Shown here one piece after another: positions 1 through 64,000 of a DNA stretch of 64,000 bases. Source of the DNA: Gemmatimonadota bacterium (GTDB lineage Bacteria > Gemmatimonadota > Gemmatimonadetes > Gemmatimonadales > Gemmatimonadaceae); contig JACQBG010000010.1 in assembly GCA_016194585.1 (NCBI GenBank), positions 62,001 through 126,000 of the forward strand. The letters are read 5' to 3'. Under the pieces are notes generated by a model. It worked only from the letters and a program-made list of their open reading frames with translations, had not been told where the DNA came from and did no database searches. The position numbers and the translations under genes were made by a program. Every line of letters starts with the position of its first letter. Position 1 is the stretch's first letter.

Positions 1-451
1 CGGCGAGGTTCTTCGAGAGCTTGTCGCGCAGGCGGGTCAGGAGCAGCTGCTCCTTCTTCGTGTAGTTCTCGAAGTCGCCGCCGGCCTCGGAACCCGCCTC
101 GAGGTCCTTGAGCTTCTTGATCTGCTTCTTGATGGTCGAGAAGTTCGTGAGCAACCCGCCGAGCCAGCGCTCCGTCACCCACATCGCGCCGCACCGGTCC
201 GCCTGCTCCTTCACGAGCTCGGAGAGCTGCTGCTTGGTGCAGACGAAGAGGATGTTCTCGCCGCGCAGGATGACCTCGCGCGCGAGCTTCTGCGCGAGTT
301 CGATCTGCCGCAGGGTCTTCTGGAGGTCGATGATGTGGATCCCGTTGCGCTCCGCGAAGATGAAACGGCGCATCTTCGGGTTCCAGCGACGGGTCTGGTG
401 GCCGAAGTGGACACCGGCCTTGAGGAGATCGTCGAGCGTGGGCTGAGCCAT
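1..451 (-). CDS. rpsB: 30S ribosomal protein S2, 3' end outside window
   Basis: Structural protein of the small ribosomal subunit. The first 150 residues are visible; the C-terminal part lies beyond position 1. The start MAQPTLDDLLKAGVHFGHQ is the usual S2 opening, followed by RRWNPKMRRFIF, NGIHIIDLQKT and ERWLGGLLTNF, all S2 signatures. The ATG is at 449-451. It is the third gene after rplM and rpsI on the same strand, with a 192-nt gap that contains a strong hairpin at 603-630. I could not place a convincing separate promoter in that gap, so it may be cotranscribed or have a weak promoter of its own. Confidence 0.97.
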   Translation of the reverse strand, partial: MAQPTLDDLLKAGVHFGHQTRRWNPKMRRFIFAERNGIHIIDLQKTLRQIELAQKLAREVILRGENILFVCTKQQLSELVKEQADRCGAMWVTERWLGGLLTNFSTIKKQIKKLKDLEAGSEAGGDFENYTKKEQLLLTRLRDKLSKNLA

Positions 452-602
452 GGATCGTGTACCGGTTGGTTGTTGCCGTCGGTCGCAGTCAGCGTGCGGC
501 GCCGACCGCTCGAAAGCGGCACCCGGCGGGCACTCGTGCGACCTGAGAGATGGACTGCGGGAACGTGGAGCCCGGCCGGAGCCGGTCGTGCGGGCTGCGG
601 GG

Positions 603-630
603 CGGTGCGGAGGGAACCCCCTCCGCACCG
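603..630 (-). terminator. 12-bp hairpin between rpsI and rpsB
   Basis: The arms CGGTGCGGAGGG (603-614) and CCCTCCGCACCG (619-630) are perfectly complementary around a 4-nt loop. It follows the rpsI stop codon by 13 nt on the minus strand. No U-tract follows, so it may be a weak terminator, a processing site or part of the rpsB leader. Confidence 0.4.
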
Positions 631-643
631 GCCGCCGCGGCGA

Positions 644-1033
644 CTAGCGCTTGCTGAACTGGAACCGCTTGCGGGCCTTCGGACGGCCCGGCTTCTTGCG
701 CTCGACCGAACGGGCGTCGCGCGTGAGGAGGCCGAGGTCACGGAGCTTGCGGCGGTGCGACTCGTCGATCTTCACGAGGGCGCGGGCCACGGCGAGACGG
801 AGCGCGCCGGCCTGCCCGGTCGATCCGCCGCCGGTGAGGTTCGCCTTCACGTCGTACGCGCCGAGCGTGTCGGTCGCCGTGAACGGCTGCTGGATGGCGG
901 AGACGTTGGACGGGCGCGGGAAGTAGTCACCGAGCGTGCGCCCGTTGACGTCCCACTTGCCCGACCCGGGCTGGAGATAGACGCGGCAGACCGCTTCCTT
1001 GCGGCGGCCGACGGTGTGCGTGATGTCGGCCAT
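644..1033 (-). CDS. rpsI: 30S ribosomal protein S9
   Basis: Small-subunit protein whose basic C-terminal tail reaches the P-site tRNA. The 129-residue length is normal. The protein begins MADITHTVGRRKEAVCRVYL, carries the family motif GGGSTGQAGALRLAVARAL, and ends in KARKRFQFSKR, the conserved tail. The ATG (1031-1033) directly abuts the TAA of rplM (1034-1036), the classical L13-S9 pair. It has no promoter of its own and depends on rplM transcription. Confidence 0.98.
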   Translation of the reverse strand: MADITHTVGRRKEAVCRVYLQPGSGKWDVNGRTLGDYFPRPSNVSAIQQPFTATDTLGAYDVKANLTGGGSTGQAGALRLAVARALVKIDESHRRKLRDLGLLTRDARSVERKKPGRPKARKRFQFSKR

Positions 1034-1489
1034 TTACTTCGCCTCCGCCTGCTTGAAGGTGAGCACGGTGGGCTGTTGCGCCATGTGCGGATGCTCGGCA
1101 CCCGGGTACACGCGCAACTTCAGCCGCAGCTTCTGCCGTCCGAGCGCGTTCTTCGGGAGCATCCCGTGAACGGCCTTCTCGATCACGCGCTCGGGGTGCT
1201 TCGCGAGCATCGTGGCGAACGGGATCTGCTTGTCGTGCCCCATGTAACCGGAGTGCATGAAGTACGTCTTCTGCTCGGCCTTGCGTCCCGTCACGCGGAC
1301 CTTCGACGCGTTGATGACGATGACGTTGTCGCCCGTGTCCATGTGGGGCGTGAACATCGGCTTGTGCTTGCCGCGGATGATGCGGGCGATCTCGGTCGCG
1401 AGGCGGCCGAGCACCATGCCATCCGCATCGACGATGAACCACTTGTGTTCGAAGTCGACGGGACGTGCGCTGTACGTGGTCTGGGACAT
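1034..1489 (-). CDS. rplM: 50S ribosomal protein L13
   Basis: Large-subunit assembly protein, 151 residues. I take the ATG at 1487-1489 ([18 protein letters not shown]) because family members begin near this W-containing segment; the open frame runs 30 codons further upstream but that part has no L13 character and overlaps the leader. Motifs seen are [35 protein letters not shown] and MLPKNALGR. It is the first gene of rplM-rpsI-rpsB, behind a strong promoter and a leader of about 86 nt with a UUCG hairpin. Confidence 0.96.
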
Positions 1490-1550
1490 CAGAACGGGAA
1501 CTGAAGGGGTGCTGCGCCTCACCGGTGCGGGGTGCAACCCGGGTTTCGGC

Positions 1551-1564
1551 CGCCCCGAAGGGCG
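1551..1564 (-). other. UUCG-capped hairpin in rplM leader
   Basis: Read on the minus strand, CGCCC-TTCG-GGGCG forms a 5-bp stem with the very stable cUUCGg tetraloop, in the untranslated leader between the predicted start site (about 1575) and the rplM ATG. It could stabilise the mRNA or take part in autoregulation by L13; nothing in the sequence decides this. Confidence 0.5.
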
Positions 1565-1581
1565 TTTTGAGACAGACACCT

Positions 1582-1610
1582 AAGATAGACAAGGACTTAG
1601 CTGCTGTCAA
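1582..1610 (-). promoter_or_regulatory. Sigma-70 promoter of rplM-rpsI(-rpsB)
   Basis: On the minus strand a perfect -35 TTGACA (1605-1610) is followed after exactly 17 nt by the -10 TATCTT (1582-1587). The predicted start is near 1575, giving a leader of about 86 nt before rplM. This is the best housekeeping promoter match in the window. Confidence 0.8.
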
Positions 1611-1629
1611 CGAGGCCCTGGACACCACA

Positions 1630-1635
1630 TATTAT
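1630..1635 (+). promoter_or_regulatory. Possible -10 element for a leaderless kinase mRNA
   Basis: TATTAT matches the -10 consensus at five of six positions and ends 5 nt before the ATG of the hybrid kinase, so transcription would begin at about the first codon. No good -35 lies 16-18 nt upstream, and no Shine-Dalgarno sequence precedes the ATG. Low certainty. Confidence 0.3.
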
Positions 1636-1640
1636 CACCG

Positions 1641-3821
1641 ATGTCCTCTCCGGCCGAACCGTTCACGCCGTCGGGCACCGCGAGCCGCTCCCCGCTGGTC
1701 GGGCTGCTCGTGGGATATTTCGCGCTCACCGCGGTGGCGTACGCCTTCGTCACGCCGGGCGGCGCGTCGCTCGCCCTGTGGAGCGACATCGCGCACCTGC
1801 CGTTCCCGGTGTTCGGGCTCATCGTCTTCGCGCAGACCGCGGCCGCGGCGCCCGACGCCGGGGTGCGGCGCGGCTGGCAGCTGCTCACGTTCGGACAGCT
1901 GGCCGGCGTCATCGGCGACCTCGCGTGGATCGTCGCCGACGCCCGGCACACGAACGTGCCGACGGCGATCTATCTCGCCTGGACGGCGGTCTACGCCGTC
2001 GGCACGGTCGCCGGGATGCTGTGGCTCATGCGCGCGACGCCGACCGACCGGCAGCGCACGAGCGACTGGGTCGACGCCGGCATCCTCGCCGCCGCCGGCT
2101 GCGTGCTCGCCTGGTACCTCGTGGCGCAGGACACGGCGCGCATCGAGCGCGGCGACGTCAGCGCCCTCGTCGTCTTCTTCGTGACGACGAGCGTGAACGT
2201 GGGACTGCTCTATCAGGCGGGCGCGCTCTGGTTCCGCGCGCCGGCCGTGATCCCGCGCCGCACGGCGGCCTGGTTCGTGGCCGGTTTCATGACCTACGTC
2301 GTCGCCGACCTCCTGCTCGAACGCGAGAGCTATCTCAATACGTACACGGGCGGATCGTACCTCGAAGTCTTCTACAACTTCGCCTCCCTCGCGCTCGTCC
2401 TTGGCGCCGACGCGGCCCGCCGCCGGCCGGCCGCCGCGGCGCCGGCGGACACGCCGCGCCGGGCCGACATCGTGCCCGTCATCGCGACCCTCATCGCGCT
2501 CGTGCCGCTCGCGCTCGAATCGCGCCATCTCGACCTGCAACACACGGCGCTCCACGGCGTCGCGCTCGGGCTCGCCGTCCTGCTGCTGATGGTGCAATGG
2601 CGCCAGCGACTCGCGCGCGACGAGATCGCCGCGCTGTCCGACCGTCGCATCGGGCTCGAGCAGCAGCTCTGGCAGGCGCAGAAGATGGACGCCATCGGGC
2701 GGCTCGCCGGCGGCATCGCGCACGACTTCAACAACATCCTCGCCGCGATCTCGTCGCACGCCCAGCTGCTGCGATCGGCCGACGGGCCGCCGAGCGGCCG
2801 TGAGATCGACGAGATCGAATACGCCACGCAGCGCGCCGCCGCGCTCACGCACCGCCTGCTCGCCTTCAGCCGCACCGACTCGCCGAGGGTCGGCGCCGTG
2901 CCCGTGTCGGCGGTCGTGCGGTCGATGGAGCCGATGCTTCGCCGGCTGCTCGCCGCGCCGGTGCGGTTCGACGTGCAGCTCGCCGATGACGACGCGTGCG
3001 TGGCGCTGGGCGACGGCCAGCTCGAGCAGGTGCTGCTGAATCTCGCCGTGAACGCGCGCGACGCGATGCCCGAGGGCGGCACGCTGCGCATCGCCACGCG
3101 GCGGGTGCGCGTCGCCGCCGGCGCACGCGACCCGAGCGGTCTCCCGCCAGGCGAGTGGGCGGTGCTCGAGGTGCACGACACCGGGCACGGGATGGACGAC
3201 GGCGTGCGGGCCCGGCTCTTCGAGCCGTTCTTCACGACGAAGCCGCGCGGCCAGGGCACCGGGCTCGGCCTGGTGACCGTCGCCGGCATCGCCGACGCGG
3301 CGAACGGTCACGTGTTCGTCGACAGCGCGCCGGGGCGCGGCACGACGATGACGGTGGTGCTCCCGCTCGTCGACGCGCCCGCGCGGGACGCCGTCGGGAC
3401 GCCCGCGCCGGCTCCGCGGCCGCACGAACCGGGGCGCAGCACGATCCTGCTCGTCGACGACGAGGCGTCGGTGCGGCGCGCCCTGGGGATCTATCTCTCG
3501 CGCCACCAGTTCACGGTGCTCGAAGCGGAACATGGCCGCGCGGCCCTCACGACGCTCGCCGAGCGCGACTGGCAGGTCGACCTGGTGATCACGGACGTCG
3601 AGATGCCGGAGATGAGCGGCCTCGACCTCGCTCGTGAGATCCGCGCGCGCGCCCCCGCCCTCCCGTTGCTGTACATGTCGGGGTACGTCGACGGCCGCCG
3701 CGGGAGCGAACCGGACGCGGAGTTCAGCGCGGCGGACGTGCTGACCAAACCGTTCGACCTCGCGTACCTGCTCGAGCGCGTCCGCGGCGCACTGTCAGGC
3801 CCGCCGCCGCGCGCCGGCTGA
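1641..3821 (+). CDS. Membrane hybrid histidine kinase (7TM-like sensor, HisKA, HATPase, receiver)
   Basis: Two-component sensor kinase of 726 residues. The first ~320 residues form about eight hydrophobic segments with no periplasmic domain, so the signal is probably sensed in or near the membrane. The dimerisation/phosphoacceptor helix follows, with His361 in AGGIAHDFNN, then an ATPase domain with N471 in NLAVNARD and the G boxes DTGHGMDD and GTGLGL. A receiver domain (~600-715) has acidic residues in VDDE, the phosphoacceptor D652 in TDVEMPEMSG and K703 in LTKPFD. Phosphate therefore probably passes internally before reaching an unknown partner. It is divergent from rplM and meets the biotin carrier gene tail to tail with a 3-nt gap. 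No cognate regulator lies beside it. Confidence 0.9.
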   Translation: MSSPAEPFTPSGTASRSPLVGLLVGYFALTAVAYAFVTPGGASLALWSDIAHLPFPVFGLIVFAQTAAAAPDAGVRRGWQLLTFGQLAGVIGDLAWIVADARHTNVPTAIYLAWTAVYAVGTVAGMLWLMRATPTDRQRTSDWVDAGILAAAGCVLAWYLVAQDTARIERGDVSALVVFFVTTSVNVGLLYQAGALWFRAPAVIPRRTAAWFVAGFMTYVVADLLLERESYLNTYTGGSYLEVFYNFASLALVLGADAARRRPAAAAPADTPRRADIVPVIATLIALVPLALESRHLDLQHTALHGVALGLAVLLLMVQWRQRLARDEIAALSDRRIGLEQQLWQAQKMDAIGRLAGGIAHDFNNILAAISSHAQLLRSADGPPSGREIDEIEYATQRAAALTHRLLAFSRTDSPRVGAVPVSAVVRSMEPMLRRLLAAPVRFDVQLADDDACVALGDGQLEQVLLNLAVNARDAMPEGGTLRIATRRVRVAAGARDPSGLPPGEWAVLEVHDTGHGMDDGVRARLFEPFFTTKPRGQGTGLGLVTVAGIADAANGHVFVDSAPGRGTTMTVVLPLVDAPARDAVGTPAPAPRPHEPGRSTILLVDDEASVRRALGIYLSRHQFTVLEAEHGRAALTTLAERDWQVDLVITDVEMPEMSGLDLAREIRARAPALPLLYMSGYVDGRRGSEPDAEFSAADVLTKPFDLAYLLERVRGALSGPPPRAG

Positions 3822-3824
3822 CCG

Positions 3825-4328
3825 CTACTCGAACTCGACGAGCAGCGCCCCCTTCTCCACCGCGGTGCCGACCCGCGCGTGCACGGCCTTCACGATGCCG
3901 GCGGCGGGCGAGCGCAGCTCGTTCTCCATCTTCATCGCCTCCATGGCGACGATCCCCTGCCCGGCCTCGACGTCGTCGCCGGGCGCGACCGACACGCGCA
4001 CGATGAGGCCGGGCATGGGCGCGCGCAGGGGCTGCGGTCCGAGGGGCCCCGCGGCCGCCGCCGAGAGGTCGCGGATGGCGCGCGTCCGCGCGTCGAGCGC
4101 TTCGACGAGGTGCCGGCGGCCGTCGATGCGCACCACGTAGCGCCCGCGCGCGCCGTCGCGCCGCGCCGTGAGGCGGTGCATCGCGCCGTCGATCGTCACG
4201 AGCCGTACGGGGGTGCCGGCGACGTCGACGAGGTGCGCGTGCCGCGGCGCGCCGCCGTCGACGCGCGCCGTCTCGCCGTCGAGCTCGACCTCGACCCGCG
4301 TGCCGTCGATGTCCACGAAGTACTTCAT
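3825..4328 (-). CDS. Biotin carboxyl carrier subunit of an acyl-CoA carboxylase
   Basis: Carries biotin between the carboxylase and carboxyltransferase active sites. It has 167 residues: a divergent N-terminal half (MKYFVDIDGTRVEVEL) and a C-terminal biotinyl domain (~100-167) with AMKMEN, where K133 is the biotinylation site. The short N-terminal region resembles stand-alone carriers of acyl/propionyl-CoA carboxylases more than the Pro/Ala-rich AccB of acetyl-CoA carboxylase. The ATG (4326-4328) overlaps the TGA of the methyltransferase gene (ATGA), so translation is probably coupled. It is the last gene of the carboxylase operon. Confidence 0.88.
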   Translation of the reverse strand: MKYFVDIDGTRVEVELDGETARVDGGAPRHAHLVDVAGTPVRLVTIDGAMHRLTARRDGARGRYVVRIDGRRHLVEALDARTRAIRDLSAAAAGPLGPQPLRAPMPGLIVRVSVAPGDDVEAGQGIVAMEAMKMENELRSPAAGIVKAVHARVGTAVEKGALLVEFE

Positions 4329-5560
4329 GCCGCCTCCTCGGGTACCAGCTCGCACACGGTCTCGACGTGCGCGGTCTGCGGGAACATGTCGAACGCCGTC
4401 ATGCCGGAGACGCGCCACCCACCCAGCCGCGCAACATCGCGCGCGAGCGTCGCGGGGTCGCAGCTCACGTAGACGATCGCGCGCGGACGGCGCTCGGCGC
4501 GCGCGAGGAGCGCCGTGACGCGCGCGTCCACCCCGGCGCGCGGCGGATTGAGGATCACGACGTCGGCGGGGAGCGCGCCCTCGAGCGCTTCCTCGACCCG
4601 CGCCGCGATGGCGCGTGACCCCTCGCCGAGCCGCGTCGCGCTGAACGCGCTCGCCTCGCGGTCGAGTTCGATCGCCGTCACGCGGCAGCCGCGCCCAGAG
4701 AGCGCCGCGGCGACATCCCCGGCGCCCGCATAGGCATCGACCACCGTCGCCGGATCGTGGGCCATCGCGCGGTCGATGACGAACTCGGAGAGCAGCGCGC
4801 CCACCTCGGGATTCACCTGCGCGAACGACGCCGCCGGCGACGCATGCTCGCGCCGGTCGTGAAGCAACCGCCGCGTCGCCCCGTCGGGCACCCACCAGAT
4901 CGCGCCGATCGACGGCACCTGGCCGGCGAAGGTCGCATGATGCCGCCACTCCCTGCCGCCTTCGAGGACGAACGACGCGCCCCCCTCGGCAAGGCGCACG
5001 TTGCCGCGCAATCGCGGATCGGAGGGCAACCACCGCTCGGCCGCGAGCACCTCGCGCCACGCCTCGAGCAGCGCCGGCTCGGCGAGGCGGCATTCCTCCA
5101 GCGAGAAGACGCGGTCGGGATCGTCCCACGCGTGGAAGCCGGCCCGCACGCCCGAGGCGTCACGGCGGATGGCGAGCGAGAGCTTGCGACGATAGTGCCA
5201 CACGCGCTCGCCGCCGACCATCGCCGGGAGCGGCAGGTCGCGCCGCGCGATGCGGCGCATGGTCTCCTGCACGATATGCCGCTTCGCCTCGCGCTGCGCT
5301 TCGATCGACAGGTGCTGCAGCTGGCAGCCGCCACAGTGGTCTCGCTCATAGTGTGGGCACGCCGGCGTGACGCGACCGGGTCCCGGCACCTCCAACCGAT
5401 CGACGCGGCCGCGCGCGAGCCGCCCCTTCTGCTCCACCGACGCGACGACGCGGTCGCCGGGCGCAGTGCGCGGCACGAACACGACGAGCCCCTCGTGTCG
5501 GGCCACGCCGTCGCCTCCGGCGGCGATCGACGCGATGTCGAGCGTCCACTGCTGGGTCAC
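4325..5560 (-). CDS. 23S rRNA/tRNA uracil-C5 methyltransferase, TrmA/RlmD family
   Basis: S-adenosylmethionine-dependent RNA m5U methyltransferase, 411 residues. A TRAM-like N-terminal domain (~1-60) is followed by iron-sulfur cysteines C68, C76 and C79, with C157 as a possible fourth; RlmD spacing is C-x5-C-x2-C, here it is C-x7-C-x2-C. The catalytic domain has DAYAGAGDVA (SAM), ILNPPRAG and VYVSCDPATLARD with nucleophile C367. I chose the GTG at 5558-5560, which overlaps the accC TGA as GTGA; a longer frame exists but runs into accC. Its stop overlaps the carrier-gene ATG. Its place between two carboxylase subunit genes is odd. The exact uridine target cannot be told from sequence. Confidence 0.85.
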   Translation of the reverse strand: MTQQWTLDIASIAAGGDGVARHEGLVVFVPRTAPGDRVVASVEQKGRLARGRVDRLEVPGPGRVTPACPHYERDHCGGCQLQHLSIEAQREAKRHIVQETMRRIARRDLPLPAMVGGERVWHYRRKLSLAIRRDASGVRAGFHAWDDPDRVFSLEECRLAEPALLEAWREVLAAERWLPSDPRLRGNVRLAEGGASFVLEGGREWRHHATFAGQVPSIGAIWWVPDGATRRLLHDRREHASPAASFAQVNPEVGALLSEFVIDRAMAHDPATVVDAYAGAGDVAAALSGRGCRVTAIELDREASAFSATRLGEGSRAIAARVEEALEGALPADVVILNPPRAGVDARVTALLARAERRPRAIVYVSCDPATLARDVARLGGWRVSGMTAFDMFPQTAHVETVCELVPEEAA

Positions 5561-7098
5561 GCGCCGCGCAGCCCCTCGGCGCGCGCGAGGCGCGCCCACG
5601 CACTCTCCGACGGCGCCGTGCCTGCGGCGGCATCACCTGCCCCGCCCGACGCCTTCACTCGCGCACCGCGGTCGTGCTCGGCGATGAGCGCGGCCGCGAT
5701 CGCGACGGCCTCGCGATCGGCGGCCGAGGGCGTCGCCGCGAGCAGCGACGGCAAGCGGCGCTCGAGCCACTGGATCTCGATCGCGCCTCGCTGGAACTCG
5801 TCGTCGTCCATCACGCGCAGGTGGAACTCGCGCGACGTCTCGATCCCCTCGATGGTCAGCTCGCGCAACGCGCGCCGCATGCGCGCCACGGCCTCGCCGC
5901 GCGTTGGTGCCCACACGATGAGCTTGGCGAGCATCGGATCGTAGAACAGCCCGACCTCGGAACCGACCTCCACGCCGCCATCCCATCGCACGCCGGGCCC
6001 ACCGGGCACCTGCAGGTGCGTGATGTGGCCTGTGGACGGGAGGAAGCCGTTCGCCGGATCCTCGCTCGTGATGCGGCACTCGATCGCCCAGCCGTTCGGC
6101 TCGATGGGGCCGAGGGCGGGGAGCCGCTCCCCCGCGGCGATGCGCAACTGCCACTGCACGAGGTCGAGGCCGGTCACCAGTTCGGTGACGGGGTGCTCGA
6201 CCTGGATGCGCGTGTTCATCTCGAGGAAGTAGAACGCGCCGCTCGCGTCGAGCAGGAACTCGCAGGTGCCGGCGTTGACGTACCCGGCGGCGCGCGCCGC
6301 ACGCACCGCGGCTTCCCCCATCCGGCGGCGCAACTCCGGCGAGACGGCGACGCTGGGCGCCTCCTCGATCATCTTCTGGTGACGGCGCTGCACGGAGCAT
6401 TCGCGCTCGCCGAGCGAGAGCACGGTGCCATGCTGGTCGGCGAGCACCTGGATCTCGATGTGCCGCGGCCCCTCGATGTACTTCTCCACGTACACGGCGT
6501 CGTCGCCGAACGCGTTCTTCGCCTCGCGCTTGGCGGCGTCGAGCGCGCCGGCGATCTCCGCCGCGGAGCGGACGACCCGCATCCCCTTGCCGCCGCCACC
6601 GGCCGCCGCCTTGAGCAGCACGGGATATCCGAACCGCGCCGCGACCTCCGCGGCCTCGGCGGCGTCGGTGAGCGCCTCGGTCGTGCCGGGCACGACGGGG
6701 ACGTCGTGCGCGATCGCCAACTGCCGCGCCGACGTCTTGCTCCCCATCGCCGCGATCGCCTCCGCGGGCGGGCCGACCCACACGAGCCCGGCGTCGCGCA
6801 CGGCGCGCGCGAACCACTCGCGCTCGCTCAGGAAACCGTAGCCCGGATGCACCGCCTCGGCGCCCGTCGCCTTGGCGGCGGCGATGATCGCGTCGCCGAG
6901 CAGGTAACTGTGGCTCGAGGGGGGCGGACCGATGCGGACGGCCTCATCGGCTTCGCGCACGTGCGGCGAGGTCGCGTCGGCGTCGGAATAGACGGCGACG
7001 GAGCGGAGGCCGAGCTCGCGGCAGGCGCGCACGATGCGGAGGGCGATCTCGCCGCGGTTGGCGATGATCACTTTCTTGAACGACGAGTGGGAGGGCAA
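5557..7098 (-). CDS. accC: Biotin carboxylase subunit of acyl-CoA carboxylase
   Basis: ATP-dependent carboxylation of biotin on the carrier protein. It has 513 residues: an N-terminal VIIANRGEIALRI domain, an ATP-grasp with the glycine loop KAAAGGGGKGM (~163-173), the catalytic EMNTRIQVEHPVTE (~293-306), and a C-terminal biotin carboxylase domain. The Ala-rich tail after ~460 carries no obvious biotinyl domain, so the carrier is encoded separately. The start is uncertain. The longest frame begins at a TTG (7096-7098) that lies inside a dispersed repeat. A GTG at 7069-7071, directly before IIANRGEIA, would match the usual family start. The carboxyltransferase gene precedes it. Confidence 0.93.
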   Translation of the reverse strand: MPSHSSFKKVIIANRGEIALRIVRACRELGLRSVAVYSDADATSPHVREADEAVRIGPPPSSHSYLLGDAIIAAAKATGAEAVHPGYGFLSEREWFARAVRDAGLVWVGPPAEAIAAMGSKTSARQLAIAHDVPVVPGTTEALTDAAEAAEVAARFGYPVLLKAAAGGGGKGMRVVRSAAEIAGALDAAKREAKNAFGDDAVYVEKYIEGPRHIEIQVLADQHGTVLSLGERECSVQRRHQKMIEEAPSVAVSPELRRRMGEAAVRAARAAGYVNAGTCEFLLDASGAFYFLEMNTRIQVEHPVTELVTGLDLVQWQLRIAAGERLPALGPIEPNGWAIECRITSEDPANGFLPSTGHITHLQVPGGPGVRWDGGVEVGSEVGLFYDPMLAKLIVWAPTRGEAVARMRRALRELTIEGIETSREFHLRVMDDDEFQRGAIEIQWLERRLPSLLAATPSAADREAVAIAAALIAEHDRGARVKASGGAGDAAAGTAPSESAWARLARAEGLRGA

Positions 7099-7182
7099 GG
7101 CGATAGCGGGGGAGGTCGAGTGGGAGTGGGAGCCGAGTGCGAGTGGGACCCGAGTGGGAGTGGGAGTTGAGTGGGAGTGGGA
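7086..7182. repeat. GAGTGGGA-rich dispersed repeat, copy A
   Basis: Positions 7086-7149 align without gaps to 55076-55139, with about 55 of 64 bases identical; differences cluster at 7100-7105. Further GAGTGGGAGTGGGA words follow to 7182. The G-runs at 7156-7158, 7162-7164, 7173-7175 and 7179-7181 fit a three-layer G-quadruplex on the plus strand. The element fills most of the gap between the carboxyltransferase gene and accC and covers the TTG candidate start of accC. Confidence 0.8.
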
Positions 7183-7237
7183 CGTGTGAGGGGGAAGCCG
7201 ATCGGCTCGTGCTCGACTGCCCCTCCCCCTCCCCCTC

Positions 7238-8788
7238 CTACAGTGGAATATTCCCGTGCTTCTTCGGCGGATTCCGGTCGCGCTTCGTCTGCAGCGCCTC
7301 GAGCGCGTCGATGAGTCGCGGGCGGGTGTCGCGCGGGTCGATGATGTCGTCGACGTAGCCGCGGCTCGCGGCGACGTAGGGGTTGGCGAACTTCTCGGCG
7401 TACTCGGCGACCTTCGCGTCCATCGCCTTCGCGGGGTCGTCGCTGTCGGCGATCTCCTTCTTGAACAGGATCTCGACCGCGCCCTTGGGGCCCATCACGG
7501 CGATCTCGGCCGTGGGCCATGCCACGTTGAAGTCGCCGCGGATGTGTTTGGAACTCATGACGTCGTAAGCGCCGCCGTATGCCTTGCGGGTGATCACCGT
7601 CAGCTTGGGGACGGTGGCCTCGCAGTAGGCGTAGAGCAGCTTCGCGCCGTGCTTGATGATGCCGCCATGTTCCTGGGCGACGCCGGGGAGGAAGCCCGGC
7701 ACGTCCTCGAAGGTCACGATCGGCACGTTGAAGGCGTCGCAGAACCGGATGAACCGCGCCGCCTTGAGGCTCGCGCTGATGTCGAGCACGCCGGCGAGCA
7801 CGGCCGGCTGGTTGGCGACGATGCCGACGCTGAAGCCGCCGATGTGCGCGAAGCCGCAGATGATGTTCGCCGCGTAGTCGCGCTGCACCTCGAGGAACTC
7901 GCCGTCGTCGATGATGCGGGCGAGCACGTCGTGCATGTCGTACGGCTTGTTGGGGCTGTCGGGAACGAGGTCGAGCAGCGCCTCGTCACGCCGGTCGCGC
8001 GGGTCGGTGCCGCGCCCGCGGGGCGGCGGCTCGACGTTGTTCGACGGCACGTACCGGAACAGCGTGCGGATCGACTCGAGACACTCGAGCTCGCTGTTGC
8101 TCGTGAAGTGCGAGACCCCGCTCGTCGCGCCGTGCGTGTCGGCGCCGCCGAGCGCCTCCATCGTGACGTCCTCGTGCGTGACCGTCTTCACCACGTTGGG
8201 GCCGGTGACGAACATGTAGCTCGTCCCCTTCGTCATGAACACGAAGTCGGTGATGGCGGGTGAGTACACCGCGCCGCCGGCGCACGGCCCGAGGATCGCC
8301 GAGATCTGCGGCACGACGCCCGACGCGAGCGTGTTGCGCAGGAAGATCTCCGCGTAGCCACCGAGCGAGACGACCCCTTCCTGGATGCGGGCGCCGCCCG
8401 AGTCGTTGAGTCCGATCACGGGCGCGCCGTTCCGCACCGCGAGGTCCATGATCTTGCACACCTTCTCGGCGTGCGCCTCGGAGAGCGATCCGCCGAAGAC
8501 CGTGAAGTCCTGCGAGAAGACGTAGACGAGGCGGCCGTCGATGCGGCCGTACCCCGTGACGACGCCATCGCCGTACGGCCGCTGGTCGGCGAGCCCGAAG
8601 TCCTCGGACCGATGCGTGACGAACCGGTCGAGCTCGACGAAGCTCCCCTCATCGAGCAGGACGTCGAGACGCTCGCGCGCCGAGAGCTTCCCCTTGTCGT
8701 GCTGGGCCTTCAGCCGGGCGGCCCCACCTCCCTGCTCCGAGGCGGCGCGCCGCTGCTCAAGGAGCTGGAGCTTGTCTCGCATGGACAT
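7238..8788 (-). CDS. Acyl-CoA (probably propionyl-CoA) carboxylase, carboxyltransferase subunit
   Basis: Transfers the carboxyl group from biotin to an acyl-CoA. It has 516 residues, the normal length for PccB/AccD-type proteins, with two crotonase-like domains. Signatures seen are [19 protein letters not shown], the oxyanion region [48 protein letters not shown] and [13 protein letters not shown]. The ATG is at 8786-8788, with a second ATG two codons in. It is the first gene of the operon that continues to accC, the methyltransferase and the carrier. Propionyl-CoA is the likeliest substrate from family resemblance, but acetyl-CoA cannot be excluded. Confidence 0.93.
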
Positions 8789-8919
8789 AGGACTCTAAAG
8801 GTAGTGAGCGCCCTGGGACACGACCACCGGCGGACGGTCGCCGCACGTGACTCAAGTTCTGGCGGCGTCGGTCGAAAATACCGATGAGGGCTACACACAT
8901 CTCAATAACCGGAGGCTAC

Positions 8920-9342
8920 ATGGCAAGGATTGCTACTCTCCCCGGGGCGACCCGGAGCACACTCTGGCGCGTCCTCGGACTCGCGACGGCGATCGCGTTC
9001 ATGTCGACGCAGGCCTGGGGACAGGACGCGAGCAAGGTCTACGACCTCGCGGACCTCTCGACGATGCCGAAGCTCGCGTCGATGTCGCAGGCGACGAAGC
9101 TCATCCAGGGCTCGTATCCGCCCCTGCTGAAGAGCAGCGGCGTCGGCGGCACAGTGCAGATGGAGATGGTGGTGGACAAGGACGGCAAGGTCGAGCCGGG
9201 CTCGATCGAGACCGCGTCGTCGGTGCCGGCGCTCGCCGAGGCCGCGAAGAAGGTCGCCGAGAAGCTCGAGTTCTATCCCGGGAAGGTCAAGGACACTCCC
9301 GTGCGCACGCGGGTCGTGCTGCCGGTGGTCTACAAGCCGTAA
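8920..9342 (+). CDS. Exported protein with TonB C-terminal domain
   Basis: Small protein of 140 residues. I place the start at ATG 8920 because GGAGG (8911-8915) lies 4 nt before it; an in-frame ATG 12 codons upstream lacks such a site. Residues ~10-34 are a signal sequence ending in TQAWGQ-D, which looks cleavable. Residues ~60-140 match the TonB C-terminal fold (YPPLLKSSGVGGTVQMEMVVDKDGKVEPGSIE, shown here only in part by its VGGTVQ and DGKVEP words). There is no proline-rich spacer, so it is not a classical TonB. It may be a periplasmic domain that works with outer-membrane receptors. Confidence 0.75.
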   Translation: MARIATLPGATRSTLWRVLGLATAIAFMSTQAWGQDASKVYDLADLSTMPKLASMSQATKLIQGSYPPLLKSSGVGGTVQMEMVVDKDGKVEPGSIETASSVPALAEAAKKVAEKLEFYPGKVKDTPVRTRVVLPVVYKP

Positions 9343-9349
9343 TCTGGTC

Positions 9350-9372
9350 CGCGACGGCGTTCCGCCGTCGCG
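9350..9372. terminator. Bidirectional hairpin between convergent genes
   Basis: Perfect 10-bp stem (9350-9359 with 9363-9372) around a TTC loop, in the 37-nt gap between two converging genes. There is no U-tract on either strand. The position argues for a shared terminator. Confidence 0.55.
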
Positions 9373-9379
9373 CGTGCCC

Positions 9380-11341
9380 TCACTTGCCGCCGCCGGGCGG
9401 TTCTCCGACGTCGAAGCCGACGTCATCGAGCAGGATCGTTCCGGCGGGACCCCGGTCGAAGACGAACCGCACGGCGCGCACGCCGTGCGGGTCGAATCCG
9501 TCGAGCCGCTCCGCGAACAGCGCGAGCGGCACGCGGTAGCTCGCGAGCACGTCGTCGTGGTCCTTGGCCGGTGCGCCGAAGCGCTTCTCGACGAACGTCC
9601 ACTTCCACAGTTGCACCGTGAGCGGCGGGCGCACCGGCGCGACGGCGGAGAGCGGGACCGACACCGTGCGCCCGTCGGCCATGACGAGCTCGATGTCGAA
9701 GTCGAGCGGCACCGAGTCGGCGCTCGCCTTCGCGTGCGCGTCGTCACGCGTCGCGGCGTTCGCCGTACCCGCGTGTGCGCTGACGGCCGAGTCGCCGCCC
9801 ACGCGCGCGGCGGCGGCGCTGTCGAGAGGCGCCGCGGTATCGCCCCGGGCGAGCGGCCGCGGCCGCGGGCCGCCGTAGTTCGCGAGCGAGAAGACGAGCG
9901 ACGAGGCCCGCGCGAGCTTCCACGAGGTGGCGAGCGTGTCGGGAAGCGCGAGCGTGTAGCTCGGCACCGCGCCCTTCCGCACCGAGTCGGGCGCGGTCCA
10001 CCCGAGCATCACCGCGTTGTTGTTGAACGGCTGGAGCCCGCGGCTGCGCATCGTCAGGCCGACCTCCTTCCAGGTCGCCAAGCGGCGTCCTTCGAGACGC
10101 ACGCCGTCGGCCGACCCGCGCGTGACGTCGATCCCCTCCTCGAAATCGGCGAGCAGCCGCGTCGTCGGCCGGTCGAACCGGGAGATGTAGATCGTCCTCG
10201 GGAGCCATCCGCCCGCCGTGCGGTGGTCGGCGAACATCGGGAGGTACTCGCGCCGGCCGTGCAGCGTGGCCTCGAGGAACCCGGTGATGAACACCTTGCC
10301 GGCCTGTCGCTGTTCGTCGCCGGTGAGGAGCAGGTGCTTCCTGAGCAGCCACCCCGAGTCGCCGACGTCGTTGTCCCCCCACACGGTATTGAACTGGCCG
10401 TGGTTGGCGCGGTACACGTACACCGCGGCCTTCACCCAGTCGCCGCCGTCGGTGAAGCGCACGCGCTCGTACTGGCGCAGCCCCATGAAGGTCGAGACGT
10501 CGCTGTCGTGCGAGCCATGGATGACGAAGTAGTTCACGTTCTCGAGCGGTGTCGGCTTGTCGGCGGGCTTGTACTGGCCGTCGACGGGCGCGATCGCGAT
10601 CACGGTGCGAATGTCGAAGCCGAAGTCGAAGGTGACGCGCGCGTCGTCGGGATAGCGCGAGAGCCGGTTGAACGCCGCGGCGACGGCGACGGCCTCGCCG
10701 CCGCGCGAGTGGCCGGCGAGCGCGATGCGCGACATGTCGATCTTCTTGAAGAAGGGCGACGCGGGATCGGCGTTCCACGCGCGCCACACCTTCAGGTGCT
10801 GGAGCAGCATCCAGCCGCGCGCGTCGTTCTCGTTGCGCAGGTCGCCGTTGAGGAAGTTCTCGTCCACCGACGCGAGGATGAACCCCCGGCTCGCCAGATG
10901 TTCGCCGAGCCACGCGTAGCCGGGGTCGGAGAACTTCTTCATGTCGTGGTTGCCGTGCACGATCAGCACGAGGGGGAACGGCCCGGGCCCGTCGGGATAC
11001 CAGACCCGCGCGTTCACGGGGAGCCGCTTCTCGTCGAAGCCCCAGTAGTCCCACCGCTTCTTGAGCCGCTTCTTGTCGCCGCCGCGCAGATACGGGGTGC
11101 CGTTCACGGCCCGCGTGCGCAGGGTGAGCGAGTCGCGATACTCGGCGCGGCGCCGGTCGCCGCCGCTGCCGTAGTACAGGAACTTCACGGCGTAGCTCCC
11201 GCGCTCGGCGGGGTTCGGCGCGGCGATCGTGGTGTGCGCGAGCTGCACCGCCGAGTCGTCGGGGACGAGGAGCGACGGCGTGGCGCAGGCGGTCGCGAGG
11301 GCGGCGAGGACGATCGCCGCGAGGCGTGATGTGGGTTTCAT
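9380..11341 (-). CDS. Lipoprotein with alpha/beta-hydrolase domain
   Basis: Secreted serine hydrolase-like lipoprotein of 653 residues. The N-terminus has a signal sequence with a lipobox ending LATAC (lipidation at C19). The hydrolase domain (~100-400) has the nucleophile elbow GHSRGG, the loop VLIVHGNHDMKKF and a later VIHGSHDSDVS that may supply the acidic residue. This resembles chlorophyllase/cutinase-like esterases. The C-terminal part (~400-653) has no recognised catalytic motif and ends in a beta-rich region with RAVRFVFDRGPAG, which could be a sugar-binding-like module. The substrate is unknown. The nested inverted repeat lies just upstream of its start. Confidence 0.7.
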   Translation of the reverse strand: MKPTSRLAAIVLAALATACATPSLLVPDDSAVQLAHTTIAAPNPAERGSYAVKFLYYGSGGDRRRAEYRDSLTLRTRAVNGTPYLRGGDKKRLKKRWDYWGFDEKRLPVNARVWYPDGPGPFPLVLIVHGNHDMKKFSDPGYAWLGEHLASRGFILASVDENFLNGDLRNENDARGWMLLQHLKVWRAWNADPASPFFKKIDMSRIALAGHSRGGEAVAVAAAFNRLSRYPDDARVTFDFGFDIRTVIAIAPVDGQYKPADKPTPLENVNYFVIHGSHDSDVSTFMGLRQYERVRFTDGGDWVKAAVYVYRANHGQFNTVWGDNDVGDSGWLLRKHLLLTGDEQRQAGKVFITGFLEATLHGRREYLPMFADHRTAGGWLPRTIYISRFDRPTTRLLADFEEGIDVTRGSADGVRLEGRRLATWKEVGLTMRSRGLQPFNNNAVMLGWTAPDSVRKGAVPSYTLALPDTLATSWKLARASSLVFSLANYGGPRPRPLARGDTAAPLDSAAAARVGGDSAVSAHAGTANAATRDDAHAKASADSVPLDFDIELVMADGRTVSVPLSAVAPVRPPLTVQLWKWTFVEKRFGAPAKDHDDVLASYRVPLALFAERLDGFDPHGVRAVRFVFDRGPAGTILLDDVGFDVGEPPGGGK

Positions 11342-11377
11342 CGAGGCATGACGTTACGCGAGGAGCGGAGGGACTGC

Positions 11378-11612
11378 AACAACGCCTCGGATCTCCGCAG
11401 GTACGGCGAAGGGCGAACGACGCCGCGGATGGACGCAGATACCGCAGACGGGAGTTAAAGGCCTTGGGGGAACGACCGCGCGCCCTTCGCGCCGTCGTTC
11501 CCCCAAGAAGCCCTTCCTGTCGTATCTGCGTTCATCTGCGGCGTCGTTCCGCCGTCCCTGCGAGCAACTGCGGCGTCATTCCGCCGTATCTGCGAAGATC
11601 TGAGGCGTTGTT
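11378..11612. repeat. Large nested inverted repeat
   Basis: Three nested arm pairs: outer 11378-11408 with 11582-11612 (28 of 31 complementary), middle 11416-11442 with 11522-11548 (25 of 27), inner 11463-11476 with 11494-11507 (14 of 14). The whole gap between the lipoprotein gene and rpsA could fold into one long imperfect hairpin. It contains no gene. Confidence 0.85.
11463..11507 (-). terminator. Strong hairpin downstream of rpsA
   Basis: Perfect 14-bp stem CTTGGGGGAACGAC/GTCGTTCCCCCAAG with a 17-nt loop, at the centre of the nested repeat. On the minus strand it lies after rpsA and is followed by CCTTTAAC, a weak T-rich stretch. It is a plausible terminator for rpsA. Confidence 0.5.
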
Positions 11613-11646
11613 ATGCCGTCCCTGCGAAGATCCGAGGCGCCGTTAC
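11536..11646. repeat. Tandem 32-bp repeat, about 3.5 copies
   Basis: Units start at 11536, 11568, 11600 and 11632, each exactly 32 bp and built on CTGCGGCGTCGTTCCGCCGT. The last, partial unit runs into the stop codon of rpsA (11643-11645), so repeat DNA forms the very end of the coding sequence. Reverse-complement copies of the same word lie in the left arm of the inverted repeat. Confidence 0.85.
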
Positions 11647-13463
11647 GCCTCGGGCTCGATCTCGGCCACGATCTCGTCGAGGTTCGCCGGGATCTGCGCC
11701 GCGGCGGCCTCGCCCTCTTCCGAGAACACCTTGCTCGGCGTCTCCGGACGCGGCGGCTGGTCTTCGGGGATGCTTGTCACGGCCAGCACGATGCGGCGAT
11801 GGATCGGGTCGACCTCGAGCACGCGCAGCTCGAGGATCATCCCTTCCCACGCGATATCGGCCGGGCTCTGGATCTGCTTGCCCGTGAGGTTCAGCTGCGA
11901 GATCGGGACGAAGCCCTCGATGTCGTTGCCGAGGTCCGCCACGACGCCCTTGTCCATGAGACGCACGATCGTGCCCTTCAGCTCGGTGCCGACCGGGTAG
12001 GTCTCGCCGATCTTCAGCCACGGATCCTCGGCGGCCTGCTTGAGGCCGAGCGAGATGCGCTTGTTGTCGCTGTCGATGTTCAGGATCACGACGTCGACCG
12101 AGTCGCCCTTCTTCACGACCTCCGACGGGTGCTGGACGCGCTTCGTCCAGCTCATGTCGGAGATGTGGATGAGGCCGTCGATCCCCGGCTCGATCTCGAC
12201 GAACGCGCCGAAGCTCGTGAGGTTGCGGACCTTGCCGTTGATGCGCGTGCCGACCGGGTACTTGAGCGGCAGCACCATCCACGGATCCTGCTCGGTCTGC
12301 TTCATGCCGAGCGAGATCTTCTCCTCGTTCGGATCGACCTTGAGCACCACCGCCTCGATCGCCTCGCCGATGCTGACGAGCTTCGACGGGTGACGGACGT
12401 TGCGCGTCCAGCTCATCTCGCTGATGTGGACGAGCCCCTCGATGCCCGGCTCGAGCTCGATGAAGGCGCCGTAGTTCGTGATGCTGACGACCTTGCCCGA
12501 GACGCGCGTGCCGACCGGGTACTTGGCGGCGACGTCCTTCCACGGGTAGCTCTGCAGCTGCTTGAGGCCGAGCGAGATGCGCTCGCGCTCCCAATCGATG
12601 TCGAGCACCTTGATCTCGAGCTCCTGGCCGATCTGCACCATCTCGCTCGGATGCGAGATGCGGCCCCACGACATGTCGGTGATGTGGAGCAGGCCGTCCA
12701 CGCCGCCGAGGTCGATGAAGGCGCCGAAGTCCGTGATGTTCTTGACCACGCCCTTCCGCACCTGGTCCTTCTGGAGCTCCTTCATCAGCTTCTCGCGCTT
12801 GCCGGCCCGCTCCGTCTCGAGGATCACGCGGCGCGAGACGACGATGTTGCGGCGGCGCTTGTTGAGCTTGATGATCTTGAACTCGTACTTCTGGCCGAGC
12901 AGCTCGTCGATGTTCGGGACGCGCCGGAGCGCGATCTGCGAACCCGGGAGGAAGGCGTCGACGCCCATGAGGTCGACGACCACGCCACCCTTGATCTTCT
13001 TGACGAGCGTGCCTTCCACCGGCTGGTCGGACTCGTAGGCGACGCGGATGCGCTCCCACACGCGCATGAAGTCGGCCTTCTTCTTCGACAGGACGACCGA
13101 GCCTTCCTGGTCCTCGAGGTGCTCGAGGAGCACTTCGATCTCGTCACCGACCTTGAGGTCGGGGATGTCCTTGAACTCCTCGAGCGGGATCGTCCCTTCG
13201 CTCTTGAAGCCGATGTCGAGCACGACGAGGTTGTCGCGGATCTCGAGCACCTTCGACTTGACGATCTCCCCTTCCTCGATCGAGGCGAGGGTGCCGTTGT
13301 ACATCTCCATCATCTGCTCGTACTCGGAGGACGAATACTCGTCTTCCTCGTAGAGCTCGGGGCGGCGATTGGCGAGGGGGCGAAGCTGCGCCTTCTGGAG
13401 GTCGCGCTTCTCGCGCGCCGTCAACGGCGCAGCGGGGGTCTCTTCGAGCATCTCGGGAGTCAT
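11643..13463 (-). CDS. rpsA: 30S ribosomal protein S1
   Basis: Binds mRNA leaders and helps initiation. It has 606 residues with six S1 RNA-binding domains in series, recognisable by GAFIDLGGVDGLLH, GAFIELEPGIEGLVH and GAFVEIEPGIDGLIH, plus two degenerate N-terminal copies and a final GVVADLGNDIEGFVP. The acidic C-terminal tail ends EIVAEIEPEA. The ATG (13461-13463) has no clear Shine-Dalgarno sequence, as is common for S1. It has its own promoter at 13554-13582, just downstream of cmk, the same gene order as cmk-rpsA in Escherichia coli. Confidence 0.97.
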   Translation of the reverse strand: MTPEMLEETPAAPLTAREKRDLQKAQLRPLANRRPELYEEDEYSSSEYEQMMEMYNGTLASIEEGEIVKSKVLEIRDNLVVLDIGFKSEGTIPLEEFKDIPDLKVGDEIEVLLEHLEDQEGSVVLSKKKADFMRVWERIRVAYESDQPVEGTLVKKIKGGVVVDLMGVDAFLPGSQIALRRVPNIDELLGQKYEFKIIKLNKRRRNIVVSRRVILETERAGKREKLMKELQKDQVRKGVVKNITDFGAFIDLGGVDGLLHITDMSWGRISHPSEMVQIGQELEIKVLDIDWERERISLGLKQLQSYPWKDVAAKYPVGTRVSGKVVSITNYGAFIELEPGIEGLVHISEMSWTRNVRHPSKLVSIGEAIEAVVLKVDPNEEKISLGMKQTEQDPWMVLPLKYPVGTRINGKVRNLTSFGAFVEIEPGIDGLIHISDMSWTKRVQHPSEVVKKGDSVDVVILNIDSDNKRISLGLKQAAEDPWLKIGETYPVGTELKGTIVRLMDKGVVADLGNDIEGFVPISQLNLTGKQIQSPADIAWEGMILELRVLEVDPIHRRIVLAVTSIPEDQPPRPETPSKVFSEEGEAAAAQIPANLDEIVAEIEPEA

Positions 13464-13522
13464 GGAACCTGAGTCGCGGTGGGGATCGGCTCGCCGCGAC
13501 GGCGAGGATACGGGTGAACGAA

Positions 13523-13552
13523 CAAGGCCCCGGCCGAATTGCCGGAGCCTTG
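13523..13552 (-). terminator. Hairpin in the cmk-rpsA gap / rpsA leader
   Basis: Minus-strand arms CAAGGC-CCGGC and GCCGG-GCCTTG pair with one bulge on each side around an AATTCG-like loop, followed by TTCGTT. It starts within a few bases of the predicted rpsA start site, so it is either the terminator of cmk or the first structure of the rpsA leader. Both readings fit. Confidence 0.55.
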
Positions 13553-13553
13553 T

Positions 13554-13582
13554 ATGTTAGTCTCTTCGAGGCACAGGGTCAA
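13554..13582 (-). promoter_or_regulatory. Sigma-70 promoter of rpsA
   Basis: Minus-strand -35 TTGACC (13577-13582), 17-nt spacer, -10 TAACAT (13554-13559). The predicted start is near 13547, giving a leader of about 85 nt. Confidence 0.65.
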
Positions 13583-13605
13583 TGGCCTAAGGCCAGCCCC
13601 GACGG

Positions 13606-14283
13606 TCAGTTAGGCCGCCGCTCCAGCGCCAGTGCGACGATCCGCGCCACCTGCTCCGCCTGTGTGATGCCGCTCGTGTCCACCCACACCGCGTCGGGGG
13701 CCGGCTGCGTCTGCTCCGAATCGCGCAGGTCGCGGGCTTCGAGCTCCTCCGTCTCGGCCTCCAGCTCCTCCGGCATCGGCTCCCGCCCGGTGCGCTGCAG
13801 GATGCGACGGCGCGCCCGCACGCTCGGCAGCGCCACCAGCCACACCTTGAGCGGCGCGTCCGGGAACACGACCGTCCCCATGTCGCGCCCGTCGGCGACG
13901 ACCTCGTGCGCCGTCGCCGCCTCCCGCACCCGGTCGTTCACCCAGAGCCGCAGGTGCCGCATCTGCGCGACCTGCGAGACGAGCGCCGTCACGGCGTCGC
14001 CCCGGATCTCGGCCTCCTCCGGACGGCCGTCGATGCACGCCAGGAAGGTCGTCTCCCCCGGCTGCCAACTCACGCGGCGCGCCGCATGGAGCACCGACTC
14101 CTCGGTCCAGAGTTGCGGCTCGTCACCCTCGCGGATGCGCGCCGCCGTCACGGCACGGTAGAGCGAACCGGAGTCGACGTGGCGGGCACCGAGCGCCTCG
14201 GCGACCATGCGCGCCGTGGACGACTTGCCCGACGCGGCGGGGCCGTCGATGGTGACGACGAAGGGACGATCAGGCACGGACAC
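13606..14283 (-). CDS. cmk: Cytidylate kinase
   Basis: Phosphorylates CMP and dCMP with ATP. It has 225 residues, the usual length. Visible are the P-loop IDGPAASGKSSTAR (~12-25), the substrate site HVDSGSLYRA, and VADGRDMGTVVFPDA. The start is GTG 14283 (MSVPDRPF) or GTG 14277, two codons later; both overlap the 3' end of aroA (14-nt overlap for the first). It is the last gene of the lysine/shikimate operon and precedes rpsA. Confidence 0.95.
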   Translation of the reverse strand: MSVPDRPFVVTIDGPAASGKSSTARMVAEALGARHVDSGSLYRAVTAARIREGDEPQLWTEESVLHAARRVSWQPGETTFLACIDGRPEEAEIRGDAVTALVSQVAQMRHLRLWVNDRVREAATAHEVVADGRDMGTVVFPDAPLKVWLVALPSVRARRRILQRTGREPMPEELEAETEELEARDLRDSEQTQPAPDAVWVDTSGITQAEQVARIVALALERRPN

Positions 14284-15529
14284 GGCTCAGGTCGGACCAG
14301 AAGGTGGGATACGACACGGCGACGCAGTCGGGGTCGTCGATCTCGATCTGATTGCCCGGGAGCGCGCCGAGCACGCCGAACGCCATCGCGATGCGGTGAT
14401 CGCCGTGCGTGACGACGCGCCCCGCGAGCGGCCGGTCGCCACCGCGCACGACGAAGCCATCGGGCAGCTCCTCCGCGTCGGCGCCGACCGCCACGAGGTT
14501 CCGCACCACCGTGGAGATGCGATCGCTCTCCTTCACGCGCAACTCGGCGGCGCCGGTCACCCGCGTCTCCCCCGCGGCGCGCGCGGCGACGCAGGCGAGC
14601 ATCGGCAGTTCGTCGATGAGCGAGGGCACTTCGGCCGGCTCGATGACGGTACCGACGAGCCGCCGTGGCGCCGCGACGAGCGTCGCGACCGACTCGCCGC
14701 CCTCGTCGCGCACATCCTCCCACCCGAGGCGCGCGCCCATCCGCTCGAGCACGATGAAGGCGCCCGTGCGGGTGGGGTTGGTACAGACCCCCTCGATCTC
14801 GATCTCGCCGCTCGAGGCGAGGGCCGCGAGCGCGGCGAAGAACGTCGCCGACGACGGATCGGCCGGGACGCGCGCGTCGAGCGAGCGCAGTGCGGGTCCC
14901 GGTACGAGCGAGACGGTGGTCCCCTCGCTGCGCACGTCGATGCCGCGGCCGCGCAGCATCCGCTCGCTGTGGTCGCGCGTCGCCGCGGGTTCATGCACCT
15001 CGACCGGAACCCCGGCGACGAGGCCGGCGAGCAGGATCGCGCTCTTCACTTGCGCGCTCGCCGCCTCGCTGCGCCAGGTGATGCCCTGCAGCGCGCCGCC
15101 GTGGATGGTCATCGGCAGCCCGTCGCCCTGCTCGAACTCGAAGCGCGCCCCCATCGCCGTGAGCGGCTGGGCGACGCGCCGCATCGGCCGCTTGCTGAGG
15201 CTCGCGTCGCCGATGACGCGCGACGCGAACGGCGACGCGGCGAGGATGCCGGCCATGAGGCGCGTCGTCGTGCCGCTGTTGCCGCCGTCGAGGGGGGCGG
15301 CGCTCGCGCGCAGTCCGCGCAGCCCCACGCCGCGCACCGAGATCGCGTCGCTCGTCACCGCGGGCACGTCGACGCCGAGGGCGCGCAACATCCCGGCGGT
15401 GCTGTGGACGTCGGCCGAGGGAAGGAGTCCCTCGATGCGCGAGACGCCATCGCCGAGCGCGGCGAACATCAGCGCGCGATGGGAGATGCTCTTGTCGCCG
15501 GGAACGCGGAGCCGGCCGGAGACGCGCAT
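14270..15529 (-). CDS. aroA: 3-phosphoshikimate 1-carboxyvinyltransferase (EPSP synthase)
   Basis: Joins phosphoenolpyruvate to shikimate-3-phosphate in aromatic amino acid synthesis. It has 419 residues. Motifs seen: PGDKSISHRALMFAAL at the start, LDGGNSGTTTRLMAGIL (phosphoenolpyruvate site), DASLSKRPMRR, SAQVKSAILLAGL, ELRVKESDRI and GDHRIAMAFGV. The ATG at 15527-15529 follows the dapD TAG after one nucleotide. No other shikimate gene lies in the window, so its place after the diaminopimelate genes is operon co-location, not a pathway cluster. Confidence 0.97.
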   Translation of the reverse strand: MRVSGRLRVPGDKSISHRALMFAALGDGVSRIEGLLPSADVHSTAGMLRALGVDVPAVTSDAISVRGVGLRGLRASAAPLDGGNSGTTTRLMAGILAASPFASRVIGDASLSKRPMRRVAQPLTAMGARFEFEQGDGLPMTIHGGALQGITWRSEAASAQVKSAILLAGLVAGVPVEVHEPAATRDHSERMLRGRGIDVRSEGTTVSLVPGPALRSLDARVPADPSSATFFAALAALASSGEIEIEGVCTNPTRTGAFIVLERMGARLGWEDVRDEGGESVATLVAAPRRLVGTVIEPAEVPSLIDELPMLACVAARAAGETRVTGAAELRVKESDRISTVVRNLVAVGADAEELPDGFVVRGGDRPLAGRVVTHGDHRIAMAFGVLGALPGNQIEIDDPDCVAVSYPTFWSDLSRVRA

Positions 15530-15530
15530 C

Positions 15531-16388
15531 CTACCGCAGCCACCCTTCGAGGGCGGTCGCGAGGTCGGTCTTCTCGTCGCGGTACTTCACGATCACGGGC
15601 GTCTGCAACGCGAGTCCCTGCTCCGCCGCCCAGCCGCTCCGCACGGCGCGCGCGCCGGGGACGACGACGGCGCCGGAGGGGATCTCGAGCGGCGCGTCGG
15701 CCGTGGCGCGATACACCGTCTCGCGCACGAGGTCGTAGACGGGGGTGCCGCGCGTGAGTACGACCCCCGCCGCGATCACCGCCCGGCTCCGCACGACCGT
15801 GCCCTCGTAGACGCCGGTGTTCCCTCCCATCATCACGTCGTCCTCGATGACGACGGGACTCGCGTTCACCGGCTCGAGCACGCCCCCGACCTGGGCGGCC
15901 GCGCTGATGTGGCAGCGGGCGCCGATCTGCGCGCAGCTGCCGACGAGCGCGTGCGAGTCGATCATCGTCCCGGCGCCCACGAAGGCGCCGACGTTCACGA
16001 ACATCGGCGGCATGCAGACGACGCCGGCGGCGAGGTGCGCGCCGCGGCGCACGGTCGAGCCGCCGGGGACGATTCGGACGTTCTGCGCCACGCCGAACCG
16101 CTGCGGCGGGATCGTGTCCTTGTCGACGAACGAGAACGCGCCCCCCGCGGGCGAGAGGTCGGCGAGCTGGCCGAAGCGGAACCCGGCGAGGATGCCGCGC
16201 TTCACCCAGGGGACGGCGCGCCACGTGCCATCGTCGCCATGCACGGCGGAGCGGAGCGTGCCGCGCTCGAGTTCGTCGAGCAGCGTGCGGATCGTCTCGC
16301 CGACGTCGCTGGGCGGCTCGCTCCCGGCGGGGAGCGCGAACAGCGCCTCGATCCGTGTCTCGAGTGTCACGTGGGCGAGCGACGTCAC
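15531..16388 (-). CDS. dapD: 2,3,4,5-tetrahydropyridine-2,6-dicarboxylate N-succinyltransferase
   Basis: Adds succinyl from succinyl-CoA to tetrahydrodipicolinate, the committed step of the succinylase branch. It has 285 residues from the GTG at 16386-16388, which overlaps the dapA TGA as GTGA; the open frame extends further upstream but lies inside dapA. After an N-terminal helical part come WVKRGILAGFRFGQL and a left-handed beta-helix of hexapeptide repeats (VNVGAFVGAGTMIDSHALVGSC region), then VVIEDDVMMGGNTGVYEGT and VVVPGAR. With dapE upstream it fixes the succinyl rather than acetyl or aminotransferase route. Confidence 0.93.
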   Translation of the reverse strand: MTSLAHVTLETRIEALFALPAGSEPPSDVGETIRTLLDELERGTLRSAVHGDDGTWRAVPWVKRGILAGFRFGQLADLSPAGGAFSFVDKDTIPPQRFGVAQNVRIVPGGSTVRRGAHLAAGVVCMPPMFVNVGAFVGAGTMIDSHALVGSCAQIGARCHISAAAQVGGVLEPVNASPVVIEDDVMMGGNTGVYEGTVVRSRAVIAAGVVLTRGTPVYDLVRETVYRATADAPLEIPSGAVVVPGARAVRSGWAAEQGLALQTPVIVKYRDEKTDLATALEGWLR

Positions 16389-17275
16389 GAGGTCAGCGCT
16401 CCCGCCTCGACGAGACTCGCCCGCAGGCGCGGATAGTGCTTCGAGTCCATCGTGACGAGCGGCAAGCGCAGCCGGTTCTCGATCTTGCCGAGCAGCGCCA
16501 CCGCGGCCTTGATGGGGATGGGGTTCGATTCGCAGAACGCGGCCTGGCAGAGCGCGTGCAGCTTGAGGTGCAACGCCTTCGCCTCGTCGGCACGCCCGGC
16601 CGCGGCGGCCTTGCACAGCGCCGTCATGGCGCGCGGCGCGGCGTTCGAGACCACGGAGATGAGGCCGTGCCCGCCGGCCGCGATCACGCCGAGGGTGAGT
16701 CCGTCGTCACCCGAGAGCACCTCAAACCCGCTCGGGGCGTGCCGGATGATCTCGCTGATCTGCGCGAGGTTCCCCGACGCCTCCTTCACCGCGACGATGT
16801 TCGAATGCTCGGCGAGCGCGAGCGTGGTCTCGGCCTCGATGTTGCTCGCCGTGCGGCCGGGCACGTTGTACACGACGATCGGGAGAGTGGAGGCGTCGGC
16901 GATGGCGCGGAAGTGCGCGAGGATGCCGCGCTGCGGCGGCTTGCTGTACGCCGGCGAGACGTGGAGGAGGTGCGTCGCGCCGGTCGCGACCATCGCCTTG
17001 GACGTCTCGATGGCGACCTTCGTGTCGTTCCCGCCCGCCCCGGCGATGACCGGCACGCGGCCGTCGGCGCGCTCGGCGGTGATGCGCGCCACGAGGAGCC
17101 GCTCGTCGAGCGACATCGTGGCGGCCTCACCGGTGGAGCCGACAGGGACGAGGCCGTCGATCCCCTCCTCGAGCTGCCAGTCGACGAACGCGGCGAGCGC
17201 GGTCTCGTCGACGCTGCCGTCGGCGGCGAAGGGAGTGACGAGCGCGGTGGCGCAGCCTGCGAGCGACCGGGTCAT
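16385..17275 (-). CDS. dapA: 4-hydroxy-tetrahydrodipicolinate synthase
   Basis: Condenses pyruvate with aspartate semialdehyde. It has 296 residues. The TIM barrel shows the family residues: GSTGEAATMS (T/S-rich pyruvate loop), Y136 in VVYNVPGRT, and the Schiff-base lysine K164 in VAVKEASGN. The ATG at 17273-17275 overlaps the dapB TGA as ATGA; a longer frame upstream is only the shadow of dapB. The next gene dapD overlaps its stop. Whether it is lysine-inhibited is not readable from sequence. Confidence 0.97.
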   Translation of the reverse strand: MTRSLAGCATALVTPFAADGSVDETALAAFVDWQLEEGIDGLVPVGSTGEAATMSLDERLLVARITAERADGRVPVIAGAGGNDTKVAIETSKAMVATGATHLLHVSPAYSKPPQRGILAHFRAIADASTLPIVVYNVPGRTASNIEAETTLALAEHSNIVAVKEASGNLAQISEIIRHAPSGFEVLSGDDGLTLGVIAAGGHGLISVVSNAAPRAMTALCKAAAAGRADEAKALHLKLHALCQAAFCESNPIPIKAAVALLGKIENRLRLPLVTMDSKHYPRLRASLVEAGALTS

Positions 17276-17979
17276 TCGGCGGTCCCGAGAAGGTGGTCGA
17301 GGGTGAACACGCCGTGGCGCCCGACGATCCAGCGGGCCGCGGCGAGTGCGCCGGCGGCGAAGACGCGGCGGTCGCGCGCGACGTGGGTGAGCGTGATCTG
17401 TTCGAACGGCGCGTCGAAGACGACCTCGTGCGTCCCCGGCACGCTCCCCGTGCGGACGCTCGTCGTCGGCAGCGCATGGCCGAGCTCCCGCGCCGCGTGC
17501 TCGGCGATGAGCCTCGCCGTGCCCGACGGGGCGTCGAGCTTCGCGGCATGATGGGTCTCGACGAGGTGCGCGTCGAAGCCGGCGTTCGCCGACGTGACGA
17601 GCCGCGCGGCCTCGGCGACGAGGCGCGTGAAGAGGTGCACGCCGATCGCGAAGTTGGGCGCCCACAGCAGGGCCCCCTTCGCGGCGAGCACTTCCGCCGC
17701 GACGGCGGGGCGCGCCTCGTCCCAGCCGGTCGTGCCACTCACGACGGGGACGCCCAGCGCGACGCAGGCGCGGACGTTCGCCGCCGCGGCGCGCGGCACG
17801 GTGAATTCGATCGCGACCTGCGCATCGGCGAGGAGTTCGCGGGTCACGCCGCGCGGCGCGAGTTGCGCCTCGCCGAGCAGGGCGACGACGTCGAAGCCGT
17901 GCTCGTCGGCGAGCGAGGCGACGGCACGCCCCATCTTGCCGTCGCCGATGACGGCCAGCCGCACGCGAGGAGTGCTCAT
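17272..17979 (-). CDS. dapB: 4-hydroxy-tetrahydrodipicolinate reductase
   Basis: NAD(P)H-dependent reduction in diaminopimelate synthesis. It has 235 residues, slightly short for the family. The nucleotide-binding loop VIGDGKMGRAV replaces the usual G-x-x-G-x-M-G pattern with little change. Then follow IEFTVP, VSGTTGW, APNFAIGVHLF, the substrate site VETHHAAKLDAPSGTA and RTGSVPGTHEVVF. The ATG at 17977-17979 overlaps the lysC stop as ATGA. Confidence 0.95.
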   Translation of the reverse strand: MSTPRVRLAVIGDGKMGRAVASLADEHGFDVVALLGEAQLAPRGVTRELLADAQVAIEFTVPRAAAANVRACVALGVPVVSGTTGWDEARPAVAAEVLAAKGALLWAPNFAIGVHLFTRLVAEAARLVTSANAGFDAHLVETHHAAKLDAPSGTARLIAEHAARELGHALPTTSVRTGSVPGTHEVVFDAPFEQITLTHVARDRRVFAAGALAAARWIVGRHGVFTLDHLLGTAE

Positions 17980-19334
17980 GCGCGCTGCGGTCCGAAGAAG
18001 GCGTCGTGCAGCCGGCGCATCACCGGCTTCACCTGGTCGGCGTCGACGATCATCGTGAGGTTGATCCCCGTGGCGCTCAGCGACAGCATGTGCAGCCGCG
18101 TCTCGCCGACGGCGGCGATCGCCTTCGCCATGGCGGGAGCGCTGCCGCCGAGGCCGGCGCCGACGACGGCGACGATCCCCTTCCCCCGCTCGAGACCGAC
18201 GTCGCCGAAGGCGCGCAACTCGGCGACGACCGCCTCGAGGTGCTGGTCGTCGTCCACGGTGAGCGACACCGAGACCTCGGAGGTCGTCACCACGTCCACC
18301 GACGTCTTGTGCCGCGCGAACACGTCGAAGATGGCGCGCAGCGCACCGGGCATGCCGAGCATGCGCGGCGAGCGCACCTTCACGATGACGGTGTTCCCCT
18401 TGCCGGCGATCGCGCGCACGGGGAAGGTCGGCGCGTCGAAGGTGATGCGCGTCCCGTTGCCGTCGGGGCGCATCGAGTTGCACACGAACACGGGGATGCC
18501 GCGCTTCACCGCCGGCGCGATCGTGTTCGGGTGCAGCACCTTGGCGCCGAAGCTGGCGAGCTCGGCCGCCTCGTCGAAGCGGATGTGCTCGATGAGCTGC
18601 GCCTCGGGGATCACGCGCGGATCGGCGGTGAGCATGCCGTCGACGTCGGTCCAGATCTCGATCGCCTCGGCGTCGAGCGCCGCGCCGAACAGCGCGGCGC
18701 TGTAGTCCGATCCGCCGCGGCCGAGCGTGGTCGTCACGCCGTCCTTCGTGGCTCCCATGAAGCCGCCGAGGATCGGCACCTTCCCGGCGTTGACGAGCGG
18801 GAGGAGATGCTCGCTCGCGGCGGCGGCGATGAGGTCGTCCTGCGGCTCCGCCTTGCCGAACGTCGCGTCGGTGATGAGCACGCGGCGCGCGTCGACGAGC
18901 ACGGCGTCGATGCCGAGGCGGCGGAACGTCGCGGCGACGATCGGCGCGGAGAGCTGCTCTCCCATCGCCGAGATGGTGTCGAGCGAACGCGGCGTGAGGT
19001 AGCCAAGCACGGAGAGCGCTTCGGCGAGATGCGCAAGTTCGTCGAAGAGCATCGAGATCTCGGCGGCCACGTCCTCGGCGTCGGCGCCCGAGCCGATGAG
19101 TTCGCGCGCCGTCTGCAGGTGCCGCTCACGCAGCGCCTCCACCTGCGCGATCGCGGCGACGAGGTGCCCGCCCGACGCCTGCTCGGCGGCGGCGATGAGC
19201 GCGTTCGTCGTGCCGGCGAGGGCCGAGACGACGACCACCGGGTGCCGGTCGAGGCGCGCCTTGACGATGCCGGCGGTGCGACGGATGGCCGTCGCATCGC
19301 CCACCGAGGTGCCGCCGAACTTGGCGACGATCAC
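17976..19334 (-). CDS. lysC: Aspartate kinase
   Basis: Phosphorylates aspartate, the entry to lysine, threonine and methionine. It has 452 residues from the GTG at 19332-19334, overlapping the asd TGA as GTGA. It starts IVAKFGGTSVGDA (kinase signature), then VVVVSALAGTTN, LGRGGSDYSAAL and IWTDVDGMLTADPR. Residues ~310-452 are two ACT domains (TVIVKVRS, VDVVTTSEVSVSLTVDD), so allosteric inhibition by lysine or threonine is likely. The length fits a monofunctional enzyme, not a fusion to homoserine dehydrogenase. Confidence 0.95.
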   Translation of the reverse strand: MIVAKFGGTSVGDATAIRRTAGIVKARLDRHPVVVVSALAGTTNALIAAAEQASGGHLVAAIAQVEALRERHLQTARELIGSGADAEDVAAEISMLFDELAHLAEALSVLGYLTPRSLDTISAMGEQLSAPIVAATFRRLGIDAVLVDARRVLITDATFGKAEPQDDLIAAAASEHLLPLVNAGKVPILGGFMGATKDGVTTTLGRGGSDYSAALFGAALDAEAIEIWTDVDGMLTADPRVIPEAQLIEHIRFDEAAELASFGAKVLHPNTIAPAVKRGIPVFVCNSMRPDGNGTRITFDAPTFPVRAIAGKGNTVIVKVRSPRMLGMPGALRAIFDVFARHKTSVDVVTTSEVSVSLTVDDDQHLEAVVAELRAFGDVGLERGKGIVAVVGAGLGGSAPAMAKAIAAVGETRLHMLSLSATGINLTMIVDADQVKPVMRRLHDAFFGPQRA

Positions 19335-20401
19335 GCCGCGCCGCTCCGCGCGATGACGCCCGTCTGCACGAGCACCTCGGCGTTGAGGATCGAGCCCCCC
19401 GCCGCGCCGCGGATGGTGTTGTGCGACATCGCGACGAGGCGCAGGTCGAGGATGTTGTCGGCGCGCACGCGGCCGACGGTCGTCGTCATGCCGCGACCGT
19501 CCATCACGTCGCGCCGCGGCTGCGGGCGGTCGGGCTCGTCGCGGTAGCGGATGGGCATCGCGGGCGCCGACGGCAGTCCGCGCACGATCGCTTCCCCTTT
19601 CCACTCGCGCAGCGCCTCGATCGCCTCCTCCACGGTCGGCTTGCGCTCGAAGCCCAGCGTGAGGCAGGTCGTATGGCCGTGCTCCACCGGCACGCGGTTC
19701 GCATGCGCGCTCACCACGAACGAGGCGTGCTCGATGGCCGAGCCCGTGAAGCGCCCCAGCATCTTCTGCATCTCGGTCTCGATCTTCGGCTCTTCGTCCT
19801 TGATGTACGGGATCACGTTGCCGAGGATGTCGAGCGACGGCACGCCGGGATAGCCCGCGCCGGAGACGGCCTGCATCGTCGAGATGAACACCGTGCGGAT
19901 GCCGAACCGCTCGTGCAGTGGCGCCATCGCCACCGCCGCGGTCGTGGACGCGCAGTTCGCGTTCGTCACGATCGCGCCGCTCCACCCCCGGTTCCGCCGC
20001 TGCACCTCGAGGATCGCGAGGTGCCCCGCGTTCACCTCGGGGATCACGAGCGGCACGTCGGGTTCCATGCGGTAGTTCTTGGCGTTGCTGAGCACGACGC
20101 GCCCTTCGTGCGCGAACGCGGGCTCCAAGTCGGCGGCCGCGGCGGCGTCGAGCGCCGAGAAGACGACCGGCGAGCGCACGCTCCCCGTGTCGCACGGCGT
20201 GACGGTGAGCGCCGCGACGTCGGCGGGGAGTTCCCCCTCGATCCATCGCGTGGCCTCCGCATACGACTTGCCCGCCGACCGCTCCGACGCGGCGACCTCG
20301 GCGACGCGGAACCAGGGATGGCCCGCGAGGCAGCGGATGAACGTCTGGCCGACGGCGCCGGTGGCGCCGAGCACGGCTACGGGGATGCGCGAGTCTGTCA
20401 C
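19331..20401 (-). CDS. asd: Aspartate-semialdehyde dehydrogenase
   Basis: Reduces aspartyl phosphate to the semialdehyde. It has 356 residues from the GTG at 20399-20401, one nucleotide after the dapE stop; an in-frame ATG at 20443 would give 370 residues but lies inside dapE. The dinucleotide loop is VLGATGAVGQTF, the catalytic cysteine is in IVTNANCASTTAAVA, and substrate-binding GAGYPGVPSLDI and VEHGHTTCLTL follow. This pattern is the archaeal/fungal-type subfamily rather than the Escherichia coli type. Confidence 0.94.
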   Translation of the reverse strand: MTDSRIPVAVLGATGAVGQTFIRCLAGHPWFRVAEVAASERSAGKSYAEATRWIEGELPADVAALTVTPCDTGSVRSPVVFSALDAAAAADLEPAFAHEGRVVLSNAKNYRMEPDVPLVIPEVNAGHLAILEVQRRNRGWSGAIVTNANCASTTAAVAMAPLHERFGIRTVFISTMQAVSGAGYPGVPSLDILGNVIPYIKDEEPKIETEMQKMLGRFTGSAIEHASFVVSAHANRVPVEHGHTTCLTLGFERKPTVEEAIEALREWKGEAIVRGLPSAPAMPIRYRDEPDRPQPRRDVMDGRGMTTTVGRVRADNILDLRLVAMSHNTIRGAAGGSILNAEVLVQTGVIARSGAA

Positions 20402-20402
20402 G

Positions 20403-21404
20403 TCAGGTGCCGGTCTGAAGGAGGGTGCGGACGAGCCGCTCATAGTGGTCCACGCTCACGCGCAGCTCGTCGACGGCGATGTACTCCTCGAGCGTGTGCG
20501 CGACGTGGATCGAGCCCGGCCCGAAGAGCAGCGGCGTGCCCCACCGCGTGAGCAGCGGGATGTCGCTGGTGTACGCCATCGGCGCGACGTCGAAGCCGGG
20601 CACGGTGTGGAACCGCTGCGCGGGGATGAACGAGCCGTACTCGAGCGTGGCGCGGCCGGTCGCCCACGCGTCGAGGGCGCTCTTCACCGGCGCCGCGTCA
20701 CCGACGAGGCGCACCATCATCTCCGCCTCGCAGAAACCGGGGATGATGTTCGCCTCGCTCCCGCCGCGGATGAGTCCGACGTTGAGCGTCGTCTCGCCGA
20801 GCGCCGTATCGACCGGAAGGGCGAGCCCGTCGAGCTCGAGGAGCATGCGGGCCATCGGGATGATGGCCGAGTCGCCGAGGTGCGGGTACGCCGAATGGGC
20901 CTCGCGCCCCTTCACGCGCGCGATCACGCGCAGCGCGCCCTTGCACCCGGTCGCGAGCCGGCTCTCCGTCGGCTCGCCGTTGATGAGCCACCGACTGGTG
21001 GCGGGCAATTGGTTCGCGGCGCGCGCGCCGTCGGAACCGCGCTCCTCGCCGACCACGAAGAGCAGGTCCACCCGCTCCTCTCCCGCGGCGACGAGCCGCT
21101 CGGCGGCGACGAGCATCGCGGCGGCGATCCCCTTGGCATCGCACGCGCCGCGCCCGCAGAGGCGCGTCCCCTCGAGCCGGGGCGCGACATACGGCGGCAC
21201 CGTGTCGAGGTGCGTCGAGAGCGTGACGCCGCCACCTTTGCGCGACGCCCACACGTTGCCGCGCCCCGGCGTGACTTCCTGCACCGTGACGTCCCATCCG
21301 CTCGCGATGAGGCGGCGCGCGATGAAGTCGACGGCCGCCGCTTCCTCGCGGGTCGTCGAGGGGATGGCGAGCAGTTCGGCGGCGAGGGCGACGACGTCTG
21401 TCAT
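20403..21404 (-). CDS. dapE: M20-family deacylase, probably succinyl-diaminopimelate desuccinylase
   Basis: Zinc hydrolase of 333 residues. The metal-site motifs are complete: LSTHLDTVPP (His, Asp), GRGACDAKG (bridging Asp), VVGEERGSDGA (catalytic Glu pair) and a C-terminal His in HVAHTLEEYIA. The dimerisation insert lies around 155-265. The same fold serves ArgE, LysK and carboxypeptidases, but the gene starts an operon with dapD and the rest of lysine synthesis, so desuccinylation of N-succinyl-diaminopimelate is the best reading. The ATG is at 21402-21404. I found no clear promoter in the short divergent gap to the fluoride riboswitch. Confidence 0.8.
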   Translation of the reverse strand: MTDVVALAAELLAIPSTTREEAAAVDFIARRLIASGWDVTVQEVTPGRGNVWASRKGGGVTLSTHLDTVPPYVAPRLEGTRLCGRGACDAKGIAAAMLVAAERLVAAGEERVDLLFVVGEERGSDGARAANQLPATSRWLINGEPTESRLATGCKGALRVIARVKGREAHSAYPHLGDSAIIPMARMLLELDGLALPVDTALGETTLNVGLIRGGSEANIIPGFCEAEMMVRLVGDAAPVKSALDAWATGRATLEYGSFIPAQRFHTVPGFDVAPMAYTSDIPLLTRWGTPLLFGPGSIHVAHTLEEYIAVDELRVSVDHYERLVRTLLQTGT

Positions 21405-21454
21405 ACGGTGAAAACTACCTGATTCGCGCGTCTCATTGAACCCGCTCGCTCCGC

Positions 21455-21483
21455 TTGACGGGGCAATCGGAAAGCGACATCAT
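21455..21483 (+). promoter_or_regulatory. Promoter of the fluoride riboswitch-crcB unit
   Basis: -35 TTGACG (21455-21460), 17-nt spacer, -10 CATCAT (21478-21483). The predicted start near 21490 falls about 15 nt before the aptamer, the right place for a riboswitch leader. Confidence 0.6.
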
Positions 21484-21503
21484 ACGCAGCACGATGACGC
21501 AAG

Positions 21504-21579
21504 TCGGCGATGGAGTTCGCCGTAACCGCCCGGGCCGGGCTGATGACTCCTACGGACGCCATCCGGAGGAGTCTTTTTT
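21504..21579 (+). ncRNA. Fluoride riboswitch (crcB motif)
   Basis: Senses fluoride and turns on the exporter gene. The conserved core is seen in order: GGCGATGG-AGTTCGCC hairpin, a CCCGGGCCGGG-like second stem, then CTGATGACTCCTAC, which forms the pseudoknot and is also the left arm of the terminator. The layout (ligand-bound aptamer competes with the GACTCCT/AGGAGTC terminator and its T6 tract) matches the known transcriptional fluoride switches. The downstream gene is crcB, the standard target. Confidence 0.93.
21545..21579 (+). terminator. Regulated terminator of the fluoride riboswitch
   Basis: GACTCCT (21545-21551) pairs with AGGAGTC (21567-21573), with inner CGGA/TCCG pairs, followed by TTTTTT. 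The right arm holds GGAGGAG, which is also the likely ribosome-binding site of crcB, so the same hairpin may block both transcription and translation. Confidence 0.85.
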
Positions 21580-21996
21580 GTGTCCATGAACGGGTTCGAC
21601 GCCAAGCTGCTCGGGATGATCGCCCTCGGGAGCGCCACCGGCGGGGTCGCGCGGTTCGTGCTCGGGAGCGTGATCCAGGCACGCTCGGCGGGCGCCTTCC
21701 CCACCGGCACCCTGCTCATCAACATCTCGGGGTCGTTGCTGCTCGGCTTCCTCATGCGCTACACGCTCGGGTCGACGTCGGTCTCGCCCGAGGTGCGCGC
21801 CATGCTCACGACCGGATTCTGCGGCGGTTACACCACGTTCTCGACGTTCTCGTACGAGACGCTGACCCTGATCGAGGACGGCGACTGGCGTCGCGCCGGT
21901 GGCTACGCCACGGCGAGCGTCGTGCTGGCGCTCCTCGGCACGCTCGGTGGCTTCGCGCTCGCCCGCGCCGCGCTCGATGCGCGCCGCGCCCTCTGA
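21580..21996 (+). CDS. crcB: Fluoride channel/exporter CrcB (Fluc)
   Basis: Small inner-membrane fluoride channel, 138 residues with four hydrophobic helices (~8-30, 40-60, 72-95, 108-132). Family motifs seen are GSATGGVARF, FPTGTLLINISGSLLLGF and GFCGGYTTFSTFSYE, the phenylalanine/threonine pore segment. I take the GTG at 21580 since GGAGGAG ends 8 nt before it; an ATG two codons later would be 14 nt away. It is controlled by the riboswitch immediately upstream and is followed by a DUF190 gene. Confidence 0.94.
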   Translation: MSMNGFDAKLLGMIALGSATGGVARFVLGSVIQARSAGAFPTGTLLINISGSLLLGFLMRYTLGSTSVSPEVRAMLTTGFCGGYTTFSTFSYETLTLIEDGDWRRAGGYATASVVLALLGTLGGFALARAALDARRAL

Positions 21997-22009
21997 CGGA
22001 GGTGGCCCC

Positions 22010-22360
22010 ATGCACGGGATGAACGGCGAGCGCACGCTGATGCGCATCCACATCGGCGAGCGGGACAGGGATCCCGCGTCGGGCAAGCCGCTCTACGAAG
22101 CGATCGTCCTCCTGCTGCGCGAGCGGCATTTCGCCGGCGCGACGGTGACGCGCGCGATCATGGGGTTCGGCGCCAGCGCGCGGATGCGCACCGACCGCGT
22201 CGAGATCCTCTCGCTCGACCTGCCGATCGTCGTCGAGGCGGTGGACACCGAGGAGCGCATCCAGGAGGTGCTCCCCGCCCTCGACGCGATGATCGGGGGC
22301 GGGTTGATCACCCTCGAGAAGGTGCGCGTGATCACCTATCGGAGCGCTCCTCCGGCGTGA
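22010..22360 (+). CDS. DUF190 protein linked to crcB
   Basis: Soluble protein of 116 residues, related to PII-like DUF190 proteins that often sit beside crcB. Motifs: RIHIGERDRDPASGKPLYEAIVLLL-type opening, FAGATVTRAIMGFG and LPIVVEAVDTEERIQEVLP. The ATG (22010) has GGAGGT six nt upstream. It is probably cotranscribed with crcB 13 nt upstream and so induced by fluoride. Its biochemical role is not established; a regulatory or nucleotide-binding function is a guess from the fold. The 3' end overlaps the convergent DUF2231 gene by 29 nt. Confidence 0.85.
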   Translation: MHGMNGERTLMRIHIGERDRDPASGKPLYEAIVLLLRERHFAGATVTRAIMGFGASARMRTDRVEILSLDLPIVVEAVDTEERIQEVLPALDAMIGGGLITLEKVRVITYRSAPPA

Positions 22361-22835
22361 CCGGTTGCGCGGCCGTCGCGGCCGCCGCGGAAGCCGCCGG
22401 CGCCGCGCCGTGCTTGTAGACGAGCTCGCCGCCACTGTGACCGACGCGGTACCCGGCAATGACGAGCGCCGCGGAGGCGACCGTGGCGGCGGGACGTATG
22501 ACGGCACCGGCGCGCCCACGGACGAACCCCGCCGCCGTGATGGCGAAGACGACCCCCGACAGGATGAGGAAGAGCTCGGCCGCCTCCTCGTGCGACTCGA
22601 CGTACCGCTCGGGGACCCGCTTCTCGACCACTTCTCCCTGATCCTGCCCCGTCTGCAGCGCGGCCCACGCCGACAGCGTGAGCGCCCCGGCGACGAGCGC
22701 CGGGATCGCCCAGGCGTTACGTGTCGCCCAGCCGCGCCGGATTGCCCAGAGCGTGGCGGCCGCGGAGATTGGGAGGAGGAACATCAGGACGATCGGGAAG
22801 TGGACGACGGCGGGATGCAGCGGGTTCGGCAACAC
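22332..22835 (-). CDS. DUF2231-type membrane protein
   Basis: Four-helix membrane protein of 167 residues, of unknown function. It opens LPNPLHPAVVHFPIVLMFLLP, the DUF2231 signature, with hydrophobic stretches at ~10-30, 40-62, 92-112 and 123-140. A HEEAAE segment lies between helices two and three. The GTG at 22833-22835 has AAGGAG six nt upstream; a longer frame extends into the divergent regulator gene and is not believed. The C-terminus is Ala-rich and disordered-looking. Some family members are predicted haem or redox proteins, which is not testable here. Confidence 0.7.
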   Translation of the reverse strand: MLPNPLHPAVVHFPIVLMFLLPISAAATLWAIRRGWATRNAWAIPALVAGALTLSAWAALQTGQDQGEVVEKRVPERYVESHEEAAELFLILSGVVFAITAAGFVRGRAGAVIRPAATVASAALVIAGYRVGHSGGELVYKHGAAPAASAAAATAAQPVTPEERSDR

Positions 22836-22878
22836 CGTGTGCTCCTTGTGAGGTTGAGGCCAAGCTGGGCCGTCCAGC

Positions 22879-23487
22879 GTGACCGCACCATCCGACATTC
22901 GACGCGACGTGGCGAGAAATCCCTTGACTCCGGCAGATGACGTAGGCGCGGACCCACCCGGCGGTGACGATCCGCCGCTCCGGCTCCCGCTCGCCGTCGT
23001 GCTGGCCCTGATCGGGATTGGCGGCACGGTCGACCTCGCGCTGGACAAACCGTCCAACTGGTTCTCGGTGCATGTCGTCTACGAGGTCGTGATGATCGCG
23101 GCGTCGTTGACCGGGGTCGTCGTGCTCTGGCGCCGCTGGCGGCGCGCGGAACGCGCCGCGGCGTCGTGGCGTGACGCGGTCGAGGCACACCGCGCCGAAC
23201 GTGACGCCTGGCGGGCCAGCGCCCAGACGGCCCTCGACGGACTCGGTCGCGCGATCGACGAACGGTTCCGCGGCTGGGCACTCACCCCCTCGGAACGCGA
23301 GGTGGCGCTCCTGCTGCTGAAGGGGGAGAGTCACAAGCGCATCGCCCGACTCACCGACCGGAGCGAGCGCACGGTCCGCCAGCACGCGGTGGCCGTCTAC
23401 GACAAGTCGGGGCTGCACGGCCGCGCCGAGCTCGCCGCCTTCTTCCTGCAGGACCTGATGCTGCCACCCGACGAGCGGCGCGACTGA
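22879..23487 (+). CDS. Membrane-anchored LuxR-type transcription regulator
   Basis: Protein of 202 residues with two hydrophobic helices (~36-56 and 62-84), an Ala/Arg-rich coiled coil (~85-125), and a C-terminal LuxR helix-turn-helix (~130-195) with LTPSEREVALLLLKGESHKRIARL and SERTVRQHAVAVYDKSGLHGRAEL-type helices. Receiver and autoinducer domains are missing, so the input must come from the membrane part or a partner. The start is GTG 22879. It is divergent from the DUF2231 gene with only 43 nt between, which suggests a shared control region. Confidence 0.8.
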   Translation: MTAPSDIRRDVARNPLTPADDVGADPPGGDDPPLRLPLAVVLALIGIGGTVDLALDKPSNWFSVHVVYEVVMIAASLTGVVVLWRRWRRAERAAASWRDAVEAHRAERDAWRASAQTALDGLGRAIDERFRGWALTPSEREVALLLLKGESHKRIARLTDRSERTVRQHAVAVYDKSGLHGRAELAAFFLQDLMLPPDERRD

Positions 23488-23490
23488 AAC

Positions 23491-23530
23491 GACGCCGGCG
23501 GCCGGACGGTATCGTCCGGCCGCCGGCGTC
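23491..23530. terminator. 18-bp perfect hairpin between convergent genes
   Basis: GACGCCGGCGGCCGGACG (23491-23508) pairs fully with 23513-23530 around a GTAT loop. It fills the gap between the LuxR-type gene and the convergent BNR-repeat gene. No U-tract, but its strength and position make it a likely two-way terminator. Confidence 0.7.
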
Positions 23531-23542
23531 CCGTGGCTGGTA

Positions 23543-26500
23543 TCAGAAGACGATGTTCACGTTGCGGTCGCGCACCCGCTTCTTGAACGCGTCGAAGTCG
23601 CCCTTGAGGAGCGCGTCGATCGCCGCCTGTGCCTCGTGCAACCGCTGGCGCAACAGGGCCTGCACCTCGCGTTCGCTGTCGGTGGGCCGGTCGTCCGACG
23701 CCGTGAGGGTGCCGCCGAGGTATTCGAGCTTCTCGGCGATCCCCTGCGGCCAACGGAGCGCATCCTGCCCGCGGCCGGTGACGCGGATCTGGAACAGTTT
23801 CTCCTCGAGCCCGGCGATGCGCTCATCGAGCGAATCGGCGGCGGCGCGGAGGTCGGCGTCCTTGTCCTTCGCGGCGTCCTTCTCGCCGCTGGTGAGCGCG
23901 GCCTTGGCCGCGACGAGCTGCGAGCGCGCGAGTTCGACGCGGTCGATCGTCGCGACGGTGGAGTCGATGTCGGACATGATCGCGCGGGCGAGCGTCTCCT
24001 GCGCCTTGAGGGCGTCGGGCGACGCGTGCGAGTTCGGATCGGCGAGCACGACGAGCGGCTGGGTGAGCGTCTTCCCCACCGCGGCGAGCCGCACCGTGTA
24101 GGTGCCCGCCGGGAGGAGGAGCGACATGCGTCCGACGCCCGGCGCCGGCTTGCCCGAGGCCTCGACCTTCATCCACGGCGAGAGGTACGGACTCACGCGG
24201 ATGCGCGCCTCCCTGGTGGATTCGCCACGCAGGTCCCACCACACGCGATTGATGCCGGCCTTGCCGGCCGTGGTGAGCGAGCGCACCACGGCGCCGGTGC
24301 CGTCGAGGATCTCGACCTTGAGCGAATCCTTCGCGTCGCTCTTGAGCCAGAAATCGATCGACGCGCCGTACTTCGGACTGAAGCCGGCGGTGGGATCGTT
24401 GCCGACGGCGAACGGCGCTTCGGCGGTGCGGAAGCGCCACGCGTTGCGCGGCGCGAAGAGCGCCACGTCCTGCGGCGCGACGTCCACCGCGGTGCGGAGC
24501 GGCGTCATGTCGTCGAGGATCCAGAAGCCGCGCCCGTACGTGGCGATCACGAGGTCGCTGAAACGCGGCTGCACCGTGATGCCGTACACGGGAGCGTGCG
24601 GCAGGTTGTTCTGCAGCGGCTGCCAACGGGCGCCGTCGTCGAACGAGACGTACATGCCGTTCTCGGCGCCGGCGAAGAGCAGCCCCGGCTTGACCGGGTC
24701 TTCGGCGAGCGCGTGCACGTAGCTGAGCGGGCTCTTCGGGATGCCGTTCACGATGAGCGTCCACGTCTTGCCGTAGTCGGCCGTGCGCCAGATCCACGGG
24801 TCGCGGTTGTTCGCCTGATGGCCGTCGACGCTCGCGTACGCCACGCCCTTCGTGAAGCGCGACGGCACGATGCTGCTCACCGTGCCCCAGTCGGGCAGAC
24901 CGGCCAGGTTGGCCGACACGTCCGTCCACGACTTGCCGTCGTCGCGGGTGAGCTGGAGCTTGCCGTCGTTCGTCCCCGCCCACACGACGCCCGGTTCGAT
25001 GGGCGACTCGGCGATCCACATCACGACGCCCGAGTACTCGACACCGATGTTGTCGGGGGTGAGGCCGCCCGACCGCTGCATCTTCGACCGGTCGTTGCGC
25101 GTGAGGTCGGGGCTGTAGAGTTGCCAGCTCTGGCCGTAGTCGCGCGAGACGTGCACGTGCTGGCTGCCGACGTACACTTTCTTGGGATCGTTCGGCGACA
25201 CGTGCAGGGGGAAGTTCCACACGAAGCGGTACTTCACCTCGGCGGCCGAGTGGCCGATGGTGCCCTCCGGCCACACCTCGACGTAGCGCACCGCGCCGGA
25301 GCGCAGGTCGTAGCGCGTGACGATGCCGCCGCCGGCGCCCGAGCCCGACGCACTCGACCAGACGAAGTTGGTGTCCGACGCGTCGGGGGTCGCGAAGCCG
25401 CTCTCGCCGCCACCGACCGTCTGCCAAGCGCCACGCGGGATGTCGGGGAACGCGCCGTTCGCTCCGTAGCGCGTGTTGCTGGGCCCACGGGCCGACGGCC
25501 CGTCCTGCCGGTTGCCGTACACGTAGTACGGGATGCGGTCGTCGGTGGTGACGTGGTAGATCTGCGCGATGGGGAGCTCGAAGTTGCGCCACGACTTGCC
25601 GCGGTTCGTCGTGACCGCGAGGCCGCCGTCGTGCGAGACGGCCATGCGGTTGCCGTTCGTCGGATCGATCCAGATGTCGTGATGGTCGCCGCCGGGGATC
25701 TCCACGTCGGGGGGATCGATGACGGTCTGGCCACCGTCGAGCGTCTTGGCCCAGTTCGCCGAGAGGAAGTACGCCTCGTCGGCGTTGTCGGGCGACACGC
25801 CCATGCGGTTGTAGTACGCGGTGCGCCCGGCGAGCTGACGGTCGTCGGAGACCTTCTTCCAGTTCGCCCCGCCGTCATCGGAGCGCCAGAGGCGTCCGGT
25901 CGCGGGGGCGGCGACGTTCACCGCGGGCACGCCGTCGCCCGTCTCGATGAGCGCGTAGATGCGGTCGGAGTTGGCCTTGGAGATGCCGAGGCCGATCTTG
26001 CCGATGGTGGCCGTGGGGAGGCCGTTCCCCTGCAGGCGCTTCCACGTCGTGCCGCCGTCGCGCGACATCCAGATGCCGCTGCCGGCGCCGCCCGAGAGGC
26101 GCCCCCACGTGTGCAACTCCACCTGCCAGAAGGCGGCGTAGAGGATGCGCGGGTTGTTGGGATCCATCACGAGGTCGACGGCGCCGGTGCTGTCGTTGAC
26201 GAACAGCACCTTCTCCCATGTCTTGCCGCCGTCGGTCGTGCGGAAGATGCCGCGGTCGGGTTGCGGCCCGTAGGCGTGTCCGAGCGCCGCGACGTAGACG
26301 ACCTCGGGGTTGGTGGGATGGATGACGATGCGCGAGATGCGCCCCGTGTTCTCGAGTCCCATCTTCTGCCAGTTCTTGCCGGCGTCGGTGGACTTGAACA
26401 CGCCCCAGCCGAGCGAGATATGCGAGCGGATGAACGGCTCGCCGGTGCCGACCCAGACGACGTTGTGGTCGCTCGACGCGACGGCGACCGACCCGATGGA

Positions 26501-26806
26501 CGAAACGGGCTCGCCGTCGAAGAGCGGCTTCCACGTGATGCCGGCATCGGTGGTCTTCCAGAGGCCGCCGGAGGCGGCGCCGGCGTAGTACGTGTTCGGA
26601 TCGCCCGGCACGCCACTCGTGGAGGTGACGCGGTTGCCCTCCGGGCCGATGTAGCGCCAGGTGAGCGGCGTGTACTTGGAGGAGTCGACGGCTGCGGCGG
26701 CGGTCGGCGCGGCGGCTTTGCGCTGGGCGTCGACGCGCGGCGCGAGGATCATCGTCGGCAACAGGAGCGATGCGGCGGCGACGTAGGTCCGGAGAGAGAA
26801 TCGCAT
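23543..26806 (-). CDS. Large exported BNR/sortilin-type beta-propeller protein
   Basis: Exported protein of 1087 residues. The signal sequence (~1-28) ends in RVDAQ. Residues ~45-760 hold many Asp-box repeats (S/T-x-D-x-G-x-x-W), for example KTTDAGITW, KSTDAGKNW, RTTDGGKTW, MSRDGGTTW, RSDDGGANW, LTRDDGKSW, RTADYGKTW and VSFDDGARW, which build one or two beta-propellers as in sortilin/VPS10. The last 300 residues include a beta-rich part and a helical segment (~940-1060). Such proteins are often labelled glycosyl hydrolase, but no catalytic residues can be named, so I do not assign an enzyme activity. I use the ATG at 26804-26806; a TTG two codons upstream is possible. Confidence 0.8.
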   Translation of the reverse strand: MRFSLRTYVAAASLLLPTMILAPRVDAQRKAAAPTAAAAVDSSKYTPLTWRYIGPEGNRVTSTSGVPGDPNTYYAGAASGGLWKTTDAGITWKPLFDGEPVSSIGSVAVASSDHNVVWVGTGEPFIRSHISLGWGVFKSTDAGKNWQKMGLENTGRISRIVIHPTNPEVVYVAALGHAYGPQPDRGIFRTTDGGKTWEKVLFVNDSTGAVDLVMDPNNPRILYAAFWQVELHTWGRLSGGAGSGIWMSRDGGTTWKRLQGNGLPTATIGKIGLGISKANSDRIYALIETGDGVPAVNVAAPATGRLWRSDDGGANWKKVSDDRQLAGRTAYYNRMGVSPDNADEAYFLSANWAKTLDGGQTVIDPPDVEIPGGDHHDIWIDPTNGNRMAVSHDGGLAVTTNRGKSWRNFELPIAQIYHVTTDDRIPYYVYGNRQDGPSARGPSNTRYGANGAFPDIPRGAWQTVGGGESGFATPDASDTNFVWSSASGSGAGGGIVTRYDLRSGAVRYVEVWPEGTIGHSAAEVKYRFVWNFPLHVSPNDPKKVYVGSQHVHVSRDYGQSWQLYSPDLTRNDRSKMQRSGGLTPDNIGVEYSGVVMWIAESPIEPGVVWAGTNDGKLQLTRDDGKSWTDVSANLAGLPDWGTVSSIVPSRFTKGVAYASVDGHQANNRDPWIWRTADYGKTWTLIVNGIPKSPLSYVHALAEDPVKPGLLFAGAENGMYVSFDDGARWQPLQNNLPHAPVYGITVQPRFSDLVIATYGRGFWILDDMTPLRTAVDVAPQDVALFAPRNAWRFRTAEAPFAVGNDPTAGFSPKYGASIDFWLKSDAKDSLKVEILDGTGAVVRSLTTAGKAGINRVWWDLRGESTREARIRVSPYLSPWMKVEASGKPAPGVGRMSLLLPAGTYTVRLAAVGKTLTQPLVVLADPNSHASPDALKAQETLARAIMSDIDSTVATIDRVELARSQLVAAKAALTSGEKDAAKDKDADLRAAADSLDERIAGLEEKLFQIRVTGRGQDALRWPQGIAEKLEYLGGTLTASDDRPTDSEREVQALLRQRLHEAQAAIDALLKGDFDAFKKRVRDRNVNIVF

Positions 26807-26921
26807 CTTCAAGTCGTTCTCGAGAGAGAGAGTGCCACGAACGTGGCGCGGGGGTGGTGCAGAGGGGCGATCGGCAGGTCGACGGACCGAGACGGCACGC
26901 GGCGACGCGGCAGCTCGCGAC

Positions 26922-27560
26922 TCAGGAATTCACGTCGATCGCATACACCGGGCCGAGGGTCGCTCCGCCCTGCAAGGGGGGATCGTCCCCTTCGCTGGAG
27001 AAACTGCGCGGGCTGTAGGCGTTGGGCGGCGGCGTGAGCGGCAGGACGCCCATGCGCTGGTACATCGTCGCCACGAGCTCGGCGCAGAACAGCGTGTTGG
27101 GCGGTCCCGGTATGCCCTTGAGGCCTTCCTGGTACTCCTTCATCATGTCATCGAGCGAAGGAAAGGCCGTCCCCTCGATGGCATTCACGGCGGCCGCGAC
27201 GCCCTGTTCGAACGCGTCATCGCGCGTGACGCCGCTCAGCGGCCGCCAGTACGGGGCGTCGTTGTACGCGGGCGACGCCATGTACTTGAGCGTGGCGTCG
27301 AGCCACCCGCACTGGGCGCCCCCGTGCGACGTGTTCGTATCCGGGTCGAACTCGATCGGATCGGGGCCCGCCTGCCAGATCATCGGGCGCCGATCAGCGG
27401 GATGGAGCGCGGCGATGGCCGAGTGAGAGAACCAGGTCTTGAGCGTCGCCTCGATCTTCTGGCTCTCGTCGCTCTGCCCGTGAAAAAGGAGGATGTCGCC
27501 GGTCTGGACCTTCGTGAGCAGCGTGCTGAGCGGGATCACGGGATACGTCGGGTCAGCCAC
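26922..27560 (-). CDS. Permuted papain-like (NlpC/P60/YiiX-type) hydrolase
   Basis: Protein of 212 residues. The order of motifs is that of circularly permuted NlpC/P60-like enzymes: LQTGDILLFHG-type strand first (QTGDILLFHG), then FSHSAIA with the catalytic His, and near the C-terminus TLFCAELVA with the presumed nucleophile Cys. No signal peptide is seen, so it probably acts in the cytoplasm or on lipids at the membrane face. The start is GTG 27558-27560, with AGAGG five nt upstream. It is divergent from the large kinase gene. The substrate (peptide, lipid or amide) is unknown. Confidence 0.65.
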   Translation of the reverse strand: MADPTYPVIPLSTLLTKVQTGDILLFHGQSDESQKIEATLKTWFSHSAIAALHPADRRPMIWQAGPDPIEFDPDTNTSHGGAQCGWLDATLKYMASPAYNDAPYWRPLSGVTRDDAFEQGVAAAVNAIEGTAFPSLDDMMKEYQEGLKGIPGPPNTLFCAELVATMYQRMGVLPLTPPPNAYSPRSFSSEGDDPPLQGGATLGPVYAIDVNS

Positions 27561-27653
27561 GGCGACCTCTGTCGTCTGGGGGGGGAAGCTGATCGCCCAC
27601 GAACGTAGGATGCGCCGACGCGGGCGGCAAGCGGCGTCTCGGGCGGGCGGCGA

Positions 27654-27682
27654 TTGCCGTCACGACGACGAACTCGTAGCAT
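27654..27682 (+). promoter_or_regulatory. Promoter of the multi-domain kinase gene
   Basis: -35 TTGCCG (27654-27659), 17-nt spacer, -10 TAGCAT (27677-27682). The predicted start near 27689 gives a 37-nt leader before ATG 27726. Confidence 0.5.
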
Positions 27683-27725
27683 TTGGGGGCTTCGCCGCGC
27701 CACTCCCCCCTTCGAGTCTCGCTCG

Positions 27726-30614
27726 ATGGCCGGTCCGACCCACGAGCACCGTTCCGCGACGCCGCTGCCCCCATTCGCCAAGACGATCGCCGTGGCCGGG
27801 GTGGCGTTCCTCGTGCTGTTCGCGATGCAGGTGGTGATCTCGGTCCGGCACGGCGACGAGCAGCGGGTGATCGGCTGGACGGCGTCGGAGTCGGCGGGTC
27901 GATGGACGGTGCGCGACGTCGCCGCGGATGGACCCGCAGCCGGGGCCCTGCTGCCGGGGGACACGGTCTTCGCCGTGAACGGCGACGCGCGGTACGGCGA
28001 CATCGGCCCGCAGTGGGCGCTGCGGCACGCACCGCCGGGCAGTAGCTACGTGGTGCGCGTCGGGCGCGCCGGGGGCCGGCACGACGTGGCACTCCGGCAG
28101 GTCGTCGTCCACGATGCGACGTACCGGCCGTGGATCGTCAGCTACCTCTTCGAGGCGCTCGTCTTCGCGGCGGTGGGCGTGTTGCTCGGCCTCGCCAAGC
28201 CGAACGATCCCGTGGTACGCGCCGGCGCCATCTCGTGCCTGCTCGAGGGCCCGTTCTTCCTTTGGGACGCTTCGCGCCCATACGACGGTGTGCTGCAGGG
28301 CCCGGCCCTCACGATGCAGTTGCTGCTGGTCTCGTCGTTCCCCATCTATTCGATGCTCGGCTACCGCTTCCTGTCGGGCTTCCCGACGGGGGAGCGCCCA
28401 CGCGGCGTCTGGCGCGCCATCGGCGTCGCCATCGTGGCCGGCACGATCGCCGTGTGGGTGCCACGCACCTCGCTCAACGTACTCCAGACGTTCGGGCCGG
28501 CGGTGACCACGAACACGCTGGTGGCGCTCGGCGCCGTCGCCCGCACCTACCGTCATCTCGGTCCGTTCGCCGACCAGTTGGTGCTGTTCGGCACGGTCCT
28601 CGCGATGCTGTGCGTACTCGCCCGGAACTATCTCCATCTGCGCGAAGGTGACCAGCGGCGGCGCATCCGGATCGTGGGGTTCGGCGTGGCCCTCGGTTCG
28701 CTGTCGATCGCGGCGTCGACGGTCATCGACGGGCTCGTGCTCACCAAGGGCGCGAGTGCCGGCATGCGCGAGCTGGCCGCGACGTACAAGGCGATGGCGA
28801 ACGCGATCGTCGTCGCGATGCCGTTGAGCATCGCCTACGCCGTGATCCGGTACCGCGTGCTCGGGGTCACCATCATCATCCGCGCGGGACTGCGCTACTT
28901 GCTGGCCAAGTCGGTGCTGCAGGGCGTCGTCGCGCTCCCGGCGCTGTTCTTCGCGTGGACGCTCCTCTCGCATCGCGACGCGACCGTGGGCGAGCTGCTC
29001 TTCGGCGGCACCGGCCGCGCGAACCTCGGCGTCGCGACCGCGGGGCTGGTGTTGTTGCGCTATCGCAAGCCGGTGCGCGACGCCGTGGACCGCCGCTTCT
29101 TCCGTGAATCCTACGACCAGGAACAGCTCCTGATCACGCTGGCCGACGGCATCAAGGCGCTCGATACCGTGCAGCAGATCGCGGCGATGGTGACGGCCCG
29201 CATCGACGAGGCGCTGCACGTGCAGGGCGCGGTGGTGCTCTTCCGCGAGCACAGCGACGCCTCGTTCGTGGTGGGGCACACCAGCGGCGGACTGGACGCG
29301 CGGCACGCGCTGCCCGCGACGTCGTGCCTCCTGTCGCAGCTCGAACGCGCGCGCCAGCCGACGTCGTGGCGCCGGCTGCGCGATACCTGCGACGATGCCG
29401 ACGTGATGTGGATCGACGGACTCGGCATCGATCTGCTCGTGCCGGTGCTCGGCGTCGACCAGGACCTCGTGGGCGTGCTGATGTTGGGGCCGAAGCGGTC
29501 GGAGGAGCCCTACACCCGCCGCGATCGCGCGCTGCTGCAGACGATCGGCTCCCAGGTGGGCGCGGTGTACGAGGTCCTGACGTTGCGCGCGCAGGTCACG
29601 CGCGACCAGAAGGTGCAGCGGCAGGTACTCGACCGGTTGAGCGAACGCGACGTGAACCTGCTCAAGCAGTGTCCCGCCTGCGGTCGCTGTTACGACCGTA
29701 CCGCCACGCGGTGCGACGACGACGGCGCCTCGCTCGAGCTGACGCTCCCCATCGAACGCGTGGTGGCGGGGCGGTATCGCCTCGACCGCCTGCTCGGTGA
29801 GGGCGGCATGGGCGCCGTCTTCCGGGCCCACGATGAGCGGCTCGGCCGCGCCGTGGCCGTGAAGGTGATGACGGGCGCCCTGTTCGGCGATCCCGCGGCG
29901 CGGCGACGCTTCGCCCGCGAGGCGCAAGCGCTCGCGCGCCTCGAGCACCCGAACGTGATCCGCGTGTACGACGTCGGCGAGCTCGTGGGCGAGGGCGCGT
30001 TCCTCGCGATGGAACTCGTGGAAGGGGTCACGTGGGGTGCGATGCTCGCGCGGCACGGTGGCACGCTCCCGGGGACCGACGCGGCGCCGCTCTTCCGGCA
30101 GCTCCTCGACGGCGTGCAAGCCGCGCACGACGCGCAGGTCGTGCACCGCGACCTCAAACCGGAGAACCTCCTGCTCGGCACGGACGGCGACGCGACGCGC
30201 GTGAAGATCCTCGACTTCGGCCTCGCCAAGATGCGGTCGTCGTCGGACACGTCCTCGATGAGGGTCACCGCGACGGGCATGGCGCTCGGCACGCTCGGTT
30301 ACATGGCGCCGGAGCAGCTGTTCGGCGACGAGGTGGACCATCGCGCCGACCTGTACGCCATCGGCGTGATCGCGCTCGAGACGATGACCGGGCCCGTACC
30401 ACGCGCGGGCTTCGCCGTGCACGAGCTCGTCGAGCGGCAGCTGCGCCAACGGCTCCTGGGCGACGACGCCGGCCGCGGCGCACGCGCCCTCGGCGAGGTG
30501 CTCGCTCGGTGCCTGGCCCACGATCCCGCGAAGCGTTTCGACTCTGCCTCGGTGCTGAAGGGTGCGCTCCTGAGCGCCGTCGAGGCGTTCACACCGTCGG
30601 CGGGCGGCGCCTGA
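27726..30614 (+). CDS. Transmembrane Ser/Thr protein kinase with PDZ-like, GAF and zinc-ribbon domains
   Basis: Protein of 962 residues. In order: one membrane helix (~20-40), a PDZ-like domain (~58-122; PGDTVFAVNGDA), about seven membrane helices (~130-450), a GAF-like domain (~475-620), a short zinc ribbon (C-x2-C-x2-C...C around 648-670) and a C-terminal Hanks-type kinase (~679-950). The kinase is complete: GEGGMGAVF loop, VAVKVM lysine, HRDLKPEN catalytic loop, DFGLAK, and GTLGYMAPEQ activation segment. In most such kinases the catalytic domain comes first and the sensor last; here the order is reversed, like a histidine kinase whose output was replaced. I use ATG 27726; a longer frame begins at 27654 inside the promoter. 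Confidence 0.85.
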   Translation: MAGPTHEHRSATPLPPFAKTIAVAGVAFLVLFAMQVVISVRHGDEQRVIGWTASESAGRWTVRDVAADGPAAGALLPGDTVFAVNGDARYGDIGPQWALRHAPPGSSYVVRVGRAGGRHDVALRQVVVHDATYRPWIVSYLFEALVFAAVGVLLGLAKPNDPVVRAGAISCLLEGPFFLWDASRPYDGVLQGPALTMQLLLVSSFPIYSMLGYRFLSGFPTGERPRGVWRAIGVAIVAGTIAVWVPRTSLNVLQTFGPAVTTNTLVALGAVARTYRHLGPFADQLVLFGTVLAMLCVLARNYLHLREGDQRRRIRIVGFGVALGSLSIAASTVIDGLVLTKGASAGMRELAATYKAMANAIVVAMPLSIAYAVIRYRVLGVTIIIRAGLRYLLAKSVLQGVVALPALFFAWTLLSHRDATVGELLFGGTGRANLGVATAGLVLLRYRKPVRDAVDRRFFRESYDQEQLLITLADGIKALDTVQQIAAMVTARIDEALHVQGAVVLFREHSDASFVVGHTSGGLDARHALPATSCLLSQLERARQPTSWRRLRDTCDDADVMWIDGLGIDLLVPVLGVDQDLVGVLMLGPKRSEEPYTRRDRALLQTIGSQVGAVYEVLTLRAQVTRDQKVQRQVLDRLSERDVNLLKQCPACGRCYDRTATRCDDDGASLELTLPIERVVAGRYRLDRLLGEGGMGAVFRAHDERLGRAVAVKVMTGALFGDPAARRRFAREAQALARLEHPNVIRVYDVGELVGEGAFLAMELVEGVTWGAMLARHGGTLPGTDAAPLFRQLLDGVQAAHDAQVVHRDLKPENLLLGTDGDATRVKILDFGLAKMRSSSDTSSMRVTATGMALGTLGYMAPEQLFGDEVDHRADLYAIGVIALETMTGPVPRAGFAVHELVERQLRQRLLGDDAGRGARALGEVLARCLAHDPAKRFDSASVLKGALLSAVEAFTPSAGGA

Positions 30615-30670
30615 GCGACCTGCGACAGCCGTACGCTTCCGTCGCTCCCGCTCCACGCACACTTTTCCAC

Positions 30671-32164
30671 ATGCCCACGAACTCCGCCCCCCAACCGCGT
30701 CACTCCGCCATGCGACCAGATCGCCGCTCCCACTGGCCCTCGATGTTCCTGCCGGTCGCCGTTCTTCTCCTCGCCGTCCGGCCGCTCGTGGCGCAGGAGA
30801 CCGCCACCGAACGCGCCGCGGCCTCCGACGTGGTGCAGAAGATGGCCGCGCTGCAGCAGTCGCTCGCCGTGCCGGCGCTCGTCGCGAAGCTCACCGCGCC
30901 GAACCCGGCGCGTGACGCGATCGCGGCGCGCGCCAAGGAGCTCATGGACACCGAGCTCATGGCGATGGCCGACGACATCACGCGCCACCCCGAGGTCGGG
31001 TTCAAGGAGGAGCGCACGGTGCGCATCCTCACCGATTACCTCAAGGCGCACGATTTCGACGTGAAGGTCGGCGTCGCGGGACTCTCGACGGCCTTCGTGG
31101 CGACGTACCGCAAGGGTACCCCCGGGCCGAACCTCGGCGTCATCCTCGAGTACGACGCGCTGCGCGGCACGAAGGGCGACTTCCACGGCGACCAGCACAG
31201 CGCGCAGGGGCCCGTCGGCATGGCGGCCGGGATCGCCGTGGCCGAGTTCCTCACGCGCACGAAGACGCCGGGCACGGTGACGTTCTACGGCACGCCCGCG
31301 GAAGAGATGATGCCGCCCCCCTCGAAGACGGTGATGCATGAGGCGCACGTGTTCGACGGCGCCGACATCATCGTGCGCTCGCACTCGAGCATGGGCACCG
31401 AACGCGCGGCGCACGGGTTCGGGTCATGCTGCCTCAACATCGAAGGGGTGAAGTACATCTTCTCCGGCGCGCCGGCGCACCAGATGACGCCGTGGGAAGG
31501 GCGCGACGCCCTGACCGCGGTGATCCACCTGTTCGAGAACATCGACGCGATGCGGCGCAACATGCGCCCCGAGACGCGCATCCAGGGGATCATCACCGAG
31601 GGCGGCAAGGCGCCGAACGTCGTGCCCGACCGCGCGGTGGCCGACTTCTACATCCGGTATCCCGACCAGGTCTACCTCGCGCAGGTGCGCGAGATGGTCG
31701 ACAACGCGGCGCGCGCCGCCGCGCTCGCCACGGGGACGCAGGTGAAGATCGAACCGTACGGCAGCATGCGCGACGGCATCGCCGAGGCGACGCTGAACGA
31801 GGTGGCGTTCGCCTACCTCAAGAAGTACGGCGGCACGAAGGTGCAGGCGGAGCCGGCCAAGCCGCAGGGTTTCGAGGAGACGGGGAGCGTCTCGCGCGAC
31901 ATCCCCGGCACCGGATTCTCGGCGTACACGTCGAGCGGCGGCTACCACACGTACGAGATGCTGGCCGACGCGACCGGCCCGATCGGGCACGCGGGGTTCC
32001 TCGTCGACGCGCAGGCGATGGCGGCGCTGCTGTACGACTTCGCGACGCACGCCGACTACCGCGCCTCGGTGAAGCGGGAGTTCGACACGACGAAGGCGCT
32101 GTTCGGCGAGTACATCGCCGCGCTGCAGAAGGCGTATCCGCTGCCGGTGGTGAAGGCGCCGTAG
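30671..32164 (+). CDS. Exported M20-type amidohydrolase, altered metal site
   Basis: Exported hydrolase-like protein of up to 497 residues. The signal sequence is LPVAVLLLAVRPLVAQ, so the true start may be ATG 30671 or 30710. The layout follows AbgB-like M20 enzymes: DITRHPEVGFKE, LEYDALRG, GTPAEE (catalytic Glu pair), a dimerisation insert with FSGAPAHQMTPWEGRDALTAV and a final SSGGYHTYEM. Where relatives have H-x-C-G-H for metal binding, this protein has GDQHSAQG, lacking the Cys and second His. It may use another metal arrangement or be inactive. It follows the kinase gene by 56 nt. Confidence 0.75.
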   Translation: MPTNSAPQPRHSAMRPDRRSHWPSMFLPVAVLLLAVRPLVAQETATERAAASDVVQKMAALQQSLAVPALVAKLTAPNPARDAIAARAKELMDTELMAMADDITRHPEVGFKEERTVRILTDYLKAHDFDVKVGVAGLSTAFVATYRKGTPGPNLGVILEYDALRGTKGDFHGDQHSAQGPVGMAAGIAVAEFLTRTKTPGTVTFYGTPAEEMMPPPSKTVMHEAHVFDGADIIVRSHSSMGTERAAHGFGSCCLNIEGVKYIFSGAPAHQMTPWEGRDALTAVIHLFENIDAMRRNMRPETRIQGIITEGGKAPNVVPDRAVADFYIRYPDQVYLAQVREMVDNAARAAALATGTQVKIEPYGSMRDGIAEATLNEVAFAYLKKYGGTKVQAEPAKPQGFEETGSVSRDIPGTGFSAYTSSGGYHTYEMLADATGPIGHAGFLVDAQAMAALLYDFATHADYRASVKREFDTTKALFGEYIAALQKAYPLPVVKAP

Positions 32165-32178
32165 CGAGGGAGCGGAAA

Positions 32179-32263
32179 TGCCGGGGCTGGGAATCGAACC
32201 CAGATGGGGTTGCCCCCAAGGGATTTTAAGTCCCTCGCGTCTAGCCAGTTTCGCCACCCCGGC
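32179..32263 (-). tRNA. tRNA-Leu (anticodon TAA)
   Basis: 85 nt. Acceptor stem GCCGGGG/CCCCGGC with discriminator A, D arm GCGAAACTGGCTAGAC-type, anticodon stem AGGGA/TCCCT around CTTAAAA, long class II variable arm TGGGGGCAACCCCATC, T arm with GGTTCGATTCC. The CCA end is not encoded. It lies downstream of tRNA-Gly on the same strand. Confidence 0.95.
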
Positions 32264-32278
32264 GGCTCCCAATACTAA

Positions 32279-32323
32279 GGGCGGGAGATGTCCGCGGCGC
32301 CATGGCGCCGGCATCCCCCGCCC
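32279..32323 (-). terminator. Nested hairpin between the two tRNA genes
   Basis: Outer arms 32279-32290 and 32312-32323 pair with one non-Watson-Crick position; inside them CGGCGCCATGGCGCCG (32295-32310) is a perfect palindrome. On the minus strand it is followed by TTAGTATT. It probably ends the tRNA-Gly transcript. Confidence 0.5.
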
Positions 32324-32351
32324 TTCGTGCATCGCCTCGAGACCTGCTGAG

Positions 32352-32424
32352 AGCGGGAAACGGGACTCGAACCCGCGACCCCAACCTTGGCAAGGTTGTG
32401 CTCTACCAACTGAGCTATTCCCGC
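32352..32424 (-). tRNA. tRNA-Gly (anticodon GCC)
   Basis: 73 nt. Acceptor GCGGGAA/TTCCCGC with discriminator T, D arm GCTCAGTTGGTAGAGC, anticodon loop TTGCCAA on a CAACC/GGTTG stem, T arm GCGGGTTCGAGTCCCGT. CCA is not encoded. Confidence 0.96.
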
Positions 32425-32483
32425 GTCACGCGAAAGCTAGGCGTCCCGCGCGCACCGAACAAGCCGTCCCACCCGCCCTAGAG

Positions 32484-33845
32484 TCATCTGGCGCGGACGA
32501 GCGCGCGCTCGCTCCGCCGCCTCCCTGACTTCCAGAGCCGCACCCGCCAGCGCTTGATGCGTTCCCCCATGCGATTGCGCACGACCATCTTCACGAACAG
32601 CACGCCCAGCGAGCGGTCGCGGAACACCCACCGGGAGATCACCAGCAGCACGTTCCACGGGTTGAAGAAGGCGTCGAGGATCTCCTTGCGCGCCGCCATC
32701 GCCTCGTCGTGGGTGAAGTGGCTGAAGGCGATCGACGGCATGTCCTTGCGCACCGTGTCCCAGTCGCGGCTGGCGCGCCCCTCCGCTTCGAGCCGCTCGA
32801 ACAGCGGCGTCCCGGGCCAGGCCGTCATGAAGAAGACGCGCGGGAAGTCGGCCTTCGCCTCCTTCATCGCGCGGATGAGTTGCTTCGGATAGTCCTTGTC
32901 CTGCGCGTCCATGCCGAGGATGCACGAGGCGATCACGGCCAGCTTGTGCGCGTGCAGGTTGGCCACGACCACGTTGTAGTCGACGCCGACGTTCTGCGGC
33001 TTGTTCACCTCCTTGAGGCCGGCTTGCGACACCGCCTCGAACCCGATGAACACCGCCCGGCACCCGGCCCGATACATCAGGTCCATGAGCTCGGGGTCGG
33101 AGGCGAGCGTGACCGTCGTCTGGCACCCCCACACGAACCGGTACCGCCGCTCGATCATCGCCTCGAGCAGGCGCACGCGGTCGGCCCGGTCGGCCTTGCT
33201 GTAGCCGATGAAGTTCTCGTCGGTGACGATCACCACGGGGTAGTGGCTGACGCTGTCGAGATCCTCGAGCACCGTCTCCAGCGGGATCGTGCGATAGCGC
33301 CGCTGCGAGAACGCCGTGAGATAACAGAACGAACAGCTGTACGGACAGCCGCGCGAGGTGAGGACGCTCGGGTACTGGTAGTTCGCGTGGATGAGGTCGC
33401 GGCGCGGCGTTCCCAGCGTCGCCAGATCGACGTTCATCGGGCCGAAGTACGTCGGCTTGGGCGCGCCCTCCTCGAAGTCGCGCAGGAACTGCTGCCACGG
33501 CCCCTCCCCCTCGCCCGAGACGACCGTGTCGAAGTGCTGGAGGGCTTCGTCGGGGAGCGCGGTGACATGCGCGCCGCCGGCGACGCAGTACACGCCGCGC
33601 GCCCGCAGCGCGTCGGCAAGCTCATAGGCGCGGGCGATCCCCGGCGTGATGGGCGAGAACGCGGCGATGTCGGCGTCGAGCGTCGCCGGATCGACGTCCT
33701 CGCCGACGTATTCGTCGTACAGCGCGATGTCGTAGTGCGCGGGGGTGTGGCGCCCGAGGTAGGCCAGCGCGAGCGGACTGTACAACAGCTCCTCGCTGTG
33801 CGTCTCCTTCGTGCGCGACGGATAGATCATGGCCAGCTTCGTCAT
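32484..33845 (-). CDS. B12-binding-domain radical SAM protein
   Basis: Protein of 453 residues. The N-terminal ~130 residues form a Rossmann-like cobalamin-binding domain as in BchE/HpnR-type enzymes (LALAYLGRHTPAHYDIALYDEYV region, FSPITPGIARAYELADALR, VAGGAHVTALPDEAL). The radical SAM core follows, with the cluster motif C-P-Y-S-C-S-F-C (C-x3-C-x2-C) in TSRGCPYSCSFCYL. The last ~60 residues are basic and partly hydrophobic (NPWNVLLVISRWVF), so it may bind the membrane. The ATG is at 33843-33845; a GTG nine codons upstream is possible. The substrate cannot be read; lipids or pigments are common for relatives. Confidence 0.8.
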   Translation of the reverse strand: MTKLAMIYPSRTKETHSEELLYSPLALAYLGRHTPAHYDIALYDEYVGEDVDPATLDADIAAFSPITPGIARAYELADALRARGVYCVAGGAHVTALPDEALQHFDTVVSGEGEGPWQQFLRDFEEGAPKPTYFGPMNVDLATLGTPRRDLIHANYQYPSVLTSRGCPYSCSFCYLTAFSQRRYRTIPLETVLEDLDSVSHYPVVIVTDENFIGYSKADRADRVRLLEAMIERRYRFVWGCQTTVTLASDPELMDLMYRAGCRAVFIGFEAVSQAGLKEVNKPQNVGVDYNVVVANLHAHKLAVIASCILGMDAQDKDYPKQLIRAMKEAKADFPRVFFMTAWPGTPLFERLEAEGRASRDWDTVRKDMPSIAFSHFTHDEAMAARKEILDAFFNPWNVLLVISRWVFRDRSLGVLFVKMVVRNRMGERIKRWRVRLWKSGRRRSERALVRAR

Positions 33846-33893
33846 CGAGCGGCACGTCCGTTCATGAGACACCTTCCCGAAGACCGCGACGCG

Positions 33894-35687
33894 CTACGGC
33901 CGCACCCCGTGCGCGTGCACCGTGAACCACACGCAATACGCCACCAGCCCCGAGAGCGACGCGTCGCCGCCGCACGCCGTCGCGCGTCCTTCGCGATCGA
34001 TGAACTCGGCGGCCAGCCCGTGGTCGAGCGGCGCGCGGCGCAGCCACTCGAGCACCGACGACGCGTCCGGGCCGAGCAGGCGGGCGAGCTGCTGCGCGAG
34101 CCGGGGGGGCGGGCCCTCGAGCGTGCCCCCCACCTTCTTCGCGGTCCGGCGGTACAACGAGTCGGTGCGTTCCACCGCCTCGAACAGCGGGAGCCAGAGC
34201 GCCGACGCGATGGGGTCGTCCTCGCGGGTGACGCCGCCGGCGAGATCCGCCGCGGCGACGAACGACGGCTTGCCGCCATCGTCCGCGACGAAGTGCCGGC
34301 GGATCGCCGCGCGCACCGCCTCGGGATCCTGCAGCTCCTTCGCTTCCTCTTCGTCGAGCGTGCGCTTGAGACTCTCGAGCGCGAAGGCCACGACGGCGTT
34401 GCCGTGCAGCGTGAACGGCATCGCAGCCGGCGATCCGGAGAGCGTGACTTCCGTGTGATACAACGGATGCGTCTTGTCGCGCCGCGCGGCGAGGTCGTCG
34501 GCGGTGTGGTACAGCGTGTCGGCGAGCACGGGCTCCTCGACGATCTGGTCGTCCCCCGTCTCGCGGATGTACCGCTCGGTGGCCACCGCGTACGACGCCG
34601 CCCCTTCGAGCGTGAATCCGGGTTCGAACAGCGTCCCGTCGAGGTAGTGCACGCCGTTCCCGGGCGCGTACCCGTGCAGCTCGCACGCGCGCAGGATCAG
34701 CTCGCGCGCCAGCGGTGGGTCGGCCAGCTGCACCGCGGGCACCGTCCAGGCGAGCGCCTCCCAGTCGCGCACCGTCACGCCGCGCTCGCACCACGGGGCG
34801 CGGCTGCGCACGAGATAGTAGTGCGCGTCGTCGAGCGCGCGCCCCACGCCGTAGAAGTAGGCGAACAGCAGGTGCCGGTTGACGAGCGAGTCGACCGACT
34901 CCATTCCCGTCCCCTGCTCCAGCGAGCGGATCGCGTCGCGGGTGAGCTGCAGCAACGTCCGCCAGCCGCGCCGCCGCAGCACTTCGACCGTCGCGCACGC
35001 GCCGTCGCGCTCCGGCCCGGCGCCGAGGTAGAACGCGGTCTCGACGCGGCCGCGCGGCTCGACGCGCAGCGAACGGCGGATGGCGTACGACGGGGCGGCG
35101 CCCGGCGTCACCTCGCACGTCGACTCGCCGTCGGCGGCCAGCGCGAGCGCCATGTAGCCGGGCGGTTCGGCGCCGTCGAGCACCACCACGTCGCCCACGG
35201 CGATCACGCGATGCGCGTCGGTGAACGGGCGCGGCGACTGCACGCGCAGCTGCCGATGTCCGAGCGTCCCTTCGATCGCCAGGGTGACGTCGGCCGCGGC
35301 ATCGCCCCGGTTCTCGACGGCGAGCGCGATCACCGCGCCGGCGATGTCGGCATCGCGGCCGAACGGCGCGAACACGGTGCCGCGCACGATGAGGTCGCCG
35401 ACCGTGCTCGTGAAGGTCGGGAGCCAGTGCAGCGCGCGTTCCCACACGATCCCGTGCTCGGCGAGCGCCACCGGCCGTCCGTTCACCGCCATCGTGGGGC
35501 GCACGAGCGCGGCGCCCTTCCCTGTCTGGAAGTCGTCGCTCCCCGCGAACTCGACGGCCGAGCGCGCCGCGCGATGGAGCACCCCCACGGCGTGGATGGC
35601 GGCGTCGGCGGGGTGCACGCAAGGGATCGACAACCAGTGGTTGCCGGTCAGTTGCCAGGGAACGGAGGGGAGCGCGTCGTGTGTCAC
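33894..35687 (-). CDS. Six-hairpin (alpha/alpha) glycosidase-like protein
   Basis: Protein of 597 residues without a signal peptide. The N-terminal ~280 residues look like a beta-sandwich domain; the rest is helical and Asp/Glu-rich with NRHLLFAYFYGVGRALDD, RGVTVRDWEALAWTVPAV, YAPGNGVHYLDGT and EPGFTLEGAASYAVATERYI, the kind of repeats seen in (alpha/alpha)6 barrels of the glucoamylase/glycogen-debranching type. WEA and EPGF may carry acid residues, but catalytic assignment is a guess. Start: GTG 35685-35687, since the frame further upstream is Arg-rich shadow sequence. The radical SAM gene follows 48 nt later on the same strand. Confidence 0.55.
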   Translation of the reverse strand: MTHDALPSVPWQLTGNHWLSIPCVHPADAAIHAVGVLHRAARSAVEFAGSDDFQTGKGAALVRPTMAVNGRPVALAEHGIVWERALHWLPTFTSTVGDLIVRGTVFAPFGRDADIAGAVIALAVENRGDAAADVTLAIEGTLGHRQLRVQSPRPFTDAHRVIAVGDVVVLDGAEPPGYMALALAADGESTCEVTPGAAPSYAIRRSLRVEPRGRVETAFYLGAGPERDGACATVEVLRRRGWRTLLQLTRDAIRSLEQGTGMESVDSLVNRHLLFAYFYGVGRALDDAHYYLVRSRAPWCERGVTVRDWEALAWTVPAVQLADPPLARELILRACELHGYAPGNGVHYLDGTLFEPGFTLEGAASYAVATERYIRETGDDQIVEEPVLADTLYHTADDLAARRDKTHPLYHTEVTLSGSPAAMPFTLHGNAVVAFALESLKRTLDEEEAKELQDPEAVRAAIRRHFVADDGGKPSFVAAADLAGGVTREDDPIASALWLPLFEAVERTDSLYRRTAKKVGGTLEGPPPRLAQQLARLLGPDASSVLEWLRRAPLDHGLAAEFIDREGRATACGGDASLSGLVAYCVWFTVHAHGVRP

Positions 35688-35770
35688 GGGGTAGGATTCT
35701 GCGTTATCTTCTCTCGACTGCTGCAAACTAGCCGTCCGCGTGACGGCTCGCTTCCCCTGACCGTGTGCTG

Positions 35771-37468
35771 ATGTCGCCCTTGTCGCGCCGCGCCGCCGGG
35801 CGCGCGCTGTGCCTCGTTTCGCTCGCCGCTGCCGGCTTCGCCCCCGCACGGGGTGGCGCGCAAGCCGTGCTCGGCGCGGGCGACGACGCCGTCCCCGTCC
35901 CCGCGGGGGTGCTGCGATTCCGCGCCATGAGCCGATGGACGCTGTTCGGGGAGCGCTACGGCCTCAACACGCCGGGACGCAAGAACGGCGCGGTCGAGCC
36001 GCTCGGCGTCGACTTCAACCTCGACACCATCGGCGTGAAGCAGTTCGAGAGCCTCGCGCCGGTGCAGGCGGGCATCCGTGCCTTGGCCGGGATGCCCGAC
36101 TGGGTCGCCTCGCTCGGCAAGTCGGTCGTGCGAGTGCGCGACCAGGTCGTCGCCACCCCGCTGGGCGTCGAACTCGGCGTCACGAGCCGGCTCACCATCG
36201 GCGCGCTCGTGCCGTTCGTGACGGCCACGAGCAACGTCGACTTCCGCATGAATCCGACGGGGCTCGAGCCGACGATCGGCTTCAACCCCGCGTTCACCAA
36301 CGCGTCGGTACTGCAGGCGAACACATTGCTGCTCGCGCAGTTCGACAGCGCCGCGGCCCAGCTCACTCGCGCGCTGGGCACGTGCGCCGCGGTCCCCTCC
36401 GCGCCGGGGTGCGCGGCGCTCAATGCGAACGCCGCGAGCGCCCGGACGCTCCTCCAGAACGCGGCGGGGTTCACGGCGGGATTGGCGCAAGTGTACGGAG
36501 GCCGGAACGGCGCGAAGGGATTCCCGTTCGTGCCCGTCGCCGGCTCCACGGCGCAGGCGTCCGTCACGGCGCGCGTAGCGGCCTTCCGCTCGCTCTTCGC
36601 GTCGTTCGGCTCGGCGGGCATCGTCGGGACCGGACCATCCGGCGCGGCGCCGCTCACCGCCACCACCGCGCAGGCGCTGTTCACCGACTCCTCCTTCGGC
36701 ATCGCCTCGAAGCCGCTCGCCACGTCGATCACGCGCGGCATCGGCGATATCGATCTCTTCGCGACGCTTAACCTGTTCGACAGTTTCGGTCGCGACGTGA
36801 ACAAGCGCATCGCGCCGAAGGGTTTCAACTGGCGCCAGTCCGTCGGTGGCCTCTACCGCCTCGGCACCGGCACGCTCAAATCGCCGGACGACTTCACCGG
36901 CCTCGGCACGGGCGACCACCAGAACGATGTCGGCGTCCGCTCCTACACCGACCTCCTCTGGGGTTCACACTTCTGGCTGTCGCTCGTCGCCAAGTACGAC
37001 TGGCAGATGGCCGACCAGATCGTCACCCGCATCACGGCGGCCCCCGACCAGCCGCTCGCCCCGGCGTATCGCCGGCAGACGGTCGGCCGCGACCTCGGCG
37101 ACGTGTTCGAGCTGCAGGTGAACCCGCGCTGGTCGATCACCGACTACATCGGCATCTCGGCGCATTACGACTACCGGCGCAAGTTCTCCGACCGGTACAC
37201 GGGCACGTTCACCGTGAACGACCTCAACGGCCAGCCGCTCACGATCGACGCATCGACGCTCGACCTCGAGACGGAGGCGCGCGAGCATCGCCTGGGCGGC
37301 AGCCTGACGTACTCGACGGTGGCGGCGCACGAGAAGGGACTCGTGCGGGTGCCGTACGACATCACCTACTCCCACTTCGAGACCACCTTGGGGAGCGGCG
37401 GCAACGTGCCCAAGCTCGTCCAGGACCAGATCCAGTTCCGCCTCTACACGCGCCTCTTCGGGCGCTGA
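35771..37468 (+). CDS. Outer-membrane beta-barrel protein, unknown function
   Basis: Exported protein of 565 residues. The signal sequence (~1-33) ends in RGGAQA. The rest alternates hydrophobic and polar residues with many aromatic strand ends (SRWTLFGERYGL, SHFWLSLVAKYDWQM, ISAHYDYRRKF, VPYDITYSHFETT) and finishes in a strand FRLYTRLFGR, typical of outer-membrane barrels. A Gly/Ala-rich middle (~180-300) contains the only two cysteines. I use ATG 35771, two codons after a possible GTG. A hairpin AGCCGTC/GACGGCT (35730-35748) lies in the leader. The 3' end overlaps recN by 25 nt. Confidence 0.65.
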   Translation: MSPLSRRAAGRALCLVSLAAAGFAPARGGAQAVLGAGDDAVPVPAGVLRFRAMSRWTLFGERYGLNTPGRKNGAVEPLGVDFNLDTIGVKQFESLAPVQAGIRALAGMPDWVASLGKSVVRVRDQVVATPLGVELGVTSRLTIGALVPFVTATSNVDFRMNPTGLEPTIGFNPAFTNASVLQANTLLLAQFDSAAAQLTRALGTCAAVPSAPGCAALNANAASARTLLQNAAGFTAGLAQVYGGRNGAKGFPFVPVAGSTAQASVTARVAAFRSLFASFGSAGIVGTGPSGAAPLTATTAQALFTDSSFGIASKPLATSITRGIGDIDLFATLNLFDSFGRDVNKRIAPKGFNWRQSVGGLYRLGTGTLKSPDDFTGLGTGDHQNDVGVRSYTDLLWGSHFWLSLVAKYDWQMADQIVTRITAAPDQPLAPAYRRQTVGRDLGDVFELQVNPRWSITDYIGISAHYDYRRKFSDRYTGTFTVNDLNGQPLTIDASTLDLETEAREHRLGGSLTYSTVAAHEKGLVRVPYDITYSHFETTLGSGGNVPKLVQDQIQFRLYTRLFGR

Positions 37469-39162
37469 GCCGGCGGGGACTCGAGTCGCGGCGGCGCGGC
37501 GGCGGTCGCGAGCAGTTCGCGCGCGTGCTCGCGGCTCACGGCGCTCTCGGCATCGCCGCCGAGCATGCGCGCGATCTCCTCGACCCGCGCGTCGTCGGCC
37601 ACCACGCGGATGTCGGCCGTCGTCACCCCGCCCCGCGCCCCCTTGCTCACGACGATGTGATGGTGCGCGCGGGCCGCGATCTGCGGCAGGTGCGTGATGG
37701 CGAACACCTGATGGTGCTCGGCCACGCGGCGCATCGCATCGCCCACCATCAACCCGGTCTTGCCGCCGATGCCGGCGTCGACCTCGTCGAAGATGAGCGT
37801 GGGCACGTGGTCGATGCGCGCGAGGATGGTCTTGAGCGCGAGCATCACGCGCGCCAGCTCGCCTCCCGACGCGACCCGCGAGAGCGCCCGCGCGTCGTGC
37901 CCGACGTTGAGCGCGACGCGGAACTCCACCCCCTCCGCCCCTGACGGCGAGATCTCGCTCCGCGGGATGAGCTCGACGTAGAAGCGGCCGTCGGGCATGC
38001 CGAGTCCGGGCAGCTGCGCTTCGACGGCCTTGGCGAGCTTCGTCGCCGCGGCGCGGCGCTTCTTGCTGAGGACGCCCGCCGCGGCCGCGAGCGACTGCTC
38101 GCACTCGCCGACGCGCGCCGCGAGAGCGCGCTGGTCCAGCCCAGCCGTGTCGAGGAGGTCGAGTTCGGCCTGCGCCTCGCGCGCGGCCTGCATGGCCGAC
38201 GCGACCGACCCGCCGTGCTTCTTGAGCAGGCGGAAGATCAGGTCACGCCGCCGCTCCACCTCGGCGAGGCGCGCCGGATCGACCTCCACCCCCGCGAGGT
38301 ACGACGACGACTCGCGCGCCAGCTCCTCGAGGGCGTAGTAGGCGGCATCGAACAGCTCCTGCAGGCGCGCCGTGCCGGGGTCGATCTTCTGCAGCGCGGC
38401 CAGCGTGCGCTGCAGGTGGCCGACGCGCGCGAGCACCGCGTCGTCGCCGCCCTCGAGGGTGTCGGACAGTTCGCCGGCGAGGGCGCGCAACTCCTCCGCG
38501 TGCGTCAGCCGGCGCGCCTCGTCGTCGAGTCGCGCGTCCTCCCCTTCGACGAGCTTCGCGTCGCCGACCTCCTTCGCCACGTGACGCAGCCAGTCGGCGC
38601 GCCGCGCGGCCTCGTCGCGACGTCGCTCGAGGTCGCGCAACGCCGAGCGCGCCGCGAGCAAGGCGCCGTGCGCCGCGCCCACGGCCCGCGCGTCGCTCGT
38701 GGCGTCGCCGAAGGCGTCGAGGATGTCGCGCTGCGAGTCCTCGTCGAGCAGGGCGTGCGCCTCGTGCTGCCCGTGCACGGTCACGAGGAGCCGGCCGAGT
38801 TCGGAGAGGACCGACGCGGTGACGGGCGTGCCATTCACCCACGCGCGGGCGCGCCCGCCGGCGGCGGCGACCTCGCGCTTCAGCACGACCGTCCCGTCGT
38901 CCGCCTCGAGGCCATGGGCGTCGAGCGCCGCGGCGACCGGCGCCGCTCCGGCGATGTCGAACACGCCCTCCACGGTCGCCTTCTCGGCGCCCGTGCGCAC
39001 GAGGTCGCTCGCGGCGCGCTCGCCCACGAGCAGCCCCAGCGCGCCCACGATGATCGACTTGCCAGCGCCCGTCTCGCCGGTGAGCGCGTTGAACCCGGGC
39101 CCCAGCGGCAGCGCCACCGACTCGATGATCGCGAAGTTCCTGATGCGCAGCTCGGTCAGCAC
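37444..39162 (-). CDS. recN: DNA repair protein RecN
   Basis: SMC-like ATPase that acts early in double-strand break repair. It has 572 residues: LTELRIRNFAIIESVALPL at the start, Walker A ALTGETGAGKSII (~26-38), two long coiled-coil arms (~160-360), signature ASGGELARVMLALK, and Walker B TLIFDEVDAGIGG. The start is GTG 39160-39162, one nucleotide after the nadK stop. It ends the long rny-recN operon and overlaps the outer-membrane protein gene tail to tail. I see no SOS box, consistent with read-through control. Confidence 0.96.
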   Translation of the reverse strand: MLTELRIRNFAIIESVALPLGPGFNALTGETGAGKSIIVGALGLLVGERAASDLVRTGAEKATVEGVFDIAGAAPVAAALDAHGLEADDGTVVLKREVAAAGGRARAWVNGTPVTASVLSELGRLLVTVHGQHEAHALLDEDSQRDILDAFGDATSDARAVGAAHGALLAARSALRDLERRRDEAARRADWLRHVAKEVGDAKLVEGEDARLDDEARRLTHAEELRALAGELSDTLEGGDDAVLARVGHLQRTLAALQKIDPGTARLQELFDAAYYALEELARESSSYLAGVEVDPARLAEVERRRDLIFRLLKKHGGSVASAMQAAREAQAELDLLDTAGLDQRALAARVGECEQSLAAAAGVLSKKRRAAATKLAKAVEAQLPGLGMPDGRFYVELIPRSEISPSGAEGVEFRVALNVGHDARALSRVASGGELARVMLALKTILARIDHVPTLIFDEVDAGIGGKTGLMVGDAMRRVAEHHQVFAITHLPQIAARAHHHIVVSKGARGGVTTADIRVVADDARVEEIARMLGGDAESAVSREHARELLATAAAPPRLESPPAQRPKRRV

Positions 39163-39163
39163 C

Positions 39164-40024
39164 TCACTCGTCCCGCTCGGCGAGTCCCCCCCAACCGAGC
39201 TTGCGGCGCAGGCGGCCGAAGAACGTCGTGCCCGCGAAGCGCACGAGCGTCACCGGATGCGGCGATCGCCGCACCACCAGCGCATGTCCAGCGCCCAAGT
39301 TGGTGCCGACCTGCCCGTCGACCGTCACCAGAATCTCCGGCGGCGCATCTTCCGGACGCAGGATGATCTCGGCGTCGGGAGGGAGGAGGAGCGGGCGCAC
39401 CGCCATCGTGTGCGGCGCGACCGGCGTGATGAGGATCGACTCGACCGTCGGCGCCACCACCGGGCCGCCCGCCGAGAGCGAGTACGCCGTGGAGCCCGTC
39501 GGCGTCGAGACGACGATGCCGTCGGCGGCGAGCACGCCGATCTCCTCGCCTTTCACCGAGACGTGCAGGCGCAGCACGCGCGCGAAGCCCCCCTTGTGCA
39601 GCACCACGTCGTTCAGGGCGCGCAGCCGCACCCCCGGCGTGCCCGCGGCGCCGAGCGACGTCGCCTCGAGCGCCATCCGCCGGTCGGCTTCGTACTGCCC
39701 CCGCGCGAACCGCGGCAGGAGGCGCGGGAATTCCTTCACGCGGCAGCTCGTGAGGAATCCGAGGCGCCCGAGGTTCACGCCGAGGATCGGCACGTCCACG
39801 TCGTCGAGGAACCGGGCGGCGCGCAGCAGCGTGCCGTCTCCGCCGAGCGAGATCATGCCGTCGAGCGCGCCGGGATGGGCCAGCGCCGTGAACGAGGGCG
39901 CGAACTCGAGCAGGTGCGGCTCGGCCTGCACTTCGAGCCCGAGACGCGGCGCCTCGCGCGCGAGCACGTCGAGGATCTCGCCGATCCCCGCGTATCCCTG
40001 GTGCGCGATCACGCCGATGCGCAT
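39164..40024 (-). CDS. nadK: NAD kinase
   Basis: Makes NADP from NAD with ATP or polyphosphate. It has 286 residues. Motifs: MISLGGDGTLLRAAR (GGDG signature), LGVNLGRLGFLTSC, RALNDVVLHKG (NE/D motif, here ND), ADGIVVSTPTGSTAYSLSAGG, and VTVDGQ. The ATG at 40022-40024 shares its first base with the dxs TGA (TGATG). The nadK-recN pair is common in many bacteria; here dxs precedes them directly, without the tlyA gene often found there. Confidence 0.96.
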   Translation of the reverse strand: MRIGVIAHQGYAGIGEILDVLAREAPRLGLEVQAEPHLLEFAPSFTALAHPGALDGMISLGGDGTLLRAARFLDDVDVPILGVNLGRLGFLTSCRVKEFPRLLPRFARGQYEADRRMALEATSLGAAGTPGVRLRALNDVVLHKGGFARVLRLHVSVKGEEIGVLAADGIVVSTPTGSTAYSLSAGGPVVAPTVESILITPVAPHTMAVRPLLLPPDAEIILRPEDAPPEILVTVDGQVGTNLGAGHALVVRRSPHPVTLVRFAGTTFFGRLRRKLGWGGLAERDE

Positions 40025-41919
40025 CAGCCGGCCACCGCTTCGCTCTGGTGCAGCGCGCGCACCCGGTCGGCGATGCCCGCGGCGTCGAGCCCGCACTGCG
40101 CCAGCTGACGCGCGCGCGGCGCGGCGTACACGATGCGGTCGGGCACGCCGTGAGCATGCACGCGCACGGCGGCGTTCATGTCCTGCACCACGCTCGCCAT
40201 GAACGCGCCGAACCCGTTCACGACCGTTCCCTCCTCCACCACGAGCAGCTGCTTGTGGTCGCTCACCACGGCGGCGAGGGTGAGTTCGTCGTACGGCTTG
40301 AGGTAGCGGCAGTTCACGACCGTCACCGACAGCCCCTCGGCGGCGAGCGTCGCCGCCGCATCCATCGCCTTGAGCACCATCGTGCCCACCGCGAGGATGG
40401 CGACGTCCTGTCCCTTGCGCAACACCTCCCACGTGCGCTCCGGCACCGGCGCGACCTCGCCGATGGGCGGCGCCACGTCGGGCGCCACGTCACGCGGATA
40501 GCGCAGGCAGAAGGGGCCCGACTCGTGCGCCGCGGCCGTGCGCAACAGCCCGAGCAGCTCGCGCCCGTCCTTCGGCGCGGTGACCGTCATGTTCGGCACG
40601 GCGAGCATGTAGGCGATGTCGTAGAGCCCCGCATGCGTCTCTCCGTCCTCGCCGACGAGCCCCGCCCGGTCCATGGCGAAGATCACCGGCAGCCGCTGGA
40701 TCGCGACGTCATGGATGATGTTGTCGAACCCGCGCTGCAGGAACGTCGAGTAGATCGTGACGACGGGGCGCACGCCCCGCGTGGCCATCCCCGCGGCCAT
40801 AGTCACGGCGTGCCCTTCGGCGATGCCGACGTCGAAGACGCGCTTCGGGTGCACCTTCTGCACGAGGTTGATCCCCGTGCCGCTCGGCATCGCGGCGGTG
40901 AGCGCGGCGATGCGCTCGTTCTCCGTCATGAGCTCGGCGAGCCCCTTGCCGAACACCGTCGTGTAGTTCGCGTTGGCCGGCGCGGCGGCGGTGCGCTGCT
41001 TCCCCGTGGCCGGGTCGTGGCCGGGGGGCAACGCGTGCCACTTCTCCACGTGCTCGCCGGCAGGGAACCCTTTCCCCTTCTGCGTGATGACGTGGATGAG
41101 CCGCGGCCCCTTCAGTTCGCGCACGGCCTTGAAGGTGTCGAGCATCTGCGCGACGTCGTGCCCGTCGATGGGGCCGAAGTAGCGGAAGCCGAGCTCCTCG
41201 AACAGCACGCCCGGTGTGAGGAGCATCTTCACGCTCTCCTCCCACTTGCGGATGAGCTTGCCGGCCTCGTGCAGCATCCCCGGCGCGTGGTCGGCGATGT
41301 CGCCGAGCGCGGAGCGGATGCGGTTGTAGATCGGGTTGCGCTGGATCGAGGTGAGGTACTTGTGCATCGCCCCGACGTTGGGCGCGATCGACATCTCGTT
41401 GTCGTTCAGGACGACGATGAAGTCGCTCCCCGAGGCGCCGGCGTTGTTGAGCCCCTCGTAGGCGAGCCCGCTCCCGAGCGATCCGTCGCCGATCACCGCG
41501 ACGACCTTGAACTGTTCGCCCATCAGGTCGCGCCCCACGGCGATGCCGTAGGCGGCGCTGATCGACGTCGCCGCGTGTCCGGCGCCGAACGCGTCGTACT
41601 CGCTCTCGCTGCGCTTCAGGAAGCCGCTCAGTCCGCCTTCCTGGCGAAGCGTGTGCATCTGCTCCGTGCGTCCGGTGAGCAGCTTGTGCGGATACCCCTG
41701 GTGGCCGACGTCCCACACCACCTGGTCGCGCGGCGTGTCGAACGCCGCGTGCAGCGCGATCGTGAGCTCCACCACGCCCAGCCCTGCCCCGATGTGCCCG
41801 CCCGTGACGGAGCACGACTCGATGAGATAGGCGCGCATCTCGTCGGCGAGCGCGCGCATCTCGTCGAGCGAGAGCGCGCGCAGGTCGGCGGGCGACGTGA
41901 TACGGGGGAGGATCTTCAT
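40024..41919 (-). CDS. dxs: 1-deoxy-D-xylulose-5-phosphate synthase
   Basis: First enzyme of the MEP isoprenoid pathway; joins pyruvate and glyceraldehyde-3-phosphate on thiamine diphosphate. It has 631 residues. The cofactor motif is GDGSLGSGLAYEGLNNAG with NDN at ~172-174; H42 in GGHIGAGLG and the HQGYPHK, SEYDAFGAGHAATS blocks are conserved. The pyrimidine domain has DVGIAEGHAVTMAAG and AMDRAGLVGEDGETHAG. The ATG is at 41917-41919. The polyprenyl synthase gene directly precedes it, so precursor and chain-building steps are co-expressed. Confidence 0.97.
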   Translation of the reverse strand: MKILPRITSPADLRALSLDEMRALADEMRAYLIESCSVTGGHIGAGLGVVELTIALHAAFDTPRDQVVWDVGHQGYPHKLLTGRTEQMHTLRQEGGLSGFLKRSESEYDAFGAGHAATSISAAYGIAVGRDLMGEQFKVVAVIGDGSLGSGLAYEGLNNAGASGSDFIVVLNDNEMSIAPNVGAMHKYLTSIQRNPIYNRIRSALGDIADHAPGMLHEAGKLIRKWEESVKMLLTPGVLFEELGFRYFGPIDGHDVAQMLDTFKAVRELKGPRLIHVITQKGKGFPAGEHVEKWHALPPGHDPATGKQRTAAAPANANYTTVFGKGLAELMTENERIAALTAAMPSGTGINLVQKVHPKRVFDVGIAEGHAVTMAAGMATRGVRPVVTIYSTFLQRGFDNIIHDVAIQRLPVIFAMDRAGLVGEDGETHAGLYDIAYMLAVPNMTVTAPKDGRELLGLLRTAAAHESGPFCLRYPRDVAPDVAPPIGEVAPVPERTWEVLRKGQDVAILAVGTMVLKAMDAAATLAAEGLSVTVVNCRYLKPYDELTLAAVVSDHKQLLVVEEGTVVNGFGAFMASVVQDMNAAVRVHAHGVPDRIVYAAPRARQLAQCGLDAAGIADRVRALHQSEAVAG

Positions 41920-41950
41920 GGAGCCGTCGGGAGGTGGTTCACGGAAGATG

Positions 41951-42853
41951 TCACGAGCGCCGGTGCACGATGAGGCGCGCGAGCTGTTCGAGGGCGGGCG
42001 AGGCGATGCCGGCGTCGCCGAGGGCGGCGCAGGCGTCGGCGCAGAGCGACTCGGCGCGCGCGCGCGCCTCGTCGATGCCGAGCAACGCCGGATAGGTGCT
42101 CTTCTGCAGCGCGAGGTCGCGCCCCGCGGTCTTCCCCAGCTCGTCCGACGTCGCCGTCAGGTCGAGCACGTCGTCGGCGATCTGGAAGGCGAGTCCCACC
42201 GCGTCGCCGTACCGGTCGAGCGCCGCCAGCACGGGCGCACGGGCGCCGGCGGCGAGCGCGCCGAGCCGCACGCTCGCCGCGATGAGCGCGCCGGTCTTGA
42301 GGCGATGCACGCGCTCGAGCTCGGGCAGGGTGAGCGACCGCCCCTCCCCCTCGAGGTCGAGCAGTTGCCCGCCGACCATGCCGCCGGCGCCCGACGCGCG
42401 CATGAGCGTGCGCACGATCTCCGTCACCGCGGAGCGATCGAGCCCGAGCGCCATCGCCGCCTCGGTCGCGGCACGCGCGGCGAGGGGCACCATCACGAGC
42501 CCCGCGGCCGTCGCCGCCGCGACCCCGAACGCCTTGTGCACCGTGGGGCGGCCGCGCCGCATGTCGTCGTCGTCCATGCACGGCAGGTCGTCGTGCACGA
42601 GCGAATAGGCGTGCACGACCTCCACCGCGGCGCCGAGCGCGCTCGCGTCGCCCGTGCCGCCGGCCGCGCGGTAGGCCGCCATGAGGAGCACGGCGCGCAG
42701 CCGTTTCCCCTCGCCGGCCAGCGCATAGCGCACGCTCTCGGCCACGGCACCCGACTCCACGGCGAGTCCCTCGCCGGCGAGGCGCGCGAGCGCGTGCCCC
42801 ACCGCCGCGCGGTCGGCGGCGAAGTCGAACGGCGCCGGGGCGGCGACCGTCAC
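41951..42853 (-). CDS. Polyprenyl diphosphate synthase (probably farnesyl/geranylgeranyl type)
   Basis: Condenses isopentenyl diphosphate into all-trans chains. It has 300 residues, with GEGKRLRAVLLMAA, the first Asp-rich motif LVHDDLPCMDDDDMRRG and the second QIADDVLDLTAT, both complete. The residues just before the first motif (AYSLVHDD) and the two-residue insertion LP-CM fit short-chain bacterial farnesyl/geranylgeranyl synthases, but product length is not certain. The GTG (42851-42853) overlaps the xseB stop as GTGA. Confidence 0.92.
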   Translation of the reverse strand: MTVAAPAPFDFAADRAAVGHALARLAGEGLAVESGAVAESVRYALAGEGKRLRAVLLMAAYRAAGGTGDASALGAAVEVVHAYSLVHDDLPCMDDDDMRRGRPTVHKAFGVAAATAAGLVMVPLAARAATEAAMALGLDRSAVTEIVRTLMRASGAGGMVGGQLLDLEGEGRSLTLPELERVHRLKTGALIAASVRLGALAAGARAPVLAALDRYGDAVGLAFQIADDVLDLTATSDELGKTAGRDLALQKSTYPALLGIDEARARAESLCADACAALGDAGIASPALEQLARLIVHRRS

Positions 42854-43053
42854 TCGCGTACCTCGAGCACGCCGTCGGCGCGCTCGACCAGCTGCGCGAC
42901 GCGTCCCTCCGCCTTCGCCAGCTCGGCGTTCGCTTCGCGCAACTTCGCGATCCCTTCCTCGAACAGGGCGAGCGCCTGCTCGAGCGAGAGGTCATCGCGG
43001 TCGAGACTGGCGGCGATCTGGTCGAGCCGTTGCAGCGTCGTTTCGAAACTCAT
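42850..43053 (-). CDS. xseB: Exodeoxyribonuclease VII small subunit
   Basis: 67 residues, matching the small helical subunit that binds XseA. The core is SFETTLQRLDQIAASLDRDDLSLEQALALFEEGI, of which the DDLSLEQALALFEEG part is the family hallmark. The ATG (43051-43053) lies 7 nt after the xseA stop. Confidence 0.94.
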   Translation of the reverse strand: MSFETTLQRLDQIAASLDRDDLSLEQALALFEEGIAKLREANAELAKAEGRVAQLVERADGVLEVRE

Positions 43054-43060
43054 CGTCGTC

Positions 43061-44296
43061 TCAGCGAAGGGCGGACGGAGGCGCGCCAAGCTCGACCGCG
43101 CGCGCCGTCGCGCGCACGAGGCCGTCCTGTAACTGTAGCTCGAACTCGAGCCCGGGGGCGAACGCCGCGGCGCGCGACAGGGCGCGTCCGTCCACGCCCC
43201 TGGCGACCGCGTACCCGCGGGCCAACGTGCCGAGCGGACTCCGCCCCTGCAGGTGCGCCGCCACTTCCAGCAACCTCGCACGGCGCGGCTCCGTCACCCG
43301 CGAGGCGAGCACGCCAAGGCGAGCCGACGCGGCCTCCCACGTGGCGCGGCGCCGCTCAGCCACGCGCCGCGCGCGGACGGTGAGGTCGCGCCCGTGCTGC
43401 CGCAACCGCAGCGACGCCTCGCGCACGCGCCGCGTCGCGCCTCCGCGCATCCGCTCGCCGAGCGAGAGCACCGAGGCCCGCACGTCGGCCAGCACCGGCA
43501 CCGCCGCCTCGGCCGCCGCGCTCGGCGTCGCCGCCCGCAGATCGGCCACGAGGTCGGCGATCGAGAAGTCCACCTCGTGTCCCACCGCCGAGATGGTCGG
43601 CGTGGGACACGCCGCGATGGCGCGCGCCACGCGCTCGGCGTTGAACGCCCAGAGGTCCTCACGCGACCCGCCGCCGCGGCCGACGATCACCACGTCGGCG
43701 CCCCCCCAGCGGCCGACCCGCTCCAGCGCCGCCACGAGAGAGTCCGGCGCCGTCTCCCCCTGCACCGCCGCCGGCACCACGACCACGTTCACGAGCGGGT
43801 TGCGCCGGCCGATCACCGACACGATGTCGTGCAGCGCCGCGCCGTCGGCGCTCGTCACGACGGCCACGCACGACGGGAACGCGGGGATGCGCCGCTTGCG
43901 CGCCGGATCGAGCAGCCCGTCCTTCTCGAGCGCGGCGCGCGTCAGCTCGAACCGCTTGCGCCAGAGCCCTTCGCCCTCGGCCTCCAGTGCCGTGATCGCG
44001 AACTGCATCGTGCCGCGCGCCGCCCACACCGAGATCTTCCCGCGCGCCGTCACCTGCATCCCCTCGTCGGGGGGCGCCGGGATGCGCCGCGTGTCGCGGT
44101 TCCACACCACGCACGAGAGTTGTGCGTCCTTGTCGCGCAGCGTGAAGTACCAGTGCCCGTTGCCGTGCGCCTTGAAGTTCGTGACCTCGCCGCGGATCCA
44201 CAGCGCGTCGAACGACCCCTCGAGGATCGCCTTCACCGTCTCGTTGAACTCGGAGACGCTGACGGCGCGTTCGGGGGACGTTCCGGGCGCGGTCAC
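43061..44296 (-). CDS. xseA: Exodeoxyribonuclease VII large subunit
   Basis: Single-strand-specific exonuclease subunit, 411 residues. An OB-fold N-terminal domain ([36 protein letters not shown]) precedes the catalytic region with [59 protein letters not shown] and a coiled-coil tail. The GTG at 44294-44296 overlaps the folD stop (GTGA); the longer frame upstream is a shadow of folD. xseB follows. Confidence 0.95.
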
Positions 44297-45165
44297 GCCC
44301 CCTGCTCCGCCGCGCGCACGGTGTTCTTGAGCAGCATCGCGATCGTCATCGGGCCGACCCCGCCGGGCACCGGCGTGATCTTCGACGCCACCTCGCGCAC
44401 CTGCGCGAAGGCCACGTCGCCGCACAAGCGATAGCCCCGTTTCGCCGACGCGTCGTTCACGCGGTTGATCCCCACGTCGATCACCACGGCGCCGGGCTTG
44501 ACCATGTCGGCCGTCACGAACTCCGGCTTGCCGATCGCCGCGATGAGCACGTCGGCGCGCCGCGTCACGTCGGCGAGGTCGCGCGTCTTCGAGTGACACA
44601 CCGTCACCGTCGCGCTCGCGTTCACGAGCAGTGAGGTCATCGGCTTGCCGACGATCGTCGAACGGCCGAGCACCACCGCGTTCGCGCCGGCGACGGTGAC
44701 GCCGGCCCGCTCGAGCAGCACCATCACGCCGGCCGGCGTGCAGGGCGCGAACCCGGTCGGCTCGCCGATCCAGACGCGCCCCACGTTGATCGGGTGGAAC
44801 CCGTCCACGTCCTTGTGCGGCGCGATGCGCAGGATCACCGCCTGCGGGTCGATGTGCTTCGGCACCGGCATCTGCACGAGGATGCCGTGCACCGCGGGGT
44901 CGGCGTTCAGCCGGTCGATGAGCGCGAGCAGGTCGGCCTGCGGCGTGTCGTGCGGGAGGCGGATCGTCTCGCCGTTCATCCCCGCCTCCTTGCACGCCTT
45001 CTCCTTCGACGCGACGTACACCGCGCTCGCCGCGTCGTCGCCGACGAGCACCACCGTCAGCCCGGGCGTGATGTCACGGGCCGCATGCAGCGCCGCGGCG
45101 TGCTGCGCGACCTCGGCGCGGATCTCCTTGGCGACGGCGGCGCCGTCGATCAGTTCAGCGGGCAA
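44293..45165 (-). CDS. folD: Methylenetetrahydrofolate dehydrogenase/cyclohydrolase
   Basis: Interconverts one-carbon folates with NADP. It has about 290 residues. Motifs: [25 protein letters not shown] (catalytic Lys), [45 protein letters not shown], and the closing [18 protein letters not shown]. The start is uncertain: TTG 45163-45165 gives the typical [12 protein letters not shown] opening with AGAGGT upstream, while GTG 45186 would add seven residues. Either way the start overlaps the 3' end of rny. Confidence 0.94.
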
Positions 45166-46744
45166 TGTCCATCGACCTCTTTTCACGGATCGCGACCACC
45201 TTGATCTGACCGGGATACTGCAGCTCGGTCTCGACGCGGCGGGCGATCTCCTCGGTGAGTGTCTGCATCCGGGCGTCGTCCACGTCGTCCGGGTTGACGA
45301 TCACGCGCACCTCGCGTCCGGCCTGGATGGCGAACACGCGGTCCACGCCCTTGTAGCTCGACGCGATCTTCTCCAGCCCCTCGAGCCGCTTCACGTACGT
45401 CTCGAACGCCTCGCGGCGCGCGCCGGGGCGCGATCCGCTGATGGCGTCGGCCGCCTGCACCAGCACGCTCACTTCGCTCTCGTGCGGCACGTCGTCGTGG
45501 TGCGCGGCGATGCAGTTCACGACGAGCGGGTTCTCCCCGTACTTCGTCGCCACCTCCACGCCGAGCTGCACGTGCGTCCCCTCGTGCTCGTGCGTGAGCA
45601 CCTTGCCGATGTCGTGCAGCAGCGCGCCGCGGCGCGCCATCGCCGCGTCGAGCCCGAGCTCCTCGGCCATCATCGAGGCCAGCCACGCCACTTCCTTCGA
45701 ATGCCCGAGGATGTTCTGCCCGTAGCTCGTGCGCCACTTCATGCGCCCGATGAGCTTGATGATCTCCGGGTGCAGACCGTGCACGTTCGATTCGTAGGCC
45801 GCCTGCTCCCCCGTCTCGACGATGCCGGCGTCGACTTCCTTGCGCGCCTTCTCGACCACTTCCTCGATGCGCCCGGGATGGATGCGCCCGTCGGCGACGA
45901 GCTTCTCGAGCGCCAGCCGCGCCACCTCGCGCCGCACCGGGTCGAAGCAGCTCACGACCACCGTGTCCGGCGTGTCGTCGATGATGAGGTCCACCCCCGT
46001 CGCGAGCTCGAAGGCGCGGATGTTGCGCCCCTCGCGGCCGATGATGCGCCCCTTCATCTCGTCCTTCGGCAGCGAGACCGCGCTCACCGTGATCTCCGCC
46101 GTGTGCTCGGAGGCGAGCCGCTGCACGGCCAGCGCGATGATCTTCTTCGCCTCGCGGTCGGCGTTGCGCTTGGCCGCGTCGCGGATCTCGCGCGTGCGGT
46201 TGGCCGCGTCGGCATGCGCCTCCTCCTCGAGGCGCCGCACCAGCTCCGCCTTCGCCTCCTGCGCCGAGAGCCCGGCGAGCTGTTCGAGGCGGCGCCGTTC
46301 CTCCGACACCATCTTCTCGAGTTCCGCCTCGCGATCCTCGACCGCCTTCTCCTTGCGCCCGAGGTCGCTCGCCCGGCGGCCCAACTCCTTGTCGCGATTC
46401 TCGATCACGTCGACCTTGCGGTCGAGCGTCGTGTCGCGCTCGTGGAGCCGCTTCTCCTCGCGGTCGAGTTCCTCGCGGCGGCGGCGGGCTTCCGACTCCC
46501 ACTCCTCGCGGGCCCGCATGGCCTCTTCCTTCCCCGCGAGCACGGCCTGCTTGCGCAGTCCATCGGCGTCGCGCTCGGCGTCGCCGACGATGCGCTTCGC
46601 GACCTGGTCCGCCGCGTCACCCGCCGCCCGACGGGCCAACTCCTCGGACTCGCGACCGGACTTGCGTCCCACGAAAAAGGCGACCGCAGAGCCGGCAACA
46701 CCAGACGCGCCGAGCCCGATCGCCAACCAGATCAAGGGATCCAT
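45155..46744 (-). CDS. rny: Ribonuclease Y
   Basis: Membrane-anchored endoribonuclease that starts mRNA decay. It has 529 residues: one N-terminal membrane helix (~4-26), a long charged coiled coil (~30-200), a KH domain with [32 protein letters not shown] (shown by its [12 protein letters not shown] core) and an HD domain with [12 protein letters not shown] and [10 protein letters not shown]. The ATG is at 46742-46744. It is the first gene of the operon that runs to recN. Rny and not RNase E as decay nuclease is informative about lineage. Confidence 0.96.
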
Positions 46745-47127
46745 GGTTCGTATGCTCCAAGGCCGCGCGTGCGCAGGACGTCACCGCGCGCGCGCCGCAA
46801 TCAATAAAGGAACCGCCGGGGAGCGAGGGTGCGAACGGTTCGGCAGCGCGACTCCTCGACCATCCGGTTCGGCACCGTCGGAGGGCGCGTAACGGGGTGG
46901 GCTAAGTGTAGCGGCTACTTGGACCTACGCAATCTCGACTCCCGCGCTTAAGAAAGTATGTGCAGCCGCCGAAAATGGCAATTGGAGCACCAGCCCATTT
47001 GCCTCCTTTTCGGGTGGGACGATGCGCGACGCGCCGGACGGCGCCGCCGCCCCCGTCCGGCGCCGAGCTCGGGGCGGTGAGTTCGTGTAACGCCAACGCA
47101 TTCTTCACGTTGAGCCTGGAGCAGGTC
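46745..47127. other. Divergent control region between rny and a receiver gene
   Basis: 383 bp with no believable gene; the open frames here are GC-driven. It holds a candidate rny promoter (46905-46932). On the plus strand the only clear element is GGAG at 47118-47121 before GTG 47128. The GC-rich part near 46760-46800 (CGCGCGCGCC) is simple sequence. Confidence 0.5.
46905..46932 (-). promoter_or_regulatory. Candidate promoter of the rny operon
   Basis: Minus-strand TTGCGT (46927-46932), 16-nt spacer, TACACT (46905-46910). It would leave a leader of about 150 nt before rny. The match is fair only. Confidence 0.35.
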
Positions 47128-47568
47128 GTGCGCATCGAGCATGGAAGCCCGAACGCCGCCGTCGCCGGAGTCGCCAGCGCGGCCCCGGCCCGCGACGTAA
47201 CCACTCGAGGGACCGTTCTCGTCATCGACGACGAATCGGGGATCCTCGGCGCGGTCGGCCGCATCCTCACCAAATTCGGCTTCACCCCCCTCCTCGCGCT
47301 CGACGGCGTGGAAGGGCTGCAGCTCTTCGAGCAGCACGCCGACGCCATCGACGTCGTGGTCCTCGACTGGCACCTCCCTGCGCAGTCGGGGCAGAAGACG
47401 CTCGCCAAGCTGCTCGACCGCCGCCCGGACGTTCGCGTCGTGCTCGCCACGGGCGACCACGACGCCGAGCTGTCGCAGACCGACCGCGCGCACATCGCGT
47501 GCCTTCTCCTCAAACCGTACTCCGTGGCGGAGCTGATGCTCGCCGTGGGCACGCTCGCGGCCGCCTGA
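47128..47568 (+). CDS. Single-domain response regulator (receiver only)
   Basis: 146-residue receiver protein. It has GTVLVIDDESG (acidic pair), VVVLDWHLPAQSG (phosphoacceptor Asp), LATGD and LLLKPYS (Lys). No output domain follows, so it would act by protein contact or as a phosphate relay. I place the start at GTG 47128 because GGAG lies 6 nt upstream; a longer frame to 46960 is open but has no conserved content. The hybrid kinase gene starts 16 nt after its stop, so the two are likely partners. Confidence 0.75.
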   Translation: MRIEHGSPNAAVAGVASAAPARDVTTRGTVLVIDDESGILGAVGRILTKFGFTPLLALDGVEGLQLFEQHADAIDVVVLDWHLPAQSGQKTLAKLLDRRPDVRVVLATGDHDAELSQTDRAHIACLLLKPYSVAELMLAVGTLAAA

Positions 47569-47584
47569 TGCGCGCCGCGAGTGC

Positions 47585-49540
47585 GTGACGCCGATGCAGG
47601 CGCCGAAGGCGGAAGACGCGGCGCAGCCCGAGCTGCGGGACTTCGCGCGGCTCTTCGAGGTGGCGTTCGAGGACTCCACCGCCCCGCGCGCGCTGCTCTG
47701 CGCCGATGGCACCTTCCTGCGCGCCAACGGGCGCTTCGGCGAGTTCCTCGGCGTCGCGCCGGAAGCGCTCACCGGCTGTGCCCTCGGCGACTTCGCACAT
47801 CCCGACGACCGCGCGCGGCTCGCCGCGCTCGCCGACGGCACGGCGCACCGCATCGAGGCGCGGTTCCGTTGTCTCGATGGGCGGGAGCGCGTGGGCGAGC
47901 TCGCCTCCCACAGCGTGAGGCACCGCGACGGCGGCGCGCCCTTCCTCACCGTCGAGTTGCACGACGCGACCGAGCGCGTCGAGGCCATCGCCGCGCTGCG
48001 CGAGAGCGAAGCGCGACTGGCGCTCGCCCTCGAGTGCAGCGGCATGGGGCTGTGGGACTGGAACATCGAATCGGGGAGTCTCTTCTTCAGCGACGCCTGG
48101 GCCGCCGCGTTCGGCTACGGCGACGCCACGCGGCACCACTCGTACGACACCTGGCGCGACCGCGTGCACCCGGACGACCTGCCGGCCCTCACCGAGATCC
48201 TCACCCACCATCTCCGCGGCAAGAGCGACTTCTTCCGCGCCGAGCACCGGCTGCGCCGCGCCGACGGCACGTGGGCGTGGATCGACGCGCGCGGACGCAT
48301 CGTGCAGCACGGCGAGCGCGGCGCCCCGCGCCGCATGGTCGGCACGATGTACGACGTCACGGCGCGCCGGCAGGCGGAGGAGGAGCAGCGCACGCTCGAG
48401 ACGCAGATGCTGCGCGCGCAGAAACTCGAGAGCCTCGGCGTGCTCGCGGGCGGCATCGCGCACGACTTCAACAACCTCCTCACGACGATCCTCGGCAACG
48501 CGAACCTCGCCCGCGCCATGGTCGGCGAGGAGAGCGAGATCGCCGACCTCCTCGCCGACGTCGAGGCGGGCGCGGTACGTGCCGCCGAGCTCACGCGGCA
48601 GCTGCTCGCCTACGCGGGCAAGGGACGCTTCGTCGTCCAGCCCGTGGACCTCTCCGCCCTCGTGCGCGAGATGACGGCGCTGCTCCACACCGCCGTGTCG
48701 AAGCGCGCCCGCCTCGACCTGCAGCTCGCGCAGCACCTGCTCACGATCAGCGCCGACCCGAGCCAGATGCGGCAGGTGGTGATGAACCTCGTCACCAACG
48801 CCTCCGACGCGCTCGGCGACGACGACGGCGTGATCTCGATCCGCACGGGGATCGTGCGCCACTACTCCACCCCGGGCGGACGCGAGAGCACGTCGCTCCC
48901 CGACCACTTCGTGTACCTCGACGTGGAGGACACGGGCGTCGGGATGGACGAGGCGACGCGGACGCGCATGTTCGAACCGTTCTTCACGACCAAGCGCGGG
49001 GCCCGCGGGCTCGGACTCCCCGCGACGCGCGGCATCGTGCAAGGGCACGAAGGGACGATCCGCGTGACGAGCGCGCCCGGCCATGGGACGACCATCCGCC
49101 TCCTCTTCCCGGCGAGCGCCGTGCTCCCGGTCGAGCGCGCCCCGAAGGAGCGCGCCCCCGACGCCTGGCGCGGCTCGGGTACCGTCCTCGTCGTCGATGA
49201 CGAGGAGGGCGTGCGCACCGTGGCCCAGCGCCTCCTCACCCGCCTCGGCTTCACCGTGCTGCAGGCCGTCGACGGCGTCGATGCGCTGCACCTCTACGAG
49301 TCACACCGCAACGAGATCGTGCTCGTCGTACTCGACCTCACGATGCCGCGCATGGGAGGCGCGGAGACGCTCGCCGAGCTGCGTCGGCGCAATCGCACGC
49401 TCCCCGTCGTCGTGACGAGCGGCTACTCGGAGTCGGAGCTGGGAGCGCCGCCGGATGGATCGGCCGCGGTCGGTTTCGTGCAGAAGCCCTTCGCGCGCAC
49501 GGTGCTGGTGAAGGCGCTGCGGGAAGCGCTCGACGACTGA
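47585..49540 (+). CDS. PAS-PAS hybrid histidine kinase with C-terminal receiver
   Basis: Soluble sensor kinase of 651 residues with no membrane helix. Two PAS domains (~15-130 and ~138-262; the second with GMGLWDWNIESGSLFFSDAWA and a PAC segment), a HisKA helix with His293 in AGGIAHDFNN, an ATPase domain (NLVTNASDAL, DTGVGMDE, RGLGLPATRGIV) and a receiver (~535-645) with D584 in VVLDLTMPRMGG and K in VQKPFA. In the ATP-lid region GLGLP replaces the usual GLGLA/S. The start is GTG 47585 or ATG 47594. It is probably cotranscribed with the receiver gene before it. The cytosolic input fits redox, gas or metabolite sensing. Confidence 0.88.
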   Translation: MTPMQAPKAEDAAQPELRDFARLFEVAFEDSTAPRALLCADGTFLRANGRFGEFLGVAPEALTGCALGDFAHPDDRARLAALADGTAHRIEARFRCLDGRERVGELASHSVRHRDGGAPFLTVELHDATERVEAIAALRESEARLALALECSGMGLWDWNIESGSLFFSDAWAAAFGYGDATRHHSYDTWRDRVHPDDLPALTEILTHHLRGKSDFFRAEHRLRRADGTWAWIDARGRIVQHGERGAPRRMVGTMYDVTARRQAEEEQRTLETQMLRAQKLESLGVLAGGIAHDFNNLLTTILGNANLARAMVGEESEIADLLADVEAGAVRAAELTRQLLAYAGKGRFVVQPVDLSALVREMTALLHTAVSKRARLDLQLAQHLLTISADPSQMRQVVMNLVTNASDALGDDDGVISIRTGIVRHYSTPGGRESTSLPDHFVYLDVEDTGVGMDEATRTRMFEPFFTTKRGARGLGLPATRGIVQGHEGTIRVTSAPGHGTTIRLLFPASAVLPVERAPKERAPDAWRGSGTVLVVDDEEGVRTVAQRLLTRLGFTVLQAVDGVDALHLYESHRNEIVLVVLDLTMPRMGGAETLAELRRRNRTLPVVVTSGYSESELGAPPDGSAAVGFVQKPFARTVLVKALREALDD

Positions 49541-49553
49541 CGCGCCGCGGCGC

Positions 49554-49850
49554 TCAGGCGCCGCGCTTGGCCGGCGGGAGCCAGCGCCGCAGCTCGCCCG
49601 AGAGCGAGTGCATCTCGCGCGCCATCTCGTCGTTCCCCGACCGCTCCTTGAACAGCTCGTCGGTGATGGAGAGGGCGGCGAGGATCGCGGCGCGATGCGA
49701 ATCGACCACGGCGCCGCTCGCCATCACCTGCTTGATCGCGCGGTCGACGTAGGCGGCGACGGCCTGCGTGTGCTCCGGCAGCGCGTCGCTCTTGATCGTG
49801 TACTCCTCGCCGTAGATGCTGATCTTGGTGCTGTGCTTCGGCGCGCTCAT
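49554..49850 (-). CDS. zapA: Cell division protein ZapA
   Basis: 98 residues, bundles FtsZ filaments. The N-terminal strand pair TKISIYGEEYTIKSD and the helix HTQAVAAYVDRAIKQVM, then SHRAAILAALSITDELF, match ZapA. The ATG (49848-49850) overlaps the stop of the coiled-coil gene as ATGA. It ends the pheST unit and meets the hybrid kinase gene tail to tail 13 nt away. Confidence 0.88.
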   Translation of the reverse strand: MSAPKHSTKISIYGEEYTIKSDALPEHTQAVAAYVDRAIKQVMASGAVVDSHRAAILAALSITDELFKERSGNDEMAREMHSLSGELRRWLPPAKRGA

Positions 49851-50143
49851 CGCGGCTCTCCGGCGTGCTGCTGGCGAAGGAAGCGCACGCGGTCGAGCAT
49901 CTTGCGTGTGCGGTCGGCGGCGTTCTCGAGCCGGGCCCGGAGCCGCGCGTTCTCGGCCTCGAGCTGCGACACGCGCTCCTCGGCGCGCTCGTCGCCCCCG
50001 CCGCCGCGCGTCGCGATGGCCTTGAGCCGCGCTTCGGCGGCGTGGGCGCGCTTGCGGAACGCCGAGAGTTCCTCGCCGAGGTGACGGACGAGGGTCTCGA
50101 GCTCGCGGAACGCTTCCGCGTCAGGTCGAACGGGGGATGACAC
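49847..50143 (-). CDS. Small coiled-coil protein between pheT and zapA
   Basis: 98 residues, rich in Glu, Arg and Ala. Two heptad-like stretches (~10-45 and ~52-90; VSQLEAENARLRARLENA) suggest a dimeric coiled coil. The start GTG 50143 overlaps the pheT 3' end by 23 nt, and its stop overlaps zapA. Place and length recall small division helpers such as ZapB, or FtsB-like helical proteins without a membrane segment, but I see no diagnostic sequence. Treat as a hypothetical division-linked protein. Confidence 0.6.
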   Translation of the reverse strand: MSSPVRPDAEAFRELETLVRHLGEELSAFRKRAHAAEARLKAIATRGGGGDERAEERVSQLEAENARLRARLENAADRTRKMLDRVRFLRQQHAGEPR

Positions 50144-52565
50144 CGAGTTCCTTCTCCAGCGTCTTGAGCAGTTGCGACCGACGACCGTCGATCTCCTTGT
50201 CGCGTAGAGTGCGCTCGGGGTGGCGGAAGGTCAACCGCCAGGCGAGCGACCGCTTCCCGGCCGGCACCCCCGTGCCGCGGAACTCGTCGAACAACAGCAG
50301 GCTCTCGAGCAGGTCGCCCGAGTTGCGGCGGATGACCCGCTCCACCTCGGCCGCGGGCATCTCGTCGGCGACGAGGAGCGCGAGGTCGAACTGCGCCGCC
50401 TCCATCACCGGCAGCGGCGCATACTGCACGAAATGCCGCTTGGGCGGCGTGCGTTCCTCGGCATGCGCGTGCGTCCCCTTGTCGGCGACGAACGCCGACG
50501 GGAGCACGCCGAGCGTGAGCTCGACGCCGAACGCGCTCGCGGCCCACACCGGCGCGTCGAGCGCGACGGTGCGCACCACGCCGCGCGGCGTCCCCTCGAC
50601 GACGATGCGCCAGAGCACGCCGTCGGGCTCGCCCGTGTCCGCCGCCTCGAGCTTCACCCGGGCGCCCGGGAATCCCGCCGCCGCGACGAGCTCGCCGACG
50701 GCCTTGGCGTCCCACGCATCGACGTCGGGGGGCGCCGGTTCCGTGAAGTGCACGGGGCGGCGCGCCCCCATCAGCAGCACGCCAACGCGCACCTCCTCCT
50801 TGGGCAGCACGCCGCTCGCCTTCGCGAACGCCGACCCGATCTCGAACAGTCGCACGGCGCGCTGCTTGCGCGTGAGGTTGTACTCGGCGCGGCGCGCGAG
50901 CGTCTCGAGCAGCGACGTGCGCAGGTGCGGTTCGTCGTCGGCGAGCGGGTTCGCGACGCGCACGTGCGTCTCGTCACTCCCCTTCACGAACGGCGACGGC
51001 CGCGCCTCGAGCAGCCCGGCGCCGACGAGCGCGTCGCGCACGCGCTGCGCCGTGACGTGCAGCGGGTGGTCCGGCACCGTGCCGGGACGTTGCGGGCGCA
51101 GTTCGTCGGGGAGCGCGTCGTAGCCGATGAGTCGCGCCACGTCCTCGATGAGATCGACGTCGCGCGAGACGTCCACGCGCCACGACGGGGGCGTCGCCTG
51201 CCATCCGTCGTCCGTTCCCCGCACCGAGAAGCCGATCGAGCCGAGCCGCCGCTGCACGTCGGCCGGCGGCACGTCGGTGCCGAGCACCGTGCGCAACCGC
51301 GCGCGCGAGAGCGGCACCGCCGGCGCGGCGAAGGCATCGGCGGCGCGCCCGACATGGATGGGCGCGCCATCGACCCGTCCACCCGCGACCGCGACGATCA
51401 GCGACGCCGCGATGCGCAACGTCTCTTCGAGCGCCCGCGGGTCGGTGCCCCGCTCGTAGCGGTAGCTCGCGTCGGTGTTGAGGCCGAGGGCGCGCCGCGT
51501 GGCGCGCACCCCACGTGGCGCGAAGTACGCGACCTCGAGCAGGATGTCCGTGGTGGCGGCGGTCACCTCGCTGTCGCGCCCACCCATCACGCCGGCCACG
51601 GCGACGGCGCGCGCCCCGTCGGCGATCACGGTCATCGACGGGGTGAGCGTGCGCGTCACGCCGTCGAGCGTCACGATCGCCTCGCCCGGCTTCGCCTTGC
51701 GCACGATGATCGTCTGCTGCGCGAGCGTCCCGAGATCGAAAGCGTGCATCGGCTGGCCGTAGCCGTGCAGCAGGTAGTTGGTGGCGTCGACCACGTTGTT
51801 GATCGAGCGCCCCACCACCGACTCGACGCGCCGGGCGAGCCAGTCGGGACTCGGGCCCACCGTCACGCCACGGATCGCCACGGCCATGTAGGCGGGGCAT
51901 CCGTCGAGGTCGTCGACCCGCACCTGCACGGCGCCGCTCGTCGCGTGCGCGGCACCGACGACCGTCGCCGCGCCGGCGAGCGGCGCGCCGAGTTCGGCGG
52001 GCGTGCGCAACGGCGCCCCCGTGAGCACGGCGACCTCGCGCGCCATCCCGCGATGCGAGAGCAGGTCGGGACGGTTGGCGAGCACGTCGATCTCGAGCCG
52101 CACGTCGCCGATGGGGAGCACGTCGAGCAACGGCGTCCCCGGCGCGGCGTCGGTGTCGAGCTCGAGGATGCCGTCGTGCTCGGTGCCGAGGCCGAGCTCG
52201 CGCGCCGAGCAGAGCATCCCGTTCGAGGTGAAGCCGCGGATCTTGCGCTTCTCGATCGTGATGCCGGCCGGCATCAGCGTGCCCGTGCGCGCGAACGGGT
52301 ACACCTTCCCGGCCGTGACGTTGGGCGCGCCGCAGACGACCTCGAGCAGCGTGCCCGAGCCGTCGTCGACCTTGTTGAACGACAACTTCGTCTCTGGGAT
52401 CTTCTCGGTCTCGACCACGCGGCCGACGACGAACGGCACGAGGTCGGCGCGCAGCCGCTCGATGCCGTCGAGCGTCGCGACGTGGCGCCCGATCAGCTCG
52501 CCGAGCTGCTCGGGGGTGCGGCCGTGCGCGACGAACGCGGAGAGCCAATCGTACGAGGCGTTCAT
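50121..52565 (-). CDS. pheT: Phenylalanine-tRNA ligase beta subunit
   Basis: Recognises tRNA-Phe and edits mischarged tyrosine. It has 814 residues with the expected order: tRNA-binding EMAP-like domain (~40-150), B3/B4 editing domain with DVLANRPDLLSHRGMAREVA and NNVVDATNYLLHGYGQPMHAFD, B5, a synthetase-like core (LRTSLLETLARRAEYNLTRKQ), and a C-terminal anticodon-binding ferredoxin-like domain ending GRRSQLLKTLEKELGV. The ATG (52563-52565) overlaps the pheS TGA as ATGA; a longer frame that runs through pheS is a shadow. Confidence 0.97.
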   Translation of the reverse strand: MNASYDWLSAFVAHGRTPEQLGELIGRHVATLDGIERLRADLVPFVVGRVVETEKIPETKLSFNKVDDGSGTLLEVVCGAPNVTAGKVYPFARTGTLMPAGITIEKRKIRGFTSNGMLCSARELGLGTEHDGILELDTDAAPGTPLLDVLPIGDVRLEIDVLANRPDLLSHRGMAREVAVLTGAPLRTPAELGAPLAGAATVVGAAHATSGAVQVRVDDLDGCPAYMAVAIRGVTVGPSPDWLARRVESVVGRSINNVVDATNYLLHGYGQPMHAFDLGTLAQQTIIVRKAKPGEAIVTLDGVTRTLTPSMTVIADGARAVAVAGVMGGRDSEVTAATTDILLEVAYFAPRGVRATRRALGLNTDASYRYERGTDPRALEETLRIAASLIVAVAGGRVDGAPIHVGRAADAFAAPAVPLSRARLRTVLGTDVPPADVQRRLGSIGFSVRGTDDGWQATPPSWRVDVSRDVDLIEDVARLIGYDALPDELRPQRPGTVPDHPLHVTAQRVRDALVGAGLLEARPSPFVKGSDETHVRVANPLADDEPHLRTSLLETLARRAEYNLTRKQRAVRLFEIGSAFAKASGVLPKEEVRVGVLLMGARRPVHFTEPAPPDVDAWDAKAVGELVAAAGFPGARVKLEAADTGEPDGVLWRIVVEGTPRGVVRTVALDAPVWAASAFGVELTLGVLPSAFVADKGTHAHAEERTPPKRHFVQYAPLPVMEAAQFDLALLVADEMPAAEVERVIRRNSGDLLESLLLFDEFRGTGVPAGKRSLAWRLTFRHPERTLRDKEIDGRRSQLLKTLEKELGVIPRST

Positions 52566-53575
52566 TCGGCGAACTGTTCGAGGAAGCGGACGTCCGAATC
52601 GTAGAGCAGGCGGATGTCGGGAAGGCCGTGACGGCTCATCGCGATGCGCCCCGGCCCCATGCCGAACGCCCACCCCGTGTACTTCGTGCTGTCGAGCCCC
52701 GCCGATTCGAGCACGGCGGGGTGCACCATGCCGCAGCCGAGGATCTCCACCCAGCGGGTGCCCCGCCCGTCGCCGAGGTCGATCTCCACATCCATCTGCG
52801 CCGACGGCTCGGTGAACGGGAAGAAGCTCGGGCCGAAGCGCGTGCGCCGCGTGCCGCCGTAGAAGCGGCGCGCGAACTCGTTGAGCGTCGCCTTGAGGTC
52901 GACGAAGCTGATCCCCTCGTCGACGGCGAGTCCCTCGAGCTGGGCGAACGCCGGCGCGTGCGTGGCGTCGAAGAAGTCGCGCCGGTAGACGTTCCCGGGG
53001 GCGAGCACGCGGATCGGCGGCGGATAGGCCTGCATCGTGCGCACCTGCACCGGCGACGTGTGCGTGCGCAGGAGCGCTCCCTCGCCGAGGTAGAGCGTGT
53101 CGTGCATGTCCATCGCCGGATGGTCGTCCGGGAAGTTCAGCGCGCCGAAGTTGTACCACTCGTGCTCGGCCTCGGGGCCGAGGGCGATGGTGAAGCCGAG
53201 CTCGCGGAAGATGCCGCAGATCTCGTCGATGACGAGGGTCACCGGGTGGCGGGCCCCGCGCCACGCGGCGCGGGCGGGCATCGTGCGGTCGAGCCGGGGC
53301 CCCGAGGGCGCGGCGGCGGCGAGCGCGTCGCGGCGCGCGTCGAGGAGCCGCTCGATCTCGACCTTCACCGCGTTGGCGAGCTGCCCGGCCTCGCGCCGCG
53401 CCTCGGGGGGCAGCGTGCCGAGCGTCGACATGATGGCCGTGAGCCGCCCCGCGGCGCGCCCGACGAGGTCGTTGCGCACCGCGGTCCAGTCGTCGAGCGA
53501 CGCGGCCGCGTCGACGCGCGCGGGCGCCTCGGCGGCGAGCGCCGCGCACTGCGTCTTGAATTCGTCGAGGGTCAC
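52562..53575 (-). CDS. pheS: Phenylalanine-tRNA ligase alpha subunit
   Basis: Catalytic subunit of 337 residues. A helical coiled coil forms the first ~90 residues; the class II core has HPVTLVIDEICGIFRELGF, DDHPAMDMHDTLYL, RTHTSPVQVRTM, PGNVYRRDFFDATHAPAFAQLEGL and WVEILGCGMVHPAVL, then GPGRIAMSRHGLPDIR (motif 3). The GTG at 53573-53575 is the only sensible start; no clear Shine-Dalgarno is present. A terminator hairpin lies between rplT and this gene, so pheST may have its own weak promoter. Confidence 0.97.
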   Translation of the reverse strand: MTLDEFKTQCAALAAEAPARVDAAASLDDWTAVRNDLVGRAAGRLTAIMSTLGTLPPEARREAGQLANAVKVEIERLLDARRDALAAAAPSGPRLDRTMPARAAWRGARHPVTLVIDEICGIFRELGFTIALGPEAEHEWYNFGALNFPDDHPAMDMHDTLYLGEGALLRTHTSPVQVRTMQAYPPPIRVLAPGNVYRRDFFDATHAPAFAQLEGLAVDEGISFVDLKATLNEFARRFYGGTRRTRFGPSFFPFTEPSAQMDVEIDLGDGRGTRWVEILGCGMVHPAVLESAGLDSTKYTGWAFGMGPGRIAMSRHGLPDIRLLYDSDVRFLEQFAE

Positions 53576-53675
53576 GAGGGATCGAGTGCGATGGAGAGTC
53601 GGGACGGCGACCGCGGTGCACGGTGGACCGTTCCCCGTGAGCCGTGCGCCGTCAACGTCGGTAGCAGTTAAAGTA

Positions 53676-53712
53676 GCGGGCGGCAGCCCGGATTTCCCGT
53701 GCTGCCGCCCGC
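53676..53712 (-). terminator. Terminator after rplT
   Basis: Perfect 12-bp stem GCGGGCGGCAGC/GCTGCCGCCCGC with a 13-nt loop, 20 nt after the rplT stop on the minus strand, followed by TACTTTAAC. It separates infC-rpmI-rplT from pheST. Confidence 0.65.
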
Positions 53713-53732
53713 CCGGTGCGCCCGAACGGGCG

Positions 53733-54095
53733 TTACGCCGCGGGCAGCGCCGCGCGCGCCTTGTCGGCGAGCGCCGTGAACGCCGCCGGATCGGACACGG
53801 CGAGGTCGGACAGGATCTTCCGGTCGACTTCGACGTTGGCCAGCTTGAGCCCATTCATGAACGTGTTGTAGCTCATCCCGTTCAGCCGGGCCGCCGCGTT
53901 GATGCGGATGATCCAGAGTTTGCGGAAGTCGCGCTTCTTGTTCTTGCGATCGCGGTAGGCGTACACCCACCCGCGCTCGACGGTCTCCTTGGCGGCCTTC
54001 CAGAGCTTGCTGCGGCCGCCGAACGCTCCCTTGGCGGCCTTCATCACCTGCTTCTTCCGCTTCAGGCGGACGACGTTGCTCTTTACGCGTGGCAT
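53733..54095 (-). CDS. rplT: 50S ribosomal protein L20
   Basis: Assembly protein of the large subunit, 120 residues. It starts [22 protein letters not shown] and has [28 protein letters not shown] and [12 protein letters not shown], as in all L20 proteins. In many bacteria L20 represses its operon by binding the leader. It lies 12 nt after rpmI. Confidence 0.97.
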
Positions 54096-54107
54096 GGTTC
54101 GTTCTCC

Positions 54108-54305
54108 TTAGGCCTGCAGCAGGCGGCGGAGGTTCTTGGCTTCACCGTTCGTCGTGACGATGTCGGGACGACGGAGCTGCCGCTTCCGCTTGGACGTCTT
54201 CTTGGTGAGGATGTGGCTCTTGTAGGCCTTGAGCCGGCGCACCTTGCCCTTCCCCGTGACGGAGAAGCGCTTCTTGGCGCCCTTGTGGGTCTTCATCTTC
54301 GGCAT
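54108..54305 (-). CDS. rpmI: 50S ribosomal protein L35
   Basis: 65 residues. It has the diagnostic [18 protein letters not shown] opening and [17 protein letters not shown]. It lies 14 nt after infC and before rplT, the standard order. Confidence 0.97.
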
Positions 54306-54319
54306 AACACGCGCCTCGC

Positions 54320-54838
54320 TTATTTCGGCGTGAGAATCATCGTCAGGGCCTTCCCTTCAAGCCGCGCATCGGTCTCGATCTTCGCGATGTCGGCCAAGGC
54401 CTGGGCTACCCGCTCGACCACGGCACGCCCGAGCTCGGGATGCGCGATCTGACGGCCTCGGAACATGAGCGTCACCTTCACCTTGTTCCCTTCCTCGATG
54501 AAGGCGCGCGCATGGCGTGTCTTCGTCTCGAAGTCGTGGGTCTCGATGCCGGGACGGTACTTCACTTCCTTCAACAGGATGACGTGCTGCTTCTTCTTCG
54601 CGATGCGCGCCTGCTTCGCCATCTCGAACTTGTACTTGCCGTAGTCCATGATGCGGACGACGGGCGGGCGCGCCGCCGCCGCGACTTCGACGAGATCGAG
54701 CCCCAGTTCCACGGCCTGCGACAGCGCCACATCGACTTCCATGATGCCGAGCTGCGAGCCGTCGGCCCCGATGACGCGCACCGGTGAGATGCGGATCTGC
54801 CGGTTGACGCGGGGCCCTCGCTTCGTGGTGTCCTGAAT
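54320..54838 (-). CDS. infC: Translation initiation factor IF-3 (ATT start)
   Basis: Prevents early subunit joining and proofreads start codon and initiator tRNA. It has 172 residues. The protein must begin upstream of the first ATG/GTG in frame, because [18 protein letters not shown] is the conserved IF-3 N-terminus. Reading back, the codon before [13 protein letters not shown] is ATT (54836-54838), with AGAGGAG (54846-54852) 7 nt away. A rare ATT start is the classical infC autoregulation device. Later motifs: [57 protein letters not shown]. Confidence 0.95.
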
Positions 54839-54852
54839 GACCAGTCTCCTCT
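54836..54852 (-). promoter_or_regulatory. Unusual infC initiation site (AGAGGAG plus ATT)
   Basis: A strong Shine-Dalgarno paired with an ATT start codon. In Escherichia coli the same choice (AUU) lets IF-3 reject its own start codon when abundant. Here the geometry is the same: 7-nt spacing and no other start codon before residue 20. Confidence 0.85.
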
Positions 54853-54868
54853 ATGGGACGAAAACTAA

Positions 54869-54896
54869 ATCGCGGACCCCGTTCGGAGTCCGCGAT
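54869..54896 (-). terminator. Attenuator-like hairpin in the infC leader
   Basis: Perfect 9-bp stem ATCGCGGAC/GTCCGCGAT, followed on the minus strand by TTTAGTTTT, 17 nt before the infC ribosome-binding site and downstream of the predicted promoter. It looks like an intrinsic terminator inside the leader, so expression may be attenuated. Confidence 0.65.
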
Positions 54897-55031
54897 GCGC
54901 ATCCGCCCCCACAGCGGAACGCTGCGAGGCGGGGCGACCATGAACTCCTGCAGCACGACGCCGCGCGAGCGGTGAAGGCCAGAGGGTGGGACCGGCTGCC
55001 GAGCCGGGCCGCTTATCTGCGATGTCCGATA

Positions 55032-55060
55032 AACCTAAGCGGAACTTCTGGTTAGGGCAA
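55032..55060 (-). promoter_or_regulatory. Promoter of infC-rpmI-rplT
   Basis: Minus-strand TTGCCC (55055-55060), 17-nt spacer, TAGGTT (55032-55037). It would give a leader of about 190 nt with a CAGCG-TTC-CGCTG hairpin and the attenuator. Confidence 0.5.
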
Positions 55061-55075
55061 GTGGGAGTGGGAGAC

Positions 55076-55139
55076 AGTGGGAGGGCAAGTATTGGGCGGG
55101 GGAGGTCGCGTGCGAGTGGGAGCCGAGTGGGAGTGGGAC
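55076..55139. repeat. GAGTGGGA-rich dispersed repeat, copy B
   Basis: Gapless partner of 7086-7149 (about 55 of 64 identical), in the same orientation. It lies just downstream of the pilin gene and just upstream of the infC promoter. An extra GTGGGAGTGGGAG word precedes it at 55061-55073. Confidence 0.8.
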
Positions 55140-55150
55140 GTACTCCCACT
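55132..55150 (-). terminator. Hairpin just after the pilin stop
   Basis: AGTGGGA (55132-55138) pairs with TCCCACT (55144-55150); it begins two nucleotides after the pilin stop codon and uses the end of the dispersed repeat as one arm. No U-tract follows. Confidence 0.4.
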
Positions 55151-55152
55151 GC

Positions 55153-55527
55153 CTATTGGCAAACGGGCGTTCCTTCCGTGGTCGCCCCGCTGCCGAGCGT
55201 GATCGTGCAGGTCTTGATCGTCGAGGGGTGCGTGGCCGTCGCCGACCAGCCGGTCCCCGTCACGCCGCCGATCGTCACGGTGACGCCGGTCGAGGCGTGG
55301 TACGTGGTGCCCATCGACGTCGTCGAGCTCGCGTACACGCTGTTGTTATCGGCGAAGTACGTCTCCTGCGCCGTCGCGAGGTTGCGGAGGTCGGTCTTCA
55401 TCGAGGCGATGTACGCCTTCTCCTTCGTGTTCGAGAACTTCGGGATCGCGATCGCCGCGAGGATCCCGATGATCACGACGACGATCAGCAACTCGATCAG
55501 CGTAAAGCCCTGCGAGCGACGCGTCAT
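55153..55527 (-). CDS. Type IV pilin-like protein
   Basis: 124-residue prepilin. The leader MTRRSQG ends at the prepilin peptidase site G/FTLIEL with the conserved Glu5, followed by a hydrophobic helix IVVVIIGILAAIAIPKF. The globular part has Thr/Ser-rich beta strands and two cysteines near the end (KTCTI and PVCQ) that would form the C-terminal disulfide loop. The ATG at 55525-55527 has GGGAG upstream; longer frames are Arg-rich shadow. No other pilus gene is nearby, so it may be a minor or orphan pilin whose assembly machinery is elsewhere. Confidence 0.85.
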   Translation of the reverse strand: MTRRSQGFTLIELLIVVVIIGILAAIAIPKFSNTKEKAYIASMKTDLRNLATAQETYFADNNSVYASSTTSMGTTYHASTGVTVTIGGVTGTGWSATATHPSTIKTCTITLGSGATTEGTPVCQ

Positions 55528-55627
55528 CCTACGCTCCCTCGGAATGTGGCAGAACCGCGCCTCGCGTCGGCGCTCGATAACCATGCGCCCGCGCCAGGGA
55601 GCGGGCAAGCGACGCCGCGGCGCCGTG

Positions 55628-56530
55628 TCACGGGCCCGACGTCTCGTCATCCAGCACGTAGCTCCGCCCGTCGTTCCGGACGCGCCCCCACGCGTGCGTC
55701 GCGTCGTGTTCGAACACGGCGAGCCACCGCTCCGCCTCCATCTGCGCGAAGAGCGCCCGCTTCGACTCGAGCGTGCGCAGCGGTTCCACGTCGTAGCCCA
55801 TGATCCACGGCAACGGGAGGTGATAACTCGTCGGGCACACGTCGGCCAGGAAGCAGGCGATCTCCCCGCCCCCGTCGACGATCACGCTCTGATGGTGCGG
55901 CACGTGCCCGGGGGTCTTCCGCACGCTGATCCCGGGCACGATCTCGCGGTCGCCGTCGATGAGGTCGAACCGGTCGGTCGCGAGGATCGGGTCCCAGTTC
56001 ACGCCGAAATAGCTCGCCGCCGTGCGCTCGTTGGTGTGCGTCGCGTAATGGTGCTCGCCGGCCTGCACCACGTAGCGCGCGTTCGCGAAGGTGGGGCGCA
56101 CCACGCCCGCCGCGTCCACGAAGGTGTTCCCGCCCGCGTGATCGAAGTGCAGGTGCGTGTTCACCACCAGCGCGACGTCGCCCGGACGATGGCCGAGCGC
56201 GGCGAGGCCGTCCTCGAGCCAGGTGCGCCGCACACCGTCCACCTCGGCGCCCGTGTTCTCGATGCCGTAGATGTCCTTGAACTTGTCGCTGTCCTTGTTG
56301 CCCGAGCCGGAGTCGATGAGCACGAGGCCGATGTCGTGCTCCACCAGCAGCACGCGCATCCCCATGGGGATGCGGTTGCGCGGATCGGCGGCGAGGCGCT
56401 TCTCCCAGAGCGGTTTGGGCACGACGCCGAACATCGCGCCGCCGTCGAGCTTGAGGTCGCCTGTCTGGATCGCGTGCACGCGGAACCGTCCCACGTGGCG
56501 CGAGAGGATGGAAGGCTGGATCGCGGTCAT
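55628..56530 (-). CDS. Metallo-beta-lactamase-fold hydrolase
   Basis: 300-residue cytosolic protein. The metal motif is NTHLHFDHAGG (H-x-H-x-D-H), with further ligands in TPGHVPHHQSV, FLADVCPT and a later His. The N-terminal stretch FRVHAIQTGDLKLDGGAMFG is typical of MBL-fold quorum-quenching lactonase-like and thiol dioxygenase-like hydrolases. The substrate is not determined. The ATG is at 56528-56530. It stands alone between the pilin and exonuclease genes, all on the minus strand. Confidence 0.8.
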   Translation of the reverse strand: MTAIQPSILSRHVGRFRVHAIQTGDLKLDGGAMFGVVPKPLWEKRLAADPRNRIPMGMRVLLVEHDIGLVLIDSGSGNKDSDKFKDIYGIENTGAEVDGVRRTWLEDGLAALGHRPGDVALVVNTHLHFDHAGGNTFVDAAGVVRPTFANARYVVQAGEHHYATHTNERTAASYFGVNWDPILATDRFDLIDGDREIVPGISVRKTPGHVPHHQSVIVDGGGEIACFLADVCPTSYHLPLPWIMGYDVEPLRTLESKRALFAQMEAERWLAVFEHDATHAWGRVRNDGRSYVLDDETSGP

Positions 56531-56630
56531 GGGCGAAAGTTAGCGGTGCCGTGGCGCCGCGGGACAGCGCAGAATGCGGCGGCCACCGGCGCGACCGGGC
56601 GGGCACGCGTGGGAGCGCGCGGCGCCACGC

Positions 56631-57305
56631 TCACACACCCTCGGCGCCGTCGCTCCAGCCGGGGGCCGCCGAACGCCGCTTGCGCGTCGCGCCGGTGCCG
56701 CGCGCGAGCAGCCCTTCGAGCGCCTCCCAGCTGTACACCCCTTGCCGCTCGGCGTCGGCGAGGAGCGCCAGGAGCACTTTCGCGGTCGCGCGCGCGTCGC
56801 CGGCGGCGCGATGGCGGTGCTCGATCGTCACGCCGTAGTGCCAGCAGAGCGCGTCGAGATTGCGTCGCGGCAGATGGCGGAGCAGCCGCCGGGCGAGCCG
56901 CACCGTGCAGAGTTGCGCCGTCGCCAGCGCCTCGAGCGGGTCGCCGGCGTCGAGCGTCGTCGGCACCACGCGCGCGTATTCGGCCGAGAGGAAACTCCAG
57001 TCGAAGCGGGCGTTGTGGGCCACGAACACGCGTCCGGCGAGCTGCTCGGCGAGAGCGCCGGCGATGGCCTCGAAGGGGGGCGCGTCGCGCACCATCTCGT
57101 CGCTGATGCCGGTGAGCGAGGTGATGAACGGCGGGATCTCGCGCCCCGGATTCACGAGGGAATGGAAGGCGTCGTGCACCTCCCCGCCCTGCACCACGAC
57201 GGCGGCGACCTCCGTCACGCGGTGCCCGGCGGCGGCACTGCCACCCGTCGTTTCCACGTCGACCACGACGAACGGGATGGAAGAGAAAGGCGGGTCGACG
57301 AGCAT
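56631..57305 (-). CDS. 3'-5' exonuclease, DEDDh (DnaQ/PolC epsilon-like)
   Basis: 224 residues. The DEDD motifs are intact: VVVDVETTG (Asp, Glu), VAHNARFDWSFL (Asp), and HRAAGDARATAKVLL (His-x4-Asp). HLPRRNLDALCWHYGV is the linker typical of PolC-like proofreading exonucleases. The basic C-terminal tail (TRKRRS) may bind DNA. It may proofread for a replicative polymerase or act in repair. The ATG is at 57303-57305. The gene starts beside a long nested inverted repeat and is divergent from rex. Confidence 0.85.
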   Translation of the reverse strand: MLVDPPFSSIPFVVVDVETTGGSAAAGHRVTEVAAVVVQGGEVHDAFHSLVNPGREIPPFITSLTGISDEMVRDAPPFEAIAGALAEQLAGRVFVAHNARFDWSFLSAEYARVVPTTLDAGDPLEALATAQLCTVRLARRLLRHLPRRNLDALCWHYGVTIEHRHRAAGDARATAKVLLALLADAERQGVYSWEALEGLLARGTGATRKRRSAAPGWSDGAEGV

Positions 57306-57336
57306 TTGGAATCTTACAACGGCGAGGGGGAGGAGA

Positions 57337-57501
57337 GAGGGAAAGGGGGAGGGGGAGGGAGGGACTTCAGGGCACAGGCCACAGCGAAACAGGGGTCAGG
57401 GACGACGAGGGGGAGCGGATCGCATCCCTCTCCTGTTGCCTGAGCCCCCTCTTGCTGTCCGCTCCCCCTGCCGTGTGCCCCTCCCCCTCCCCCTTTCCCT
57501 C
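57337..57501. repeat. Long nested inverted repeat between exonuclease and rex
   Basis: Outer arms 57337-57358 and 57480-57501 are perfectly complementary over 22 bp (purine tract against pyrimidine tract). Middle arms 57370-57379 and 57470-57480 are nearly so. Inner arms AGGGGGAGCGGA (57408-57419) and TCCGCTCCCCCT (57458-57469) are perfect. The order is properly nested, so the 165-bp stretch could form one hairpin or cruciform. No gene is seen in it. Confidence 0.85.
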
Positions 57502-57522
57502 CCCCTCCCCCTCCAGTTTATC

Positions 57523-57540
57523 TTGTGAAATCGTTCACAA
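57523..57540. promoter_or_regulatory. Rex operator (perfect palindrome)
   Basis: TTGTGAAATCGTTCACAA is a perfect match to the Rex site TTGTGAA-N4-TTCACAA. It lies 12 nt before the rex GTG and overlaps a -10-like TATCTT (57519-57524), so bound Rex would block its own transcription when NADH is low. Confidence 0.93.
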
Positions 57541-57552
57541 GCCTGCCCTCCC

Positions 57553-58179
57553 GTGAAACACATCGCAGAATCCACCGTCCGACGGCTGTCCGATTATCTC
57601 CGCTTTCTCGAGGAACTCGAGCAGCAGGGGACGCGCACCGTGTCGAGCGGCGAACTCGCCGCGCTCGGGGGCACGACGTCGGCCCAGGTCCGCAAGGACC
57701 TCTCGTTCTTCGGTTCGTTCGGCAAGCGCGGACTGGGCTACTCCGTCGCGGCGCTCTCGAAGAGTCTGCGCGAGATCCTCGGCCTCGAGCGGCAGTGGCG
57801 GGTCGCCATCGTCGGCGCGGGGAAGATCGGTGGAGCCCTCGCGCGCTACAGCGGGTTCCATCAGCGCGGGTTCCACGTCGTGCACCTGTTCGACGCCGCC
57901 GGCGCGCTCGTCGGCACGGTGATCGACGGCGTGACGGTGAAGGACGAGCGCACGCTCGAAGCGACGCTCGCCGCCGAGCCGGTCGACATCGTGCTCATCG
58001 CCGTGCCGTCGGATGCCGCGCAGGCCGTCGTCGACCGCGTGGTGAAGACCGGGGTGCGCGCGATCCTCAACTTCGCGCCCGTGCCGGTGCATGTGCCGTC
58101 CACCGTCTCGCTGCGGTCGGTGAACATGGCGCTCGAGCTCGAGTTCCTCGCCTACGCGCTGGTGAACCACACGCGCTGA
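57553..58179 (+). CDS. rex: Redox-sensing transcriptional repressor Rex
   Basis: NADH-responsive repressor of fermentation and respiration genes. It has 208 residues: a winged-helix domain (~1-75; VRRLSDYLRFLEELE, TTSAQVRKDLSFFGSFGKRG) and a Rossmann domain (~82-190) with VAIVGAGKIGGALARY. The final helix (ALELEFLAYAL) mediates domain swapping in the dimer. The start is GTG 57553; ATG alternatives would cut the DNA-binding domain. The operator just upstream shows autoregulation. No obvious Rex target operon lies next to it. Confidence 0.96.
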   Translation: MKHIAESTVRRLSDYLRFLEELEQQGTRTVSSGELAALGGTTSAQVRKDLSFFGSFGKRGLGYSVAALSKSLREILGLERQWRVAIVGAGKIGGALARYSGFHQRGFHVVHLFDAAGALVGTVIDGVTVKDERTLEATLAAEPVDIVLIAVPSDAAQAVVDRVVKTGVRAILNFAPVPVHVPSTVSLRSVNMALELEFLAYALVNHTR

Positions 58180-58225
58180 GCACGCCCGGCGTCGCTCCGG
58201 CGTCGCCTCGCCCTCGCCGCGCCGC

Positions 58226-59020
58226 TCAGCGCGCGCGCATGAGACGCGCGAAGTCGGCCGCCGAGAGCACTTCGGGGCGCACGGCGGTGGGGATCCCCGC
58301 TTCGCCGAGCAGCGCCGCGGCCTCGTCGGCCGAGAGGTCCCACAGTTCGCGCACCACGCGCACCATCTGCTTGCGGCGCATCCCGAACGCGCCGATCACC
58401 ATCGTGCGGAAGGCGTCCTCCTCCGACGCGTCGATGAGCGGTTCGGCGAGCGGCGTGATGCGCAGCACCGCGCTCTCTACCTGCGGCGGCGGCTGGAACG
58501 CGCCCGCGGCCACGCGGAAGAGCAACTCCGCCCGCGCGAGCGCCTGCACGTTCACCGAGAGCGCGCCGTAGGCCTCGCTCCCCGGCGCCGCGACGACGCG
58601 CTCGGCGACTTCCTTCTGCACGAGGTACACGGCCCGGCGCGCCCGCGGTCGCTCGAGCGCGTGGAAGAGGATGGGCGTCGTGATGTTGTACGGCACGTTG
58701 CCGGCGACGAGGAAGTCGTCGGTGCCCGCCGCTTCGGCGAGCGACACGTCGAGCACGTCGCGTTCCATGACGTGCAACCGCGTGTCGAAGTGGTGCCGCT
58801 CGCGCAGCATCGAGGCGAGCGTGCGGTCGACCTCGATGGCGACGACGCGGTGCGCGCGCTGCATGAGCCGTTCGGTGAGGGCGCCCCGCCCCGGCCCGAT
58901 CTCCACGACCGTGTCGGTCGCGGTGGCCTCGACGGCGTCGGCGATGCGCGCGAGGATGCGTGGATCGGTGAGGAAATGCTGGCCGAGCTTCTTCCTCGGC
59001 GGCGGGTACTTCGGCTTCAT
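58226..59020 (-). CDS. rsmA: 16S rRNA dimethyladenosine transferase (KsgA)
   Basis: Dimethylates two adjacent adenosines in the 3' hairpin of 16S rRNA. It has 264 residues. KKLGQHFLTDPRILARIADAV is the typical start; SAM motif EIGPGRGALTE (~40-50); catalytic NVPYNITTPI (108-117; NVPY instead of the more common NLPY); FQPPPQVESAVLRI. The ATG is at 59018-59020, 9 nt after rsbU. It meets rex tail to tail. Confidence 0.96.
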   Translation of the reverse strand: MKPKYPPPRKKLGQHFLTDPRILARIADAVEATATDTVVEIGPGRGALTERLMQRAHRVVAIEVDRTLASMLRERHHFDTRLHVMERDVLDVSLAEAAGTDDFLVAGNVPYNITTPILFHALERPRARRAVYLVQKEVAERVVAAPGSEAYGALSVNVQALARAELLFRVAAGAFQPPPQVESAVLRITPLAEPLIDASEEDAFRTMVIGAFGMRRKQMVRVVRELWDLSADEAAALLGEAGIPTAVRPEVLSAADFARLMRAR

Positions 59021-59029
59021 CTCATGCCT

Positions 59030-60334
59030 TCAGCTCCTGAGGACGACGATCGCCTGGTCGTCGGCGGGAACGCCGCCGCCCATGTGCCCTTCGAGGAGGG
59101 CGAACACACCGTCGACGACGCGCGACGGGGCGTCGGCGCGGCGCGCGCGCACGACCTCGAGCACCTTCGCCTCGCCCAGCACGCGCCCGGCGTCGTCGCG
59201 CGCGTCGCTGATGCCGTCGGTGAAGAGCACGAGCAGGTCCGCGCCGCGCGTCCACGGCACCTGCGCGACGGCGGGTGCGTTCGAGCCGAGTCCGAGCGGC
59301 GCGTCGGTGGCGGCGAGCCGCTCGGCGGCGCCGTCCCGGCGCACGACGAACGCGTGTGGGTGTCCGGCGTTGGCGTAGCGCAGGGTGCCGTGCGCGGGAT
59401 CGACCACCACGTAGCAGATCGAGAGGTACATCTCGGTCTCGCGCAGCTCGTCGGCGAGGCTGGCGCGCAGCGCGGCGAGCGCTTCGCCCGGGTCGGCGTG
59501 GGCCTGCGCGTGGATGGCCATCGCGCTCATCGTGAGCGCCATGATGAGCGCGGCCTGGTAGCCGTGGCTCGACACGTCGCCGATGAGCACGCCCACCCGT
59601 CCCTGCCCCAGCTTGAACAGCTGGTAGAAGTCGCCCCCCACGTGCTCGGCGGGTTCGACACGCGCCGCGCACTCCGCGTCGGGGGCGAGCGACGACGGCG
59701 CCGGGAGAAGGCGCATCTGCAGGTCGTGCGCCATCTGCATCTCGTGGGCGAGGCGCTCCTGCGCGACCGAGGTCTTCACGAGGCGGTCGATCTGGATCGC
59801 CGTGCCGATCTGGCTCGCGATCGCGGCGACGAGCTTCTGGTCGCCGGCGTTGAACTGGGCGCGCGCCTTCGGCGCCGAGAGCGTCACGACGCCGAGCGGC
59901 ACGCCGCCCTGCGGCGTCGTCCAGAGCACGGGCACGGCGAGCATCGCGCCGCGCCGCACGCCGGCCTCGCGCGCCGCGCCCGGGGTGGCGTCGTCGGCGA
60001 TCACGGGATGGCGCTCGCGGAACGTCCGCGCGACGAGACTCTCGTCGTCGTCGACGGCGATCGGCGGCACCTCCCCCGCGGCGCCGAGCGCGGCGACCGC
60101 GTGCAGCACGCCGCGGGCGTCGTCGTGCACGTAGATCGCGCCGAGCCCCGCGCTCACCGTGTCGCAGATCTCGCGGAGGATGGTGGCCGCGGCGTCGGAG
60201 AGCGTGACGGTGCGTCCGAGGATCTCGCCGATCGAGTAGAGGAGGTTGATCTCCTCCCAGCTCTCGATGAGTTGTCGCGTCGCGAGTTCGGCCTCGCGGC
60301 GCAGGCGGTCGACGGAGGCACCGTCGCCGGTCAC
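59030..60334 (-). CDS. GAF-domain PP2C phosphatase, RsbU-like
   Basis: Serine phosphatase of 434 residues. A helical start (~10-30) and a GAF domain (~35-195; SAGLGAIYVHDD, FNAGDQKLVAAIASQIGTA) precede a SpoIIE/PP2C domain (~215-430) with HVGGDFYQLF (metal Asp), VLIGDVSSHGYQAALIMALT, LRYANAGHPHAF, LGLGS and LLVLFTDGISDA, DDQAIVVL. All metal residues are present. It should dephosphorylate the anti-anti-sigma protein encoded two genes upstream. GTG 60332-60334 overlaps the stop of the kinase gene (GTGA). Confidence 0.88.
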   Translation of the reverse strand: MTGDGASVDRLRREAELATRQLIESWEEINLLYSIGEILGRTVTLSDAAATILREICDTVSAGLGAIYVHDDARGVLHAVAALGAAGEVPPIAVDDDESLVARTFRERHPVIADDATPGAAREAGVRRGAMLAVPVLWTTPQGGVPLGVVTLSAPKARAQFNAGDQKLVAAIASQIGTAIQIDRLVKTSVAQERLAHEMQMAHDLQMRLLPAPSSLAPDAECAARVEPAEHVGGDFYQLFKLGQGRVGVLIGDVSSHGYQAALIMALTMSAMAIHAQAHADPGEALAALRASLADELRETEMYLSICYVVVDPAHGTLRYANAGHPHAFVVRRDGAAERLAATDAPLGLGSNAPAVAQVPWTRGADLLVLFTDGISDARDDAGRVLGEAKVLEVVRARRADAPSRVVDGVFALLEGHMGGGVPADDQAIVVLRS

Positions 60335-60759
60335 GGGCGGTGGAGGATGAGGCGCACCACGTTGCCGCCGTCGCTGTAGCGCTCCACGCGGTCCATGAGC
60401 GAGCGCATGAGGAAGAGGCCGCGGCCGTCCTCGCGCACGAGGTTGTCGGCCGTCGTCGGGTCGGCCGTGCAGAGGTCGAGGTCGAAGCCGTCCCCCTCGT
60501 CACGCACTTCCACCTCGAGCCGCACCGTGTCGACGCGCGCCCGCACGTGCACGGAGCGCGAGAGCTCCTCCCCGTTGCCGCGCAGGATGGCGTTCGAGAT
60601 CGCCTCGGTGAGGGCGACGGGGACGTTCAGCGTGAGATGACGGCGCGGGAACTCCGCCGCCGCGCACCGGCGCACCACCTCATCCACGATGTCGGCGATG
60701 TACTGCACATCGCTGGGGATGCGGACGTTCAGCTCGGCCAGGGCCGGGGCCGCCTCCAT
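60331..60759 (-). CDS. Anti-sigma factor/serine kinase, RsbW-like
   Basis: 142-residue GHKL ATPase. It has the N box ALTEAISNAILRGNG, then VRDEGDGFDLD (G1) and DGRGLFLMRSLMD (G2). This is the fold of RsbW/SpoIIAB anti-sigma kinases that phosphorylate an STAS partner. The ATG (60757-60759) directly follows the STAS gene's TGA without a gap. No sigma-factor gene lies nearby, so its target sigma is elsewhere or it has another partner. Confidence 0.85.
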   Translation of the reverse strand: MEAAPALAELNVRIPSDVQYIADIVDEVVRRCAAAEFPRRHLTLNVPVALTEAISNAILRGNGEELSRSVHVRARVDTVRLEVEVRDEGDGFDLDLCTADPTTADNLVREDGRGLFLMRSLMDRVERYSDGGNVVRLILHRP

Positions 60760-61092
60760 TCAGAAGCTCTCGAGGGCGCGCTCGCGCGACTCGGAGATCT
60801 GGAACAGCGTGTCGAGCTTCGTGAGCTCGAACAGCGTCTGGAGGTCGTCGTTGAGGTTGGCGAGCCGCAGGTCGCCGCCGAGCTCGCGCATCTTCTTGGC
60901 GAGCGAGACGAGCACGCCGAGGCCCGAGCTGTCGATGTAGCTCGTGCGGCCGAAGTCGACGAGCACCTTGCGGGCCCCCTTCTCCAGCGCGTCGAGCACC
61001 TTCTGCTTGAGCTCCTGCCGGTTGCTCACGATCAACTGCCCTTCGACTTCGACGATGCTGACGTCGCCGGACTGGGTCAGGGTGAAGGTCAT
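60760..61092 (-). CDS. Anti-anti-sigma factor, STAS domain (RsbV-like)
   Basis: 110 residues. The phosphorylatable serine is in SYIDSSGLGVLVSL, flanked by VEVEGQLIVSNRQEL and LRLANLNDDLQTLFELTKL, a normal STAS fold. It is the first gene of the V-W-U set. The ATG is at 61090-61092 with GAGGA about 10 nt upstream. With the neighbours it forms a partner switch: U dephosphorylates V, V then sequesters W. Confidence 0.93.
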   Translation of the reverse strand: MTFTLTQSGDVSIVEVEGQLIVSNRQELKQKVLDALEKGARKVLVDFGRTSYIDSSGLGVLVSLAKKMRELGGDLRLANLNDDLQTLFELTKLDTLFQISESRERALESF

Positions 61093-61128
61093 CGGGGACG
61101 TTCCTCGGTCGTGGGGCGTCGGGCCCCG

Positions 61129-62130
61129 TTATCGGGGCTCGGCCGGCTCCGCCTGGAGTGCGGTGACGGCCGCGATGTGAAAGATGGCGTCGGCGTCGGC
61201 CCCGCGCGAGATATCGGACACGGGTTTCGCCAATCCCTGGAGGATCGGACCGATCGCCGACGCGTGGGCGAGGCGTTCGGTGAGCTTGTAGGCGATGTTC
61301 CCCGCGTCGAGCGACGGGAAGACGAGCACGTTCGCCCGCCCCGCCACCGGGCTGCCGGGCGCCTTGCGGTCGCCCACGGCGGCGATGAGCGCCGCGTCCC
61401 CCTGCAGCTCGCCGTCGCAGGCGAGTTGCGGCTCGCGCTGGCGCACGAGCCGCAGCGCTTCGCTCACGAGGGCGATCGTGCCCCCCTCGCCGCCGGAGTG
61501 CTTGGTGCTGTACGAGAGGAAGGCCACGCGCGGCTCGTCTCCCACGATGCGGCGCCGCGCGTCGGCCGCGGCGATCGCGATGTCGGCGAGCTGCTCGGCG
61601 GTCGGCTGCGGCACCACGGCGCAATCGGTGTAGGTGAGCACCTCCTCCTCGCTGCCGCGGAACGGCGGCACGCAGACGTAGAAGGCGCTCGACACCGTCC
61701 GCACCCCCTTGGCCGGCCCGATCACCCAGAGCGCGGAGCGGATCACGTCGGCGGTCACGCGCACCGCCCCGGCCACGGAGGCGTCCACGTCGCCGCTGCG
61801 GACGAGGAACGCCGCGAAGGTGAGCGGGTCGCGCGCGAAGCGCATCGCCTCGTCGCGCGTGAGGCCGTGCTTGGCGCGCACCGTCACGAGCAGGTCGGCG
61901 AGCACCTCCACCCGGGGATCGGCCGACGGGTCGACGCATTCGAGCCCCGTGGCGCTAGCCGCGGCGTGGCCGTGCTTGGCCGCCGGGTCGAGCACGAGCA
62001 CGGGCGTCGCCACCCCCTCCCGCTCGAGCCGCTGGGCTGCCTCGAGCACGCGCGGATCAGCCGCCTCGGAGAACGCGACGCGGGCGTTCAGCCGCGACGC
62101 GCGGGCGATGACCTGCTGGAGGAACTTCAC
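61129..62130 (-). CDS. pta: Phosphate acetyltransferase
   Basis: Converts acetyl-CoA and phosphate to acetyl phosphate. It has 333 residues, the short class I form with only the catalytic domain. Motifs: RVAFSEAADPRVLEAA, SGDVDASVAGAVRVTADVIRSALWVIG, TDCAVVPQPTAEQLADIA, FLSYSTKHSG, VLVFPSLDAGNIAYKL and ILQGLAKPVSDISRG. The GTG at 62128-62130 overlaps the coaD stop as GTGA. It makes sense near coaD (CoA supply). No ackA is seen in the window. Confidence 0.95.
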   Translation of the reverse strand: MKFLQQVIARASRLNARVAFSEAADPRVLEAAQRLEREGVATPVLVLDPAAKHGHAAASATGLECVDPSADPRVEVLADLLVTVRAKHGLTRDEAMRFARDPLTFAAFLVRSGDVDASVAGAVRVTADVIRSALWVIGPAKGVRTVSSAFYVCVPPFRGSEEEVLTYTDCAVVPQPTAEQLADIAIAAADARRRIVGDEPRVAFLSYSTKHSGGEGGTIALVSEALRLVRQREPQLACDGELQGDAALIAAVGDRKAPGSPVAGRANVLVFPSLDAGNIAYKLTERLAHASAIGPILQGLAKPVSDISRGADADAIFHIAAVTALQAEPAEPR

Positions 62131-62612
62131 GGCGCCGGGAACTTCTTCCGCAGCGCGTCGGCGACCGTCGGGTGCACGAGGTTCGTCACGTCCCCCTGGA
62201 ACTTCGCGACCTCGCGCACGAGGCTCGAGCTGATGTAGGTGGTGTCGAGCGACGGCACCATGAACACCGTCTCGATCTGCGGTTGCAGGTGGCGGTTCAT
62301 CAACGCCATCTGGTACTCGTACTCGAAGTCGCTCGCGGCGCGCAGCCCGCGGATGATCATCCGCGCGCCGCTCTCCTTGGCGAACGCCACGAGGAGCCCG
62401 CTGAACGCGCGCACCTCCACCCGCGGGTCGTTCTCCACCGCGGCGCGGATGAGCACCGTCCGCTCCTCGATGGTGAACAGCGGCACCTTCGAGATGTTGT
62501 GCGCCACCGCGACGATGATGCGGTCGACGAACCCGAGGCTCCGTTTGATGAGGTCCGCGTGCCCGTTCGTGATCGGGTCGAAGCTCCCGGCGTAGATCGC
62601 GAGGTTCGGCAT
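62127..62612 (-). CDS. coaD: Phosphopantetheine adenylyltransferase
   Basis: Penultimate step of CoA synthesis. It has 161 residues. The nucleotidyltransferase motif is AGSFDPITNGHADLI (T/H-x-G-H), followed by VAHNISKVPLFTIEER, RGLRAASDFEYEYQMALMN and TTYISSSLVREVA. The ATG is at 62610-62612, 7 nt after rsmD. The longer frame upstream is a shadow. Confidence 0.97.
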   Translation of the reverse strand: MPNLAIYAGSFDPITNGHADLIKRSLGFVDRIIVAVAHNISKVPLFTIEERTVLIRAAVENDPRVEVRAFSGLLVAFAKESGARMIIRGLRAASDFEYEYQMALMNRHLQPQIETVFMVPSLDTTYISSSLVREVAKFQGDVTNLVHPTVADALRKKFPAP

Positions 62613-62619
62613 GGGCGGA

Positions 62620-63138
62620 TCAGGTCCTGTAGAAGGTGATGGCGGTGTCGCCGTAGCGGCGCGTGTCGCCCCCGGCGGGGAGCGCCTCGCGCGCTTCGTG
62701 CTCCACCCCGAAGATCGCCGCGAACGGTGCCTCAATCCAGCACTCCGCCAGACGGACGGCAAGTCCTAACCGGTACGGAGGGTCGGCGAAACAGAGATCG
62801 TAGGGCGCGCGGTCGCGCAGGCGCTGGGCGAACTTGATGGCGTCGGCGCGATGCACCGCGCACCGGCTCCCGGCGCCGAGCAGGTCGACGTTCGCCTGCA
62901 GCACGCGGATGGTGCGCGGGTCTTCTTCGACGAAATCGACGAACGAGGCGCCGCGCGAGAGCGCCTCGAGGCCGAGCGCTCCCGAGCCGGCGAACAGGTC
63001 GAGGGCGCGCGCGCCGGGGAGTTCCAGCTGCACGATGCTCATCCACGCCTCGCGCACGCGGTCGGCCGTCGGGCGCACCGGACCCGACTTGGGCGCGCTG
63101 ATGCGACGCCCGCGCCACTCCCCAGCGACGATCCTCAC
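62620..63138 (-). CDS. rsmD: 16S rRNA (guanine966-N2)-methyltransferase
   Basis: 172 residues. It starts VRIVAGEWRGRRISAPK, with RPTADRVREAWMSIV, the SAM motif LDLFAGSGALGLEALSRGA and the catalytic FADPPYRL (DPPY). The GTG 63136-63138 overlaps the recJ TGA as GTGA. The rsmD-coaD order is very common in bacteria. Confidence 0.95.
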   Translation of the reverse strand: MRIVAGEWRGRRISAPKSGPVRPTADRVREAWMSIVQLELPGARALDLFAGSGALGLEALSRGASFVDFVEEDPRTIRVLQANVDLLGAGSRCAVHRADAIKFAQRLRDRAPYDLCFADPPYRLGLAVRLAECWIEAPFAAIFGVEHEAREALPAGGDTRRYGDTAITFYRT

Positions 63139-64000
63139 CGGAAATCGCTCACGGCGAGCTGCAGCGTCGAGCGGCCGCGGAACTCGTTGCGCTCGAGCTT
63201 GAACGCGAGGTCGAGCGAGGCGCCCACGCGCACTTCGGCGGCGCGCGAGGCGAGCCCCCACCCCACGGCTTCCACGCGGCCAGCGGGCGTGTCGACCTGG
63301 AACTTGAGTCCGTCGGCGCCGATCTTCGTGGCCCCCGTGGCGACGGCCACTCCGCGCGCCGCGAACGTCGGGCCGGGATTCCCGATGCCGAACGGCTCGA
63401 GATGACGCAGCAGCTTCTCGAGTTCGTCGGTCGCCTCGGCGAGCGGCAGCTCGAGGTCGATGCGCAGGTCGCGCACGAGGTCGTTCTCGGTGAGCCGCTC
63501 GCGCGCCACGGCGTTGAACCGCTCGGCGAACGCGGGGATCCGCTCCGGGAGCACCGTGAGGCCGGCCGCGGCGCGGTGCCCGCCATGCTTCACAAGGAGG
63601 TCGCCGCACGCCGCGAGCGCCGCGTGCAGGTCGAACGCGGGGATCGAACGGCCGCTCCCCTTCCCCACCCCGCCCTGCACGGCGATGAGGAACACGGGGC
63701 GCGCCGTCTGTTCCACGACGCGCGACGCCACGATCCCGATCACCCCCGGGTGCCAGTCGTCGCCGGCGAGGACGATGCCGTACGTGGCGTCGAGGTCGAG
63801 CGCGTCGATGCGCCGTTCCACCTCGTCGAGCGTGCGCTTGTCCATCTCCTGTCGCTCGCGGTTCTTCTCCTCGCAGAACCGCGCGATCTGGTTCGCCTCG
63901 TCGTCGCGCTCCGTGAGCAGCAGCTCCACGCCGCGGATGGCGTGGTCGAGGCGCCCGAGCGCGTTGAGGCGTGGCGCGAGGATGAACCCGATTCGTCCCG
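63135..64000 (-). CDS. recJ: Single-stranded-DNA-specific exonuclease RecJ, 5' end outside window
   Basis: Only the C-terminal ~287 residues are in the window. Visible: GFILAPRLNALGRLDHA at the upstream edge, DWHPGVIGIVASRVVE (DHHA1-type motif region), GKGSGRSIPAFDLHAAL, KHGGHRAAAGLTV (GGH motif), and the C-terminal OB-like domain with EPFGIGNPGP. It works in recombination and mismatch repair by degrading 5' single strands. rsmD overlaps its stop. Confidence 0.94.
   Translation of the reverse strand, partial: GRIGFILAPRLNALGRLDHAIRGVELLLTERDDEANQIARFCEEKNRERQEMDKRTLDEVERRIDALDLDATYGIVLAGDDWHPGVIGIVASRVVEQTARPVFLIAVQGGVGKGSGRSIPAFDLHAALAACGDLLVKHGGHRAAAGLTVLPERIPAFAERFNAVARERLTENDLVRDLRIDLELPLAEATDELEKLLRHLEPFGIGNPGPTFAARGVAVATGATKIGADGLKFQVDTPAGRVEAVGWGLASRAAEVRVGASLDLAFKLERNEFRGRSTLQLAVSDFR

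Follow-up and report, generated by a model that had tools for sequence, protein, structure and literature searches.

The window analysed here is a stretch of 64,000 nucleotides from a Gemmatimonadota bacterium, whose metagenome-assembled genome comprises 3.34 Mb in 50 contigs and is 98% complete. Towards the end of this window, two divergently oriented genes share a spacer which harbours a 190-bp imperfect palindrome (Table 1). The sequence-only reading had placed this palindrome between the genes of a DEDDh exonuclease and the repressor Rex, just upstream of the Rex operator; both genes are confirmed by their Pfam domains and an operator-like sequence is indeed present at this position. The extent of 165 bp (57337-57501) initially proposed, however, turned out to be too short, as the homologous copies described below place the ends of the element further outward. 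Gene coordinates throughout this work derive from a home-made coding-potential caller, for which the genes expected in the vicinity of the rex palindrome served as the only check and which gave a few doubtful calls on short loci.

Table 1. Features of the exonuclease/rex spacer and two further sites of the same class within the window.
Feature	Position	Strand	Remarks
Whole element, imperfect palindrome, 190 bp, axis at about 57419	57324..57513	.	ends by alignment with four same-genome copies; palindrome score 30
Left purine word, caps the exonuclease gene	57326..57359	+	differs from the 34-bp word at 5 positions, each within the first 11 nt
Right purine word, caps rex	57479..57512	-	exact copy of the 34-bp word
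Interior: type-1 half (CAGGGCACAGGC...GGGTCAGGGACGACGAGGGGGAGCG) and type-2 half	57360..57478	.	common to four other copies
Hairpin tip at the axis	57413..57426	.	GAGCGGATCGCATC here, GAGCGnnnCGCTC in other copies
Rex operator-like TTGTGAAATCGTTCACAA	57523..57540	+	conserved upstream of rex in relatives
rex, redox-sensing repressor	57553..58179	+	Pfam PF06971, PF02629
DEDDh exonuclease	56631..57305	-	Pfam PF00929
Second site of the class: GAGTGGGAG-family left arm and short G5A-type right arm (pyrimidine on +)	7087..7239	.	non-complementary, same polarity
Third site of the class: intergenic palindrome, 261 bp, made from a different word family (GATCTCCGCAG..., with TTGGGGGAACG as its core)	11366..11626	.	

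The palindrome is real and not a product of chance. Its outer arm, originally described as a perfect match of 22 bp, is exact over 23 bp, with 57337-57359 pairing with 57479-57501. A 12-bp inner match also exists (57408-57419 with 57458-57469) and is nested within the outer arm as claimed, but it is centred at about 57438 and hence not coaxial with the latter; in the minimum-energy fold and in the homologues, the inner pairing is a different one. None of 200 dinucleotide shuffles folds as well as the element on either strand, the z-score amounting to -6.0 for the DNA fold and to -7.4 and -6.8 for the RNA folds of the two strands. Folding of the single strands agrees with hairpins, and it is due to this hairpin shape that a search of Rfam returns matches to microRNAs, all of them below threshold. 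A gap-tolerant scan of 264 kb of triplet-shuffled genome sequence revealed no palindrome of comparable score. Purine or pyrimidine tracts of at least 18 nucleotides occur only three times in the window, and two of these are the outer arms of the element.

No consensus sigma-70 promoter was found between 57200 and 57650. As judged by eye, both a -10-like TTATCT at 57518-57523 and the operator are native. On the rex side, the -35 position falls within the pyrimidine arm, upstream of the intact -10-like sequence; on the exonuclease side, where a -10-like TAAGAT is present, the -35 position likewise consists of arm sequence.

A BLAST search of the host genome for copies elsewhere yielded four further full-length copies in addition to partial ones. 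These four are 80-85% identical to the rex-site element and occur in both orientations (as the element is palindromic, BLAST matches appear on both strands). Three further inverted pairs share with it the outer arms only. Splitting each full copy at its tip leads to two arm types, of which every copy carries one each, and two of the five full copies are flipped. This indicates that a palindrome which was already imperfect has been copied as a whole, in either orientation. Homologous arms of different copies are about 0.8 identical, while the two arms of a single copy reach only 0.69; a concerted evolution of both arms of a copy was therefore rejected. Double changes between copies are found at 4 of 78 pairs. 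Changes within pairs are mostly uncompensated and the covariation term is unfavourable, so that no selection for base pairing as such is visible. Compensatory changes being few, selection on pairing was rejected as well.

The conserved unit of the repeat family is the outer 34-bp purine word AGGGGGAGGGGGAGGGAAAGGGGGAGGGGGAGGG, which is built from 6-nt units (GGGGGA/GGGAAA). A pattern search of the genome revealed 33 copies with at most three mismatches, 22 of them exact. The sequence-only reading had named as an argument against itself that an outer-arm match of this kind might be common among random low-complexity tracts; this was checked and does not hold, as the mirror-image control word is found zero times genome-wide. 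A profile built from 17 arms detects at least 28 arms, a count which for diverged arms is a lower bound since the best 150 candidates per genome were scored. The word is organised in eight inverted pairs, solo copies and two short tandems (C18:52593-52662 and on C47), and runs of GGGGACA heptamers adjoin some words only. With its six G tracts it carries at least four on one strand, and a quadruplex pattern is predicted for the G strand of the 5' arm but never for the opposite strand. Among 394 other Gemmatimonadota genomes the word was not found, a single match in one of them (G324) being a plain AGGGGG run. It is present in the genus mate G017, a genome outside this draw. These exact words were not encountered in a search of the literature. 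At one further locus (L238:5372-6242), two facing words are separated by 837 bp, with a small gene between them (5595-6035, minus strand); each word abuts the outer neighbouring gene and not the enclosed one.

A conspicuous property of the word is its orientation with respect to genes. Measured over 30 word clusters, the median distance from the 5' end of the purine strand to the nearest gene is 24 bp, with 13 of these ends within 15 bp, whereas the corresponding values for the 3' end are 173 bp and none. The 5' end is the one closer to a gene in 23 of 28 cases (p = 0.0009). Solo words, which lack a partner, show the same tendency (12 of 16, p = 0.077; nine 5' ends versus no 3' end within 15 bp). 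Among all words at a distance of at most 15 bp, seven cap a gene start and six a gene end. At two hybrid sites, the left word comes from another family and only the right one is of the present type; their halves are non-complementary, and the polarity is nonetheless kept. The polarity at hybrid and solo sites suggests that the palindrome is best seen as two facing caps, one for each flanking gene. Three of the eight inverted pairs, the rex site included, are located between divergent genes, these numbers being small. We consider it very probable that the element belongs to a repeat family whose 34-bp word, present here as the outer arm, is strictly oriented with respect to genes. A general GC-skew polarity of all spacers was examined and rejected, as it is mild in this genome and absent in the palindrome-poor genus mates G006 and G016. 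We would further like to mention that the site at 7087-7239 precedes a gene which, as judged by eye, is accC-like; at the junction, this gene seems to lack its usual ATG start.

Two word sites have an orthologous counterpart in G017 (neighbouring genes named by eye). At the site between hslU and an argF-like gene, where the flanks are 86% identical, the word is almost unchanged. The flanks of the other site, between a sigma-factor-like and a beta-lactamase-like gene, are about 80% identical; here about 40 bp of the left outer arm show no difference, whereas the palindrome interior is unalignable. Upstream of rex, G010 and G012 harbour a different large palindrome, which is of the CCACGGATTTCGCGGAT type, and G015 yet another, while none is present in this position in G006, G008, G005, G014, G016 and G004. 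Comparison of these sequences indicates that words turn over and that the site upstream of rex is re-used.

Large palindromes were also encountered close to rex in other genomes. In another species, a near-perfect palindrome of 262 bp made of GTGGGAG words, with a fold of about -210 kcal/mol, lies directly 3' of rex (L128:1232-1493, equal to L041:1343-1604). The strongest one found, with a score of 77, occupies the same position in a more distant relative (L101:3632-4026); it spans 395 bp and is built from CACGGA words. Several soil Gemmatimonadota (L060, L064, L082, L099 and L103) carry palindromes near rex which consist of GGAATGC or GGAACGC heptamers; these genomes apparently have the words in common.

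The element had also been suspected to be the relic of a mobile element. It does belong to a family dispersed over unrelated sites, but neither a target-site duplication nor a REP-type transposase, a reverse transcriptase or a partner element was found. Plasmid and phage collections contain no match to it, and an origin by reverse transcription was rejected as no RVT_1 domain was found in the genome. Still to be weighed is a MITE-like non-autonomous transposable element, whose terminal inverted repeats would be the outer arms and which would be moved by a transposase of the host. The size of about 190 bp, the conserved ends enclosing a variable interior, the terminal inverted repeats themselves and the presence of whole copies at unrelated sites in both orientations all agree with such an element, and DDE transposases do exist in the genome. 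The inspected transposase loci, however, do not carry the word as a terminal repeat; at one of them (L195) a solo half-element is situated about 0.8 kb away and does not form a flanking pair. Moreover, no target-site duplication above the null expectation is found in the eight inverted pairs, words occur solo and in tandem, and a transposon is not obviously a source of a fixed polarity towards genes. We consequently regard a MITE-like element as unlikely.

We are equally doubtful about a neutral origin, in which slippage and template switching would generate purine words and palindromes while selection merely removes those in the wrong orientation, for instance where a Shine-Dalgarno-like GGAGG would arise in front of a start codon. 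The tandem words, the adjoining heptamer runs and the fast turnover of the interior are what such a process would leave behind. Yet 22 exact copies, together with an arm of about 40 bp unchanged across species, exceed what would be left by drift, and the polarity is also present at gene ends, for which a Shine-Dalgarno effect should be of no importance.

Still less probable is a transcription terminator or stabiliser of mRNA 3' ends, i.e. a hairpin selected as RNA. While the RNA folds are very stable and several copies abut stop codons, no intrinsic terminator (a stem-loop followed by a U tract) was found at the element, and the compensatory pattern is absent. Family sites do not avoid divergent spacers, and the rex-site copy itself resides in one; as neither of the two divergent transcripts should contain the element, an RNA hairpin role is improbable there. 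Finally, a REP/REPIN system (PMC3116915, PMC2817692), in which solo words would be REPs and inverted pairs REPINs mobilised by a RAYT, shares the intergenic location and the solo and inverted-pair organisation but is hardly credible, since the Y1_Tnp domain is absent from the 98% complete genome while control genomes do give matches, and since the 34-bp word is not itself a short palindrome and its arms are not REP hairpins.

The explanation we consider best, and to which as a whole we would give an even chance, is that the rex-site element belongs, as one of the paired members, to a dispersed family of intergenic repeats which is homogenised by recombination and may act as a barrier at gene exits. 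The word is placed with its 5' end against a gene boundary, be it start or stop, and with its 3' end pointing into the spacer. Where a word is present at both flanking genes, the two face each other and, together with the intervening sequence, form a long nested palindrome. Copies would be spread and kept alike by recombination rather than by a known transposase, presumably through ectopic copying or conversion between sites which share the outer arm, a process which could also flip the interior. As the most likely function we tentatively propose a bidirectional gene-exit barrier. RNA leaving a gene, either in sense past the stop or in antisense past the start, would at once become G-rich; this would favour R-loops, quadruplexes or, at paired words, a giant hairpin, and might thereby limit read-through into the neighbouring gene.

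The polarity is not restricted to the 34-bp word. In a survey covering about 860 kb of this genome, with contigs selected in part because of known hits, and almost 1 Mb of sequence from relatives, 40 intergenic palindromes reached a score of at least 22. In 30 of the 32 which do not belong to the 34-bp-word family, the G-rich arm comes first. The same applies to 28 of 30 which lack a quadruplex motif in either arm (p ~1e-6, the palindromes not being fully independent because word families recur). Quadruplex formation can therefore not be the common cause of the polarity. Likewise, A comes first in 26 of 29. The few weak palindromes found inside coding sequences of this genome show mixed polarity, and 400 kb from the genus mates G006, G016, G004 and G003 contain no intergenic palindrome. 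Possibly, a rule independent of the particular sequence governs the intergenic palindromes of these bacteria: a gene would be left by a purine-rich strand and the next gene entered by a pyrimidine-rich one, whatever the word. Such sites would constitute a general class of gene-boundary insulators with fast-changing words and preserved polarity, the quadruplex repeats known from Xanthomonas and Nostoc being only one of its forms; we put this forward with considerable reservation.

The 261-bp palindrome at 11366-11626 folds, with its flanks, at about -210 kcal/mol, and its core TTGGGGGAAC recurs in palindromes of G010, G012 and G015. Loss of SbcCD as a reason for the survival of palindromes was rejected, as an SbcD-like protein is encoded in 18 of 18 genus genomes, including those without a palindrome in the sampled stretches.

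Comparison with known systems was made after the analysis of the repeat itself. The closest resemblance is to the quadruplex-forming intergenic repeats GGGAATC / GGGGA(C/T)T of Xanthomonas and Nostoc described by Rehm et al. 2015 (PMC4692102). These lie 28 nt from the gene at their 5' side versus 160 nt from the downstream gene, whatever the gene direction, and often occur in facing pairs; their functional role “still remains to be elucidated”. Both families are G-rich, intergenic, dispersed and variable in sequence between close species, both are polarised towards genes by similar distances, and the sequence pattern of at least four G tracts on one strand is shared by the 34-bp word. In contrast to the heptamer arrays GGGNATC / GGGGAYT, however, the present family has a fixed word of 6-nt units and forms nested 190-bp pairs with a shared interior. 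Furthermore, the known repeats are under-represented between divergent genes, where three of eight pairs, albeit few in number, are located here, and here, in another phylum, the polarity extends to palindromes without quadruplex motifs. BoxC, the intrastrand triplex motif TMECO of E. coli (PMC4666352), resembles the present family as a purine-rich intergenic repeat of about 35 nt with 23 copies, sometimes in inverted pairs and without a tie to mobile elements. It differs in that hairpin and third strand are combined in one unit without strand-orientation bias, and its published consensus has no match in the 64-kb window. The intergenic TAACTGA heptamer repeats of Beggiatoaceae and cyanobacteria (PMC4679880) are also short words near genes with a patchy distribution among bacteria, but consist of a different word arranged in direct repeats and not in large palindromes.

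What polarised G-rich intergenic repeats do was not settled in 2015, when quadruplexes were the main suspect. With a second case at the level of a phylum, in which the word is different but the polarity is the same and is also found in non-quadruplex palindromes, the question shifts from quadruplexes to the asymmetry of strands at gene exits, purine coming first. Upstream of rex and comparable genes, long palindromes may be replaceable boundary parts rather than operators.
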